Positions 1-46,635 of a stretch of 46,635 bases of DNA are shown one piece after another. Source of the DNA: Bacteroidaceae bacterium (lineage in GTDB: Bacteria > Bacteroidota > Bacteroidia > Bacteroidales > Bacteroidaceae); the NCBI GenBank assembly GCA_017615245.1, contig JAGAAL010000033.1, positions 1 through 46,635 on the forward strand, in the 5' to 3' direction. The position numbers and the translations under genes were made by a program. Numbering within the stretch: the first letter of the stretch is position 1; every line of letters begins with the position of its first letter. The notes beneath the pieces are model-generated. The model did no database searches and was not told the DNA's origin. It saw nothing but the letters and a program-made list of their open reading frames with translations.

Positions 1-10
1 AAACTTTTAT

Positions 11-19
11 TATCTTTGC
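11..19 (+). promoter_or_regulatory. possible -7 element at window edge
   Basis: TATCTTTGC matches the Bacteroidota -7 consensus TAnnTTTG. The -33 region would lie outside the window. The only thing downstream before the next promoter is a 20-codon reading frame at 59-121 that I do not accept as a gene. It may be an extra promoter for the sigma-factor gene. Confidence 0.3.
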
Positions 20-118
20 AGCGTGAAACATTGCTAAACTGCTAAAGAGAAAAAGAATATGGCATCAATGACATTACCTCAGTCGCCCCGGATGATTAGC
101 TTTTTCATGCCTTTTTTG

Positions 119-127
119 TAACTTTGC
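119..127 (+). promoter_or_regulatory. promoter -7 element of the ECF sigma operon
   Basis: TAACTTTGC is an exact TAnnTTTG match about 100 bp before the likely sigma-factor start. The -33 region is weak (TTAG near 96-99). Transcription would start near 134 and give a leader of roughly 90 nt. Confidence 0.5.
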
Positions 128-226
128 AGGCGAAAATCTATCTTTCTTCAAAAAAAATCGCAATGAGGGGTATTTGATTTGGCTGTTCGAGGGTCTTATA
201 CACGATTAATGACCAAAGAGACATTT

Positions 227-718
227 ATGGATTATAGTAAACAAGAGTTTGAACGCCTGTTCAAGGACAGCTATCCGCACATGTATCGCATGGCATTCTC
301 GTTGGTGGAGAATGATGACGATGCCAAGGATGCTGTGTATCAGGTGTTTGCCCAAATCTGGCAGAAGAAGCCACGTGTGGCCGAGGACAGCATCCGCGGC
401 TACCTATTGGCGGCTACCCGAAACCAATGCCTGCACATGCTACGCTCACGACAATTGCAGCGGCAGATGGAGGAAGAATTGCAACGGGACACGGCCGCAA
501 ACGAGAGCGAGGAACGCGAAGAGTTGCTACAGCAGCTTCAGCAAGTCATCGACAACAACCTGACAGAGCAAGACCGGCGTGTGCTGAGTCTACACTACGA
601 AGATGAAATGACTTACGAAGAGACGGCCACGGTGCTTGGCATCAGTGCCTCGGCGGTGAACAAACACATCACGCAGTCGTTGGCAAAAATCAGACAAACC
701 TTTAAAATTGCAAAGTAA
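227..718 (+). CDS. ECF-family RNA polymerase sigma-70 factor
   Basis: Extracytoplasmic-function sigma factor of about 163 residues, the usual size for the family. The N-terminal half has the sigma region 2 pattern (YPHMYRMAFSLVENDDDAKD, then VFAQIWQKKP); the C-terminal half has region 4 (LTEQDRRVLSLHYEDEMTYE and a helix-turn-helix ending VNKHITQSLAKIR). It would direct core RNA polymerase to a small regulon. I chose the ATG at 227 because the protein then begins MDYSKQEFERLF, the usual beginning in Bacteroidales; an ATG at 209 and a TTG at 179 are alternatives. The stop is one base before the next ATG, so it is almost certainly co-transcribed and coupled with the membrane partner that follows. 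Confidence 0.9.
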   Translation: MDYSKQEFERLFKDSYPHMYRMAFSLVENDDDAKDAVYQVFAQIWQKKPRVAEDSIRGYLLAATRNQCLHMLRSRQLQRQMEEELQRDTAANESEEREELLQQLQQVIDNNLTEQDRRVLSLHYEDEMTYEETATVLGISASAVNKHITQSLAKIRQTFKIAK

Positions 719-719
719 T

Positions 720-1847
720 ATGAAAAGAGAAGATATCGACAAGAGAATAGGTATGCCCGACGTGGATGCTGAGTGGGCACGATTTGAACGCGAGGTTATC
801 GGAAAGAATACCAAGCCGAACTGGCAGCGTGTGGCGGCATGGGCAGGCGGCATCGGCATTGCAGCAGCCATTGCATTGCTGTTTGTACTGAATATAGGCA
901 AGGGAGAGATGGAGAAACAGCCATTAGTGGCTCAGCAGCCGCAGTCCAAAGATGGTGGATTTATGAACGTAGACCCTATCCCTGGAAAGGAAAGCCAAAG
1001 TGCGGAACCTGCATACGAGCAACCGCAGCAAAGGCTGGAGGCCCGTAATGTGGCGGAGGCATCGCAGGGACGCATAGCAGGACTGGACATTAAGCCAAGC
1101 TCTGACAATTTAGGTAGAGGGAACAACATACGGCTTGCAGGCGAAAATAGCATACACCGCATGGACTCTTTCGCAGTCATCCTCAATGGTGTCATAATGC
1201 AAGATTCTATTGCACGGCAACAGGCATTCGACCAGTTCTATATCTACAAGCAGCACCAAATAATAAACAGGATAACGGTGCATAAAGATGAGAGTTCGAG
1301 GGCACGATTTGAAACCACGTACGGATTTCCACCGCCAAAGGGAGGTTACATCGAAATAGAAGCCATCCCCGACACGCTATGCGATGCCTACGTCAGCCAG
1401 CATCCTGAAGTAAAGCAGACGCGCCGCTACATCGAGGGCTACGTCCTAGACGAAGACGACCAGCCGCTGGCCGATGCGTGGATAGCTTGCGATAAGAGCA
1501 ATATGGGAGCAGCGACCGACAACACCGGACATTTCGTAATGTGGGCTCCCCGTACCGTCAGCATATTATACGTTAGGCATGTAGGCTTTCATACTATCAG
1601 TCATAGTATCCAGCCCACCGACATCATCCTGAATTTCCGCATGAAGGATGCGACAAAAATTAAAGACGTGGAGGTGATACCCAAGAGACGGGCGGTGTCT
1701 TCCAGCAGTGAACCATCTGGCATCGATGCCCTCACCACCGACAAGCAGGACGGCAAATATTATGACCTGCAGGGCCACGCCATCGACGGCGTGCCCACCG
1801 AGCCGGGCATCTACATCGTGAACGGCAAGAAAGTGATGATTAAATAA
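720..1847 (+). CDS. membrane partner of the ECF sigma factor (anti-sigma-like) with plug-like motif and CarboxypepD_reg-like domain
   Basis: About 375 residues. By position it is the anti-sigma or sensor partner of the sigma factor. From the ATG at 720 one sees a short basic/acidic cytoplasmic segment (1-35), one transmembrane helix (about 36-56, GGIGIAAAIALLFVLNIG), then a periplasmic part. That part contains GRIAGLDIKPSS..GRGNNIRLAG and ILNGVIM, which follow the plug signature of SusC-type TonB receptors, then a CarboxypepD_reg-like beta domain (IEGYVLDEDDQPLADAWI to about 320), then a C-terminus YYDLQG...GIYIVNGKKVMIK like that of secreted Prevotella proteins. There is no zinc-finger anti-sigma domain. 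A TTG at 708 is possible but the ATG is favoured. The anti-sigma role is inferred from gene order and topology only. Confidence 0.7.
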   Translation: MKREDIDKRIGMPDVDAEWARFEREVIGKNTKPNWQRVAAWAGGIGIAAAIALLFVLNIGKGEMEKQPLVAQQPQSKDGGFMNVDPIPGKESQSAEPAYEQPQQRLEARNVAEASQGRIAGLDIKPSSDNLGRGNNIRLAGENSIHRMDSFAVILNGVIMQDSIARQQAFDQFYIYKQHQIINRITVHKDESSRARFETTYGFPPPKGGYIEIEAIPDTLCDAYVSQHPEVKQTRRYIEGYVLDEDDQPLADAWIACDKSNMGAATDNTGHFVMWAPRTVSILYVRHVGFHTISHSIQPTDIILNFRMKDATKIKDVEVIPKRRAVSSSSEPSGIDALTTDKQDGKYYDLQGHAIDGVPTEPGIYIVNGKKVMIK

Positions 1848-1869
1848 AAAGATAGAATTCATCTAACTT

Positions 1870-1903
1870 GTGGGTATGCCAGGCGGCGTGCCCACTTTTT
1901 TTT
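1870..1903 (+). terminator. Rho-independent terminator of the sigma operon
   Basis: An 11-bp stem (1870-1880 with 1885-1895, two G-T wobbles), a 4-nt loop AGGC and a run of eight T. It ends the sigma/partner transcript. It lies only 13 bp before the ATG of the next gene on the same strand. Confidence 0.85.
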
Positions 1904-1916
1904 ATCAGTGAATAGC

Positions 1917-2174
1917 ATGGGAAACAGGAAAAATCGGGATGAACGACCGCGGCGCAGATTCTGCAAGGCGGTGGACGGGCCGATCATCAAGCGGCTGTAC
2001 GCTACGATGACGACGGCTGAGTTGGCGCAGCTGTTGGGGCTGACGGAAAAGCAGGTCAAGAACTATGTCTATCGTGAGAATGTGGAGCAGTGGGCGCGGA
2101 AGGATGCAGCGACGCTTGCACGCATCAACAGCGAGAAGGGACGAAAAGGCGGTCGGCCAAGGAAAAAAATATGA
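1917..2174 (+). CDS. small helix-turn-helix protein with basic C-terminus
   Basis: About 85 residues, very basic. A likely helix-turn-helix is seen near residues 30-50 (TTAELAQLLGLTEKQVKNYV), followed by EQWARKD and a tail KGRKGGRPRKK that resembles an AT-hook. Probably a small DNA-binding regulator; target unknown. The ATG at 1917 was preferred to a GTG at 1908. The gene starts directly after a strong terminator and I see no promoter between them, so either readthrough from the sigma operon is used or expression is low. Confidence 0.55.
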   Translation: MGNRKNRDERPRRRFCKAVDGPIIKRLYATMTTAELAQLLGLTEKQVKNYVYRENVEQWARKDAATLARINSEKGRKGGRPRKKI

Positions 2175-2195
2175 TAAAAAAAAGCTAAGCCTTTT

Positions 2196-2224
2196 TTTGT
2201 ACGTTGAAAAGGTTGTTTCTTTGC
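2196..2224 (+). promoter_or_regulatory. possible promoter of the HU-like gene
   Basis: TTTG at 2196-2199, then 16 bp, then TTTCTTTGC at 2216-2224. This is one mismatch from TAnnTTTGC, and the spacing is shorter than usual. If used, transcription would start near 2231 and the 22-bp repeat array would be the start of the mRNA leader. Confidence 0.35.
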
Positions 2225-2238
2225 AGGCGGAAGATGCA

Positions 2239-2370
2239 AATCGACCACGGTGAGTTTATCAATCGACCACGGTGAGTTTGGTAATCGACCATGGTCAGTT
2301 TGATAATCGACCACGGTCAGTTTAGCAATCGACCACGGTCAATTTGGTAATCGACCACGGTGAGTTAAAT
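2239..2370 (+). repeat. six tandem 22-bp repeats
   Basis: Six contiguous units of exactly 22 bp: 2239-2260, 2261-2282, 2283-2304, 2305-2326, 2327-2348 and 2349-2370. Each starts AATCGACCA(C/T)GGT and continues (G/C)A(G/A)TT. The core GACCAYGGTC is a near-perfect dyad; it is a perfect palindrome, GACCATGGTC, in unit 3. There are no spacers, so this is not a CRISPR array. It occupies the region between the HTH gene and the HU-like gene. Confidence 0.95.
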
Positions 2371-2401
2371 TATTATTGTTTAATCTAAAAAACTTTGAAC
2401 T

Positions 2402-2929
2402 ATGGCACAATTAAAGTTGCGTATCAAGAAGGTTAGCATGAAGAAGCCTGTGACGAAGGAGCCAGGCTTTGCAACCCGCGTATTGACCAATGGCACGGCA
2501 GAATTCGACGACATCGTGAAGGAGGCCGGTCACAACACGACCATGCACAAGGCCGAGTTGCGTATGGCTTTCGAGCTGTGCATGGACTCAGTTACTGACA
2601 TGCTGAAGCAAGGCTACATCGTTGACCTTGGCCCGTTGGGCAAAATCTATCCGAGCTGTTCTGCCGGATGGTACGAGAAGGAAGAGGATATGAAGCTCAG
2701 CGACGTGAAGCCGCAGCTGTATTACCGTGCAGGCGACGAAGTGGAAGCTGCCATCAAGTCGGCTAAGCTCGTATGGGCCAAGGCTGGCGAGGAAGAGGAA
2801 GAAGAGGAAGAAGGTGATGACACCCCTACTCCAACTCCTGACCCTGGCGACCAAGGTGGAGATGGCGGCGACCAAGGTGGTGGCGGCACAACGCCTCCAA
2901 GTGGTGGCGGTGGCGTCGACCAGAATTAA
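2402..2929 (+). CDS. HU-like (HU-HIG type) DNA-binding protein with acidic and Gly-rich tail
   Basis: 175 residues. Residues 1-125 match the HU-related DNA-binding proteins of Bacteroidetes (FATRVLTNGTAEFDDIVKEA, then a helical segment and IVDLGPLGKIYPS). The C-terminus differs from a classical HU: a run of glutamates near residues 131-138, a TPTPTPDPGDQGG segment and a Gly-rich end. This type is usually a nucleoid-associated protein of unknown detailed role. It starts at the ATG at 2402, directly after AACTT; upstream lie the 22-bp repeats, which are candidate binding sites for this or another regulator. A hairpin terminator follows. Confidence 0.8.
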   Translation: MAQLKLRIKKVSMKKPVTKEPGFATRVLTNGTAEFDDIVKEAGHNTTMHKAELRMAFELCMDSVTDMLKQGYIVDLGPLGKIYPSCSAGWYEKEEDMKLSDVKPQLYYRAGDEVEAAIKSAKLVWAKAGEEEEEEEEGDDTPTPTPDPGDQGGDGGDQGGGGTTPPSGGGGVDQN

Positions 2930-2934
2930 CTGAC

Positions 2935-3076
2935 CTACCCCCTTCCCCTCCCTGTATGGAGGGGAGTGAAATGACGGCTGAGGCATACAAAAGCAGCACC
3001 TTGAACGAGGTGCTGCTTTCTTGATGTCCAATGGTAACTACTCCCCGCCCTCGCAGGGAGGGGCATAGGGGGAGGG
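2935..3076. repeat. pair of inverted G/C-rich palindromic repeats (REP-like)
   Basis: Copy one (2935-2970) contains the hairpin CCCCTCC..GGAGGGG (2945-2964). Copy two (3039-3076) is an inverted version: its reverse complement again reads CCCCCT..CCCCTCCCTG. The two face each other around a terminator hairpin, as in bacterial interspersed mosaic elements. Related single copies occur at 9784, 12470, 34899, 35343, 37067, 38847 and 45115. Confidence 0.65.
2991..3022. terminator. terminator between the HU-like gene and asnS
   Basis: The stem AAGCAGCACC / GGTGCTGCTT (2991-3000 with 3009-3018) with an 8-nt loop is followed by TCTT on the plus strand. It sits between two convergent genes and can serve the HU-like gene and perhaps asnS. 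Confidence 0.7.
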
Positions 3077-3080
3077 TCCG

Positions 3081-4532
3081 CTAGAACTCGGCGTTCTTCG
3101 GTGTTCGTGGGAACGGAATGACGTCGCGGATGTTCTGCATTCCGGTGACGAAAAGGATGAGGCGTTCGAAGCCGAGACCGAAGCCGGCGTGGGGACAACT
3201 GCCCCAACGGCGGGTGTCGAGATACCACCAAAGATGGGTCATGTCCATCTGTCGACGGGTGATCTCTCCCATGAGCTTGTCGTAGTCGGCTTCGCGGACT
3301 GATCCGCCGATGATTTCACCGATTTGTGGGAAGAGTACGTCGGTGCCTTGCATCGTGGGTGCCGGGGCTACGCAGCCTTTATATCCTATAGAGGCTCCGT
3401 TGGGTGTGCCGCCTTCGACGGGTGCGTTCTGCTTCATGTAGAACGACTTGATGGCGGTTGGGTAGTCGGTCATGATGACCGGTTTCTTGAAGTGTTCTTC
3501 TACCAGATAGCGCTCGTGTTCGGAGGCGAGGTCGTCGCCCCAATTGCATGGGAACTCGAACTTACGACCGGCCTTGATGGCTTCCTGGAGGATGCGGATT
3601 CCCTCGGTGTATGGCAGACGGACGAAGGTTTCGCTGAGTACGCCTTCGAGTCGGGCTATGAGGGTTTTGTCGATCATCTGATTGAGGAAGTTGAGGTCGT
3701 CGCGGCAGTTGTCTAATGCCCAACGTACGCAGTATTTGATGAAGTCTTCTTCGAGGTCCATGAGTTCCTCTTGGTCGAGGAAGGCTATCTCGGGTTCTAT
3801 CATCCAGAACTCGGCCAGGTGGCGTGGAGTGTTGCTGTTTTCGGCGCGGAATGTCGGGCCGAAAGTATAGATGGCTCCGAGTGCCGTGGCACCGAGTTCG
3901 CCTTCGAGCTGACCGCTCACTGTGAGCGAGGTCTGCTGGCCGAAGAAGTCGTCGTCGTAGATGATTTTGCCTTGCTCATCCTTCTTCAGGTCGTAGAGGT
4001 TTTTGGTCGTTACCTGGAACATGTTGCCGGCTCCTTCGCAGTCGCTTGCCGTGATGAGGGGGGTGTGGAAATAGAAGAATCCGTGCTCGTGGAAGTAGGT
4101 GTGGATGGCCATGGCCATGTTGTGACGGATGCGCATGACGGCCCCGAACGTGTTGGTGCGGAGTCGCATGTGAGCGTTCTTGCGCATGGTCTCGAAGCTC
4201 TGCCCTTTCTTTTGCATTGGGTATTCGTTGTCGCACAGGCCGTAGATTTCGAGACTCGTAGCCTGAATCTCCGAGGGTTGGCCTGCTGCCGGACTCTCAA
4301 CCAGTGTTCCGACGACGCAGATGCATGCGCCGGTGGTGATGTCCTTGAGCGTCTGTTCGTCGAACTTTGTGGGGTCGACCACCACCTGAACGTTCTTAAT
4401 GGTCGAGCCGTCGTTCAGTGCGATGAAGTCGACTGCTTTCGAGCTGCGGTGCGTGCGCACCCAGCCCTTCACGCAGACGTCCTTTCCGTATTCTGTGCTC
4501 TTCAGCACGTCGATTATCCTTGTTCGTTTCAT
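3081..4532 (-). CDS. asnS: asparaginyl-tRNA synthetase
   Basis: About 483 residues; charges tRNA-Asn with asparagine using ATP in the cytoplasm. The N-terminal OB-fold anticodon-binding domain is seen ([24 protein letters not shown]), then a class II catalytic core with [20 protein letters not shown] (motif 2) and [15 protein letters not shown] (motif 3), ending [12 protein letters not shown] as AsnRS proteins do. The frame stays open 27 bp upstream, but [12 protein letters not shown] at 4532 is the natural start; the sequence upstream is a heptamer repeat. It is the last gene of the minus-strand run from dnaX, 38 bp after the pseudouridine synthase gene. Confidence 0.97.
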
Positions 4533-4538
4533 CTTACT

Positions 4539-4566
4539 TTTACATTTGACATTTAACATTTAACAT
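4539..4566 (-). repeat. four heptamer repeats upstream of asnS
   Basis: On the minus strand four 7-bp units ATGTTAA, ATGTTAA, ATGTCAA, ATGTAAA run directly up to the asnS start region and fill the gap to the upstream gene. They resemble in style, though not in sequence, the TAACTCA heptamers before dnaX and recA. Confidence 0.8.
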
Positions 4567-4570
4567 CAAA

Positions 4571-5815
4571 TCAGTCCTGCGTATTCATATGCAGCATAGC
4601 TACCTCTTGTTCGGTGAGGAAACGCCAGTCGCCACGCTTCAGTCCCTTCTTCGTCAGGCCGGCAAAGACGACGCGGTCGAGGCGGATGACACGGTAGCCC
4701 ATTGCCTCGAAGATGCGGCGAACGATGCGGTTCTTGCCCGAGTGAATCTCGATGCCCACCTGCTTGCGGTCGGTGTCGCTTGCGTAGCTGATGGCGTCGG
4801 CACGGATAGGTCCGTCGTCGAGCTCAATACCCTCAGCAATCTTCGCCATATCGGCAGCTGTGCAGTTCTTATCGAGGTATACGTGGTAGATCTTCTTCTT
4901 GAGATACTTCGGATGGGTCAGCTTAGAAGCCAGCTCACCATCGTTGGTGAAGAGCAGCACACCCGTGGTGTTGCGGTCGAGGCGACCTACAGGGTAGATG
5001 CGCTCGCGACAGCAGTTCTTCACGAGGTCCATCACGGTCTTGCGAGCCTGAGGATCGTCGCTGGTTGTCACGTAGTCCTTAGGTTTGTTCAGGAGCACAT
5101 AGACCTTCTTCTCCAGCGTAACCAACTGGTCGTGGAAGTGCACTTGGTCGGTACGCAGGATCTTGGTTCCCAGCTCAGTCACGACCTCGCCGTTCACCTT
5201 GATGACACCTGCCTGGATGAAGTCATCGGCCTCACGACGGGAACATACACCGGCATTGGCGAGGAACTTGTTCAGACGGAGCGGAGCATTAGGATCCTCG
5301 AGATACTCCTTATATTCTATCTGCTTCTTCAAGCTATACTTTGCATTTGGATTGTAGTCGGCCGAACGCTGGCGGAACAGACCTTGTCCACCACCTGGAC
5401 GCTGCTTGTTGTAGCCGCCCTGACGGTTGTTATAGCCGCCTTTGTTGTAGCCTCCTTGGCCACCCTGACGGTTATAGCCTCCCTGATGGTTGGCATTGTA
5501 ACCACCCTTGTTGTAGCCACCCTGACGGTTATAGCCTCCCTGGCCTCCTTGACGGTTGTAACCGCCTTGACCACCCTGACGGTTGGCATTGTAGCCACCC
5601 TTGTTGTAGCCTCCTTGGCCACCTTGATGGCCGTAACTGTTCTGGCGGTTGTAACCACCCTGATGTTCACCATTACCTGCTTGCGTGTCGAATCCCTGCG
5701 GACGGAAAGCACGCTCACCAGAATTACCATTAGCGCTGTAAGCTCGCTCTACTCGCGTAAAACGAGGACGCGGACGTTTTTCATTGGCTCCTTCTTGCCA
5801 TTTCTCATTCTCCAT
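4571..5815 (-). CDS. rRNA pseudouridine synthase (RluB/RsuA family) with Gly/Asn/Gln/Tyr-rich N-terminal extension
   Basis: 414 residues. Residues 178-225 form an S4 RNA-binding domain (LRLNKFLANAGVCSRREADD) and the rest is the RsuA/RluB catalytic domain, with the catalytic Asp280 in PVGRLDRNTTG. It converts a specific uridine in rRNA to pseudouridine; by family this is most likely a 23S rRNA site of the RluB/E/F type, but the exact site cannot be told. Residues 50-145 are a low-complexity region of repeats such as GGYNRQGGQGGYNKGGYN, absent from E. coli RluB but seen in Bacteroidales homologues. The tract may give extra RNA binding or phase separation. It lies between purB (78 bp upstream) and asnS. 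Confidence 0.9.
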   Translation of the reverse strand: MENEKWQEGANEKRPRPRFTRVERAYSANGNSGERAFRPQGFDTQAGNGEHQGGYNRQNSYGHQGGQGGYNKGGYNANRQGGQGGYNRQGGQGGYNRQGGYNKGGYNANHQGGYNRQGGQGGYNKGGYNNRQGGYNKQRPGGGQGLFRQRSADYNPNAKYSLKKQIEYKEYLEDPNAPLRLNKFLANAGVCSRREADDFIQAGVIKVNGEVVTELGTKILRTDQVHFHDQLVTLEKKVYVLLNKPKDYVTTSDDPQARKTVMDLVKNCCRERIYPVGRLDRNTTGVLLFTNDGELASKLTHPKYLKKKIYHVYLDKNCTAADMAKIAEGIELDDGPIRADAISYASDTDRKQVGIEIHSGKNRIVRRIFEAMGYRVIRLDRVVFAGLTKKGLKRGDWRFLTEQEVAMLHMNTQD

Positions 5816-5893
5816 AATCGTTCAATGTTTTGTTTGTTTGGTTAATTTGTTTTCTTTATTCACATAAATACTATGTAGTATATTTTATCTCTC

Positions 5894-7231
5894 TTACATG
5901 CCGAAGTAGGTGCTCGGCGTAATCTTTCGAAGCTCAGCCTTTACTCCATCGCTCACATCGAGTCCGTCGATAAAGTCGCGGATGCTCTGCTCCGTGATTG
6001 CATTGTTGGTACGAGTCAATGCCTTCAATGCCTCGTAAGGATGCGGATAGCCTTCACGGCGGAGGATGGTCTGAATACCTTCGGCACATACCGCCCAGCA
6101 GTTATCCAAATCGCGCTGGATAGCAGCCTCGTTGATAAGCAACTTACGCAGTCCCTTCAAGGTGCTCTGGATGGCAATCACCATGTGACCCATCGGCACA
6201 CCCACATTACGGAGGACGGTCGAGTCAGTCAAGTCACGCTGCAGACGCGATACTGGCAGTTTGTTCGCCAAGTGAGCCAAGATAGCATTTGCAATACCGA
6301 GATTACCTTCCGAGTTCTCGAAGTCAATCGGGTTCACCTTATGCGGCATCGCACTCGACCCTACTTCGCCAGCCTTGATCTTCTGCTTGAAGTACTCCAT
6401 CGAGACATACATCCAGAAGTCGCGGTCCAAGTCAATCATGATGGTGTTGATACGCGCCATCGCATTGAACACCGCACCCAGATGGTCGTAGTTCGAAATC
6501 TGCGTGGTCCACTGCTCACGCTCCAGTCCCAACTGCTCGCTGACAAACTGGTTGCCGAAAGCCTTCCAGTCAATCTGTGGATAAGCCACATGATGAGCGT
6601 TGTAGTTTCCTGTCGCACCACCGAACTTTGCCGTCAGCTTGCAACCTTTCAGCGCCTGCAACTGTTCTGTGAGACGATACACATACACCATCACTTCCTT
6701 ACCCAGTCGGGTTGGCGATGCAGGCTGCCCGTGTGTCTTTGCCAACATCGGAATGTCCTTCCACGCATCGGCATACTCCTGCAACTGCGCAATCAGTTCC
6801 TCAATCATCGGATAGTAAACCTCCTCGAGTGCCTCCTTGATAGACAACGGCACACTCGTGTTGTTGATGTCCTGGCTCGTCAGGCCGAAATGGATGAACT
6901 CCTTATATGCCTCAAGTCCTCCTATCTCGTCGAATTTCTCCTTGATGAAGTACTCCACAGCCTTCACGTCGTGGTTTGTCACCTTCTCGATGTCCTTCAC
7001 TCGCTGCGCATCAGCCTCGGTGAAGTCCTGATAGATTGCCCGCAGTTTCGATGCAACGCTTTCTACGTCAAACACCTTCAGGAACATCGTCAGGGCGATG
7101 AAATACTCAATCTCCACCCTCACGCGGTATCTGATCAGAGCATACTCTGAGAAATAAGGAGCAAGGCAGTCGGTCTTTCCCCTGTATCGTCCGTCGATAG
7201 GCGAAACTGCTGTTAACGCTGATAATATCAT
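5894..7231 (-). CDS. purB: adenylosuccinate lyase
   Basis: 445 residues, of the E. coli PurB type. It cleaves fumarate from adenylosuccinate and from SAICAR, two steps of purine synthesis. The beginning LTAVSPIDGRYRGKT and the fumarase/aspartase family signature SSAMPHKVNPIDFENSEGN, which carries the catalytic-loop serine, are clear. Its ATG overlaps the stop of the upstream membrane-protein gene by 4 bp (ATGA), so translation is coupled. Confidence 0.97.
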   Translation of the reverse strand: MILSALTAVSPIDGRYRGKTDCLAPYFSEYALIRYRVRVEIEYFIALTMFLKVFDVESVASKLRAIYQDFTEADAQRVKDIEKVTNHDVKAVEYFIKEKFDEIGGLEAYKEFIHFGLTSQDINNTSVPLSIKEALEEVYYPMIEELIAQLQEYADAWKDIPMLAKTHGQPASPTRLGKEVMVYVYRLTEQLQALKGCKLTAKFGGATGNYNAHHVAYPQIDWKAFGNQFVSEQLGLEREQWTTQISNYDHLGAVFNAMARINTIMIDLDRDFWMYVSMEYFKQKIKAGEVGSSAMPHKVNPIDFENSEGNLGIANAILAHLANKLPVSRLQRDLTDSTVLRNVGVPMGHMVIAIQSTLKGLRKLLINEAAIQRDLDNCWAVCAEGIQTILRREGYPHPYEALKALTRTNNAITEQSIRDFIDGLDVSDGVKAELRKITPSTYFGM

Positions 7232-7623
7232 TTGTTTTCTTTTTTAAGTTCGCTTGGTATGCGAAAAGCTGTATACAATTCTATTACTACAAATATGAAG
7301 AAGGGCAACAGCCACGCCGAAGCGGTGGCATGCACCTCGTAATCACCAATCTCGAAGCCGTTGATGCGGTCATAGAAGAACATCAGCAAAGCAGACAATA
7401 CCAACACCACCACACCTATCGTGCGTTGGGTGTAGAGTCGGCGGAGTGTGATTGTTGTTGATTCAGGATGTTTTTCAAATAGTCTTCCTACGGTAAAAAG
7501 CAAAGTACCTACTGCAAAAACGTAATTTATGAATTCCCATCCAGTTATCCAGAAAGCGGCACCAATTAAAACTAAAACTTCACCAATGTTTGCAATATAA
7601 CCAAATACGTTTTGTTTGTTCAT
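7228..7623 (-). CDS. small integral membrane protein, four predicted helices
   Basis: 131 residues. Four hydrophobic segments are visible: about 11-27 (IGEVLVLIGAAFWITGW), 30-47, 69-86 (IGVVVLVLSALLMFFYD) and 103-122. I do not recognise a family with a known function. It lies between the ftsB/divIC-like gene (its start abuts that gene's stop) and purB (4-bp overlap), so it belongs to the dnaX-purB operon. Confidence 0.75.
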   Translation of the reverse strand: MNKQNVFGYIANIGEVLVLIGAAFWITGWEFINYVFAVGTLLFTVGRLFEKHPESTTITLRRLYTQRTIGVVVLVLSALLMFFYDRINGFEIGDYEVHATASAWLLPFFIFVVIELYTAFRIPSELKKENK

Positions 7624-7926
7624 TTAATTATCTATCTCGTCATCAATCACAAAGATATCTTCATCTTCGGTTTTCATATAATACTTCTCATGAGCCACAC
7701 GCTTCACAGCTTCGGGGTTCTTTTGAATTTTCTCCAGTTCGATTTTGTCGTTCTTATATGTATTCTTCTGTTCGTTAATCTGAGTCTTCAACTCTGCAAT
7801 CTCCTGTTTCTGCGCCCATCGTTTAACCAAACTATGATCTCCCACAAAACCTATGACCACCGCAAAAACGATGATTGATATCAGGTATTTGTACTTAATC
7901 AGAAACTGTTTGAATGTTCGCTTCAT
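7624..7926 (-). CDS. FtsB/DivIC-family cell-division protein
   Basis: About 100 residues from MKRTFKQFLIKYKYL; an in-frame ATG 27 bp upstream is less likely. There is a short cytoplasmic N-terminus, one transmembrane helix (about 12-29), a coiled coil (WAQKQEIAELKTQINEQKN) and the family ending PEAVKRVAHEKYYMKTEDED. By family it is a bitopic inner-membrane protein of the divisome that links FtsL and FtsQ-type proteins. It follows dnaX by 71 bp in the same direction. Confidence 0.85.
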   Translation of the reverse strand: MKRTFKQFLIKYKYLISIIVFAVVIGFVGDHSLVKRWAQKQEIAELKTQINEQKNTYKNDKIELEKIQKNPEAVKRVAHEKYYMKTEDEDIFVIDDEIDN

Positions 7927-7997
7927 CTGGAGAGTCGGAGAGTTCATTTGCAAATTTCGATGCGAAGTTAGTAAAAATTCTGCAATCCACCAAATAT

Positions 7998-9611
7998 TTA
8001 TACATGAAGTTGCATTTCTTTCTCAAGAATTGCCAATGCAGGATTCTTTTCTTTCATTTTGGCATACAATTGCGCTTTCGTTAATACCGTTTTGGGTGTG
8101 AACGAAACAACCTTGATTTTCACGTCAAGCGCCTGCATTTTCAGGATGTTTTTTACATACTTCGTCAAAGGCGGGACATACTGGCGCAACTGCGCTTCGA
8201 TGGCAGGATTGTCAACCGTGATTTCGAAAGCATGATCGCCCACGATGTTCGGAACACAGTTAAACAAATGTACACGCATTCCGCCTTGCGGCAAAGTCTG
8301 CGAATAGAGTTTGATGGCACGAGTCAGGTTCTCCTGGTCGAACTTGGCTTCAACATTGATAACGGGCTGTGGCTGCTGAGCAGCAACTGTCGCGCCTGCA
8401 GCAGCAGGCTTAGCGGAAACGACAGCAGGAGCGGCAGCTACTGACGTCTTCACTGCGGCTCTATTAAATAATGGTTTCAGTCTCTTAGCAGGGCGACGCC
8501 CCGCCGAGACTCCGTCATCCTGAGTCAACTGCGCCACCTCAATCAAGGTGATTTCCACCAGCAGGCGTTTGTTCTGGCTCAGCTTATAGTTGATGTCGCA
8601 ATCCGTACACTTGCGGATGGCGCTATACAGGAACTGCGGCTTGCACTTCTGTGCCTGCTCGTAGTAGCGCTGACGCACATCGTCATTGGTATCGAGCAAC
8701 TGGGTAGTCTTCTGATCCCTGCACATCAGCAAGTTACGCAGATGGGCATTAAGTCCGGCAATGAAATGGCTGCCCTCAAAACCCTTATTCACGATTTCGT
8801 TATACGTAGCGATGATGTCAGGAATCTTCTGTTCCAGGAAGTAGTCAACCAATTTGAAGTAGTAGTCATAATCCAGCACGTTGAGGTTAGCGATGGTTTG
8901 CTTGTAGGTGATGTTCCCGTCGCAATAGGCAGCCACTTGGTCGAAGATCGACAATGCGTCACGCATACCGCCATCGGCCTTCTCTGCAATGACAGCCAAC
9001 GCTTCAGGTTCGGCTGTGATTCCTTCCTTTTCAGCCACCTGCTGAAGATGCGCCACCGTATCCTTTACCGTCATGCGGTTGAAGTCGTAAATCTGGCATC
9101 GGCTTAGGATGGTTGGCAGCAACTTATGCTTTTCTGTCGTCGCCAGAATGAACACAACGTAGTGAGGCGGCTCCTCCAATGTCTTCAGGAACGCATTGAA
9201 TGCCTGGTTCGACAGCATGTGAACCTCGTCGATGATAAACACCTTATATTTACCTACCTGCGGCGGGATGCGCGTCTGCTCAATCAGCTTCTTGATTTCC
9301 TCCACACCATTGTTCGAGGCAGCATCCAGTTCGTAGATGTTCAGTGAGCGCTGCTCGTTGAATGCCATACACGACTCGCACACACCACACGCCTCGCCGT
9401 CGGCAGTAGGCGACATACAGTTGATGATTTTCGCGAAAATACGGGCACAAGTGGTCTTACCCACGCCTCGAGGTCCGCAGAACAGATAAGCATGCGCAAG
9501 ATGTCCCGTCTGAATCGACTTCTTCAGCGTCGTGGTCAAGGCTCCCTGCCCCACCACCGTGTCGAACGTCATCGGACGATACTTGCGTGCTGATACCATA
9601 TAACCTTCCAT
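7998..9611 (-). CDS. dnaX: DNA polymerase III subunit gamma/tau
   Basis: 537 residues starting MEGYMVSARKYRP (an ATG 12 bp upstream is an alternative). It is the motor of the clamp loader. Walker A GPRGVGKTT lies at about 46-54, followed by the zinc-binding cysteines (CMSPTADGEACGVCESC), Walker B with FIIDEVHML, and sensor 1 LATTEKHKLLPTILSRCQ with the arginine finger. After about residue 370 comes an Ala/Pro-rich linker, then a C-terminal domain shorter than in E. coli tau. I saw no A-rich slippery site that would make a short gamma form. First gene of a minus-strand operon, with its own promoter. Confidence 0.96.
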   Translation of the reverse strand: MEGYMVSARKYRPMTFDTVVGQGALTTTLKKSIQTGHLAHAYLFCGPRGVGKTTCARIFAKIINCMSPTADGEACGVCESCMAFNEQRSLNIYELDAASNNGVEEIKKLIEQTRIPPQVGKYKVFIIDEVHMLSNQAFNAFLKTLEEPPHYVVFILATTEKHKLLPTILSRCQIYDFNRMTVKDTVAHLQQVAEKEGITAEPEALAVIAEKADGGMRDALSIFDQVAAYCDGNITYKQTIANLNVLDYDYYFKLVDYFLEQKIPDIIATYNEIVNKGFEGSHFIAGLNAHLRNLLMCRDQKTTQLLDTNDDVRQRYYEQAQKCKPQFLYSAIRKCTDCDINYKLSQNKRLLVEITLIEVAQLTQDDGVSAGRRPAKRLKPLFNRAAVKTSVAAAPAVVSAKPAAAGATVAAQQPQPVINVEAKFDQENLTRAIKLYSQTLPQGGMRVHLFNCVPNIVGDHAFEITVDNPAIEAQLRQYVPPLTKYVKNILKMQALDVKIKVVSFTPKTVLTKAQLYAKMKEKNPALAILEKEMQLHV

Positions 9612-9635
9612 GATTCGTTCCATTTTAATTCCAAG

Positions 9636-9680
9636 TGCAAAGGTACAAAATAAATTTGAGTTATGAGTTATGAGTTATGA
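9636..9680 (-). promoter_or_regulatory. dnaX promoter with three TAACTCA heptamers
   Basis: On the minus strand three tandem TAACTCA units (9677-9657) are followed by an 11-bp spacer and the -7 element TACCTTTGC (9645-9637). The recA promoter at 12972-13016 has the same arrangement and 42 of 45 bases are identical. Confidence 0.75.
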
Positions 9681-9783
9681 AAAAAGTGAAAAACATTGTG
9701 CTATTTTTATGTAAAAATATTTGCATTTCAGCCATTTTTTTCGTAACTTTGCAGTCTAGAAAGGCAAAAGGCATTAAACTTTA

Positions 9784-9815
9784 GCTCTCCCCTTCTAAGG
9801 GGAGCGGGGAGAGGA
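9784..9815. repeat. REP-like G/C-rich palindrome
   Basis: CTCCCC TTCTAA GGGGAG (9787-9804) followed by CGGGGAGAGG. This is a single copy of the dispersed palindrome family described at 2935-3076, in the long spacer between dnaX and the LRR gene. Confidence 0.6.
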
Positions 9816-9824
9816 TCTTTAGTC

Positions 9825-9908
9825 TTGCCCCGCCCGCCGCAAGACATTTGCACGCCCGCTGCAAGATATTGCCCCGCCCGCTGCAAGATATTCGCACGGG
9901 CGGGGCAA
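9825..9908. repeat. 22-bp tandem repeats closed by an inverted copy
   Basis: Three units of exactly 22 bp (9825-9846, 9847-9868, 9869-9890) of the type TTGCCCCGCCCGCTGCAAGA are followed by CGGGCGGGGCAA (9897-9908), the exact reverse complement of the first 12 bases of unit one. Each unit has TTGC..GCAA as an inner dyad. The whole element can fold with a 12-bp stem. Confidence 0.9.
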
Positions 9909-10029
9909 ATTAGTTGTACCCTATATCTCTCCCTTTTCTCCCCTATAGGAATCCCTGTTCCTCCCTAGGCTTTTTCCCTGTTGCCCCTAAGGGAAACAAA
10001 AAAAAATTGCCCTTTCAACTACCTTTGTT

Positions 10030-10070
10030 CTACGTGCTAGCAAAAGCCCAACGGGGCGAGATAGCTTAGA
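10030..10070. repeat. possible decayed copy of a widespread bacterial palindrome
   Basis: GCAAAAGCCCAACGGGGCGA followed by GATAGCTTAG resembles part of the dispersed element built from CGCCCCxxxxGGGCxxx and GCCCTGGGC arms found in many Bacteroidota genomes. Only part of it is present. The rest of the spacer 9909-10086 holds no gene I can support. Confidence 0.25.
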
Positions 10071-10086
10071 CAGGCGAAATACCATA

Positions 10087-11115
10087 TCATTTTGAGCCTT
10101 CCGTCAGGTCACCAACGAAGGTAACGTTGACATCTCCGAACTTCTCTTTATAAGTAGCGAGATTGTCTGCTTTTACATGGCACTTCGTTTGCTTGTTAGG
10201 CATGAAATTCTCAGACGCTCCCTGCACTCTTCGCCAAGTCAAAGCTTTTGGGTCTGCATAGCAGTAGATATCTGATAGGTTAGCACAGTCACTGAAAACA
10301 AATACTTCGATACTTGTCACACTATTGCCGAGAATGATACTTGTAAGACCCCGGCAATGGGAGAACGCATATTCGCCGATGGACGTCACACTATTGGGAA
10401 TGGTGACAACGACAAGACTCTCACAACCACTGAAAGCACCATATCCAATTGATGTCACGCTATTTGGAATCTCAATGCTTTTCAGGCCAGAGAAACCAAA
10501 CGTCCAAAAGTCGACAGATGTCACACCATTTGGAATATCGATTGAAGTTAGGCTAGAGCAACCATAGAATACAGCACGACCAATTGATGTCACGCTGTTT
10601 GGAATAGTGACAGAGGTCAAGTTTGTCCATTTATAGAACGCCCAATTACCGATTGATTTTACACCATTCGGAATTACGATTTTCGTTATCTCTGTCGTTT
10701 CGTCACTATATAAATGATGTGCAAATGTTAATGGGTTGGAATTTGCGTTACCAAAAGAAATGTTGCACCATTTTTCAACATCAAAAGCGGGAACAATTAC
10801 TTTTGCCAAACCTGTGCAACCAGCAAGGACATTCTTGCCGAAGGATGTCACACTGGTGCTGATGGTGATACTTGTCAGACCAGAGCACTCATAGAACACA
10901 CTATCTCCGATAGATGTCACAGAATAGTCTTTCACCATAGCGGGAATGGTCAAAGCACCCGTGGGTCTTTCGCCATCATAGCCAGTCAGTTCAACCGATT
11001 TAGGGCTCTCACTCGTGACCTTGAACTTCAAGCCATCAGCCGCAAACTCATCACCCACAGCAGCCCAAACCATAGCGGGGAATAGAACTGTCAGTAAGAA
11101 CAATATTTTTTTCAT
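10087..11115 (-). CDS. BspA-type leucine-rich repeat surface protein
   Basis: About 342 residues. The signal peptide MKKILFLLTVLFPAMVWA is followed by a chain of LRR_5 (BspA/TpLRR) repeats with the recurring pattern SVTSIGxxAFxxCxxLTSIxIP, from about residue 50 to 290. The final 50 residues (DIYCYADPKALTWRRV and after) form a non-repeat cap usual for these proteins. By family it is a secreted or surface-bound protein that may bind host proteins or matrix. An ATG 6 bp upstream is equally possible. It is monocistronic with its own promoter and a leader of about 110 nt. Confidence 0.88.
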   Translation of the reverse strand: MKKILFLLTVLFPAMVWAAVGDEFAADGLKFKVTSESPKSVELTGYDGERPTGALTIPAMVKDYSVTSIGDSVFYECSGLTSITISTSVTSFGKNVLAGCTGLAKVIVPAFDVEKWCNISFGNANSNPLTFAHHLYSDETTEITKIVIPNGVKSIGNWAFYKWTNLTSVTIPNSVTSIGRAVFYGCSSLTSIDIPNGVTSVDFWTFGFSGLKSIEIPNSVTSIGYGAFSGCESLVVVTIPNSVTSIGEYAFSHCRGLTSIILGNSVTSIEVFVFSDCANLSDIYCYADPKALTWRRVQGASENFMPNKQTKCHVKADNLATYKEKFGDVNVTFVGDLTEGSK

Positions 11116-11232
11116 AAGCATCGTTTCTATCTTAGCCCATAGGCAAAAATTCAGTTTAAAGTTTATTATTTATAGTCAGTTTGAGTTTTTAGGCAATCTT
11201 CCCTGCATAACTCCATTTGTCTATATTCGACC

Positions 11233-11264
11233 GCAAATATACAACGTTTCCTTAAAACGACAAA
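11233..11264 (-). promoter_or_regulatory. promoter of the LRR gene
   Basis: On the minus strand TTTG (11264-11261), a 19-bp spacer and TATATTTGC (11241-11233) match the Bacteroidota consensus in sequence and spacing. Confidence 0.75.
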
Positions 11265-11312
11265 ACTTTTTTGGGGAAAAGAGTAAGGTGGGATGAAAAA
11301 AGAGTGGAAAGA

Positions 11313-11344
11313 TTTGGAGGATAGAGAAAAAAGAGTTATCTTTG
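11313..11344 (+). promoter_or_regulatory. promoter of the FAD-dependent dehydrogenase gene
   Basis: TTTG (11313-11316), 20 bp, TATCTTTG (11337-11344). The expected start near 11350 leaves a leader of only about 10 nt before the ATG at 11361. Confidence 0.75.
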
Positions 11345-11360
11345 TATCGTCAAACGAACT

Positions 11361-12965
11361 ATGATTCAGGAATTTCAAATACGGATTCTGCCCGAACAGG
11401 CAGCTAACGAACAGGGCATCAAGCAGTTTCTTGTTGCGGACAAGGGATTGGATGCACGTCATATCACCCATATCCGCATTCTCAAGCGGAGCATTGATGC
11501 ACGCCAACGTATCATCTACGTCAATCTCACCGTCAGGGTATATCTCGACGAAGAACCAACTGACCAACTATTCACCCCTATCGAGTATCTCGACGTGAGC
11601 AGTAGGCCCGCCGCCATCGTGGTGGGAGCAGGTCCTGGTGGGTTGTTTGCCGCCCTGCGTCTCATCGAGTTGGGCATCCGTCCCATCGTGCTCGAACGCG
11701 GTAAGGACGTACATGGGCGCCGCAAGGATATTGCCAAGATTTCACGCGAACATACGGTCAATCCTGAATCGAACTTCTCGTTTGGCGAAGGAGGCGCAGG
11801 CGCATTCTCTGACGGTAAGCTCTATACACGCAGCAAGAAGCGTGGCACTGTGGACCGCATTCTGCAGATATTCTGTCAGCACGGAGCGTCGGAAAGCATC
11901 CTTGTCGATGCCCATCCGCATATCGGGACGGACAAACTGCCGCGTGTCATCGAGAACATGCGCAACACGATTATCCGCTGCGGCGGAGAGGTGCATTTCC
12001 AAACCAAAGTGACTGATCTGCTCTTAAAAGATAATAATGTGTATGGAGTCTGTGCGATTGACAGCAACAAGGAGGTCGAAACGCCCTTGCAGTTCGAAGG
12101 CCCCGTGATTCTCGCCACAGGTCACTCGGCTCGCGATGTCTATCGCTGGCTTTACAAGAACAATGTGGAGATTGAGGCAAAGAACCTTGCTGTGGGCGTG
12201 CGGTTGGAGCATCCTGCACACCTCATCGACCAGATTCAGTATCATCGACGGGAAGGTAAGGGACAGTATCTGCCTACAGCCGAGTATTCGTTTGTAACGC
12301 AGGTCGAAGGACGCGGCGTATATTCCTTCTGCATGTGTCCGGGCGGCACGGTGGTCCCTGCAGCAAGCGGACCAGAACAGATTGTAGTGAACGGAATGTC
12401 GCCCAGTCTTCGTAACAGCCCTTGGAGCAACAGCGGAATGGTGGTGGAACTGCATTTGGAAGATATTGTGCCCCTCTCTAACTCCCCCAAGGGGGAGAAC
12501 ATAGATTCTCCGTTGGCGATGATGGAATTCCAAGAGAATTTAGAGAAGCAATGTTGGCTGCAAGGCAATCGTCGGCAGACGGCTCCCGCACAACGAATGG
12601 CAGACTTCGTCAATAATCGTCTGTCGAGTTCGCTGCCGAAATCGTCCTACCAGCCAGGCCTCATCACGTCCCCACTCCACTTTTGGATGCCGCCGTTCAT
12701 CACCACACGTCTCCAGCAAGGGTTCCGACAGTTCGGACGGCAAAGTCACGGATTCCTTACCAACGAGGCAATTATCATCGGCGTAGAGACACGCACATCC
12801 TCGCCTGTCCGCATCGTGCGCAACCCAGATACGTTGCAACACATCCGCATCGAAGGACTGTTCCCCTGCGGTGAAGGAGCGGGCTATGCAGGCGGCATTG
12901 TATCTGCAGGCATCGATGGGGAACGATGTGCAGAGAATTTGGCAAAAAAGATGGAAGTTTTTTGA
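11361..12965 (+). CDS. NAD(P)/FAD-dependent dehydrogenase of unknown substrate
   Basis: 534 residues. The first 80 residues form a small alpha/beta domain, then the FAD-binding Rossmann motif VVGAGPGGLFAALR (about 88-100) followed by VLERGKDVHGRRKD, and SFGEGGAGAFSDGKLYTR. The C-terminus has the second FAD-contact motif GLFPCGEGAGYAGGIVSAGIDG. It belongs to the uncharacterised FAD-dependent dehydrogenase group (COG2509 type); the substrate is unknown. Around residues 371-384 an extra segment (LSNSPKGEN) is encoded by a REP-like palindrome. The gene has its own promoter and precedes recA by 85 bp. Confidence 0.85.
   Translation: MIQEFQIRILPEQAANEQGIKQFLVADKGLDARHITHIRILKRSIDARQRIIYVNLTVRVYLDEEPTDQLFTPIEYLDVSSRPAAIVVGAGPGGLFAALRLIELGIRPIVLERGKDVHGRRKDIAKISREHTVNPESNFSFGEGGAGAFSDGKLYTRSKKRGTVDRILQIFCQHGASESILVDAHPHIGTDKLPRVIENMRNTIIRCGGEVHFQTKVTDLLLKDNNVYGVCAIDSNKEVETPLQFEGPVILATGHSARDVYRWLYKNNVEIEAKNLAVGVRLEHPAHLIDQIQYHRREGKGQYLPTAEYSFVTQVEGRGVYSFCMCPGGTVVPAASGPEQIVVNGMSPSLRNSPWSNSGMVVELHLEDIVPLSNSPKGENIDSPLAMMEFQENLEKQCWLQGNRRQTAPAQRMADFVNNRLSSSLPKSSYQPGLITSPLHFWMPPFITTRLQQGFRQFGRQSHGFLTNEAIIIGVETRTSSPVRIVRNPDTLQHIRIEGLFPCGEGAGYAGGIVSAGIDGERCAENLAKKMEVF
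12470..12512. repeat. REP-like palindrome inside the FAD dehydrogenase gene
   Basis: CCCCTCTCTAACTCCCCCAA followed by GGGGGAG, with the stem CTCCCCC AA GGGGGAG (12482-12497). It keeps the frame and adds residues around LSNSPKGEN. It resembles intergenic copies of the family. Confidence 0.6.
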
Positions 12966-12971
12966 AATAAT

Positions 12972-13016
12972 TCTTAACTCATAACTCATAACTCAAATTA
13001 ATTTCGTACCTTTGCA
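12972..13016 (+). promoter_or_regulatory. recA promoter with three TAACTCA heptamers
   Basis: Three tandem TAACTCA units (12975-12995), an 11-bp spacer and TACCTTTGC (13007-13015). It is almost identical to the dnaX promoter module at 9636-9680 on the other strand. The predicted leader is about 30 nt. Confidence 0.8.
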
Positions 13017-13050
13017 GCATAAGTAGAAAGATTATATATTAAATAAGACT

Positions 13051-14070
13051 ATGGCAAATTCAAACGAAGAGAAACTGAAAGCCTTGCAAGCTGCAATGGC
13101 GAAAATCGAGAAAAGCTTCGGACATGGTTCCATCATGCGTCTCGGCGAAGAGAATATCGAGAAAATCGACAGCATTCCCAGTGGTTCCATCGGTCTTAAT
13201 GCCGCATTGGGTGTGGGTGGTTATCCTAAGGGGCGTATCATAGAGATCTATGGTCCTGAATCATCTGGAAAGACCACATTGGCCATTCATGCCATTGCAG
13301 AGTGCCAGAAAGAAGGAGGTATTGCTGCCTTCATCGATGCAGAGCATGCATTCGACCGCTTCTATGCTTCTAAGCTGGGCGTAGATATCAACAACCTGCT
13401 TGTCTCCCAACCCGACAATGGCGAACAGGCACTTGAGATTGCTGACCAGCTTATCAGTTCTGCAGCTGTCGACATCATCGTCATCGACTCTGTTGCAGCG
13501 CTGACTCCAAAGGCAGAAATCGAAGGCGATATGGGCGACAACAAAGTAGGATTGCAGGCACGACTCATGAGTCAGGCATTGCGCAAACTCACAGCAACTA
13601 TCAGCAAAACCAAGACCACCTGTATCTTCATCAACCAGTTGCGCGAGAAGATTGGCATCATGTTCGGCAACCCAGAAACTACTACTGGCGGTAATGCCCT
13701 GAAATTCTATTCTTCAGTACGTATCGACATCCGCAAGAAAGAAGCCATCAAGAACGGCGATCAGGTACTCGGCAACACGGTGAAAGTAAAAATCGTGAAG
13801 AACAAAGTGGCACCTCCATTCCGTAAGTGCGAATTCGACATCATGTTCGGCACAGGTATCTCACGCAGTAGTGAACTGGTCGACTTAGGTACATCGCTCG
13901 AAATCCTGAAAAAGAGTGGAAGCTGGTTCAGCTACGGCGACAGCAAACTGGCACAAGGACGTGAGGCTGTCAAGCAGCTCTTGGAGGACAATCCAGAATT
14001 GGCTGACGAAATCCAGGCAAAGATTGAAGCCAAACTCACTGGTAAGGAGTTGGAAGCAATTGAAGGTTAA
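13051..14070 (+). CDS. recA: recombinase RecA
   Basis: 339 residues, full length. It forms filaments on single-stranded DNA and drives homologous strand exchange and LexA-type autocleavage. Visible: Walker [10 protein letters not shown] (68-76), IDAEHAFD, Walker [13 protein letters not shown], the L1/L2 region ending [16 protein letters not shown], and an acidic C-terminal tail. The start [12 protein letters not shown] is the only sensible one. Followed directly by a hairpin terminator, so it is monocistronic. Confidence 0.98.
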
Positions 14071-14072
14071 CA

Positions 14073-14104
14073 AAAATGAGGTGCCGACTGGTACCTCATT
14101 TTTA
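14073..14104. terminator. bidirectional terminator between recA and mtnN
   Basis: AAAATGAGGTGCC / GGTACCTCATTTT, with a GACT loop and one G-T wobble. It is flanked by an A-run on the left and a T-run on the right, so it can serve recA (plus) and mtnN (minus). Confidence 0.88.
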
Positions 14105-14115
14105 TATTCACATCT

Positions 14116-14796
14116 TTATAGTTGTTCAATAAACGCTTTGACGACTTCAAACGAGTGGTCGGCCATCTCTGCCCAGAAGTTTTGGTATTCCTCCACATGC
14201 AGCTCCGCTCCAATAGTGTCGCTAATGATGCGGAACGAAATGAAAGGCACACCATAAATCTTACACGTATGGGCAATAGCACACGACTCCATATCGACAG
14301 CCAATCCTTCAGGGAAACGTTGCTTGATAACTTCGAGTTTCTTACGCTCCGTCAGGAACTGGTCGCCTGTACAGATTTGTCCCAAATGAATCTTTGTAGG
14401 CGATATTTCGCTCAACACCTTTGCTTTATTTATTAAATAGGTATCGCTTGGATAGGGACGCTCTATATCCAGCCCCTCCCCTGCTTCACCAATATAGATA
14501 TCATGATACACGGTGGACGTGCTGGCAATCACTTCCATCACTTTCAAATGTGCATCCAATCCTCCAGCACACCCCGAACTGATTAAATAGTCGGGCTGGT
14601 AATTGCGTATCAACTCGCTGGCACCTACTGCCGCATTTACTTTCCCGATGCCGCTTTGATGCAGAATCAATGTCCGTCCGCCCAGTTCGCCTGTCTCATA
14701 CGTGAATCCGTTCAGGGTTTCTGTCTTCCTGTTGTTGAGCAATGCCGAGAGGCTGGCCATCTCTTTCTGCATCGCTACGATTACTGCTATTCTCAT
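14116..14796 (-). CDS. mtnN: 5'-methylthioadenosine/S-adenosylhomocysteine nucleosidase
   Basis: About 226 residues. It hydrolyses MTA and SAH to adenine and the thioribosyl product, salvaging the by-products of SAM use. The nucleoside phosphorylase fold motifs are present: the beginning MRIAVIVAMQKEM with the catalytic Glu12, SSGCAGGLD in the binding loop, AVDMESCAIAH contacting the ribose, and RIISDT with the catalytic Asp. The ATG at 14796 overlaps the stop of the upstream esterase gene (ATGA), so the two are translationally coupled; a start 15 bp upstream is less likely. Confidence 0.85.
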   Translation of the reverse strand: MRIAVIVAMQKEMASLSALLNNRKTETLNGFTYETGELGGRTLILHQSGIGKVNAAVGASELIRNYQPDYLISSGCAGGLDAHLKVMEVIASTSTVYHDIYIGEAGEGLDIERPYPSDTYLINKAKVLSEISPTKIHLGQICTGDQFLTERKKLEVIKQRFPEGLAVDMESCAIAHTCKIYGVPFISFRIISDTIGAELHVEEYQNFWAEMADHSFEVVKAFIEQL

Positions 14797-15638
14797 AGTG
14801 TTTTCAACCAATCTTTTAAATCGTTCATCATACTATCGTGATATTTGAAATTGCTACGAATGCCCCATCCGTGTCCGCCCGAAGGATAGACATGCATCGA
14901 GGCCTTCACACCTGACTTCTTCAATGCGAGATAATACTCAGCACTATTCTGCGGCGGCACAGCACCATCGTCGTCCGACAGTAACATGATGGCTGGCGGC
15001 GTCTGACGAGTGACCTGCTGCGCATTGCTGTAGAGGTCATTGGTTGCTTGTTCGGCATTCCTACCTAACAACGAGTCGTGCGAACCCTGATGGGTTATCC
15101 CCTGCTGCATGGAGATAACCGGATAGAACAGCACCTGAAAGGCAGGAGCTGTCTCGGGTGTGGAATGCGTAGCAATAGTCGATGCCAGATGTCCGCCTGC
15201 CGACGAGCCCATAATGCCAACCTGCTTGGGGTCGATGTTCCATTCCTTTGCATGTTCTCTCACCAATCTCAGCGCTTCCTTTGCATCCGAAATCGGAACA
15301 TCCGTCACCTGATGCGGCATCCTGTATTTCAAGACGATGTAGGCAAAACCAAGTTCGTTGTAGAATGATGCCCAGTCATATCCCTCATGATCCATTGCCA
15401 GATGCGTGTAGCCACCACCCGGACAACACACCACAGCCTTCCCGTTTGCCTTCGATTTCTCAGGCAAGTACACACGAATGGAGGGTTTGAAGTTCTGACG
15501 CGCATCGTCGAAAGGCGTCTTGTCGATGCCGTTACTATTCGGCATTCCGTTTGGCCACAAATCAATGTTGATTGGCTCTTGCGCTGTTATCGCAAGAGTG
15601 CAACAATAGGCAATGATTGACATAATTACTGATTTCAT
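14793..15638 (-). CDS. secreted alpha/beta-hydrolase, acetylxylan-esterase-like
   Basis: About 281 residues. The signal peptide ends near LAITAQ, so it is periplasmic or exported. The alpha/beta-hydrolase fold shows the oxyanion segment CCPGGGYTHLAMDHEG, the nucleophile GSSAGGHLAS, the Asp region LLSDDDGAVPPQNS and the catalytic His in YPSGGHGWG. This pattern is typical of BD-FAE/acetylxylan esterase-type enzymes that remove acyl groups from plant polysaccharides; the true substrate is not visible. It has a divergent intergenic region with the ROK kinase and overlaps mtnN downstream, an unexpected pairing. Confidence 0.8.
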   Translation of the reverse strand: MKSVIMSIIAYCCTLAITAQEPINIDLWPNGMPNSNGIDKTPFDDARQNFKPSIRVYLPEKSKANGKAVVCCPGGGYTHLAMDHEGYDWASFYNELGFAYIVLKYRMPHQVTDVPISDAKEALRLVREHAKEWNIDPKQVGIMGSSAGGHLASTIATHSTPETAPAFQVLFYPVISMQQGITHQGSHDSLLGRNAEQATNDLYSNAQQVTRQTPPAIMLLSDDDGAVPPQNSAEYYLALKKSGVKASMHVYPSGGHGWGIRSNFKYHDSMMNDLKDWLKTL

Positions 15639-15658
15639 AACCATTTTCTTCTATTTTT

Positions 15659-15691
15659 TTTGCAAAGTAACATAAAACTTTTTAATTTTGC
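15659..15691 (+). promoter_or_regulatory. promoter of the ROK kinase gene
   Basis: TTTG (15659-15662), 20 bp, TAATTTTGC (15683-15691), a full consensus match. The leader before the ATG at 15710 is about 12 nt. The divergent esterase gene has only an imperfect TTACTTTGC in the same interval. Confidence 0.75.
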
Positions 15692-15709
15692 AAAAAGTTT
15701 GAAGAAAAT

Positions 15710-16657
15710 ATGAGTCATCCGTATCTAATTGGCGTTGACCTCGGCGGAACAAACACCGTTTTTGGCATAGTCGATAATGAAGGCAACATCGTTTGCGAGA
15801 ATTCCATCAAGACACAAGCCTATCCCGACATCCACGATTTTGTCGAGGCATGTGTTCAGTGTGTCAATCCCCTGATTGACCAGATAGGAGGAAAACAGCT
15901 TGTGGGAGGAATGGGTATCGGAGCACCCAATGCGAACTTCTATACAGGCACCATCGAAGAAGCACCCAACCTGCCTTGGAAAGGGAAAGTGCCACTTGCA
16001 CAGATGCTCTCTGAGCGATTAGGGTTGAATGTCGTCATGACCAACGATGCAAATGCAGCAGCGATGGGCGAGATGGCCTATGGTGCAGCTCGCGGCATGC
16101 GCCACGTCGTCGTCATCACATTGGGAACAGGTGTTGGCAGCGGCATCGTGATAGATGGGAAGCTCGTCTATGGCAGCGATGGCTTTGCAGGCGAACTGGG
16201 ACACATGATTATCGACCCATCACCTACTGCTCGTCAGTGTGGCTGTGGACGTCGAGGATGTCTTGAAACCTATTGCAGCGCGCGAGGCATTGTCCGCACC
16301 GCAGAGGAACTGATAGCATCCGGGCGCCCCACCCTGCTACGTAATGTCAGCGACCTTTCAGCCCTCGAAATCTTCAAGGCAGCAAAGCAAGATGATGCTA
16401 TGGCCATCGAGACCTTCCGACGCACAGGCGAGACGCTGGGAGCCGCTTGTGCCAACATCACTACCTTCTGCAGCCCCGAAGCCTACATCTTCTTCGGAGG
16501 TCCCATGCACTCACACGAGTTCATATTCCCTGCCCTTATCGAAACCTACAACCGTCAGGTGCTCCCCATCTATCGCAATCGCTGTAAGTTCCTCTTATCA
16601 GAACTCATGGACCGCAACGCTGCCGTCCTCGGCGCTGCAGCATTATGTCACGAATAA
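15710..16657 (+). CDS. ROK-family sugar kinase, probable glucokinase
   Basis: 315 residues. The ATP-binding phosphate-1 motif IGVDLGGTNTVFGIVDNEG is at the N-terminus; NDANAAAMGE (catalytic Asp region) and TLGTGVGSGIV follow; the ROK zinc motif CGCGRRGCLETYCS is intact. There is no N-terminal HTH, so it is an enzyme and not a repressor. Most Bacteroidales members of this group phosphorylate glucose, but a related hexose or N-acetyl sugar cannot be excluded. Monocistronic, with its own promoter and a downstream hairpin. Confidence 0.9.
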   Translation: MSHPYLIGVDLGGTNTVFGIVDNEGNIVCENSIKTQAYPDIHDFVEACVQCVNPLIDQIGGKQLVGGMGIGAPNANFYTGTIEEAPNLPWKGKVPLAQMLSERLGLNVVMTNDANAAAMGEMAYGAARGMRHVVVITLGTGVGSGIVIDGKLVYGSDGFAGELGHMIIDPSPTARQCGCGRRGCLETYCSARGIVRTAEELIASGRPTLLRNVSDLSALEIFKAAKQDDAMAIETFRRTGETLGAACANITTFCSPEAYIFFGGPMHSHEFIFPALIETYNRQVLPIYRNRCKFLLSELMDRNAAVLGAAALCHE

Positions 16658-16697
16658 GTGCACTTCATCACAGTAAAAGATAGAACGTAACTCAAGA

Positions 16698-16722
16698 CGG
16701 AGGCTCATCACCTCCGCCTTTA
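16698..16722 (+). terminator. terminator of the ROK kinase gene
   Basis: CGGAGG CTCATCA CCTCCG followed by CCTTTATTATT. The stem is short but well placed 40 bp after the stop. Confidence 0.55.
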
Positions 16723-16789
16723 TTATTCCGCCCCATCGTGGCTTTCCTTCCTCCCCACTTAGAGGGATAAGAGGGGAACGTGTTTATCT

Positions 16790-16983
16790 CATATCGAGCC
16801 GATATAACCTCGGCTGTTAAAGATTGATGTCATATCGAGCCGATATAACCTCGATTGTTAAAGATTGTTGTCATATCGAACCGATATAACGTCGGTTGTT
16901 AATAAACGTTATCATATCGAATCGATATAACATCGGTTGTTAATAATTGTTACCATATCGAACCGATATAGCCTCGGTCGTCG
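16790..16983. repeat. tandem array of 41-bp repeats, about five units
   Basis: Units 16790-16830, 16831-16871, 16872-16912 and 16913-16953 are each exactly 41 bp; a partial fifth starts at 16954. Each begins CATATCGA..CGATATA. A dyad inside the unit reads AGCCGA-7 bp-TCGGCT in unit 1 and AACCGA-7 bp-TCGGTT in unit 3, a paired change. It fills the gap between two convergent genes; no gene is present in 16723-17000. Confidence 0.92.
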
Positions 16984-17000
16984 CCTGCCGGCGCCGGATT

Positions 17001-18332
17001 TTATTCATGCTTGAGTGGAATTTGGAAGATGAAGCGTGCTCCACGTTTATAAGAGGTATCCAACTTCACCACTCCATTGAGTTTGGTGGCAATCATGCGG
17101 CAGATGCTGAGTCCCAATCCTGTACCTTGTGCAAAGGTATTGAGTTTAGTGAATCGTTCAAAGATTTCCTCTGCCTTATCCTCTGGTACTCCCTTACCAG
17201 TATCGGTTACTGAGTAGGTGAGGTAACCTGGACGCTCTTTGAGCGAGCAATGGATGTGGATTTCTCCTTCCGTGGTATGTTTACATGCGTTGGTGATATA
17301 GTTGACCAACACTTGTTGGATTCGATGGGCGTCGGATACGATAGTAAAGTTGTCATCGACCTCGGTAGTATAATACATGTTCACACCTGCCGGCACTCGC
17401 AGTTCGGATGTCTTCATAGCGGCCTCCACTGGAGCATTACACTGGGTTCGGGCAAAGGTAACACGATAATTTCCACTCTCGACATCGGAGAGGTTCAGGA
17501 TGTCGTCGACAAGCATGGTCAACATGTTGGAATTGGTCATAATGTATTCACCATACTTTTTTTTCTCTTCTTCTGTCACTACTCCATCGGGCAATGCGAG
17601 CAATTGTGAGAAGCCCACAATGGCATTCAACGGGGTACGTATCTCGTGACTCATGTTCTGAACGAACATGGTCTTCATATCGCTCACGGTTTGCAAACTA
17701 CGGTTGTGACTCACGGCTGAATAGATGATTGACACGAGCAGACCCATGATCATAAGGAAAAAGAGCACCAACACCACTTGACTGCTCTTTGAACGGTCTT
17801 TCTGTAATTGCATTTGTCGCTCCGTATTGCTGTCGACCTTAATCACCATCTCTTTCAGTCTTTCTTCAAAGGTTGAGAACACCTCACGAGCTTCTGCAAT
17901 CTTATTTTGCAGAATCAGCGTATTTGCTATCTTGTCGTAAGCATCGAAAAGCTGAAGCGGATAGTTATACCTTTGAGCCAATTCGGCCTGATGACGGCTG
18001 GCATCGATAGCCATATCCTTAAAATCACGATCGAGGTAAATAGATGAGAGAATCTTGTAATAGTAAATCTTAGCCAAAGGGTAATCACTGGTTTCTGCCA
18101 CTTGACGAAGTGCTTCGGCATAATACATCGACGAATCGTTGTTGAGGTTTGTCACTGCCGCCATGAACTCTGCATAACCAGGATCGCCCTCAAGTAAATA
18201 TTGGTTCTTTTCTAAAGCTTCATTTAAATTGTCGGATTGAGCGTATAAGCACAAGGGCAATAGTGCTGACAACAGCAGCAGCAAAATGCCGCTCATCAGA
18301 TATTTACTACTCAACTTTATGTTTACGCTCAT
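17001..18332 (-). CDS. membrane sensor histidine kinase with helical-repeat sensor region
   Basis: About 443 residues. An N-terminal signal or anchor helix (LMSGILLLLLSALLPLCLYA) is followed by a 150-residue alpha-helical, TPR-like periplasmic region, a second transmembrane helix (VVLVLFFLMIMGLLVSIIY) and the kinase core: H-box MSHEIRTPLNAIVGF with the phosphorylated His, N-box VLVNYITNACKHT, and G-boxes DTGKGVPE and GTGLGLSI. There is no receiver domain and no response regulator gene in the window, so the partner is elsewhere. The start is the ATG at 18332; a GTG 6 bp upstream is also in frame. It has its own promoter. Confidence 0.92.
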   Translation of the reverse strand: MSVNIKLSSKYLMSGILLLLLSALLPLCLYAQSDNLNEALEKNQYLLEGDPGYAEFMAAVTNLNNDSSMYYAEALRQVAETSDYPLAKIYYYKILSSIYLDRDFKDMAIDASRHQAELAQRYNYPLQLFDAYDKIANTLILQNKIAEAREVFSTFEERLKEMVIKVDSNTERQMQLQKDRSKSSQVVLVLFFLMIMGLLVSIIYSAVSHNRSLQTVSDMKTMFVQNMSHEIRTPLNAIVGFSQLLALPDGVVTEEEKKKYGEYIMTNSNMLTMLVDDILNLSDVESGNYRVTFARTQCNAPVEAAMKTSELRVPAGVNMYYTTEVDDNFTIVSDAHRIQQVLVNYITNACKHTTEGEIHIHCSLKERPGYLTYSVTDTGKGVPEDKAEEIFERFTKLNTFAQGTGLGLSICRMIATKLNGVVKLDTSYKRGARFIFQIPLKHE

Positions 18333-18368
18333 TATCACGTTTGTTTGATTCCTGTATTATTTAGCGGT

Positions 18369-18377
18369 GCAAAAATA
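18369..18377 (-). promoter_or_regulatory. promoter -7 element of the histidine kinase gene
   Basis: TATTTTTGC on the minus strand fits TAnnTTTGC, about 37 bp before the ATG. No clear -33 match was seen. Confidence 0.5.
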
Positions 18378-18487
18378 AGTCTTTTTATGAAGAATAGCGA
18401 ATAAAAACGTGAAAAAATGCTGTTTTTGTAATAAATTGCCTCATTTTCACAAAAAAAAAGCATGCTGAATAAGTAATTTCTTTTGTT

Positions 18488-18985
18488 TTATGAAAAGAAA
18501 TAATACCATACAGAATCACCTATACAGATGACAAAAATAGCAATGCAAGTGATGAGTTTGAAGAAGGTACCGATGAGCAAAGAGAAGAAAGTGTAGCACG
18601 CTACTTTTAACGATGGTTCAACCTTATGGCAATCGGTATACTCTCCGAGGAAGGCACCTAAGAACGGACCGATGATGAGTCCCAGCGGCGCATAGAAAAA
18701 ACCGACAAGAAGTCCTAAAGTGGCCCCCCACGTTGCCTTCTTACATCCCCCCACCTTATTGGTAAGCCAGCCAGGAATTACGAAGTCGAGGACAGTGACA
18801 AAAGCCACCAACAAGAACATCAGAACAGTCAGTACAATCATGACGGGATGGGGGGCTGCAATGCAACACAACACCATACCCGCGAAACAGAGAGGCGGAC
18901 CAGGCAAAGCTGGTATAATAGTCCCTATAAGCCCTAAGAGGTTGAGAAAGGCGGCGATGATGAAAAGAATATCAGGAGTTGCCAT
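18488..18985 (-). CDS. DUF456-family membrane protein
   Basis: 165 residues, nearly all hydrophobic, with about four or five membrane segments. The recurring pattern GLIGTIIPALPGPPLCFAGM and, later, ATWGATLGLLVGFFYAPLGL with GPFLGAFLGEY is the glycine/proline-rich internal repeat typical of DUF456. Function unknown. It starts 19 bp after the DUF4369 lipoprotein gene and is probably the last gene of the glgB operon. Confidence 0.8.
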   Translation of the reverse strand: MATPDILFIIAAFLNLLGLIGTIIPALPGPPLCFAGMVLCCIAAPHPVMIVLTVLMFLLVAFVTVLDFVIPGWLTNKVGGCKKATWGATLGLLVGFFYAPLGLIIGPFLGAFLGEYTDCHKVEPSLKVACYTFFSLLIGTFFKLITCIAIFVICIGDSVWYYFFS

Positions 18986-19004
18986 GAGCGAGAAATGTGA
19001 AGGG

Positions 19005-19706
19005 TTAGTTATCTACTTGGCTCATGTATGAGGCAACCATCTTGTTACGTTTGAACACATCAGGTGCTTGCATATAGATTTCATCGATTTGGGGGGTAGT
19101 AGTGACGAAACCGTAATAGTCGCGAGCCTCGTAACAGAGGCGTAGGAACCATGTGACACCAAGCACATTGTAGTAGTTATCCTTCACAAACTGGGTTTCA
19201 AGGCGGTCAACCTCGTGCTGTAACCTCATTTCTTCCTCACCCAAGATATTAAATATCTCTTGCTGTGAATAGCCATCAAGGTACATCTTACTTTCACGGT
19301 TTGGCAGGTCGTCGTACATAATCTTAAGCGAATCACGCTGGGTAAGGAAAGTGTAGAGTCGCTCATTGAGTTCCGTTCCTTCAATCTTTACTATGTTGTC
19401 AGCAATGCTGATTGTAACCTTACCAGGCTCAAGCACCATCGGAAAATTCTCGTTGCCCATGTAAAGACGCACCATCATAACGGAATCGAGTGCTCCAGTC
19501 ATATCGAACTTACCATGAAGCACCTCACAAGAATCGATGGCAAGGAAGTCGACATCATCGGAACCTATCTCAAACTGCTTGATATAGGCCACCGTCCCAT
19601 CGAGAAAATACTGCGATGTAGTTCCTTCAATCACGTATTTATCTGCACACGACATGCATGTGAGCATCACAATAGACAAACCTAATATGGTAAAATTTCT
19701 ATTCAT
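19005..19706 (-). CDS. DUF4369-type lipoprotein
   Basis: About 233 residues. The start MNRNFTILGLSIVMLTCMSC was chosen because it gives a type II signal peptide with the lipobox ending at Cys20; the open frame upstream overlaps the previous gene. The body (YVIEGTTSQYFLDGTVAYIK..., VLEPGKVTISIADNIVKIEG) resembles the beta-rich DUF4369 domain often found in front of thioredoxin-like domains, but here no thioredoxin motif follows, only a helical C-terminus. The Cys should be lipidated. It lies 22 bp after the DUF6057-like gene. Confidence 0.7.
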   Translation of the reverse strand: MNRNFTILGLSIVMLTCMSCADKYVIEGTTSQYFLDGTVAYIKQFEIGSDDVDFLAIDSCEVLHGKFDMTGALDSVMMVRLYMGNENFPMVLEPGKVTISIADNIVKIEGTELNERLYTFLTQRDSLKIMYDDLPNRESKMYLDGYSQQEIFNILGEEEMRLQHEVDRLETQFVKDNYYNVLGVTWFLRLCYEARDYYGFVTTTPQIDEIYMQAPDVFKRNKMVASYMSQVDN

Positions 19707-19728
19707 ATTCCATTCTTTAAACGTTAAA

Positions 19729-20904
19729 CTATTGTTCAACATGCCACCACAACGTATTGCCATAATTCCGATGGAGTCGGTTGTTACGTACGATTTCTTT
19801 TTCATCGGAATCCTTAATGTCGGAATAGTCACGATAAGCCGCCAACATCAAAGTATCGGCAAATCCACTGAGCGAATCACGACTGATGGCTTTTGCCTGA
19901 AGCAACAGGGCTTCACGATAGGCTTTTGGCAATTCCTTCACTTTGTCGGGAGATGACAGGTCGTAATAGTTCTTGATATCGCGTATGAATCCACGCAAGT
20001 CCTTCCGCAACAAATGTCCGCACAACACATAATCGGCGAGCATGGGGTTGTGACGGGTCGAAGGATTGTGCTTCAACAGGTCAATATACTGCTGGAATGT
20101 AGTGACTGACGAATTAGCCCATGCACCCAGAGCCTCTTGAATGTCCTTGCAAGTGAAACGATGCAAACGCGTCAGGGTGTCGTCCATCTGCATCAGCGAA
20201 AGGTCTCCGTATGGCTGCGGATAGTCGAAGAGACGTTCACCCAAAAGTCCTTGTTGTGCCAATGCATACAGACGTAGTTCATTCAGTCGCGGCGATGTCA
20301 CCAGCGACTTCTCCCCCACCCGACTTGCTGCTTCGTAGTTCTTCTCAAGCAACAGACGTTCGGCTTTCAATTCATACATATAGACATCATCGGCCGAGGC
20401 ATTCGCTCCACACAACACCATCATAAGAAACAATGCCAAAAAGTTAGGCCACAGGTAACGAGAGAGGTGATAATCGCCCTCGCTAATACTTTCCCCTGGC
20501 AACTTCCGATGGAGATACAGGCTTACAACAAAAGCAACAATAAGCAATGGAAATGCCCATGTCCACTGATGCAGAGAGAAATCGGCAATGACTACCCGAT
20601 TAAGACTAGTGAGGAATGTCAGTAATAAAAACGAAGGAAAAAAAGTCAACGCATACCACCGCCCCGACAATTTGGTGAGCCTTGCCACCACATACTGCAC
20701 TCCCAACAAGATTGCTGTGATAATCAATGCTCCCCAGAAACGGGAATAACTCGTCACACCACCCGAGAACACATACTGAGCCTCAGCCAGCACATCACAC
20801 TGAAGACAGAACAGATAGAGGAAACTGAACAGCGCAAACAGCACGACAGTGAATAGTCGGATGACGTGACTGATGGTTGATGGTATAGGGTTGTTATAAT
20901 TCAT
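19729..20904 (-). CDS. polytopic membrane protein with helical C-terminal domain (DUF6057-like)
   Basis: 391 residues. The N-terminal half (about 1-180) has five or six hydrophobic segments; the C-terminal half is soluble and helical, with a TPR-like start (YELKAERLLLEKNYEAASRVGEKSL). It resembles the uncharacterised Bacteroidales family DUF6057; the assignment is from memory of its layout. Its ATG overlaps the glgB stop by 4 bp, so it is translationally coupled to glgB, but no link to glycogen is known. Confidence 0.65.
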   Translation of the reverse strand: MNYNNPIPSTISHVIRLFTVVLFALFSFLYLFCLQCDVLAEAQYVFSGGVTSYSRFWGALIITAILLGVQYVVARLTKLSGRWYALTFFPSFLLLTFLTSLNRVVIADFSLHQWTWAFPLLIVAFVVSLYLHRKLPGESISEGDYHLSRYLWPNFLALFLMMVLCGANASADDVYMYELKAERLLLEKNYEAASRVGEKSLVTSPRLNELRLYALAQQGLLGERLFDYPQPYGDLSLMQMDDTLTRLHRFTCKDIQEALGAWANSSVTTFQQYIDLLKHNPSTRHNPMLADYVLCGHLLRKDLRGFIRDIKNYYDLSSPDKVKELPKAYREALLLQAKAISRDSLSGFADTLMLAAYRDYSDIKDSDEKEIVRNNRLHRNYGNTLWWHVEQ

Positions 20905-22931
20905 TGTTTCTTCAGCACCATAGCAGTGCGGGCAGGGATATAAAGCTGCAACCAGCCCTTATGCTGCTTGGCATATAAAGGATCAGACATTGTAAAATGT
21001 TCGACAGAATCGTCCGTCAGGTTGTTACCGCCAAAGGCAGCGGAGTCGGTATTGAGCACTACTCGGTAAGAACCTTCCTTGACCAAGAATCCGTAGTCGG
21101 CGAATGACTTGTCGGGACTGAAGTTGAAGACAAAGAGCAAATCACCACGAGTATAGGCCAATATCTGGTCACCATCGTTGTGCCACACCTCTTGTACTTT
21201 GGTTTTCTGGAAACCTTTCACATCTCCGATGAGGTGAATCATAGAATTGTCGAAATCGCCCAGATAGTGGTAACAAAGGTCGTGATTATCTACAAGGTTC
21301 CACTGACGACGGGCATATTTATGACTCCAACCGTTTCCTTCGCGCGGAAAGTCAATCCACTCAGGATGTCCGAACTCATTACCCATGAAGTTCAGATAAC
21401 CGCCATTAATTGTGGAGGCAGTAAGGAGTCGTATCATCTTGTGGAGCGCAATACCACGATTTGCCATGAAGTTTTCATCACCTTTCTTGAAATGCCAATA
21501 CATATCAGCATCAATCAGTCGGAAGATGATTGTTTTATCGCCCACCAACGCCTGGTCATGACTCTCTGCATACGAGATGGTCTTCTCATCGGCACGGCGG
21601 TTGGTCAGTTCCCAGAACATCGATGATGGCTTCCAGTCCTCATCTTTAAGTTCCTTAATGGTCTTAATCCAATAATCAGGAATATTCATAGCCATGCGGT
21701 AGTCGAACCCATATCCACCATCTTCGAATGGGGCAGCCAAACCTGGCATACCACTTACTTCTTCAGCAATGGTAATGGCGTTTGGATAGACTTCGTGGAT
21801 GAGCAAGTTGGCCAATGTAAGATAAGCTATCGCCTCATCGTCCTCGTGGCCGTTGTAATAGTCACCATATCCACCGAAGGCCTCACCCAATCCGTGACTA
21901 TAATAGAGCATGGAAGTCACTCCATCGAAACGGAATCCATCGAAATGGAATTCCTCGAGCCAGTACTTACAGTTGCTCAAGAGGTAGTGAATCACCTCAT
22001 TCTTACCATAGTCAAAACAAAGACTATCCCAAGCAGGGTGTTCACGTCGTCCACCTTGCATAAAATACTGACATGGATCGCCTGCGAAGTTGCCAAGTCC
22101 CTCCATCTCGTTCTTCACTGCGTGAGAGTGAACGATATCCATGATGACGGTAATGCCATGCTGATGAGCTTCATCAATCAAAGCTTTCAGTTCCTCTGGC
22201 GTTCCAAAACGGCTTGAAGGAGCGAAGAAGTTGCTGACATGATAACCGAAACTGCCATAATAAGGATGCTCGGCAATCGCCATAATCTGTATGCAGTTGT
22301 ATCCGTCTTCAATAATGCGTGGAAGGACATTGTCCTTGAATTCAGTATAAGTGCCAACCTTCTCTGCATCCTGTGCCATGCCAATGTGGCACTCATAAAT
22401 TAGCAAGGGGGAGGTATTGGGTTTGTATTTCTTAACCTTCCATTTGTATGCTTCTTCGGGTGCCCATACCTGAGCAGAAAATATTTTGGTGACATCGTCT
22501 TGAACCACACGATTAGTCCATGCCGGAATACGTTCACCCTCGCCTCCATTCCAATGGATACGCAATTTATACAAGTCGCCATGCTTCATAGCACGATCGG
22601 GCAAGTTAATCTCCCACACACCATTCTTCTTGGGTTTCAACTGATAGGGAGCCAACTCTGTCCAACTATTAAAGTCGCCTACGAGGTACATTTCAGTAGC
22701 ATTAGGAGCCCACTCACGGAAAACCCACCCTTTGTTGGTGCGGTGAAGTCCAAAATAGAGATAACCCGAAGCAAAGTCAGACAATGACTGTTTGCCATTG
22801 TTAGTCAACTCATTCAACTTGTACAACGCATGTTCGTGACGACCTACAATGGCACCCTCGTATGGTTCAAGCCATGGGTCGTTCTTTACGAGACCTATTT
22901 TCTCTACTGTCTTAACACTTTTCTTAGGCAT
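20901..22931 (-). CDS. glgB: 1,4-alpha-glucan branching enzyme
   Basis: About 676 residues starting MPKKSVKTVEK (the frame is open 39 bp further up, but this ATG is favoured). It makes alpha-1,6 branches in glycogen. It has an N-terminal CBM48 (VFREWAPNATEMYLVGDFN) and a GH13 barrel with region I VIMDIVHSHAVKN, the nucleophile region GFRFDGVTSMLYYSHG, the acid/base region ITIAEEVSGMPG and region IV SYAESHDQAL. The protein is of the eukaryote-like GlgB type seen in Bacteroidales. It follows yhcH by 39 bp. Confidence 0.96.
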   Translation of the reverse strand: MPKKSVKTVEKIGLVKNDPWLEPYEGAIVGRHEHALYKLNELTNNGKQSLSDFASGYLYFGLHRTNKGWVFREWAPNATEMYLVGDFNSWTELAPYQLKPKKNGVWEINLPDRAMKHGDLYKLRIHWNGGEGERIPAWTNRVVQDDVTKIFSAQVWAPEEAYKWKVKKYKPNTSPLLIYECHIGMAQDAEKVGTYTEFKDNVLPRIIEDGYNCIQIMAIAEHPYYGSFGYHVSNFFAPSSRFGTPEELKALIDEAHQHGITVIMDIVHSHAVKNEMEGLGNFAGDPCQYFMQGGRREHPAWDSLCFDYGKNEVIHYLLSNCKYWLEEFHFDGFRFDGVTSMLYYSHGLGEAFGGYGDYYNGHEDDEAIAYLTLANLLIHEVYPNAITIAEEVSGMPGLAAPFEDGGYGFDYRMAMNIPDYWIKTIKELKDEDWKPSSMFWELTNRRADEKTISYAESHDQALVGDKTIIFRLIDADMYWHFKKGDENFMANRGIALHKMIRLLTASTINGGYLNFMGNEFGHPEWIDFPREGNGWSHKYARRQWNLVDNHDLCYHYLGDFDNSMIHLIGDVKGFQKTKVQEVWHNDGDQILAYTRGDLLFVFNFSPDKSFADYGFLVKEGSYRVVLNTDSAAFGGNNLTDDSVEHFTMSDPLYAKQHKGWLQLYIPARTAMVLKKQ

Positions 22932-22970
22932 AGTATAATTGGATTTATTCGCAGCCTGAAGACTGCGCAC

Positions 22971-23414
22971 TTAGTATTTTACTTTAAAGATTACTTTCTT
23001 AATCTCAGCAGCCTCGCTGACACATGGTGCATGGGCATCTTGAGGGAAGAATATGACAAACATACCTGGCTGGACGGTGATGTACTGCTGAGCCAATCCG
23101 TTGTAGAATGTAATGTCCTTCTCTGCATTGTAGGGTTGCTCGGCCAAGTCGGAACGAGGCGTGTAGCCCATCGACTCAGACACATTGAACGGAATCTGAA
23201 TGTCGATCATTACATCGTGCGACTCCAACTTTGCCTCTGCTTTAGTCTTTCCCTTCGCTACCGCGAAATTAGCATAGAGATCGTCGCCCTTAATAAGGAC
23301 CTTACCAATAGGCATAGATGCCAAATCATTGCTGTTGATATAATCAACCACATCTTGGAACAACGGGTTCAAAGCCACGTACTTTCCAAGGTTCGCTAAT
23401 GTATCAATAATCAT
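22971..23414 (-). CDS. YhcH/YjgK/YiaL-family (DUF386) protein
   Basis: 147 residues, a single cupin-like beta-barrel domain. The family pattern is clear: KVLIKGDDLYANF, then AKLESHDVMIDIQIPFNVSE with the metal-ligand His, and MFVIFFPQDAHAPCVS with the second His. Members are linked to sialic acid or other sugar metabolism, acting as possible anomerases; the substrate here is unknown. It begins 3 bp after the MORN gene and precedes glgB. Confidence 0.85.
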   Translation of the reverse strand: MIIDTLANLGKYVALNPLFQDVVDYINSNDLASMPIGKVLIKGDDLYANFAVAKGKTKAEAKLESHDVMIDIQIPFNVSESMGYTPRSDLAEQPYNAEKDITFYNGLAQQYITVQPGMFVIFFPQDAHAPCVSEAAEIKKVIFKVKY

Positions 23415-23417
23415 CGT

Positions 23418-24545
23418 TTATTGGTTTGTTACTTCTATTACACCTCGTTTATAATAGCCCTTTCGGATGATGGCTCCATTGCGGTCTTTCTCCACAAATG
23501 CTCCATCACGCACATCGTCGACATAAGTACCTTCAAAACGGATACCATCTTTATCTTCTTCCACACATTTTCCATTTTTCTTTCCATTGCTGAAGATACC
23601 CTTGAATTTAGAACCGTCTTTCATACGAAGCACACCTTCTCCATGCATCTCACCAGCTAACCAACCACCATCATACACATCTCCCTCTTTGTTGGTATAT
23701 TTACCACGTCCTTGCTGCTGGTCTTCTGCCCAATAGCCTTCGTAGACAGAGCCATCGACCCAAGTATATGTACCAAAACCTTCCATCATGCCGTTCTTAA
23801 AAGAACCCATATAACGGTTTCCATCTAAATAGGTGAAGATACCTTGACCATGACGTTTGCCGGCCACATACTCACCTTCGTATTTATCTCCATTCTTAAA
23901 AGTATAGATACCTTTACCATCCATCATATCATTCTTCCACTGGCCTTTGTAAACATCGCCATTGGCATAATTGTAAGAACCATAGCCTTCACGCATATCG
24001 TCCTTCATGTCTCCATAATAGGTAGATCCGTCAGCCCAGTCGAACAGCCCTTTGCCGTTCTTTTTATCACCTACCCATGAACCACGATAGAAGGCACCAT
24101 TCGCCCATGTGTAAGTGCCCTCGCCCTCACGCATATCTTGATGCCACTCACCGACGTACTTATCACCATTGTGATAGGTCATCGTTCCCTGCCCTTCCTG
24201 ATAGTCGGTATACCAAAGACCTTCGTACTTATTACCATTGGAAAAAACATAGACACCATGTCCATGCTGATGGTCGTTCACCCAAGAACCTTCGTACTTT
24301 TCTCCATCCACAAACGAGTATGTTCCCTCACCATGACGTTTGGCTTTTAAATACTCTCCCTCATAGGTATCGCCAGTAAGGAACACCGTCTTACCACGTC
24401 CATTGGGTTTCCCATTAGTGAGTTGTCCCGTGTAGATGGAACCATCCTTAAAGGTGTACTGTCCCACTGTATTCTTCTGCGCAAATGTTAACTGAGTTGC
24501 TAACATGAAGCCGCAGAGTATAATCAATCTATATGGTTGTTTCAT
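23418..24545 (-). CDS. exported protein of 14 MORN repeats
   Basis: About 375 residues. The start MKQPYRLIILCGFMLATQ gives a clean signal peptide ending near TFAQ. The remainder is made of 14 tandem 23-residue MORN repeats with the pattern NGDxYxGxWxxDxxxGxGxYxx, followed by a short tail (RKGYYKRGVIEVTNQ). The repeats form an elongated beta-meander; in other organisms they bind lipid or act as scaffolds. An exported form suggests a periplasmic or surface scaffold, but the role is unknown. First gene of the minus-strand run MORN-yhcH-glgB, with its own promoter. Confidence 0.88.
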   Translation of the reverse strand: MKQPYRLIILCGFMLATQLTFAQKNTVGQYTFKDGSIYTGQLTNGKPNGRGKTVFLTGDTYEGEYLKAKRHGEGTYSFVDGEKYEGSWVNDHQHGHGVYVFSNGNKYEGLWYTDYQEGQGTMTYHNGDKYVGEWHQDMREGEGTYTWANGAFYRGSWVGDKKNGKGLFDWADGSTYYGDMKDDMREGYGSYNYANGDVYKGQWKNDMMDGKGIYTFKNGDKYEGEYVAGKRHGQGIFTYLDGNRYMGSFKNGMMEGFGTYTWVDGSVYEGYWAEDQQQGRGKYTNKEGDVYDGGWLAGEMHGEGVLRMKDGSKFKGIFSNGKKNGKCVEEDKDGIRFEGTYVDDVRDGAFVEKDRNGAIIRKGYYKRGVIEVTNQ

Positions 24546-24580
24546 GACAATTTCGCGATAACATTTTGTAATATGTGCGA

Positions 24581-24588
24581 CAAAAGTA
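24581..24588 (-). promoter_or_regulatory. promoter -7 element of the MORN-yhcH-glgB operon
   Basis: TACTTTTG on the minus strand fits TAnnTTTG, 36 bp before the MORN ATG. The -33 region is unclear. Confidence 0.5.
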
Positions 24589-24622
24589 CAAATTATTATC
24601 GAAACCCACAAAGATATTAAGA

Positions 24623-27520
24623 TTATTTATGATTTTTTGCCTTACTTAGCCGCTCTATATAATCAATCAGTTGTCTATAGAGCACATGTTGAGACAACAA
24701 CTGACGGTTGCCAAAAATAAACAATTGCTTGCGCGCACGTGTCAAAGCAACATTAAGTTTTCGATCAATGACACAATCATCGAGTTCTACCAAATTCGAA
24801 AGAATCTCAAGCTGAGAAGCCGATGTGATTGTGGTACCAAAGAGGATGACATCGCGCTGACTACCTTGATAACGCTCCACCGTATCAATCATAATCGAGG
24901 ATGACTCAGCAATACCTATATCGTGCAGAGCACAGCGTACCGCAGCTACCTGACGGCGGAAAGGAACAATGATACCCAACTGAGTAACGGGATCGAATGG
25001 TTGACTGTTTTTTTCTGCTACAGAAATGAGTGAACGCACCAATGTTGCAATTTTCTCTGCCTCAAGTTTGTTGACCTTAAACTGACACTCATCGGGTGGA
25101 GGGATGGGTACATCGATAAAAGCTACACGATGAGTAGCCACCAATTGCTCATCATCATCATACATTAGATAGTCGAGTAATGCTTTTTGATGCGGCAAAC
25201 CCACGATATGTAGTTTCCCACCATAGAACAGCTGACTAACGAAGTCAGCAATCTCTGGATGCATACGCCCCTGATGAGTGAGAGTCGCTACGATGGCTGG
25301 CTGACGAGCACATACTGTAAAAAGACGTTCAAATAGGGAATTGCGACAGTTTCGAAGACCAATGCGACGCAGTTGTTTTGAATGGACTTCCGACTGCTTT
25401 GCATCCTGTACGACAACTGCAGGAAGCTGTTTGTGGTCACCAATCATGATGAACTTTCGAATAGACAAAGTTCCGTTGACGTGGTGACACAACAGCGGCA
25501 ATATCTGAGGTTCCAAAATCTGTGAAGCCTCGTCGAAGATAGCGACATCGAAACGCTTGAGCCCAAACAGATAGCGTGCAGAAGTCATCGCGCTGACGGT
25601 TGCAACCAAGATATTAGCCACATCTATCATCTGACGTACAGTATCTCGACGCACATCATCACCTACCATATAATTAATAAGGTGTGAACGAAATTGAGGT
25701 GCACACGTCTGCTCACGCCCAATACGGATATAGTCTATATCAGCCAACATCTCACAGATTTCATCAACTGCACGATTTGTATAAGCTAACAACAGCAATG
25801 ACTTCCCTTCCTGTCGGAATTCCTCCACCATTGACCGCAAGGCCACTGAAGTCTTTCCTGTTCCTGGAGGTCCCACCAAAAGGAAATAGTCCTGAGCTTG
25901 TTTAGCTTTCAGCACAATACGGTCTATCTCCTTGGTGAGGTAATGCCCTTTCAAATGCAAAGTCTTATCCACCATCGGTTTACGCCGACACAACAACAAC
26001 TCACGACGATCTGCAGGAGCGGTCAGCAATGCATACAATCCATGATATTGTGCTCGCATGCTGGAATCGATATAATCTGCTTCGATAGCAAAACGATTTG
26101 AAGGAGCGAACAAACGTGGATTATGTTGAGGATTCTTCAAATGAAGTACCACATGATGAGTGTCATACGTACCAACCGTACAGCGGAACACCTGACGATT
26201 CACAGCCGTATCACCCTCATTCTCCCTTCTGTAGAGTACCACAGAATCTCCCTCACGGAATGGAAAGCCTTCGTCAGGCAATTGCATTTCAATCTGTGAC
26301 AACTCAACATGAATCGGCCTGAGATTGTAGACGATATCACCATTCTGCCATTTGGTTTCTGCATCAACATTCCATAAATTGGACATCGCTCTGTCAGATT
26401 GCGAAGAATCAGCCACTTTCTGCAGATACTGTTCACGTGCCACAAAAGTAAAAAATGTATAGAAATAGTCTGCAGTCAATGAATCCATCTGTTGAAGCGG
26501 CCGCAAAACCTCTTGCAACTCTGGCAGATTGTAATTTGTCCACAGTTTCCCCCCTACATGATTCACATTGAGGTCTTCAGCCTGCAAGTGACAAAGAAAA
26601 TGAGATGCCCCACCCTCTTTTAGCTGACGTTCCATCATCACAATTAGATTACGCAGTTGCATCAGCTGACGAATTGTAGTTTGATTAGACCGCTGTTCAA
26701 TCAACAGCGGGTATTTGGAATACAACAAATAGCCACGAATGTTTTGCTGAGAGATGTCGAGATTGTAATAGAGAATCTCCTTATATAGAAGCATCTGTGC
26801 TAAATGTTCACGCTTAGCTGTTTGCAGAAATGTATCCCACTTACCTGATTTCAACTCTATCAGATTCTTATAGTCGACCTGAAGAAAGTCAAATCGGCCT
26901 TGGATTCCCATCGCTTCGCAAAAGAAAGAAGGTTCAAGTTGTACACCAGCCTCCATACCCATGAAGTTGGGGTCTGCATGCATCTGGTTCACAATCAATT
27001 GGATATTGCGGAACTGACGTTCGCATTCTTTAAAGAAAGCTGCATCAACCCCATCACAAGTTGTGAAACCCAAGATGTTTTGACGGAAAGCATGACGGAT
27101 GGACTCCAGATAGGTGATATCGGGATTATTCACACAATCGTCGAGAAACTGACCTGCTACATTTCCTAACAAGATATATTGTGTCTGTTCGTCAGGACGA
27201 ATCCTATTAACAAGATAGTTCATCGCAGAATCCCCATACGTTTTCATACACCCACAAAGGGCAGTTACGTCAATCATCAAATCAGGCTCAACAACTATCA
27301 TATCAACCAAAACATTCTGTTGCTCATTATCAAATTGGCACAGGAGACCATTCAGTTGCATTCCTTCTGTCAACAGATTTGCCGCCTCTTCTGTCTGAGA
27401 GTTCACATGATAATCCATGCGCCACACATCCCCACCCTTTGCAGGAACTACATATAGGTATTGCTCATCCTTCTGACAAAGGACGAACCTTACGGATTTA
27501 ATAATCTCAGTTTGTTGCAT
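24623..27520 (-). CDS. Dna2-like nuclease-helicase (PD-(D/E)XK plus SF1B helicase)
   Basis: 965 residues. Residues 195-250 carry a Cas4/Dna2-type nuclease: Glu197, GIQGRFD (Asp211), ELKSGK (Glu222, Lys224) and QMLLY (Gln242, Tyr246). From about residue 545 there is a UPF1/DNA2-type superfamily 1 helicase: Walker A GPPGTGKTS, YTNRAVDEI (Ia), FDVAIFDEASQ (II), MIGDHKQLPAVV (III), LTHQGRMHPEI (IV), VERYQGSQRDV (V) and LNVALTRAR (VI). I do not see the CxxC-type iron-sulfur cysteines of eukaryotic Dna2. It probably processes DNA flaps or ends; a mobile-element defence role cannot be excluded. Alone in its operon, just downstream of the small RNA. Confidence 0.87.
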   Translation of the reverse strand: MQQTEIIKSVRFVLCQKDEQYLYVVPAKGGDVWRMDYHVNSQTEEAANLLTEGMQLNGLLCQFDNEQQNVLVDMIVVEPDLMIDVTALCGCMKTYGDSAMNYLVNRIRPDEQTQYILLGNVAGQFLDDCVNNPDITYLESIRHAFRQNILGFTTCDGVDAAFFKECERQFRNIQLIVNQMHADPNFMGMEAGVQLEPSFFCEAMGIQGRFDFLQVDYKNLIELKSGKWDTFLQTAKREHLAQMLLYKEILYYNLDISQQNIRGYLLYSKYPLLIEQRSNQTTIRQLMQLRNLIVMMERQLKEGGASHFLCHLQAEDLNVNHVGGKLWTNYNLPELQEVLRPLQQMDSLTADYFYTFFTFVAREQYLQKVADSSQSDRAMSNLWNVDAETKWQNGDIVYNLRPIHVELSQIEMQLPDEGFPFREGDSVVLYRRENEGDTAVNRQVFRCTVGTYDTHHVVLHLKNPQHNPRLFAPSNRFAIEADYIDSSMRAQYHGLYALLTAPADRRELLLCRRKPMVDKTLHLKGHYLTKEIDRIVLKAKQAQDYFLLVGPPGTGKTSVALRSMVEEFRQEGKSLLLLAYTNRAVDEICEMLADIDYIRIGREQTCAPQFRSHLINYMVGDDVRRDTVRQMIDVANILVATVSAMTSARYLFGLKRFDVAIFDEASQILEPQILPLLCHHVNGTLSIRKFIMIGDHKQLPAVVVQDAKQSEVHSKQLRRIGLRNCRNSLFERLFTVCARQPAIVATLTHQGRMHPEIADFVSQLFYGGKLHIVGLPHQKALLDYLMYDDDEQLVATHRVAFIDVPIPPPDECQFKVNKLEAEKIATLVRSLISVAEKNSQPFDPVTQLGIIVPFRRQVAAVRCALHDIGIAESSSIMIDTVERYQGSQRDVILFGTTITSASQLEILSNLVELDDCVIDRKLNVALTRARKQLFIFGNRQLLSQHVLYRQLIDYIERLSKAKNHK

Positions 27521-27546
27521 ACCTATCTTATTCGTTGTTCTCTTTG

Positions 27547-27580
27547 AAAAAGAAAAGGAAGCGCTCCGTGTGAGCCTTCC
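27547..27580 (-). terminator. terminator of the small structured RNA
   Basis: On the minus strand GGAAGGCTC ACACG GAGCGCTTCC, with one bulged G, is followed by TTTTCTTTTT. It fixes the 3' end and the strand of the RNA upstream. Confidence 0.88.
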
Positions 27581-27589
27581 TTTCTTATG

Positions 27590-27697
27590 GGGTGGGCAAG
27601 CTGACTACATCGCGCCGCTACAACCTGCTGCCTTTGCTGCGATCAAGCCCTGGAGGATTGACAGGGAGCTGGCCGTATAGGACTTACCCATATTGTG
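27590..27697 (-). ncRNA. ffs: small structured RNA, probable SRP RNA (4.5S type)
   Basis: A transcript of about 110-150 nt on the minus strand, with a clear promoter and terminator. The ends pair: GGGTAAG (27689-27683) with CTTGCCC (27600-27594). The middle reads CCAGGGC TTGATC GCAGCAAAGG and then GGTTGTAGCGGCGCGATGTAG, which lines up with bacterial small SRP RNA (CAGG-loop-AGCA internal loop and the UGUGGCGG-type return strand). The tetraloop GGAA of E. coli is replaced by TTGATC. The ffh gene for the protein partner lies 0.8 kb away. Assignment by eye; a covariance search would settle it. Confidence 0.65.
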
Positions 27698-27700
27698 GCT

Positions 27701-27730
27701 GCAAAGTTATGAATAATTTATGATTTACAA
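27701..27730 (-). promoter_or_regulatory. promoter of the small structured RNA
   Basis: On the minus strand TTG (27730-27728), an 18-bp spacer and TAACTTTGC (27709-27701). Transcription should begin near 27696, just before the paired 5' end of the RNA. Confidence 0.75.
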
Positions 27731-27825
27731 TTGCTATTTTGCGTTTTTTTTGTGATTACTCGAAAAAAAACAAAATGATAGTTATATTTTTTACTTTTCA
27801 CATTTCACTTTTCGCCGAAAATCAC

Positions 27826-27834
27826 TAACTTTGC
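27826..27834 (+). promoter_or_regulatory. promoter -7 element of the dedA-ffh-folD operon
   Basis: TAACTTTGC, with a TTTTC stretch about 15-20 bp upstream. The leader before the ATG at 27852 would be only about 12 nt. Confidence 0.6.
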
Positions 27835-27851
27835 ACTCCGAATTCAAAAAT

Positions 27852-28484
27852 ATGGAAGAACTTATACTCAATCTTACGAACGGAGCACTTGAAAATCTTA
27901 ACTATGGATGGATCATTCTGTTCATGGCAATCGAAAGTTCATTCATTCCGTTTCCGTCTGAGGTAGTTATGATTCCTGCTGCATATATGGCAGCTGAAAC
28001 AGGTGAGATGTCGTATGCGATGGTGATTACGTGTGGTTCGATTGGGGCGATGATTGGGGCACTTGTTAATTATGTATTGGCAAGAACCTTGGGACGTCCG
28101 ATTGTATACGCTTTTGCAAACAGCCGATTCGGACACATGTGCCTCATTGATGCGGAAAAAGTGGAAAAGGCAGAAAAGTATTTTGATAAGTATGGCGCAG
28201 TATCTACCCTAATTGGACGTATGATTCCTGCCATCCGTCAACTCATTTCAATTCCAGCAGGCCTTGCAAAGATGAAAATCATTTCATTCCTGCTCTATAC
28301 CTGCATTGGTGCAACAATATGGAACAGCATTTTGGTGGGTATTGGCTATGCATTTCACAGCACGATGCCAAAGCAACAACTCATTGACATCATTGCTCAT
28401 TACAGCCACATCATCGGTATCACAGCCATCATTCTGATAGTTGCCATCATCGTCTTCCTTATTTATAAAGGAGTAAAGAAGTAA
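27852..28484 (+). CDS. DedA-family membrane protein
   Basis: About 210 residues from MEELILNLTNG; a TTG 21 bp upstream is also in frame but lies inside the promoter. DedA/VTT-domain signatures are present: ESSFIPFPSEVVMIPAAYMA with the conserved acidic and Pro residues, GALVNYVLARTLGRP, and VSTLIGRMIPAIRQLISIPAGLAKM with the essential arginines. By family an inner-membrane protein that moves phospholipids or undecaprenyl phosphate and supports proton balance and envelope integrity. It precedes ffh by 19 bp. Confidence 0.92.
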   Translation: MEELILNLTNGALENLNYGWIILFMAIESSFIPFPSEVVMIPAAYMAAETGEMSYAMVITCGSIGAMIGALVNYVLARTLGRPIVYAFANSRFGHMCLIDAEKVEKAEKYFDKYGAVSTLIGRMIPAIRQLISIPAGLAKMKIISFLLYTCIGATIWNSILVGIGYAFHSTMPKQQLIDIIAHYSHIIGITAIILIVAIIVFLIYKGVKK

Positions 28485-28503
28485 ATAAATAATACATAAT
28501 AAG

Positions 28504-29829
28504 ATGTTTGAAAATTTAAGTGAACGATTAGAACGGTCGTTTAAGATATTAAAGGGTGAAGGAAAAATCACTGAAATCAATGTAGCAGAAACCCTCAAAG
28601 ATGTACGCAAAGCCCTGCTTGAAGCGGATGTCAACTATAAAGTAGCCAAGACATTCACGGATACAGTGAAACAGAAAGCACTGGGTCAGAATGTATTGAC
28701 GGCGGTGAAGCCAAGTCAGTTGATGGTGAAGATCGTACACGACGAACTGACTGATCTTATGGGTGGTGAGGCAACAGAGTTGAACCTCACCAACCGCCCT
28801 GCAGTCATCTTGATGGCAGGTTTGAATGGTGCTGGTAAGACAACCATGAGTGGAAAGTTGGCACTCTTACTCAAAAACCAGCAACATCGTAAACCTCTGC
28901 TTGCTGCATGCGACACCTTCCGCCCAGCCGCAATGGAACAACTGAGAGTGTTGGCCGAACAGGTCAATGTGCCTATTTATATGGAATTAGGAGCAACTGA
29001 CCCTGTTGTGGTTGCCAGGAATGCCATTGCTGAAGCAAAAGCAAAAGGCTATGACACAGTGATTGTCGATACAGCTGGACGTCAGTCAATTGATGAAGAA
29101 TTGATGTTGCAGATTCAGCAAATCAAATCAGCTTGCAATCCAGACGAGACACTCCTTGTGGTGGATGCAATGACAGGTCAGGATGCTGTCAACACCGCAA
29201 AAATATTTAACGAACGTCTGGAGATTGATGGCGTCATCCTTACCAAACTCGATGGAGACACACGTGGTGGTGCTGCCCTTTCTATCCGTACGGTCGTAGA
29301 CAAACCTATTAAGTTTGTGGGAACAGGTGAGAAGATGGAAGCATTGGATGTGTTCCATCCTTCACGCATGGCAGACCGTATTCTCGGTATGGGCGACATC
29401 GTCAGCTTGGTAGAACGTGCACAACAGCAGTTCGACGAGAAAGAAGCCAAACGACTCGAACAGCGCATAAAGAAAAACAAATTCGACTATAACGACTTCC
29501 TCAGTCAAATTCAGCAGGTCAAGAAGATGGGCAACATCAAAGATCTGGCTTCGATGATTCCTGGAGTCGGCAAGCAAATCAAGGATTTAGATATCGACGA
29601 CAATGCATTCAAGAAAGTTGAAGCAATGATCAGTTCGATGACTCCATACGAACGCGAGCACCCCGACTGCATCAATCAGAGTCGCCGTACTCGAATTGCA
29701 AAAGGTAGTGGAAACAGTATTGATGAGGTGAACCGCATCACGAAACAATTCGAGCAAATGCGTAAAATGATGAAGATGATGACTGGTAACAAATTTGGCA
29801 ACCTCATGCGTAACATGCCAAGAAAATAA
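28504..29829 (+). CDS. ffh: signal recognition particle protein Ffh
   Basis: 441 residues. It binds signal sequences emerging from the ribosome and, with SRP RNA, delivers them to FtsY at the membrane. The N domain is followed by the GTPase motifs G1 GLNGAGKTT, DTFRPAAMEQL, G3 DTAGR and G4 TKLDGDTRGG, then the methionine-rich M domain with the RNA-binding segment SRRTRIAKGSG and a C-terminus MRKMMKMMTGNK. Complete and normal in length. Second gene of dedA-ffh-folD; the proposed SRP RNA is transcribed in the other direction just upstream of dedA. Confidence 0.97.
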   Translation: MFENLSERLERSFKILKGEGKITEINVAETLKDVRKALLEADVNYKVAKTFTDTVKQKALGQNVLTAVKPSQLMVKIVHDELTDLMGGEATELNLTNRPAVILMAGLNGAGKTTMSGKLALLLKNQQHRKPLLAACDTFRPAAMEQLRVLAEQVNVPIYMELGATDPVVVARNAIAEAKAKGYDTVIVDTAGRQSIDEELMLQIQQIKSACNPDETLLVVDAMTGQDAVNTAKIFNERLEIDGVILTKLDGDTRGGAALSIRTVVDKPIKFVGTGEKMEALDVFHPSRMADRILGMGDIVSLVERAQQQFDEKEAKRLEQRIKKNKFDYNDFLSQIQQVKKMGNIKDLASMIPGVGKQIKDLDIDDNAFKKVEAMISSMTPYEREHPDCINQSRRTRIAKGSGNSIDEVNRITKQFEQMRKMMKMMTGNKFGNLMRNMPRK

Positions 29830-29872
29830 TAACCCATAAGATTCATAATTCCCAATAGACCCCATAACCCCA

Positions 29873-30754
29873 ATGACACTCATCGACGGAAAAGCGGTAG
29901 CCACAGCTATCAAACAAGAAATTGCACAGGAAGTAGAACAGATTCTGCATGCAGGAGGCAAGCGTCCTCATCTGGCAGCCATCCTCGTAGGACACGATGG
30001 AGGTAGCGAAACGTATGTACATAACAAGGTTCTCTCTTGCGAGCAATGCGGATTCACTTCCACACTGATTCGCTATGAAGATGACGTAACAGAAGCCGAA
30101 CTTTTGGCTCAGGTAGACAAACTCAACAACGATCCTGATGTGGATGGATTTATCGTACAACTCCCTTTGCCAAAGCATATCTCTGAGCAGAAGATTATCG
30201 AAGCAATCGATTATCGCAAAGATGTGGATGGATTCCATCCCATCAACGTAGGCCGTATGGCAATCGGCCTTCCATGCTATATCAGCGCTACACCTAACGG
30301 CATTTTGCAGCTCTTCAAATATTACAACATCGAGACAAGTGGCAAGCAATGCGTCATCTTAGGTCGCTCGAACATCGTAGGCAAGCCAATGGCTCAGTTG
30401 ATGATGCAGAAACGTTATCCTGGCGATGCTACAGTTACTGTCTGTCATAGTCACACGGCCAATATCAAGGAAGAATGTCTGAAAGCCGATATCATTATTG
30501 CTGCCTTGGGGCAACCACATTTTGTGACTGCCGATATGGTAAAAGAAGGGGCTGTAATTATCGATGTAGGTACCACCCGAGTTCCTGACGCAACCCGCAA
30601 GAGTGGATTCCGTCTTTGCGGCGATGTCGACTTCGATAATGTAGCGCCAAAGTGTTCATTCATCACCCCTGTTCCTGGTGGTGTAGGTCCTATGACGATA
30701 TGTTCATTAATGAAGAACACATTGTCAGCAGGAAAGAAAGAATTCTATAAATAA
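29873..30754 (+). CDS. folD: bifunctional methylenetetrahydrofolate dehydrogenase / methenyltetrahydrofolate cyclohydrolase
   Basis: 293 residues. It interconverts 5,10-methylene-THF, methenyl-THF and 10-formyl-THF for purine and fMet-tRNA synthesis. Family motifs: [13 protein letters not shown] with the catalytic Lys, [42 protein letters not shown] for the dinucleotide, and [12 protein letters not shown] at the C-terminus. It follows ffh by 43 bp and is probably co-transcribed. Confidence 0.97.
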
Positions 30755-30819
30755 GAGTGCTTTTTTATAGGCAAAGGAACGTTTTTTATCAATTTATAAA
30801 AAAAAATGCTGTTTTTGCG

Positions 30820-30850
30820 TTTGTGAATCAAAAATAATTCGTACCTTTGC
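30820..30850 (+). promoter_or_regulatory. promoter of tRNA-His
   Basis: TTTG (30820-30823), 18 bp, TACCTTTGC (30842-30850). The expected start near 30857 precedes the tRNA by about 20 nt. Confidence 0.75.
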
Positions 30851-30878
30851 ACTCGCTTTCTGAAATGAGAGCATTATG

Positions 30879-30955
30879 GTGGATGTAGTTCAGTTGGTTA
30901 GAGCGTCAGATTGTGGTTCTGAATGTCGTCGGTTCGAGTCCGACCCTCCACCCCA
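30879..30955 (+). tRNA. tRNA-His (anticodon GTG), CCA encoded
   Basis: Full cloverleaf: D arm GTTC..GAGC, anticodon stem TCAGA/TCTGA with loop TTGTGGT (anticodon GTG at 30913-30915), T arm GTCGG TTCGAGT CCGAC, discriminator C and encoded CCA (30953-30955). A G at 30878 can be the histidine-specific G-1 opposite C73. The acceptor stem GTGGATG / CCTCCAC has one mismatch, T6 against C67. Confidence 0.93.
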
Positions 30956-30985
30956 AAGAGTCTCAGAAATGAGGCTCTTTTTTCG
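30955..30985 (+). terminator. terminator of tRNA-His
   Basis: AAAGAGTCTC AGAAAT GAGGCTCTTT followed by TTT, directly after the CCA end. Ten pairs including one T-G. Confidence 0.88.
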
Positions 30986-31019
30986 TGGAGGCGACATCGG
31001 CGTAGCCAATTATTTTAAA

Positions 31020-31039
31020 TCGAGTCCGACCCTCCACCC
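31020..31039 (+). repeat. second copy of the tRNA-His 3' end (att-like direct repeat)
   Basis: Twenty bases identical to 30934-30953 of the tRNA (TCGAGTCCGACCCTCCACCC), same orientation, 86 bp further on. This is the pattern left when an integrative element recombines at a tRNA 3' end. No integrase or other mobile gene lies between the copies. Confidence 0.85.
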
Positions 31040-31045
31040 AGAAAA

Positions 31046-31082
31046 GAAAAAAGACATGGTCAATTGGCCATGTCTTTTTTTT
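31046..31082. terminator. bidirectional terminator after the tRNA fragment
   Basis: AGACATGG TCAATTGG CCATGTCT is flanked by an A-run on the left and eight T on the right. It can end transcription from the tRNA side and from the minus-strand lipoprotein gene. Confidence 0.88.
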
Positions 31083-31097
31083 GATAATAGGATAATC

Positions 31098-32051
31098 TTA
31101 ATTTCTTGCTGTTACATTACCATCACCATCAATACGAAGTTTGATTACATCCTTTTCTTTAACAATCTTAGCAATATAATCCCTCGTCTGCTTGCTAGTC
31201 ATCTTCTCACCAGTAAACACAGGCAATGTGTATTTCCAATCCTTATCGTTGGCACCCTCTGTTGGAGAAACGATAGAAGCTTTCTTACGCTGGAACTCAC
31301 GACCGATGTTGTAGTCATGGTCCTCAACTTCTGCCTTCTGCTGATAAGTCAGGATGATTTCTGTGTCGATGTTGAAACGATAGTAAGGAATATCCAATAC
31401 CAACATAGGAACAGTCTTTGCTGTCAATGGACCAGCATGAACGGGATATGACTCTGCTTCTGGTTTGTTGAAGGTATAGTAAGTAAAGCCTTCATCCTCG
31501 TATGTATATACATCCTCATGTGTTTCGAAGGTGTAACCTGGCAATTCTTCCATCGGAAAAGTCTTACCTGCCTCATTGCTGAAATCAACATTCACTTTCA
31601 CCAAGTCTTTCAAGTCCTCTGTAATATACAATACGTAAGGAACTGTCACCTTATACTTCTGCTGTACCGTAATAGTTTTGCTGGCAGACAGGTGTGTGTC
31701 GCCCTCATCAAAGCTGGCATTCAATGTGAAAGTATAAGTCTCGTCACCCTTATTGACAACAAACTCATTATTCTCGATGGCAATCCTGTCTTTCCCAACA
31801 AGAACAGAGTAGTCAGTATTGAAAGTCTTCTTATACTTAGAGCTAAACTGAATCTTGAGGACATCACCCTTATAGAGTTCTACAGAGCCATTCTCCAACT
31901 CAATATTACCTCTACTAGCATTGATTATCTTAAAGTCACCTGCCATATTATCAGTGATTGGCTCTTCTTTTGAATCACTGCTGCAAGCGGTAAACAATGC
32001 AACTACGCAAAAAGCTGCCGTAGCTAACAATCCAAAATAAATCTTTTTCAT
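31098..32051 (-). CDS. lipoprotein of unknown function
   Basis: About 317 residues from MKKIYFGLLATAAFCVVALF; the lipobox LFTACSS predicts lipidation at the Cys. The rest is beta-rich and acidic (NIELENGSVELYKGDVLKIQF, KTITVQQKYKVTVPYVLYIT), like an immunoglobulin-like cell-surface protein. I do not recognise a family. It lies downstream of the OmpA-like gene in the same direction, separated by a long hairpin, and could share its transcript. Confidence 0.75.
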   Translation of the reverse strand: MKKIYFGLLATAAFCVVALFTACSSDSKEEPITDNMAGDFKIINASRGNIELENGSVELYKGDVLKIQFSSKYKKTFNTDYSVLVGKDRIAIENNEFVVNKGDETYTFTLNASFDEGDTHLSASKTITVQQKYKVTVPYVLYITEDLKDLVKVNVDFSNEAGKTFPMEELPGYTFETHEDVYTYEDEGFTYYTFNKPEAESYPVHAGPLTAKTVPMLVLDIPYYRFNIDTEIILTYQQKAEVEDHDYNIGREFQRKKASIVSPTEGANDKDWKYTLPVFTGEKMTSKQTRDYIAKIVKEKDVIKLRIDGDGNVTARN

Positions 32052-32073
32052 ATTCGTTTGTTTTTGAAACATA

Positions 32074-32112
32074 ATGCAATATGAGTTGGTAAAAACCGAC
32101 ACCATATTGCAT
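32074..32112. other. long intercistronic hairpin between the OmpA and lipoprotein genes
   Basis: ATGCAATATG pairs perfectly with CATATTGCAT (32074-32083 with 32103-32112), and an inner stem GTTGGT/ACCGAC closes an AAAA loop. There is no T-run on either strand, so it looks less like a simple terminator and more like an RNA processing or stabilising hairpin. Confidence 0.7.
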
Positions 32113-32130
32113 CATGCTATGAGTTAATTA

Positions 32131-33291
32131 TTATTTTCCTTCAAGAATTACACAACGGTTCTTGTCGTTTTCTGCATAAGGCTGAACCGTATCACCATAA
32201 GAAGCGGCTTTAATCTGGCTTGCAGGTACACCCTTCTTCTTCAGCATATCGACAACCTTATTGGTACGACGCTCAGAGTACATCTGGTTCAACTTTGCAT
32301 TACCAGTACCCTTATCTGCATAACCACTTACGTTGAGGGTCTTGTTTGGATACTTCTTGCACCATGCAGCGGCAGCAGTAATGATAGACTCAGGATCGAT
32401 CTCAGAATCACGGATTGCATAGAAGAGCACATCCTTATATGGTTCTTCAACTACCTTCACAGCTGCAGGAGCTGGTGCTGGTTCTGGAGCCTTCACTGGT
32501 TCAACTGGTCTCACGATCTGAGTAGGCACAACTGGAGTTGGCTGTACGACCTGAACCGGTTTTACTGGTTCTTGCTTCTTCTCATGAGGAGCCTTGAAGC
32601 CGAACTTATAAGTAAGGCCCAACTGTGCTGTCATCATCCAATCGTCTTTGTCTGAATACTTAGAGTTGAAACGGTCATCAAGTGAGTTTGCATCTACTTC
32701 AATGCCTACACTCCAATGCTTAGCAATGTTAAAGTCGAACAACAGACCTGCACGGATATTGTGGCTGAGCAACTGCTTGCGAGAAGTGCCTTCACCCCAT
32801 GCATTTGAAATATCGTTTGTTGGAGTGAAAGTGTTCAACAACTGATGGAACTCATCGTTCTTCCATGCGTAGTTCAAGCCTACACCACCAATGAGAATCA
32901 CATTGAACTTGTGATACTTCTTTTGTGAGAACAGATTGAGAACGTTCAACATCAGGTCGGCATTGGTATTCACATAGTTATATTTGTATTTCAATGGGTC
33001 GCCAGCAGTCTTGAAACCACCCTTTGCTTCCCATGCATTGACATGCAGACGTGCTCCGACAGAAGGTCCGAACCATGCACCTGCGCCAATACTTGCTGTT
33101 GGGTTAAGCAGTTTTGTGAACTCCACATCAGTCAACGTAGTTCCTACTCCGCCCTGCAGTTGAATAAATCCATGTGGATAAGGTCTATAACCTAATTCCT
33201 GACATTCTCCTGTACATTCCTGTGCAGAAAGAGCTTGGCAGCCAAAGAATGCAATTGCTGCCATGATGATAGTAAGTTTAGTTCTTTTCAT
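32131..33291 (-). CDS. OmpA-family outer-membrane protein
   Basis: 386 residues. Signal peptide (MKRTKLTIIMAAIAFFGCQA..SAQ), an N-terminal beta-barrel of about 200 residues (FIQLQGGVGTTLTD.., ending MTAQLGLTYKFGF), a Pro/Val-rich linker (about 240-285) and a C-terminal OmpA peptidoglycan-binding domain: LNVSGYADKGTGNAKLNQMY, SERRTNKVVDMLKKKGV and DKNRCVIL with the Arg that contacts diaminopimelate. It tethers the outer membrane to the cell wall. The promoter is a full consensus match. Confidence 0.9.
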   Translation of the reverse strand: MKRTKLTIIMAAIAFFGCQALSAQECTGECQELGYRPYPHGFIQLQGGVGTTLTDVEFTKLLNPTASIGAGAWFGPSVGARLHVNAWEAKGGFKTAGDPLKYKYNYVNTNADLMLNVLNLFSQKKYHKFNVILIGGVGLNYAWKNDEFHQLLNTFTPTNDISNAWGEGTSRKQLLSHNIRAGLLFDFNIAKHWSVGIEVDANSLDDRFNSKYSDKDDWMMTAQLGLTYKFGFKAPHEKKQEPVKPVQVVQPTPVVPTQIVRPVEPVKAPEPAPAPAAVKVVEEPYKDVLFYAIRDSEIDPESIITAAAAWCKKYPNKTLNVSGYADKGTGNAKLNQMYSERRTNKVVDMLKKKGVPASQIKAASYGDTVQPYAENDKNRCVILEGK

Positions 33292-33327
33292 AAAAAGCTT
33301 TTTATTAAAAAATTACATTTCGTGGCA

Positions 33328-33358
33328 CAAAGATATTGTTTTTTTGTTATATTACAAA
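33328..33358 (-). promoter_or_regulatory. promoter of the OmpA-family gene
   Basis: On the minus strand TTTG (33358-33355), 19 bp, TATCTTTG (33335-33328). Leader about 30 nt. Confidence 0.75.
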
Positions 33359-33402
33359 ATATTTTCCAATAAAAAACAAAAAACGTTAATAATTAGTAAT
33401 GG

Positions 33403-35313
33403 CTACAACACCTTTTTATATTTTATAGACGTCAACACAACACCATTTTTCACCAATCCTCGGCAAGTAACCACATTATTTCCGTCAAAAATACCTTGGT
33501 GTCTGTTCTCTATGAATTGCCCATATTGCCCCGTTCTTTTGAAGGGGAACACATGATGGCATGTTTCTGTTGGGATAGTCTTCACTCGCACTTCCTCCAA
33601 TAGATAACATTCGGCAAAAGCACCAGCTTCGATTTCTTTCACTGATGCCGGCAAATCCACTGTTGTTAAGGCATTACACCATTGGAAAGCACTACCCAAA
33701 ATCTTTTGGGTATTGGATGGAAGGATGATGTCCCGTAAGTTCTGGCAATCGAAAAACATCATTGGAGACACTGTACGAGGTAGCAGATAGAACTCCATAC
33801 AACGCTCTCCTGCATATTCCACATAGCTGTAACCATCTCCATGTCCCACATAACGTTTAATAAACTTACGATATTCTGCATCACTCATCTCGTCTACCAC
33901 ATAGTCTTTCAGCTGCCAGTTGAATTTCCCTTTCTCGGCTTTAATTCGAAGATAGGGCAAATCGTCGTCTTTCACAAATGTGGCATTCGTCAAGTCTAAA
34001 AAAGCTAACCGTCCCGTCCATCTTGCATCCTCGTTGCCAATGCTGACCGCTTCTCTACTCCAACTATCAGTCGCTCCTGCCATTCTACGGAGCAAGGCAA
34101 TATCTGCACCATTCAAAGGACCTGACAATTTCAATCTGGTCACCTGTTGCTGAGAAATCGATTGGTTAGCCAAAACGGTTGCCAGCATACCAGGTTTCGA
34201 AAGAGTCAACGCCAGTCGAGCCTCTTTATTCTCTTTGCTGGGGCGTATGTCGCACACGATTTCCTGCATGATAGGCGTTTCCAGCAGATTCTCATCCACC
34301 TTGCTATCTATCAAGAATCGATAGTACCCATTGGCATTTCCTCGCCAGCCAAGATTGAAATGATAGAAATCCCCATTACGTCCATCGCATAGAAAGGAAT
34401 GCTCGCCTCCAGTCACCAAAACTGGCAGACGATTGTCGAGATTCTGATTGATCATCGCAATGAGGACAGACTGCTGTTCGCTACGTATAAACTTACATGT
34501 AGGTGCATAGTTCCAAAAGTTCACCAATATAGTCCGTGCTGCCAAATGGTCAGAAGAAGTGTTGGAAAATCTGAAATCAGACGAAACTGCTTTGGCATTC
34601 ACACTCATCAGCCGGGCAACAGGTTCGACATTTTGCTTACTATCACGCAGAGTAGAGTATTCTAATGCCATCGCATTCCACTGAGGCATCATATTATCGA
34701 ATAGGATATCAACTCGCTGGCGCTCTGTGCCTCCTACATAACGTCCCCTACCCTTCATGGGATATTGATGATAGTACATCAATTGTGACATCGCTGTTGC
34801 CACGCATCCTGTCAGCTGACGGGTGTATGGAGCTATTATTAGGGGACATTGTTCATTGTAAGGATAGTCTTGTCCCCATTTAGTCTTGATTAAAGGGGCT
34901 ATGACCTCAGCCCCCCTCAAATCTCCCCCTATATGGAAGAGCTTTTGGTCTCCCTTCCCTTGAGGGGAGGGCTGGGGAGAGGCTTTCATCTGTTGCAACT
35001 GCTCCTGATACGAACAGATTAAGTTTTCCTTCCAACTCGACTGTGTGGCATGAAAACCGCTCTCTGTACTATAGGCCAGCACAGGATTCTGCAGGTAGGG
35101 AGCATACTCAGCTGTTGCCACAATGAAAAAACTGGTGCTGCCTGCATTCTCGTAAATCTGCAACTCAGGAAAGCTCTGTTGCACATGCCAGCGACCTCGC
35201 CGCATATCCAAACCCAAACGCTCCAGCCGCGTCTGAATATCAGTTGACAGTTGCTGACTCCAGCCAGCAATGCCACATAGGACAAACAAAATTACGAAGC
35301 ACCAATGTCTCAT
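33403..35313 (-). CDS. C10 (streptopain-like) cysteine protease with C-terminal LRR
   Basis: 636 residues from MRHWCFVILFVLCG (signal peptide ending near GWSQ). A propeptide of about 125 residues is followed by the C10 catalytic domain: WGQDYPYNEQCP, the nucleophile in TGCVATAMSQLMYYHQYP (Cys170), and GGEHSFLCDG with the catalytic His305, then FNLGWRGNANGYY. The last 120 residues contain BspA-type LRR units (LRDIILPSNTQKILGSAFQW). By family a secreted protease related to Prevotella interpain and Streptococcus SpeB. A REP-like palindrome encodes about 28 residues at the propeptide/mature boundary. Confidence 0.88.
   Translation of the reverse strand: MRHWCFVILFVLCGIAGWSQQLSTDIQTRLERLGLDMRRGRWHVQQSFPELQIYENAGSTSFFIVATAEYAPYLQNPVLAYSTESGFHATQSSWKENLICSYQEQLQQMKASPQPSPQGKGDQKLFHIGGDLRGAEVIAPLIKTKWGQDYPYNEQCPLIIAPYTRQLTGCVATAMSQLMYYHQYPMKGRGRYVGGTERQRVDILFDNMMPQWNAMALEYSTLRDSKQNVEPVARLMSVNAKAVSSDFRFSNTSSDHLAARTILVNFWNYAPTCKFIRSEQQSVLIAMINQNLDNRLPVLVTGGEHSFLCDGRNGDFYHFNLGWRGNANGYYRFLIDSKVDENLLETPIMQEIVCDIRPSKENKEARLALTLSKPGMLATVLANQSISQQQVTRLKLSGPLNGADIALLRRMAGATDSWSREAVSIGNEDARWTGRLAFLDLTNATFVKDDDLPYLRIKAEKGKFNWQLKDYVVDEMSDAEYRKFIKRYVGHGDGYSYVEYAGERCMEFYLLPRTVSPMMFFDCQNLRDIILPSNTQKILGSAFQWCNALTTVDLPASVKEIEAGAFAECYLLEEVRVKTIPTETCHHVFPFKRTGQYGQFIENRHQGIFDGNNVVTCRGLVKNGVVLTSIKYKKVL
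34899..34987. repeat. REP-like composite palindrome inside the protease gene
   Basis: On the minus strand GCCTCTCCCCAGCCCTCCCC TCAAGGGAAGGGAG is followed by TAGGGGGAGATTTGAGGGGG. It is translated as KASPQPSPQGKGDQ... through LRGAEV and keeps the frame. It is the longest copy of the family in the window, and the same arms occur between genes. Confidence 0.75.
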
Positions 35314-35342
35314 TGCAAGAGTCTTAGTTTTATTAGTGATCA

Positions 35343-35376
35343 CTACCCTCCTATACAAAGAGGGGTATGGGGGTGA
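35343..35376. repeat. REP-like palindrome upstream of the protease gene
   Basis: CCCTC at 35346-35350 pairs with GAGGG at 35360-35364, within a longer imperfect TACCCTCC..GGGGGTGA symmetry. It fills the gap between the SH3-like lipoprotein stop and the protease start. Confidence 0.5.
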
Positions 35377-35383
35377 ATCTATG

Positions 35384-35992
35384 CTATTTGACTACAATTT
35401 GAGCATCGTCAAGCTTGATGAAAATATAGTCGTGACCTGTGAGGAGGTTGTAATAGCCTTCATGGATGATGAAGTGGTCAGCCAAGATGGTGCCCTTTTT
35501 CACAGTTGTGAACAAAGGATAGTCACCCTCATCAGCATAATTCTCACCATAGAGCGGTGTTGTGTCTTTAGCTGCTACGAGGATAGAATCGCCTTCGCCA
35601 TCATACCAGCGCTGATAGTCGATATACCTGTTGTTGACCCATCCCACATGCTCACCCACGCTAACTTTCGACCAACCCACCTGATCTTCTATCAACACAC
35701 CATTACCTAATCCATGAAACATCATCCACAGGGTATCGAGGATAGCTGCCTTTGCGGATGGATTCTCTCTTACATTCACAAATCCATCGTCTGAAATAGC
35801 ATACACTACGGTAAAGATGTTGTCATCGTTGATATTGAGGTCTGCAGCGGTCAGTTGCGGCTTCACTTCGCTCTCACTTACAGCAACAATTGTGTCGCCA
35901 GCTTCATCAGCAGTTGTCTTTGCGTTGTTGTTGCAACTGATAAGACATACGCAAGCAATGCCCATGCCTATTATGCCTATGCTTCTTCTCAT
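35384..35992 (-). CDS. lipoprotein with bacterial SH3-like domain
   Basis: About 202 residues from MRRSIGIIGMGIACVCLISC, chosen because it gives a lipobox ending at Cys20. Residues about 58-122 read GFVNVRENPSAKAAILDTL..WSKVSVGEHVGWVNNRYI, an SH3_3-type domain that usually binds cell-wall peptides. The C-terminal 70 residues are unrecognised. Its start lies 4 bp after the stop of the neighbouring lipoprotein gene, so the two form a unit. Confidence 0.75.
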   Translation of the reverse strand: MRRSIGIIGMGIACVCLISCNNNAKTTADEAGDTIVAVSESEVKPQLTAADLNINDDNIFTVVYAISDDGFVNVRENPSAKAAILDTLWMMFHGLGNGVLIEDQVGWSKVSVGEHVGWVNNRYIDYQRWYDGEGDSILVAAKDTTPLYGENYADEGDYPLFTTVKKGTILADHFIIHEGYYNLLTGHDYIFIKLDDAQIVVK

Positions 35993-35996
35993 ATCT

Positions 35997-36890
35997 TTAT
36001 TTTGCGTAGAATGATTGGAAACGGTTGAATTCTCCTTCGATAGTCGGGAAATAATACAGATATTCCACATACTCCGGTTCATCCTTCACGATGGCATCAT
36101 ACAATTGGCCCACCTGTTCGTCTGTGAGTTTGGAAAGATCCAACATAATGGAATATCCATCCTCGCTTTCATATTGCATGCTCGACGGATACTCTATATT
36201 ATCAATCACCATACCTTCCTCATATTCCACCTCATTAAATCTAAGGCTATCTATTTCCGCGTTGTCATAACACCATATATTATAATTCACAGGGAAAGCC
36301 ACCGCACCATCAATCAGCTTGCCAATGTTGATACTCGAACCCTCCAGCTCGTCATAATTCGTACGCATCACCATATTCTTATATTTTCCATCAGCAAAGT
36401 AGCGCATATTAGCCCATGTGCAGTTCGTATTGAAAGATGCCACATCTGCTATCGGCTCAGGTTTAATCTCCGTTGCCGCACTCTTGGCAATATAGCCCAC
36501 TTCATCGTCCCTGTCATACAACCCACAGAGAGCCACTTTATAGAAGTCGCCTTCCTCGCCCAAACAAGGATACACCTCTTCAGAATACACATACAGCTGC
36601 TCCTGCAGATAGCCGGCAGGACATTCTTCGTCGCTCCAGTTTTTCACGATGTCAATCATATCGCTCTCGGCATCCTCATAGCATACCATACGTTTCGAGC
36701 TGTTCTCATCTGCCTCCTTATAAATAGCGACCTCTTCCTGAGTCGTTACAACAAACTTCTCCCATGTAGGAGCTTTCACATTTGATAATAGTTCTTCCTG
36801 TGAAGCCTCAGCGTTTCCACTGTTACCCCCACAACTTACCAACGCCAGCATCAGCACAGCGCTGCAAACATACATTAAGTACTTCTTCAT
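35997..36890 (-). CDS. lipoprotein of unknown function
   Basis: 297 residues. The lipobox LALVSCGG predicts a lipid anchor. The N-terminal part (VTTQEEVAIYKEADENSSKR..., GDFYKVALCGLYDRDDEVGY) looks like a diverged SH3-like domain and would match its partner gene 4 bp downstream. The C-terminal part is acidic and unrecognised (EEGMVIDNIEYPSSMQYES). First gene of a two-lipoprotein operon. Confidence 0.7.
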   Translation of the reverse strand: MKKYLMYVCSAVLMLALVSCGGNSGNAEASQEELLSNVKAPTWEKFVVTTQEEVAIYKEADENSSKRMVCYEDAESDMIDIVKNWSDEECPAGYLQEQLYVYSEEVYPCLGEEGDFYKVALCGLYDRDDEVGYIAKSAATEIKPEPIADVASFNTNCTWANMRYFADGKYKNMVMRTNYDELEGSSINIGKLIDGAVAFPVNYNIWCYDNAEIDSLRFNEVEYEEGMVIDNIEYPSSMQYESEDGYSIMLDLSKLTDEQVGQLYDAIVKDEPEYVEYLYYFPTIEGEFNRFQSFYAK

Positions 36891-37021
36891 TTTCTTATTG
36901 ATTTGGTATTATACATTCTCCCTGCAAAGTTACAATATTAAATACGAACTACCAAACATTTCTTCAAATAAATGCGGATAATTAAATAAAATATCTATTT
37001 ACTTCCCCGTGTGGGAACAAA

Positions 37022-37052
37022 AAAGATGCCCAGGCTTTTGCCTGAGCACCTT
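37022..37052 (-). terminator. terminator of the first secreted paralogue
   Basis: On the minus strand GGTGCTCAGGC AAAA GCCTGGGCATC followed by TTTTTTG. It resembles the terminator at 38793-38828 after the second paralogue. Confidence 0.85.
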
Positions 37053-37066
37053 TATTTATATTCTCT

Positions 37067-37101
37067 ATTCCCTTCCCTTGAGGGAGGGGTTAGGGATAGG
37101 C
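37067..37101. repeat. REP-like palindrome after the first secreted paralogue
   Basis: CCCTTCCCTTGAGGGAGGGG followed by TTAGGG, between the stop codon and the terminator. Confidence 0.5.
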
Positions 37102-37103
37102 TA

Positions 37104-38438
37104 TTACTTCACGTAAACCTTTTCACCGTTTACGATGTTGAGACCCTTCTGGAGGCTCTTAATCTGCTGACCAGCTACGTTGTAGATAGTCTTAACAGCC
37201 TTCTCAGCCTTGAATGAGTTGATAGCTGTTGGAACATCGTCCTCATCCACATAAACCATGATGTCATCGAAATAGTAGTTGTTTACTTCTTTCAAAACAT
37301 CGAGGTTGAAGCAAATTGCCTGCATACCAGCTGCATTATCAGGAACTGTAACAGTCCACTCTTTGGTCTGAGGTTCTGTAGTGAATGCCACATCACCTGC
37401 AAGTGAGTACCATAGATATGTTCCAGCACCGCTGTGATTTGCACCCTCAATAAATCCAGGAGCAGGAGCAGCTGAGTGAGCCTGAGTTTGAGTATTAGCA
37501 TCTTTGTCTGCCCAATACTTCATCGAGAATTTAAATTTCTGACCTGCATTCAGAGGCATTGGAAGAGAAATCAAGAACTGAGTATCCCAGTCACGACCAA
37601 GAACTGCAGGCTGCTCTTCTGTGTCAGCATCATTAGAATAATAGTATGTACCAGTATAATCCTTTTCTGGATCAAGACTTGTTACTACGATAGCACCATC
37701 TACACTCTTTGCTTCATCTGTGTAATTTCTAAAGTACTTAACAGAAACAGTAGAAAGGTCTGTACCATCGTTCTCATAAATGTTCACCCACACATTCTCC
37801 TTTGGTTTTATCATGGTGATAGAAATATCATCAAAATAATACTTATTAGCCTCCTTAAACTCTGCAAGATTGAAAGCGATAGATTGGAATTGACCACCAT
37901 TACCCTGTGCTTGGGCGGCAGTAAGAGTTCCTGATTGTTCGAAATCTTGCCATTCTTCAGTGAAGCTAATATTACCGAGGATTCCATGATCGTTATACCT
38001 ACTTGGCAATGCATGAGCTTGAGTTGATGCACTAGCTGGCTTTTCTGCTCTATACTTAAACTTCACAGTGTATTGGGTTCCAGCATCCCATGGTTCTGGA
38101 ACTTGAATAAAGAATTGAGTATCCCAGGCGTCAATATTTGTAACTTCACCTGTTTCTTCATCAACTGGAGCATCACGTGAAATGACTTCAATACAACGGT
38201 TAGCAGTACGAGGTGCTTCTGATTCGTCTGCATAACCCAGTGTTGGGTCTACTACAACTCTTGACTGAACTACAGCAACTTGCTCACCATTGAGCCATTC
38301 TGTTGACTTGAAAGGAGCCATTTCTTCTTCGTTGCTATTAGAATTTCTGGTAAATGTTCCTTTAACAACCTCTACCTCCTGTGCAAATGCACTACCTGCT
38401 ACGAGCGCAACTGCGATTAAAGTAAAAAATTTCTTCAT
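37104..38438 (-). CDS. secreted two-domain protein with Prevotella-type C-terminal motif (paralogue 1)
   Basis: 444 residues. Signal peptide MKKFFTLIAVALVAGSAFAQ. Two beta-rich domains of about 180 residues each follow; each has a WDTQF(F/L)I segment, a Q-A-H segment (TQAHALP, TQTQAHSAAP) and ends FNL..NxYYFDDIxI, like a jelly-roll carbohydrate-binding module. The C-terminus is YNVAGQQIKSLQKG followed by LNIVNGEKVYVK. I cannot name the family. A paralogue with the same layout lies next to it (38889-40181). Confidence 0.75.
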   Translation of the reverse strand: MKKFFTLIAVALVAGSAFAQEVEVVKGTFTRNSNSNEEEMAPFKSTEWLNGEQVAVVQSRVVVDPTLGYADESEAPRTANRCIEVISRDAPVDEETGEVTNIDAWDTQFFIQVPEPWDAGTQYTVKFKYRAEKPASASTQAHALPSRYNDHGILGNISFTEEWQDFEQSGTLTAAQAQGNGGQFQSIAFNLAEFKEANKYYFDDISITMIKPKENVWVNIYENDGTDLSTVSVKYFRNYTDEAKSVDGAIVVTSLDPEKDYTGTYYYSNDADTEEQPAVLGRDWDTQFLISLPMPLNAGQKFKFSMKYWADKDANTQTQAHSAAPAPGFIEGANHSGAGTYLWYSLAGDVAFTTEPQTKEWTVTVPDNAAGMQAICFNLDVLKEVNNYYFDDIMVYVDEDDVPTAINSFKAEKAVKTIYNVAGQQIKSLQKGLNIVNGEKVYVK

Positions 38439-38556
38439 ACGATTTGATTTTTTAAAATTAATATTTAGGTTTAATAACTCTAATTTCTTTTTTGTTTGTT
38501 TCTGCTATTTTGCCGGTTTATTTAACTGGTCTCGATTGCATCGATTTATTTTCGGT

Positions 38557-38565
38557 GCAAAGATA
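38557..38565 (-). promoter_or_regulatory. promoter -7 element of paralogue 1
   Basis: TATCTTTGC on the minus strand; no good -33 at the expected distance. The leader would be about 110 nt. Confidence 0.5.
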
Positions 38566-38725
38566 GCATCTTATTATTATAAATAATATAAGGTATGTAA
38601 CAAAAGTTGTAAAAAATGTAAAAATCTTTAACTTTCCATCCCTTTTTGCTATCTACACCTATCAAAATGCCTTGTATTGAGAACACAAAACCTTGGATTT
38701 AAACCAATGCAAAGAACCAAAAGGA

Positions 38726-38790
38726 TTGTCCGCAGGGAGCGGATGCTTTGTCCGCAAGAAGCGGATGCTTTGTCCGTAAGAAGCGGACAA
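38726..38790. repeat. 22-bp tandem repeats, three units
   Basis: Units 38726-38747, 38748-38769 and 38770-38790 of the type TTGTCCGCAAGAAGCGGATG; the third ends GCGGACAA. Each contains the hairpin TCCGC-5 nt-GCGGA. The first two units are exactly 22 bp, the same period as the arrays at 2239 and 9825 with a different sequence. The rest of 38566-38725 shows no gene. Confidence 0.9.
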
Positions 38791-38792
38791 AA

Positions 38793-38828
38793 AGAAAGTG
38801 CCCAGACATTTCTGCCTGAGCACTTTTT
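38793..38828 (-). terminator. terminator of the second secreted paralogue
   Basis: On the minus strand AAAAGTGCTCAGGCAG AAA TGTCTGGGCACTTT followed by CTTTTT. The two non-Watson-Crick positions are wobbles only on the minus strand, which supports that direction. Confidence 0.8.
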
Positions 38829-38846
38829 AGTTGTGACATCCTCATC

Positions 38847-38878
38847 ACCTCTCCCCCTCGGGGGAGTCGGAGAGGGGC
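38847..38878. repeat. REP-like palindrome after the second secreted paralogue
   Basis: CTCCCCCTCGGGGGAG (38851-38866) inside CCTCTCCCCC..GGAGAGGGG. It has the same position relative to stop and terminator as the copy at 37067. Confidence 0.65.
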
Positions 38879-38888
38879 TGCCTGTTTT

Positions 38889-40181
38889 TTACTTTACATA
38901 AACCTTTTTGCCGTCAACGATGTTGAGACCCTTCTGGAGGTTCTGAACCTTCTGACCAGAGATATTGAAGATAGCATTAGCTGTCTTAGCTGCCTTTGCA
39001 GTATTGATAGCAGTTGGAACTTCTATGATATCCTCTTCTTCCAACCATACCTTGATGTCTTTGAAGTAGAATGTATTAGCAATAAATGCGCCATCCTTCT
39101 TTGGATTAAGGTTGAAGCACAAAGAACCAACAGGATTCTCTTCTGATCCGGCATTAATTGTAACCAAATTCTCGTACTCCTTCCATTCTGTATCGAAATC
39201 GAAGTTACCAATGAACTGATAGTTGATATATGTTCCTGCATAAGGTTCCTGACCGTTGTAACCATTTACGCTTTCTACTGCGCCTGCTGCAGGAGCTACT
39301 GCATGAGCCTGAGTACCTACAGTAACAGGAACATCTGCCTTATACTTGAATGTAAGCTTCAACTTCTTACATTGAGCAAGGCCCTGTGTGAAAGGAATCA
39401 AGAACTGAGTATCCCACTCATTAGCAAGAACGACATCGATAGAATTACCATCGCCGTCTTCCATATAATACCATTGAGCATAATCAACCCCAGGTTCAAG
39501 AGCCTTCACAGCGATTGCTTCGTCAACAATCTCAAAGTCTTCTGTGTAGTTCTTGAAGAACTTAACAGACAATCCTTCTTTGCTTGTACCGTCGTTTGAG
39601 TAAACTTCCTTCCAATTTGGAGTCATTACCCAAAGTTCGATATCATCGAAGTAGAAATAATTAACGCCAGAGAGGTTGAAGGCAATAGTACGCATGCCTG
39701 CAGGTGCTACCAAATATGTTCTTTGATTCCACCAGTTACCTTCTGTAACATAGCCAGGTGCTGTAAATACTGATGATGTGAAAGTGGTCCATTCATCTGT
39801 AATGTTGATGTTGCCTAAAGCCCTTTCTCCACCTTCTGCCTGGAAGCTAACAGTTGCAGGATATTCTGCCTTTACTTTCAACTTAAGCTGGAACTGAGCT
39901 CCAAGTCCAAGTGCTTCATCTTCTGGAAGAGTGATAAAGAACTTAGCATCGTCGCCACCATTTGAACCAACGACGATATAACGCTCAGCGCCATCAACCA
40001 TGATACGTGCGTGAATATTTTCATGCTTTGTACCATCATCCCAATAATCAATAGCCTCGAAGTTTGTCATGTCAGTTCCGCTGAGGTCACCATTATTGAT
40101 AACATTTACGAAACCTTCTTCCTGAGCGAATGCACTACCTGCTACGAGTGCAGCTGCAATGAGTGTAAAAAATTTCTTCAT
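38889..40181 (-). CDS. secreted two-domain protein with Prevotella-type C-terminal motif (paralogue 2)
   Basis: 430 residues. The signal peptide MKKFFTLIAAALVAGSAFAQ differs from paralogue 1 by one residue. Again two beta-rich domains, each with an FNL..YFxDIxxW ending, and WDTQFLIPF with TQAHAVAPAAG in the second. The C-terminus is FNISGQKVQNLQKG then LNIVDGKKVYVK. The first domain has diverged more (FFITLPEDEALG in place of WDTQF). Probably a secreted binding protein; family not recognised. It faces the TonB receptor operon across a 342-bp divergent promoter region. Confidence 0.75.
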   Translation of the reverse strand: MKKFFTLIAAALVAGSAFAQEEGFVNVINNGDLSGTDMTNFEAIDYWDDGTKHENIHARIMVDGAERYIVVGSNGGDDAKFFITLPEDEALGLGAQFQLKLKVKAEYPATVSFQAEGGERALGNINITDEWTTFTSSVFTAPGYVTEGNWWNQRTYLVAPAGMRTIAFNLSGVNYFYFDDIELWVMTPNWKEVYSNDGTSKEGLSVKFFKNYTEDFEIVDEAIAVKALEPGVDYAQWYYMEDGDGNSIDVVLANEWDTQFLIPFTQGLAQCKKLKLTFKYKADVPVTVGTQAHAVAPAAGAVESVNGYNGQEPYAGTYINYQFIGNFDFDTEWKEYENLVTINAGSEENPVGSLCFNLNPKKDGAFIANTFYFKDIKVWLEEEDIIEVPTAINTAKAAKTANAIFNISGQKVQNLQKGLNIVDGKKVYVK

Positions 40182-40260
40182 AAGATTTGATTTTAAATTG
40201 ATTAATGATATTTGTTGTTATGAATTCTATCGTCTCTTTCTTAAGTCCATATTTCAAAGG

Positions 40261-40269
40261 GCAAAGATA
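40261..40269 (-). promoter_or_regulatory. promoter -7 element of paralogue 2
   Basis: TATCTTTGC on the minus strand, 80 bp before the ATG. The remainder of 40182-40523 holds only this and the divergent promoter at 40394-40426. Confidence 0.55.
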
Positions 40270-40393
40270 CACATTATTTTATATATAGTATCACAAGGAA
40301 GGTAATAAAAACTGTTTTTTTTGCGAAAAAAGTGTTAAATACCCCTTTTTTGCCCTCATTCCTTACATTTTTTGTAGTTTGTTTGATGGTTTG

Positions 40394-40426
40394 TTTGGTA
40401 GTTTGATAAAAAAACTTTATCTTTGC
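40394..40426 (+). promoter_or_regulatory. promoter of the TonB receptor - OB-fold - nuclease operon
   Basis: TTTG (40394-40397), 20 bp, TATCTTTGC (40418-40426), a full consensus match. The leader is about 90 nt. Confidence 0.78.
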
Positions 40427-40523
40427 AAAGAAAATATAATAAGGAAGAGATTCTCACCAAAAAGATACGAAAGCAAACAATTATATAAACTAAACGTTTT
40501 AAACTAAGAAACAAAATTAAGCT

Positions 40524-43500
40524 ATGTTGAAGAAATTGTGTTCGATCATTGCCCTGCTGACACTTGTGGTTTCAGCAGCAATGGCACAGGTAACCACGTC
40601 AGGCATGTCTGGTAAGGTTACAAGCAACAATGAGGAAGTCATTGGTGCACACATTCAGGCAGTACATACACCCTCTGGGACAAAGTATGTAGCTGTCACC
40701 AACGTAAACGGCCGTTACAGCATCCAAGGTATGCGTCCAGGCGGTCCTTACGAAGTAACTGTATCTTATGTAGGTTACGACACAAAAACGGTGCGTAACA
40801 TCACCCTGCAACTGGGTGAAACCTACAGTCTCAATGTCAACATGTCGGAAACGGCTACGGAGCTAAGCAATGTAGTTGTCGAAGGTATTGCTTCGAAGTT
40901 CTCGAACGAGAAGATGGGTAGTGTGACCAACATCTCGAACGAGGAAATGATGAACATGCCGAACGTCAGCCGTAGCATTACCGACATTACTCGCCTGTCG
41001 CCATACGGCGGTAACGGTATGAAGTTTGCTGGTCAGGACGGACGTACCGCCAATTTCACTGTCGATGGTGCCAACTTCAACAACAATTTCGGATTGAGCG
41101 ACCTGCTTCCTGGTGGTGGCAGCCCTATCTCAATCGATGCTATCGAGGAGATACAGGTGGTTGTTTCTCCATACGACGTACGCCAAACGAACTTCATCGG
41201 AGGTGGTGTGAACGCCATTACAAAGTCGGGAACAAACCAATACAAGGGTACTGCCTACATCTTCCATCACAACGAGAACATGCGTGGTAGCAACGTAGCA
41301 GGAACAGACATCCCAACGGCTCGTGAAACTGACCGCACCACAACCTACGGTATGACATTAGGCGGACCTATCATCAAGAATAAGTTGTTCTTCTTTGTCA
41401 ATGCTGAATATGTGAAGACTCCTACCACAGTTATCAAGTGGAGGGCTTCAGATGCTGACAACCCACCAAGTGCCGACATGCAGCGCTCTTATGCCACAGC
41501 TGCCGACATGCAGCGTGTAAGTGACTTTGTGCGTGAAACCTATGGCTACGAGACAGGCTCATTTACCAACTTCCCTGCCGACGAGACCAACACAAAGATT
41601 CTGGCCCGCATCGACTGGAACATCACAGATAAGCATAAGTTGGCTTTCCGTTACAACTTCACCCATAACCTGGCTTGGAAAGAACCTAATGGCTCTTCAA
41701 TGGACGGAGGCACACGCTCACCATTCAACCGTGTATCGCTCTACTCTATGTCGTTTGCCAACTCTATGTATTCGGCAAAGAACGATGTACACTCATTCTC
41801 GTTCGACCTGAACAGTCGCCTGAGCGACAATCTGTTCAACCAGTTCCTCACGGCCTTCTCGAAACAGACCGACCCAATTCGTGATTCCAAGTCAGCTGAG
41901 TTCCCATTCATCGATATTCAAGACGGAACAGGCACCAACACGCAATATATGGCACTCGGTTACGAGTTGTTCACTTGGAACAACGCTGTAAACAATACGG
42001 TGTTCAACATGAAGGACGATATCACCTACTACTTGAACAACCACAAGATTATGGGTGGTATCAGCTACGAATATCAAATGGCTGACAACCAGTATATGCG
42101 TAGCGGTACAGGTTATTATCGTTATTCCAGTGTAGAAGACTTTATCAACGGAGCCACTCCTGATGTAGTATGTCTCACCTACGGCTACGACGGCAATCAA
42201 AAGCCTGCATCTCGCGTGAAATACAATAAATTAGGTGTATATGCACAGGACGAATGGAACGTGAACGACAAACTGAAACTGACCTATGGACTTCGTCTCG
42301 ATGGTCTGTTCTTCAACAACAGCGATGTGATTACCAACAAAGCCATCCTTAACCTCGACTATGACGGACGCCATATCGACACAGGTAAGTGGCCTTCTGC
42401 CAACATTATCTTCTCGCCACGTTTCGGCTTCAGCTACGATGTATTTGGCGACAAGACCTTGAAGATACGTGGAGGCTCTGGTTGGTTCTCTGGCCGTCTG
42501 CCACTCGTATTCTTCACCAACATGCCACAAGGATCGGGTATGATTCAGAACCAAGTGTCCATCAACGCCAGCTCTGCTGCCAAGATGGGCTTCGGCATGG
42601 ACGAGTTCAATGGAGGTCTGGTAACTGACGCCAACGGAAAGGCAACCATCGATGCCCTCTACCAGAAACTGATCGGATTAGGCTATCCTACCACTCCAGG
42701 CGATGGCACCGTACCTTCTTCCATCTCTGCCGTTGATTCCAAGTTCAAGATGCCACAGGTATGGAAAACATCTTTGGCTATCGACTACGTGATTCCTGCT
42801 TCATTCCCATTAACAGTATCAGTAGAAGGAATGTTCAACAAGAACATCAACCAGACGACCATTTCCGACTGGAGCACCATGCCAGTAGAAGGCTTTGCTC
42901 GCTGGAACGGTGCAGACGACCGTCCAATCTATCCATCGAACTTCCGTACAGGCCCTAAGGCATTTGTACTGGAAAACACCAGCAAAGGTTATTCATGGTC
43001 GGCAGCTGTTACCCTCACAGCCAAACCAACAAAGTGGCTGAACATCACTGCGTCATACACTCATATGGCTAATAAGGAAATCACCAGCTTGCCTGGAAGC
43101 AATGCAGAGTCAGCATTCACATACATTCCAACCGTCAACGGACCTAACAACATCAAGTTGCACAATGCCTACAACGTAACTCCTGACCGCATCATCGCAG
43201 CTGCAACAGCTCAGGATCCACTTGGCAACCACTACAGCCTGATTTATGAAAGCTGGCGCGGAGGTTACAACTACTCATACATGTTGGCCAACGATATGAA
43301 CGGCGACGGATACACCTACGATGCCCTCTACATTCCAACTGACCAGCAGGTGGCAAACGGTGATTTCCGCTTTGCATCGGCTGACGACCAGCAGCGTTTC
43401 ATGGATTATGTACATGCTAACGACTATCTGAAGAAGCATCAGGGTGAATATGCAGAGGCATACAGCCACTACTCTCCTTGGGTACACCGCATTGATATCA

Positions 43501-43793
43501 GCTACAAGCACGACTTCAAGGTTAGGATTGCTCAGAACGTTCACAAACTGCAACTCAGTTTCGACGTGAAGAACGTACTCAACTTCTTCAACAATGAATG
43601 GGGTGTGAGCAAAGTCATGAACCCCGACCTCAACAGCGGACGTATCCTGAAGTACGAGAAGACCGATGCTGACGGCTATCCTGTATTCTCTACACCTAAG
43701 GCAGTAAACGGCGACGTCAAGACCTTCGTACCAAACAAGGTGATTGGTCAGTGCTGGTATGCAGCTATTGGTGTTAAGTATATGTTTAATTAA
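40524..43793 (+). CDS. Oar-like TonB-dependent outer-membrane receptor
   Basis: 1089 residues. Signal peptide (ending AAMAQ), a CarboxypepD_reg domain at about 25-110 (MSGKVTSNNEEVIGAHIQAV), a plug at about 125-240 (VVVEGIASKFSN.., FTVDGANFNNNFG, IDAIEEIQVVVSPYDVRQ, GGGVNAITKSGTNQYKG) and a 22-strand-type barrel ending WYAAIGVKYMFN. It belongs to the Oar-like receptors that work without a SusD partner. It would import a ligand using TonB energy. It is the first gene of an operon with an OB-fold lipoprotein (18 bp gap) and an S1/P1 nuclease, which suggests nucleic-acid fragments as the ligand; this is inference. Confidence 0.92.
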   Translation: MLKKLCSIIALLTLVVSAAMAQVTTSGMSGKVTSNNEEVIGAHIQAVHTPSGTKYVAVTNVNGRYSIQGMRPGGPYEVTVSYVGYDTKTVRNITLQLGETYSLNVNMSETATELSNVVVEGIASKFSNEKMGSVTNISNEEMMNMPNVSRSITDITRLSPYGGNGMKFAGQDGRTANFTVDGANFNNNFGLSDLLPGGGSPISIDAIEEIQVVVSPYDVRQTNFIGGGVNAITKSGTNQYKGTAYIFHHNENMRGSNVAGTDIPTARETDRTTTYGMTLGGPIIKNKLFFFVNAEYVKTPTTVIKWRASDADNPPSADMQRSYATAADMQRVSDFVRETYGYETGSFTNFPADETNTKILARIDWNITDKHKLAFRYNFTHNLAWKEPNGSSMDGGTRSPFNRVSLYSMSFANSMYSAKNDVHSFSFDLNSRLSDNLFNQFLTAFSKQTDPIRDSKSAEFPFIDIQDGTGTNTQYMALGYELFTWNNAVNNTVFNMKDDITYYLNNHKIMGGISYEYQMADNQYMRSGTGYYRYSSVEDFINGATPDVVCLTYGYDGNQKPASRVKYNKLGVYAQDEWNVNDKLKLTYGLRLDGLFFNNSDVITNKAILNLDYDGRHIDTGKWPSANIIFSPRFGFSYDVFGDKTLKIRGGSGWFSGRLPLVFFTNMPQGSGMIQNQVSINASSAAKMGFGMDEFNGGLVTDANGKATIDALYQKLIGLGYPTTPGDGTVPSSISAVDSKFKMPQVWKTSLAIDYVIPASFPLTVSVEGMFNKNINQTTISDWSTMPVEGFARWNGADDRPIYPSNFRTGPKAFVLENTSKGYSWSAAVTLTAKPTKWLNITASYTHMANKEITSLPGSNAESAFTYIPTVNGPNNIKLHNAYNVTPDRIIAAATAQDPLGNHYSLIYESWRGGYNYSYMLANDMNGDGYTYDALYIPTDQQVANGDFRFASADDQQRFMDYVHANDYLKKHQGEYAEAYSHYSPWVHRIDISYKHDFKVRIAQNVHKLQLSFDVKNVLNFFNNEWGVSKVMNPDLNSGRILKYEKTDADGYPVFSTPKAVNGDVKTFVPNKVIGQCWYAAIGVKYMFN

Positions 43794-43811
43794 TAAAGAT
43801 TTGAAGTCATT

Positions 43812-45467
43812 ATGAAATCCAAATATATATATATAATAGGTGTCGTCCTTGCAGCTCTCGCTTTCGCTGCTTGTTCTGATGACGACGAAAAGGCAGGTTC
43901 ATTGGACAGCATTGCACTCGACAAGACCTACCTCACTATCCCAATGACTGGCGGCGATGTGAATCTCACTATCAAGGCTAGAACAGAATGGGCATTCGAC
44001 AAAGTCGTGAAAGTGGGCACGCACAAGGATGATGCCGGCAAGACTATCACAGACTACGACTGTCTGCCTACATGGCTCACCGCTTCAGCACTCTCAGGCG
44101 GTGCTGGCGAGACTACAATTACATTCCACGCTGACGCAGCAACCAGCGGTCGCGAAGTGGAACTATGCATCTTAGCAGGTAAAGACAAGCAATTCGTCAT
44201 CGTACGTCAAGGTTCGCTCGATGCATCATCTGCCACCTGTGCAGAAGTGCTCGCAGGTTCTGACGGCAAGACCTATCGTGTGAAGGGAACTTGTACCGCT
44301 ATTGCCAACACCACATACGGCAACTGGTACCTCAACGATGGTACAGGCGAAGTCTATATCTACGGAACCCTCGATGCAAAGGGTGCAGAGAAGAACTTCA
44401 CCAGCCTCGGCATCGAACTGGGTGACGAAATCACCGTTGAAGGTCCAAGAAGCACCTATAACGGCACCGTGGAACTTGTGAATGTTACCGTACTCAAGAT
44501 TACCAAGTCGCTCATCAAAGTAGTGACAGAGAATCCTACTCTGGGTAAGGAAGGCGGTGAATTTGTTGTCAAGGCTGCCTACAAGGGCAATGGAACCATG
44601 GTAACCATCCCTGAGGAATACGACTGGATCAACATGGTGAAGATGGAGTATGTAGCAGGTGTGCCAACGAAGATCGAGGCTAATCCATGCGACACAGCAG
44701 TTATCACCTTCAAGGTGGATGCCAACACGGCTGGCGCACGTACTGGTATGGTTACTATCAGTTCTGCAAGCGGTAAGAACAATTCATCTGTCAACGTAAC
44801 CGTCAGTCAGGAAGGTTCAATCCAGGAAATATCTTGTGCGGACTTCAATGCATTGGAAGACGGCACGCCACTTTATAAGGTGACAGGTATCATCACGAAG
44901 GTTGCAAATACCACATATGGCAACATCTATATCAGAGACGCTTCTGGCGAAATGTACGTTTACGGAACATTGACGGCTGATGGTGAAGCCCAGAAATTCA
45001 CAGAAATGGGTCTCAAAGTGGGTGATGTCGTAACACTTGTTGGTCCTAAGTCTTCTTACAAAGGAAGTCCTCAGATGGTTAATGGTGTTTACCAATCACA
45101 CATCGCTGTTAAGCTCTCCCCATCGGGGGAGCAGATGAGCCTTAAGGACTTCATGGCACAAGAGGACAATACCAATACCTACTACCTCATCAGCGGAAAG
45201 GTTTGTGAGCCAACTGACGACGAGAAAGCCAACAACATGAAGTGGGACATCACCACTTACGGCAACTTCGTACTTGAAGACGAAGAAGGCACACGTCTCT
45301 ATATCTATGGTGTGTACATCGGCTGGGGAACAACGGACAAGAAGCAGTTTGGAACCCTCGGCATTGAGGAAGGCGACAACATTACGATGATTGCCTACAA
45401 GACCTCATACAAGGGCCTCATCGAAGGTGTTGGATACTACATGTATCACAGTTCTCCTGAAGAATAG
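43812..45467 (+). CDS. surface lipoprotein with BACON and OB-fold (YhcR-like) domains
   Basis: 551 residues. The lipobox FAAC places the lipid on Cys21. Domain order by eye: BACON-like beta domain (about 30-135), OB-fold (about 140-232; TYRVKGTCTAIANTTYGNWY, TGEVYIYGTL, GDEITVEGPRSTYNG), second BACON-like domain (about 235-335, ending NVTVSQEGS), second OB-fold (about 340-433; same motif VTGIITKVANTTYGNIYI) and third OB-fold (about 445-545). OB-folds of this type occur in extracellular nucleases such as Bacillus YhcR and probably bind nucleic acid. No catalytic domain is visible. It sits 5 bp before the nuclease gene. Confidence 0.85.
   Translation: MKSKYIYIIGVVLAALAFAACSDDDEKAGSLDSIALDKTYLTIPMTGGDVNLTIKARTEWAFDKVVKVGTHKDDAGKTITDYDCLPTWLTASALSGGAGETTITFHADAATSGREVELCILAGKDKQFVIVRQGSLDASSATCAEVLAGSDGKTYRVKGTCTAIANTTYGNWYLNDGTGEVYIYGTLDAKGAEKNFTSLGIELGDEITVEGPRSTYNGTVELVNVTVLKITKSLIKVVTENPTLGKEGGEFVVKAAYKGNGTMVTIPEEYDWINMVKMEYVAGVPTKIEANPCDTAVITFKVDANTAGARTGMVTISSASGKNNSSVNVTVSQEGSIQEISCADFNALEDGTPLYKVTGIITKVANTTYGNIYIRDASGEMYVYGTLTADGEAQKFTEMGLKVGDVVTLVGPKSSYKGSPQMVNGVYQSHIAVKLSPSGEQMSLKDFMAQEDNTNTYYLISGKVCEPTDDEKANNMKWDITTYGNFVLEDEEGTRLYIYGVYIGWGTTDKKQFGTLGIEEGDNITMIAYKTSYKGLIEGVGYYMYHSSPEE
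45115..45132. repeat. small REP-like palindrome inside the OB-fold lipoprotein gene
   Basis: CTCTCCCCATCGGGGGAG, stem CTCCCC/GGGGAG. It encodes LSPSGE in the linker between OB-folds 2 and 3. Confidence 0.5.
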
Positions 45468-45472
45468 AAGAC

Positions 45473-46246
45473 ATGAAGAAAGCCATACTAATATCTTTGG
45501 TTGCGATGTCACTCATCGCAACCGAAGGTTTGGCATGGGGACAGAAAGGACATGACGTCACCTGCGCTATCGCAGAGAAACATCTGACCAAACGTGCTAA
45601 ACGACATATCAAGAAGGTACTGGATGGCAAAAGCATTGTGTATTGGGGTAATTGGCTTGACAACGCAAGCCACACTCCCCAATATGAGTACACCAAGAGT
45701 TGGCACTACAAGAACATCAATGCCGACCAGACCTATGACGAAGTCCCCCCTTTCAAGGATGGTGATGTCGTTGTGGCCATCAACGAACAAATCAGTAAAT
45801 TGAAGTCGGGAGAACTGTCACACGAAGAGGAAGCTTTGGCATTGAAAATGCTTATCCATTTCTTGGGTGACATCCATCAGCCGATGCATTTAGGGCATCA
45901 GACCGACTTGGGTGGCAATCGGGTAAATGTGCTCTTCTTCAAAGAAGAGACCAACCTACACACCGTATGGGATACAGACCTTGTAGAGAGTGCTCATAAA
46001 TGGGGATATCCAGAATGGGTGGATCAAATTGACCGTCTCAACCGCAAAGAAAGAAAGGCGATTGAACAAGGCACTGCCGATGACTGGGCACGCGAAACTT
46101 ATCGCTATGCACAAGCGGTGTATGAAAACACTCCTGAAGGCACAAAAATCTCGTATGACTACGTAGCTAAATATACTCCGTTAGTAGAGCAGCAATTACT
46201 CAAAGGAGGTATCCGACTGGCTCGTATCCTTAACGAAATATACTGA
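45473..46246 (+). CDS. secreted S1/P1-family nuclease
   Basis: 257 residues. The signal peptide MKKAILISLVAMSLIATEG ends before LA|WGQKGHD, so the mature protein begins with Trp22, the N-terminal zinc ligand of the family. The other zinc ligands are visible: H27 of WGQKGH, WHY, HFLGDIHQPMH and NLHTVWDTDL. It cleaves single-stranded DNA and RNA and may also act as a 3'-nucleotidase. Complete in length. Third gene of the receptor operon. Confidence 0.92.
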   Translation: MKKAILISLVAMSLIATEGLAWGQKGHDVTCAIAEKHLTKRAKRHIKKVLDGKSIVYWGNWLDNASHTPQYEYTKSWHYKNINADQTYDEVPPFKDGDVVVAINEQISKLKSGELSHEEEALALKMLIHFLGDIHQPMHLGHQTDLGGNRVNVLFFKEETNLHTVWDTDLVESAHKWGYPEWVDQIDRLNRKERKAIEQGTADDWARETYRYAQAVYENTPEGTKISYDYVAKYTPLVEQQLLKGGIRLARILNEIY

Positions 46247-46347
46247 TTTTAGCACACAAAAGATACAAAACAGATTGCTAAGTTGCTGTTTTACACGATT
46301 TTACGTCGAAAAGTTGAAAAAAATTTTTCAGTTTAATCAGAAAGTAG

Positions 46348-46392
46348 TAACTTTGCAGTCCGTTTGCATCGCGGTGGGCAACCACATCGATG
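46348..46392 (+). promoter_or_regulatory. promoter and 5' leader hairpin of the second HU gene
   Basis: TAACTTTGC (46348-46356) predicts a start near 46363. The leader would then begin with the hairpin CATCG-C-GGTGG GCAA CCAC-AT-CGATG (46367-46392). Spacer 46247-46347 shows no gene and no clear terminator after the nuclease gene. Confidence 0.6.
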
Positions 46393-46438
46393 TAAAAAGA
46401 TATTGTGAATAGATACAACTAAGATAATACAATAAGAA

Positions 46439-46635
46439 ATGACAAAATTAGACATTGTTAATGCCATCTCAGAACAAACAGGCGTAGCCAATTCAGATGT
46501 GTACGCTGTCATCGAAGCGTTTACTGCAACAGTTAAAGACAACCTTCTTCAGGGAAACGAAATCTATCTACGTGGATTTGGTTCGTTTCTGATTAAGACG
46601 CGCAAAGAACGCACAGGACGTAATATCATTCAGAA
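46439..46635 (+). CDS. HU-family DNA-binding protein (partial, runs off the window)
   Basis: Sixty-five codons are visible from ATG 46439. The sequence MTKLDIVNAISEQTGVANSD, then VIEAFTATVKDNLLQGNEIYL and RGFGSFLIKTRKERTGRN is classical HU/IHF: N-terminal helices and the start of the DNA-binding arm with the GFGSF signature. It is a normal HU, unlike the acidic-tailed protein at 2402. The C-terminal 25-30 residues are beyond the window. Confidence 0.93.
   Translation, partial: MTKLDIVNAISEQTGVANSDVYAVIEAFTATVKDNLLQGNEIYLRGFGSFLIKTRKERTGRNIIQ

Follow-up and report, generated by a model that had tools for sequence, protein, structure and literature searches.

In Sus-like SusC-SusD systems, the genes of a TonB-dependent receptor (TBDR) and of a surface lipoprotein are adjacent and a degrading enzyme follows in some lineages. 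BtuB-BtuG, which serves vitamin B12, and other TBDR-lipoprotein pairs of gut Bacteroides likewise join a receptor to a surface lipoprotein that is not a SusD, with folds and ligands that differ, in the accounts available, from those of the pair described here; to our knowledge, none of them has a nuclease partner. In Riemerella, a CarboxypepD_reg outer-membrane protein likewise adjoins a lipoprotein gene (RA0C_RS04915/RA0C_RS04920); both genes are essential for natural transformation, and the pair is implicated by genetics in the passage of DNA through the outer membrane, under a model that is speculative (available text of PMC8459023). In Flavobacterium johnsoniae, secreted nucleases and outer-membrane transporters that scavenge phosphorus are induced together by Pi starvation; the systems reported there are SusCD-like complexes and orphan EndA genes, and the available text describes no OB lipoprotein operon (PMC8115612).

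We analysed a 46,635-nucleotide stretch of DNA (the window) from a rumen-type Prevotella relative. It carries a three-gene unit that may serve the capture and digestion of nucleic acids from the surroundings, with the following features:

40394..40425, + strand: promoter-like TTTG-N20-TATCTTTG (pattern match, weak)
40524..43793, + strand: Oar-type TBDR, 1089 aa, with a CarboxypepD_reg N-terminal domain, a plug and an OMP_b-brl_4 barrel (ORF, Pfam)
43812..45467, + strand: surface-type OB/BACON lipoprotein, 551 aa (ORF, Pfam, hhalign, motif check)
43875..43889, + strand: SDDDE after lipidated Cys21, predicted lipoprotein export signal (motif check)
43881..44216, + strand: BACON-like domain 1 (Pfam, hhalign)
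44217..44525, + strand: OB repeat 1, with TTYGNWYLNDGTGEVYIYG core (Pfam scan of homologues, hhalign)
44526..44813, + strand: BACON domain 2 (Pfam, hhalign)
44814..45107, + strand: OB repeat 2 (hhalign)
45108..45464, + strand: OB repeat 3 (hhalign)
45473..46246, + strand: S1/P1 zinc nuclease, 257 aa, with a signal peptide and a predicted mature N-terminal Trp22 (Pfam, motif check)

The ORF calls reproduced exactly the three co-directional genes of the original prediction, with gaps of 18 bp between TBDR and lipoprotein and of 5 bp between lipoprotein and nuclease. The consensus promoter also proposed there fared less well: a match to TTTG-N20-TATCTTTG, which we take to be the Bacteroidetes -33/-7 type, does sit 5' of the operon and ends 98 bp before the first ATG, but it is weak because the loose pattern occurs 12 times over both strands of the window, the operon copy included. 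Two secreted-type proteins are encoded divergently upstream of the unit. They were considered as DNases and rejected, as the T9SS_DNase_Rie match spans the first 26-30 residues only and lies far under the cut-off. Compared with SusC-SusD, the unit has a BACON/OB lipoprotein instead of SusD, an OMP_b-brl_4 receptor and nucleases in place of glycosidases. The Sus-like logic applies to it by analogy only. A literature search, with bioRxiv and most subscription papers outside its scope, found no paper describing such a module.

The first protein has the plug and large outer-membrane barrel of a TBDR. In Pfam, OMP_b-brl_4 (1.9e-48, 166 bits against a cut-off of 30) and CarboxypepD_reg (7.7e-19) were matched; TonB_dep_Rec_b-barrel (26.3 bits, cut-off 27) and Plug (17.7 bits, cut-off 23.9) both stayed below. 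The receptor is presumably Oar-like, and Oar is reportedly the transporter of PopC secretion in Myxococcus. In the lipoprotein, the lipobox Cys is followed by an acidic export signal that predicts a surface location; Cys21-SDDDE resembles the SDDDD signal proposed for B. fragilis (available text of PMC5080379). With the Cys picked by a simple rule, at least one acidic residue occurs among the four positions after it in 83 of 90 lipoproteins, one further protein having no Cys. The three OB repeats are mutually homologous (hhalign, 99.7-99.8%) and the two BACON stretches align at 94.5%, which upholds the predicted architecture of three OB and two BACON domains. By Pfam, BACON exceeds its cut-off in the window lipoprotein and was matched in all 55 lipoproteins scanned; PF01336 (OB-fold nucleic acid binding), at E up to 0.01, was matched in 41 of the 55 (best 8.2e-10), the window copy being unmatched, and no OB family passes its cut-off in the window protein itself. 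Lipoprotein alignment A4 took in 55 of 74 candidates, and the Tyr/Trp positions in the OB core hardly vary. As predicted, SusD is lacking: no SusD model matched the window lipoprotein at E up to 1, and none of the 17 families found in the 55 lipoproteins is SusD.

The third protein is, by its sequence, an S1/P1 family member with intact motifs and a predicted single-strand nuclease or 3'-nucleotidase activity. It matches PF02265 at 6e-61 (207 bits, cut-off 29.5) over profile positions 1-257 of 258, and aligns over almost its entire mature length with the solved S1/P1 nuclease 8qjl (1.4e-28). GH, WLD, WHY, IHFLGD, IHQPMH and NLHTVWD are all present and aligned with solved members. The expected N-terminal Trp and zinc ligands were found, on a His/Asp ligand list that we take to be that of the family.

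It is the TBDR-lipoprotein pair that is widely conserved. The two genes stand side by side in the same orientation in 79 of 80 loci (the best 80 of 349 relatives), the 80th starting at a contig end; the regular pairing of a surface-type lipoprotein with a TBDR was thus confirmed. Conservation of the three-gene order across Bacteroidales, proposed as a check of the original prediction, was not observed: the order was found in the window's genus only, S1/P1 was not seen after the pair elsewhere, and a strong lipoprotein match with a TBDR upstream occurs in 11 of 151 sampled genomes of the family. A Bacteroidales-wide operon is rejected on these grounds. Within the genus, the lipoprotein was strongly matched in 4 of 17 genomes. 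Four congeners lack the lipoprotein and have S1/P1 after the TBDR, for three of them demonstrably at the same locus, though S1/P1 is rare in the family (17 of 251 genomes). In the eight genomes of other genera with S1/P1, no such TBDR was seen in short flanks. Class-wide, at E 1e-20, the window's genome was the sole match among 295 genomes, in an evenly drawn sample that included few members of the family, at most five candidates being scored per genome.

Enzymes of five families, S1/P1, EndA (PF04231), NucA (PF01223), DNase-I-like EEP (PF19580) and NPP (PF01663), lie beside the pair in 24 of the same best 80 loci, the family names having been assigned on representative proteins. None was found in the fetched flank in 55 of them, an upper bound since eight loci (L062, L065, L077, L084, L092, L100, L102 and L105, of which L102 has an enzyme match) have less than 2 kb right of the lipoprotein. 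The families had been picked because they were seen beside the pair, and separate Pfam scans of flanking genes were run without that choice. Among 50 first co-directional downstream genes (of 57; six from a ten-locus set and one overlapping ORF were left out), Endonuclease_1 was matched 7 times, Endonuclease_NS 5, Phosphodiest 4 and S1-P1 once, and of 19 families matched only the EndA, NucA and NPP families had more than one member. For 58 next-upstream genes on either strand (of 62; four open at a contig end were left out), the matches listed, covering 25 of 27 families, include one Endonuclease_NS, two DUF5689 and six RNase_PH-type exoribonucleases, PNPase-like and on the opposite strand. 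By blastp within 5 kb, with the families chosen because seen downstream, the five families were found on the downstream side of 11 of 49 loci, on the upstream side of 1 of 49 and beside paralogous TBDRs in 0 of 13. Downstream proteins of ~390 aa (L042, L070, L081, L092, L100, L103, L111) were set aside, the one scanned (L042) being DUF4369/thioredoxin-like and not a nuclease.

On the receptor tree, the pair is associated with several nuclease families in parts that are distinct from one another: S1/P1, EndA and NPP each account for one change and NucA/EEP for two, in another deep clade. The first tree comprised 73 rows, each a receptor of at least 850 aa, and omitted nine of the ten loci of one set, four being duplicates; the second comprised a chosen 31 of these rows and four receptors without lipoprotein. 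L027 grouped with the window in the first tree; in the second, which has more congeners, it grouped with the lipoprotein-less receptors (100/100). As the enzyme labels are clustered on the tree, the argument rests on some four or five events rather than 24. Presumably EndA and NucA are members of one superfamily (His-Me finger), so that the five families stand for four superfamilies. The EndA versions carry a C-terminal tail, which we take to be of the T9SS sorting type, and thus seem to be exported by a route of their own. The substrates of NPP need not be polymers; in L067, NPP lies at a distance of 6.6 kb and was excluded from the linked cases.

The repeated association of the pair with nucleases argues for a nucleic-acid substrate. 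Also in favour of it are the S1/P1 genes that follow lipoprotein-less TBDRs in four congeners, the linkage to NucA, EEP and a receptor-DUF5689 pair in L168 and L169, and the PF01336 matches and near-constant Tyr/Trp positions of the OB repeats; the lack of such a TBDR in the short flanks of S1/P1 in other genera speaks against it. The evidence favours nucleic-acid capture, probably for nutrition, and a nucleic-acid acquisition module is the best explanation of the locus, one to which we give about an even chance. The OB/BACON lipoprotein would be surface-exposed and partner the TBDR, as SusD or BtuG partner their receptors, and would capture DNA or RNA fragments or oligonucleotides; the TBDR would bring these through the outer membrane on TonB energy; and the S1/P1 nuclease, most likely periplasmic given its plain signal peptide, would cut single-stranded nucleic acid to nucleotides, with subsequent uptake of phosphate and nucleosides. 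The scavenging role originally predicted is partly supported, by the absence of SusD, the regular pairing and the repeated nucleases, but not in the form of a three-gene order general to Bacteroidales.

Import of another ligand (a vitamin, peptide, glycan or metal complex), with nucleases as occasional passengers gaining from the promoter, is unlikely yet has several observations on its side. The 55 of 80 loci without the five families in the fetched flank imply that the pair functions with no such enzyme or relies on enzymes encoded elsewhere, and the nuclease type is freely exchanged. OB and BACON domains accept a broad range of ligands, which weighs against nucleic-acid capture in particular, and the lipoprotein is acidic (pI 4.73 in the window copy, median 4.72 over 88 orthologs), which is poor for non-specific nucleic-acid binding. 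A TBDR with a surface lipoprotein is also the design of vitamin B12 uptake and iron piracy (available texts of PMC10404256 and PMC13142918). Against this, the only families with more than one match among the 50 downstream genes are nucleases/phosphodiesterases (17 matches), a secreted-type nuclease family was matched for 1 of 58 upstream genes, among the matches listed, and the five families were found beside 0 of 13 paralogous TBDRs.

Natural transformation, in which the pair would bring long DNA into the periplasm as proposed for the receptor-DUF5689 pair whose two genes are essential in Riemerella (PMC8459023, available text), is improbable. In L168 (read together with L060) and L169, NucA, EEP and a second, receptor-DUF5689 pair are neighbours of the module. 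However, a receptor-DUF5689 locus is already present elsewhere in the window's genome, on contig C56, presence of the module in the genus is patchy (4 of 17), and a nuclease encoded in its operon should degrade transforming DNA. The Riemerella lipoprotein is a DUF5689 protein with anchor-J, whereas that of the window is built of OB repeats without detectable homology: PF18942 (DUF5689) gave no Pfam match in it, and hhalign of OB repeats to DUF5689, made without the Riemerella sequences themselves, reached 0.3-13%, so that homology is rejected and the pair is not of the Riemerella type. Homology of the receptors was likewise rejected, as window and DUF5689-side receptors are alike in about the first 180 residues only (hhalign), and tblastn of the window proteins against 30 DUF5689 loci with 1.5 kb flanks found nothing. 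That the TBDR is an export or adhesion protein aiding release of the nuclease or of neighbouring tailed proteins is scarcely credible: a TonB-dependent transporter is needed for PopC secretion in Myxococcus (work cited in PMC8383284, available text) and secreted-type proteins lie divergently upstream, but the nuclease varies or is missing while receptor and lipoprotein stay, and EndA seems to be exported by itself.

The nucleic-acid acquisition reading bears on how Bacteroidota pass nucleic acid through the outer membrane, for food or transformation, as the module would be a second such pair, with a lipoprotein unrelated to DUF5689 and repeatedly beside nucleases. Tentatively, and with less than even confidence, we propose that the TBDR-OB lipoprotein pair is a dedicated TonB-driven nucleic-acid importer of Bacteroidales (a 'nucleic-acid utilisation locus') that recruited S1/P1, EndA, NucA, DNase-I-like and NPP enzymes separately, in some lineages beside a receptor-DUF5689 pair; if true, nutritional and transformational DNA uptake would share an outer-membrane route free of type IV pili. 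An EEP nuclease lies divergently beside the receptor-DUF5689 pair itself in four (L147-L150, with PF19580 confirmed) of the six loci examined. The TBDR-OB lipoprotein pair is found beside nucleases in the named strains Prevotella aff. ruminicola Tc2-24, Hallella multisaccharivorax DSM 17128, Xylanibacter rodentium PROD and Prevotella sp. MA2016, which makes its ligand and transport directly testable.

Contig C14, which carries the window, belongs to a 1.97 Mb genome that is 62% complete and, from the names of its relatives, of the Prevotella type. The features considered are as follows.

40524-46246, plus strand: three-gene unit (receptor, lipoprotein, nuclease) with intergenic gaps of 18 and 5 bp
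37104-38438 and 38889-40181, minus strand: two paralogous secreted-type proteins, divergent from and upstream of the unit

The first gene of the unit encodes a TonB-dependent receptor with CarboxypepD_reg at the N-terminus and an OMP_b-brl_4 barrel, the second a lipoprotein with SDDDE right after Cys21, and the third an S1/P1 nuclease (207 bits, cut-off 29.5) that aligns with solved members and carries Trp22 and the His/Asp motifs. The lipoprotein is made up of three OB repeats, which matched each other at 99.7-99.8% (hhalign), and two BACON-like domains (94.5%). PF01336 fell below the Pfam pass mark in this protein itself and was matched in 41 of the 55 lipoproteins scanned. The assembly contains a single match each for the lipoprotein and the nuclease; the receptor has one extra match, weak and N-terminal, on contig C16. 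The two divergent proteins have near-identical signal peptides and a C-terminal tail that we take to be of the T9SS-sorting type, with no Pfam domain above cut-off; congeners have relatives at the same position (loci L208, L209 and L211 by blastp, L027 by eye).

The family and a set of named genomes were searched. Of 151 genomes sampled in the family, 11 combine a strong match for the lipoprotein (E 1.9e-71 or better) with a receptor gene immediately 5' of it, and 7 further genomes gave only weak, partial lipoprotein matches. With the BACON-OB1 part of the lipoprotein as query, the best 80 of 349 relatives were fetched, and the receptor gene was directly 5' of the lipoprotein gene in 79 of these loci (78 by script, and L116 by reading, as the start choice had hidden its receptor). 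The one exception, L063, is cut off by a contig end, and part of the receptors are truncated at contig ends or split into two frames. Gaps in the 78 scripted loci ranged from -56 to 88 bp, starts being uncertain. As the receptor adjoins the lipoprotein so consistently, the system is the receptor-lipoprotein pair, the nuclease being a replaceable accessory. The original prediction of a three-gene operon was right in that its genes are real and the function sensible, but what it took for the system is an arrangement at genus level.

A relative of S1/P1, EndA, NucA, DNase-I-like EEP or NPP was present in 25 of these best 80 loci, and none of the five families was found in the fetched flank of the other 55 (blastp, 1e-5).

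S1/P1 beside the pair: L037
EndA beside the pair: L064, L066, L082, L086, L087, L089, L099
NucA and/or EEP downstream: L055, L060, L068, L069, L075, L090, L094, L102, L109
NucA upstream: L115 (the same protein also matches DUF5689, L172)
EEP on the opposite strand: L053
NPP beside the pair: L108, L110, L112, L114, L116

L067, with its NPP 6.6 kb away, was not counted as linked. EndA and NucA both belong to the His-Me finger superfamily, and polymers are not necessarily the substrate of NPP. The EndA versions carry at their end what is presumably a T9SS-sorting-type tail and, because of it, may act at the surface; S1/P1, unlike them, has a plain signal peptide. In part of the nine downstream loci, a second OB/BACON lipoprotein precedes NucA/EEP. 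At L172 (2725-5466), a single 913-aa protein with NucA and DUF5689 matches lies directly 5' of the pair. The strongest argument for a nucleic-acid role is that the nuclease is replaceable.

Chance association was assessed by a Pfam scan without choice of family (E up to 1e-15), which covered the first co-directional gene downstream (50 genes) and the gene next upstream on either strand (58 genes). Downstream, Endonuclease_1 (7), Endonuclease_NS (5), Phosphodiest (4) and S1-P1 (1) were recovered, the remaining 15 families listed having one member apiece. Upstream, the commonest were the Obg GTPase (12) and, on the opposite strand, RNase_PH-type exoribonucleases (6), PNPase-like enzymes of a housekeeping kind; Endonuclease_NS occurred once and DUF5689 twice among the 25 of 27 families listed. 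Within 5 kb either side, the five chosen families were found in 11 of 49 loci downstream versus 1 of 49 upstream, and beside paralogous receptors of the same loci in 0 of 13. A receptor tree built from 73 rows accounts for S1/P1 (3 rows), EndA (7) and NPP (3) with one change each and for NucA/EEP (8), in another deep clade, with two. The argument therefore rests on about four or five separate events rather than on 24.

Few genomes of the family have S1/P1 (17 of 251); in the window's genus 10 of 17 do. Eight genomes of other genera carry it, and their flanks, at most 1.5 kb long, showed no receptor of this kind. Four of the 17 genomes of the window's genus, namely the window's own (G000), G413, G021 and G410, gave a strong lipoprotein match, with S1/P1 adjoining the lipoprotein in all four; 5 more gave weak partial matches. 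A receptor followed by S1/P1 without the lipoprotein occurs in G410 (second copy), G412, G415 and G145, with 58-61% (receptor) and 65-66% (S1/P1) identity to the window. The HU and Rng genes come next, as in the window's relatives, in the first three of these, and the divergent proteins are also upstream in three of the four loci, the fourth being cut. S1/P1 is present in G414 and G102, where no upstream receptor match was found, and G086 yielded only fragments. The G410 assembly, which includes both operon versions (L208, L214) and HU and Rng in duplicate, probably represents a mixed metagenome bin. The G021 receptor groups with the lipoprotein-less receptors (100/100, second receptor tree), whereas its nuclease is 88% identical to that of the window and only 65-67% to those of the lipoprotein-less versions. 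At L027, identities to the window unit are 88% (nuclease), about 65% (receptor) and 56% (lipoprotein). It seems that the surface parts and the nuclease were shuffled relative to each other; the conflict between receptor and nuclease relationships suggests that surface genes of the operon have been exchanged.

The most likely mechanism is that the OB lipoprotein would capture nucleic acid at the cell surface, the receptor would import it in a TonB-driven manner and S1/P1 would digest it in the periplasm, probably to gain phosphate, nucleosides or both as food. The Tyr/Trp positions of the OB core hardly vary and would be well suited to stacking on bases or sugars. The lipoprotein is acidic (pI 4.73), which argues against loose electrostatic binding; the three DUF5689 proteins measured, however, are likewise acidic (pI 4.36, 4.92 and 5.15). 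The lipoprotein's export signal is similar to SDDDD, put forward as the B. fragilis consensus (PMC5080379).

By analogy, the module may work like a DUF5689 pair. In Riemerella anatipestifer, RA0C_RS04915 (outer membrane, CarboxypepD_reg) adjoins RA0C_RS04920 (DUF5689, anchor-J), both are essential for natural transformation, and DNA binding and import is their proposed role (PMC8459023). Across the phylum, 114 of 247 genomes sampled contain DUF5689. In the six of 30 DUF5689 loci that were extended (L147-L152), an outer-membrane protein is always directly 5' of the DUF5689 gene, with a divergent EEP nuclease (PF19580) alongside in four (L147-L150); the L149 DUF5689 protein passes, at 717 bits, the NCBIfam model named for Riemerella M949_1556. 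The window's genome has its own receptor-DUF5689 locus on contig C56, where receptor, DUF5689 and a further lipoprotein lie in a row (L153, 2157-7960). Sequence does not support membership of the OB/BACON module in the DUF5689-pair family: no relationship between OB repeats and DUF5689 was detected (0.3-13%, hhalign), and the two kinds of receptor are alike at the N-terminus only.

The two pairs meet at L168 and L169, where a second OB lipoprotein, NucA, EEP, a DUF5689-type receptor and a DUF5689 lipoprotein follow in this order 3' of the present pair and co-directional with it; at L169 two opposite-strand genes lie between the pair and the NucA-DUF5689 run. L094 and L171 look like this arrangement broken by a contig end. 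An M3-type peptidase of ~650-675 aa is also seen in L068, L069, L075, L109, L168 and L171 (confirmed by Pfam in L069, L109 and L168 only), and its gene is preceded by that of EEP, by that of DUF5689 or, in L069 and L075, by a 542-aa CarboxypepD_reg gene.
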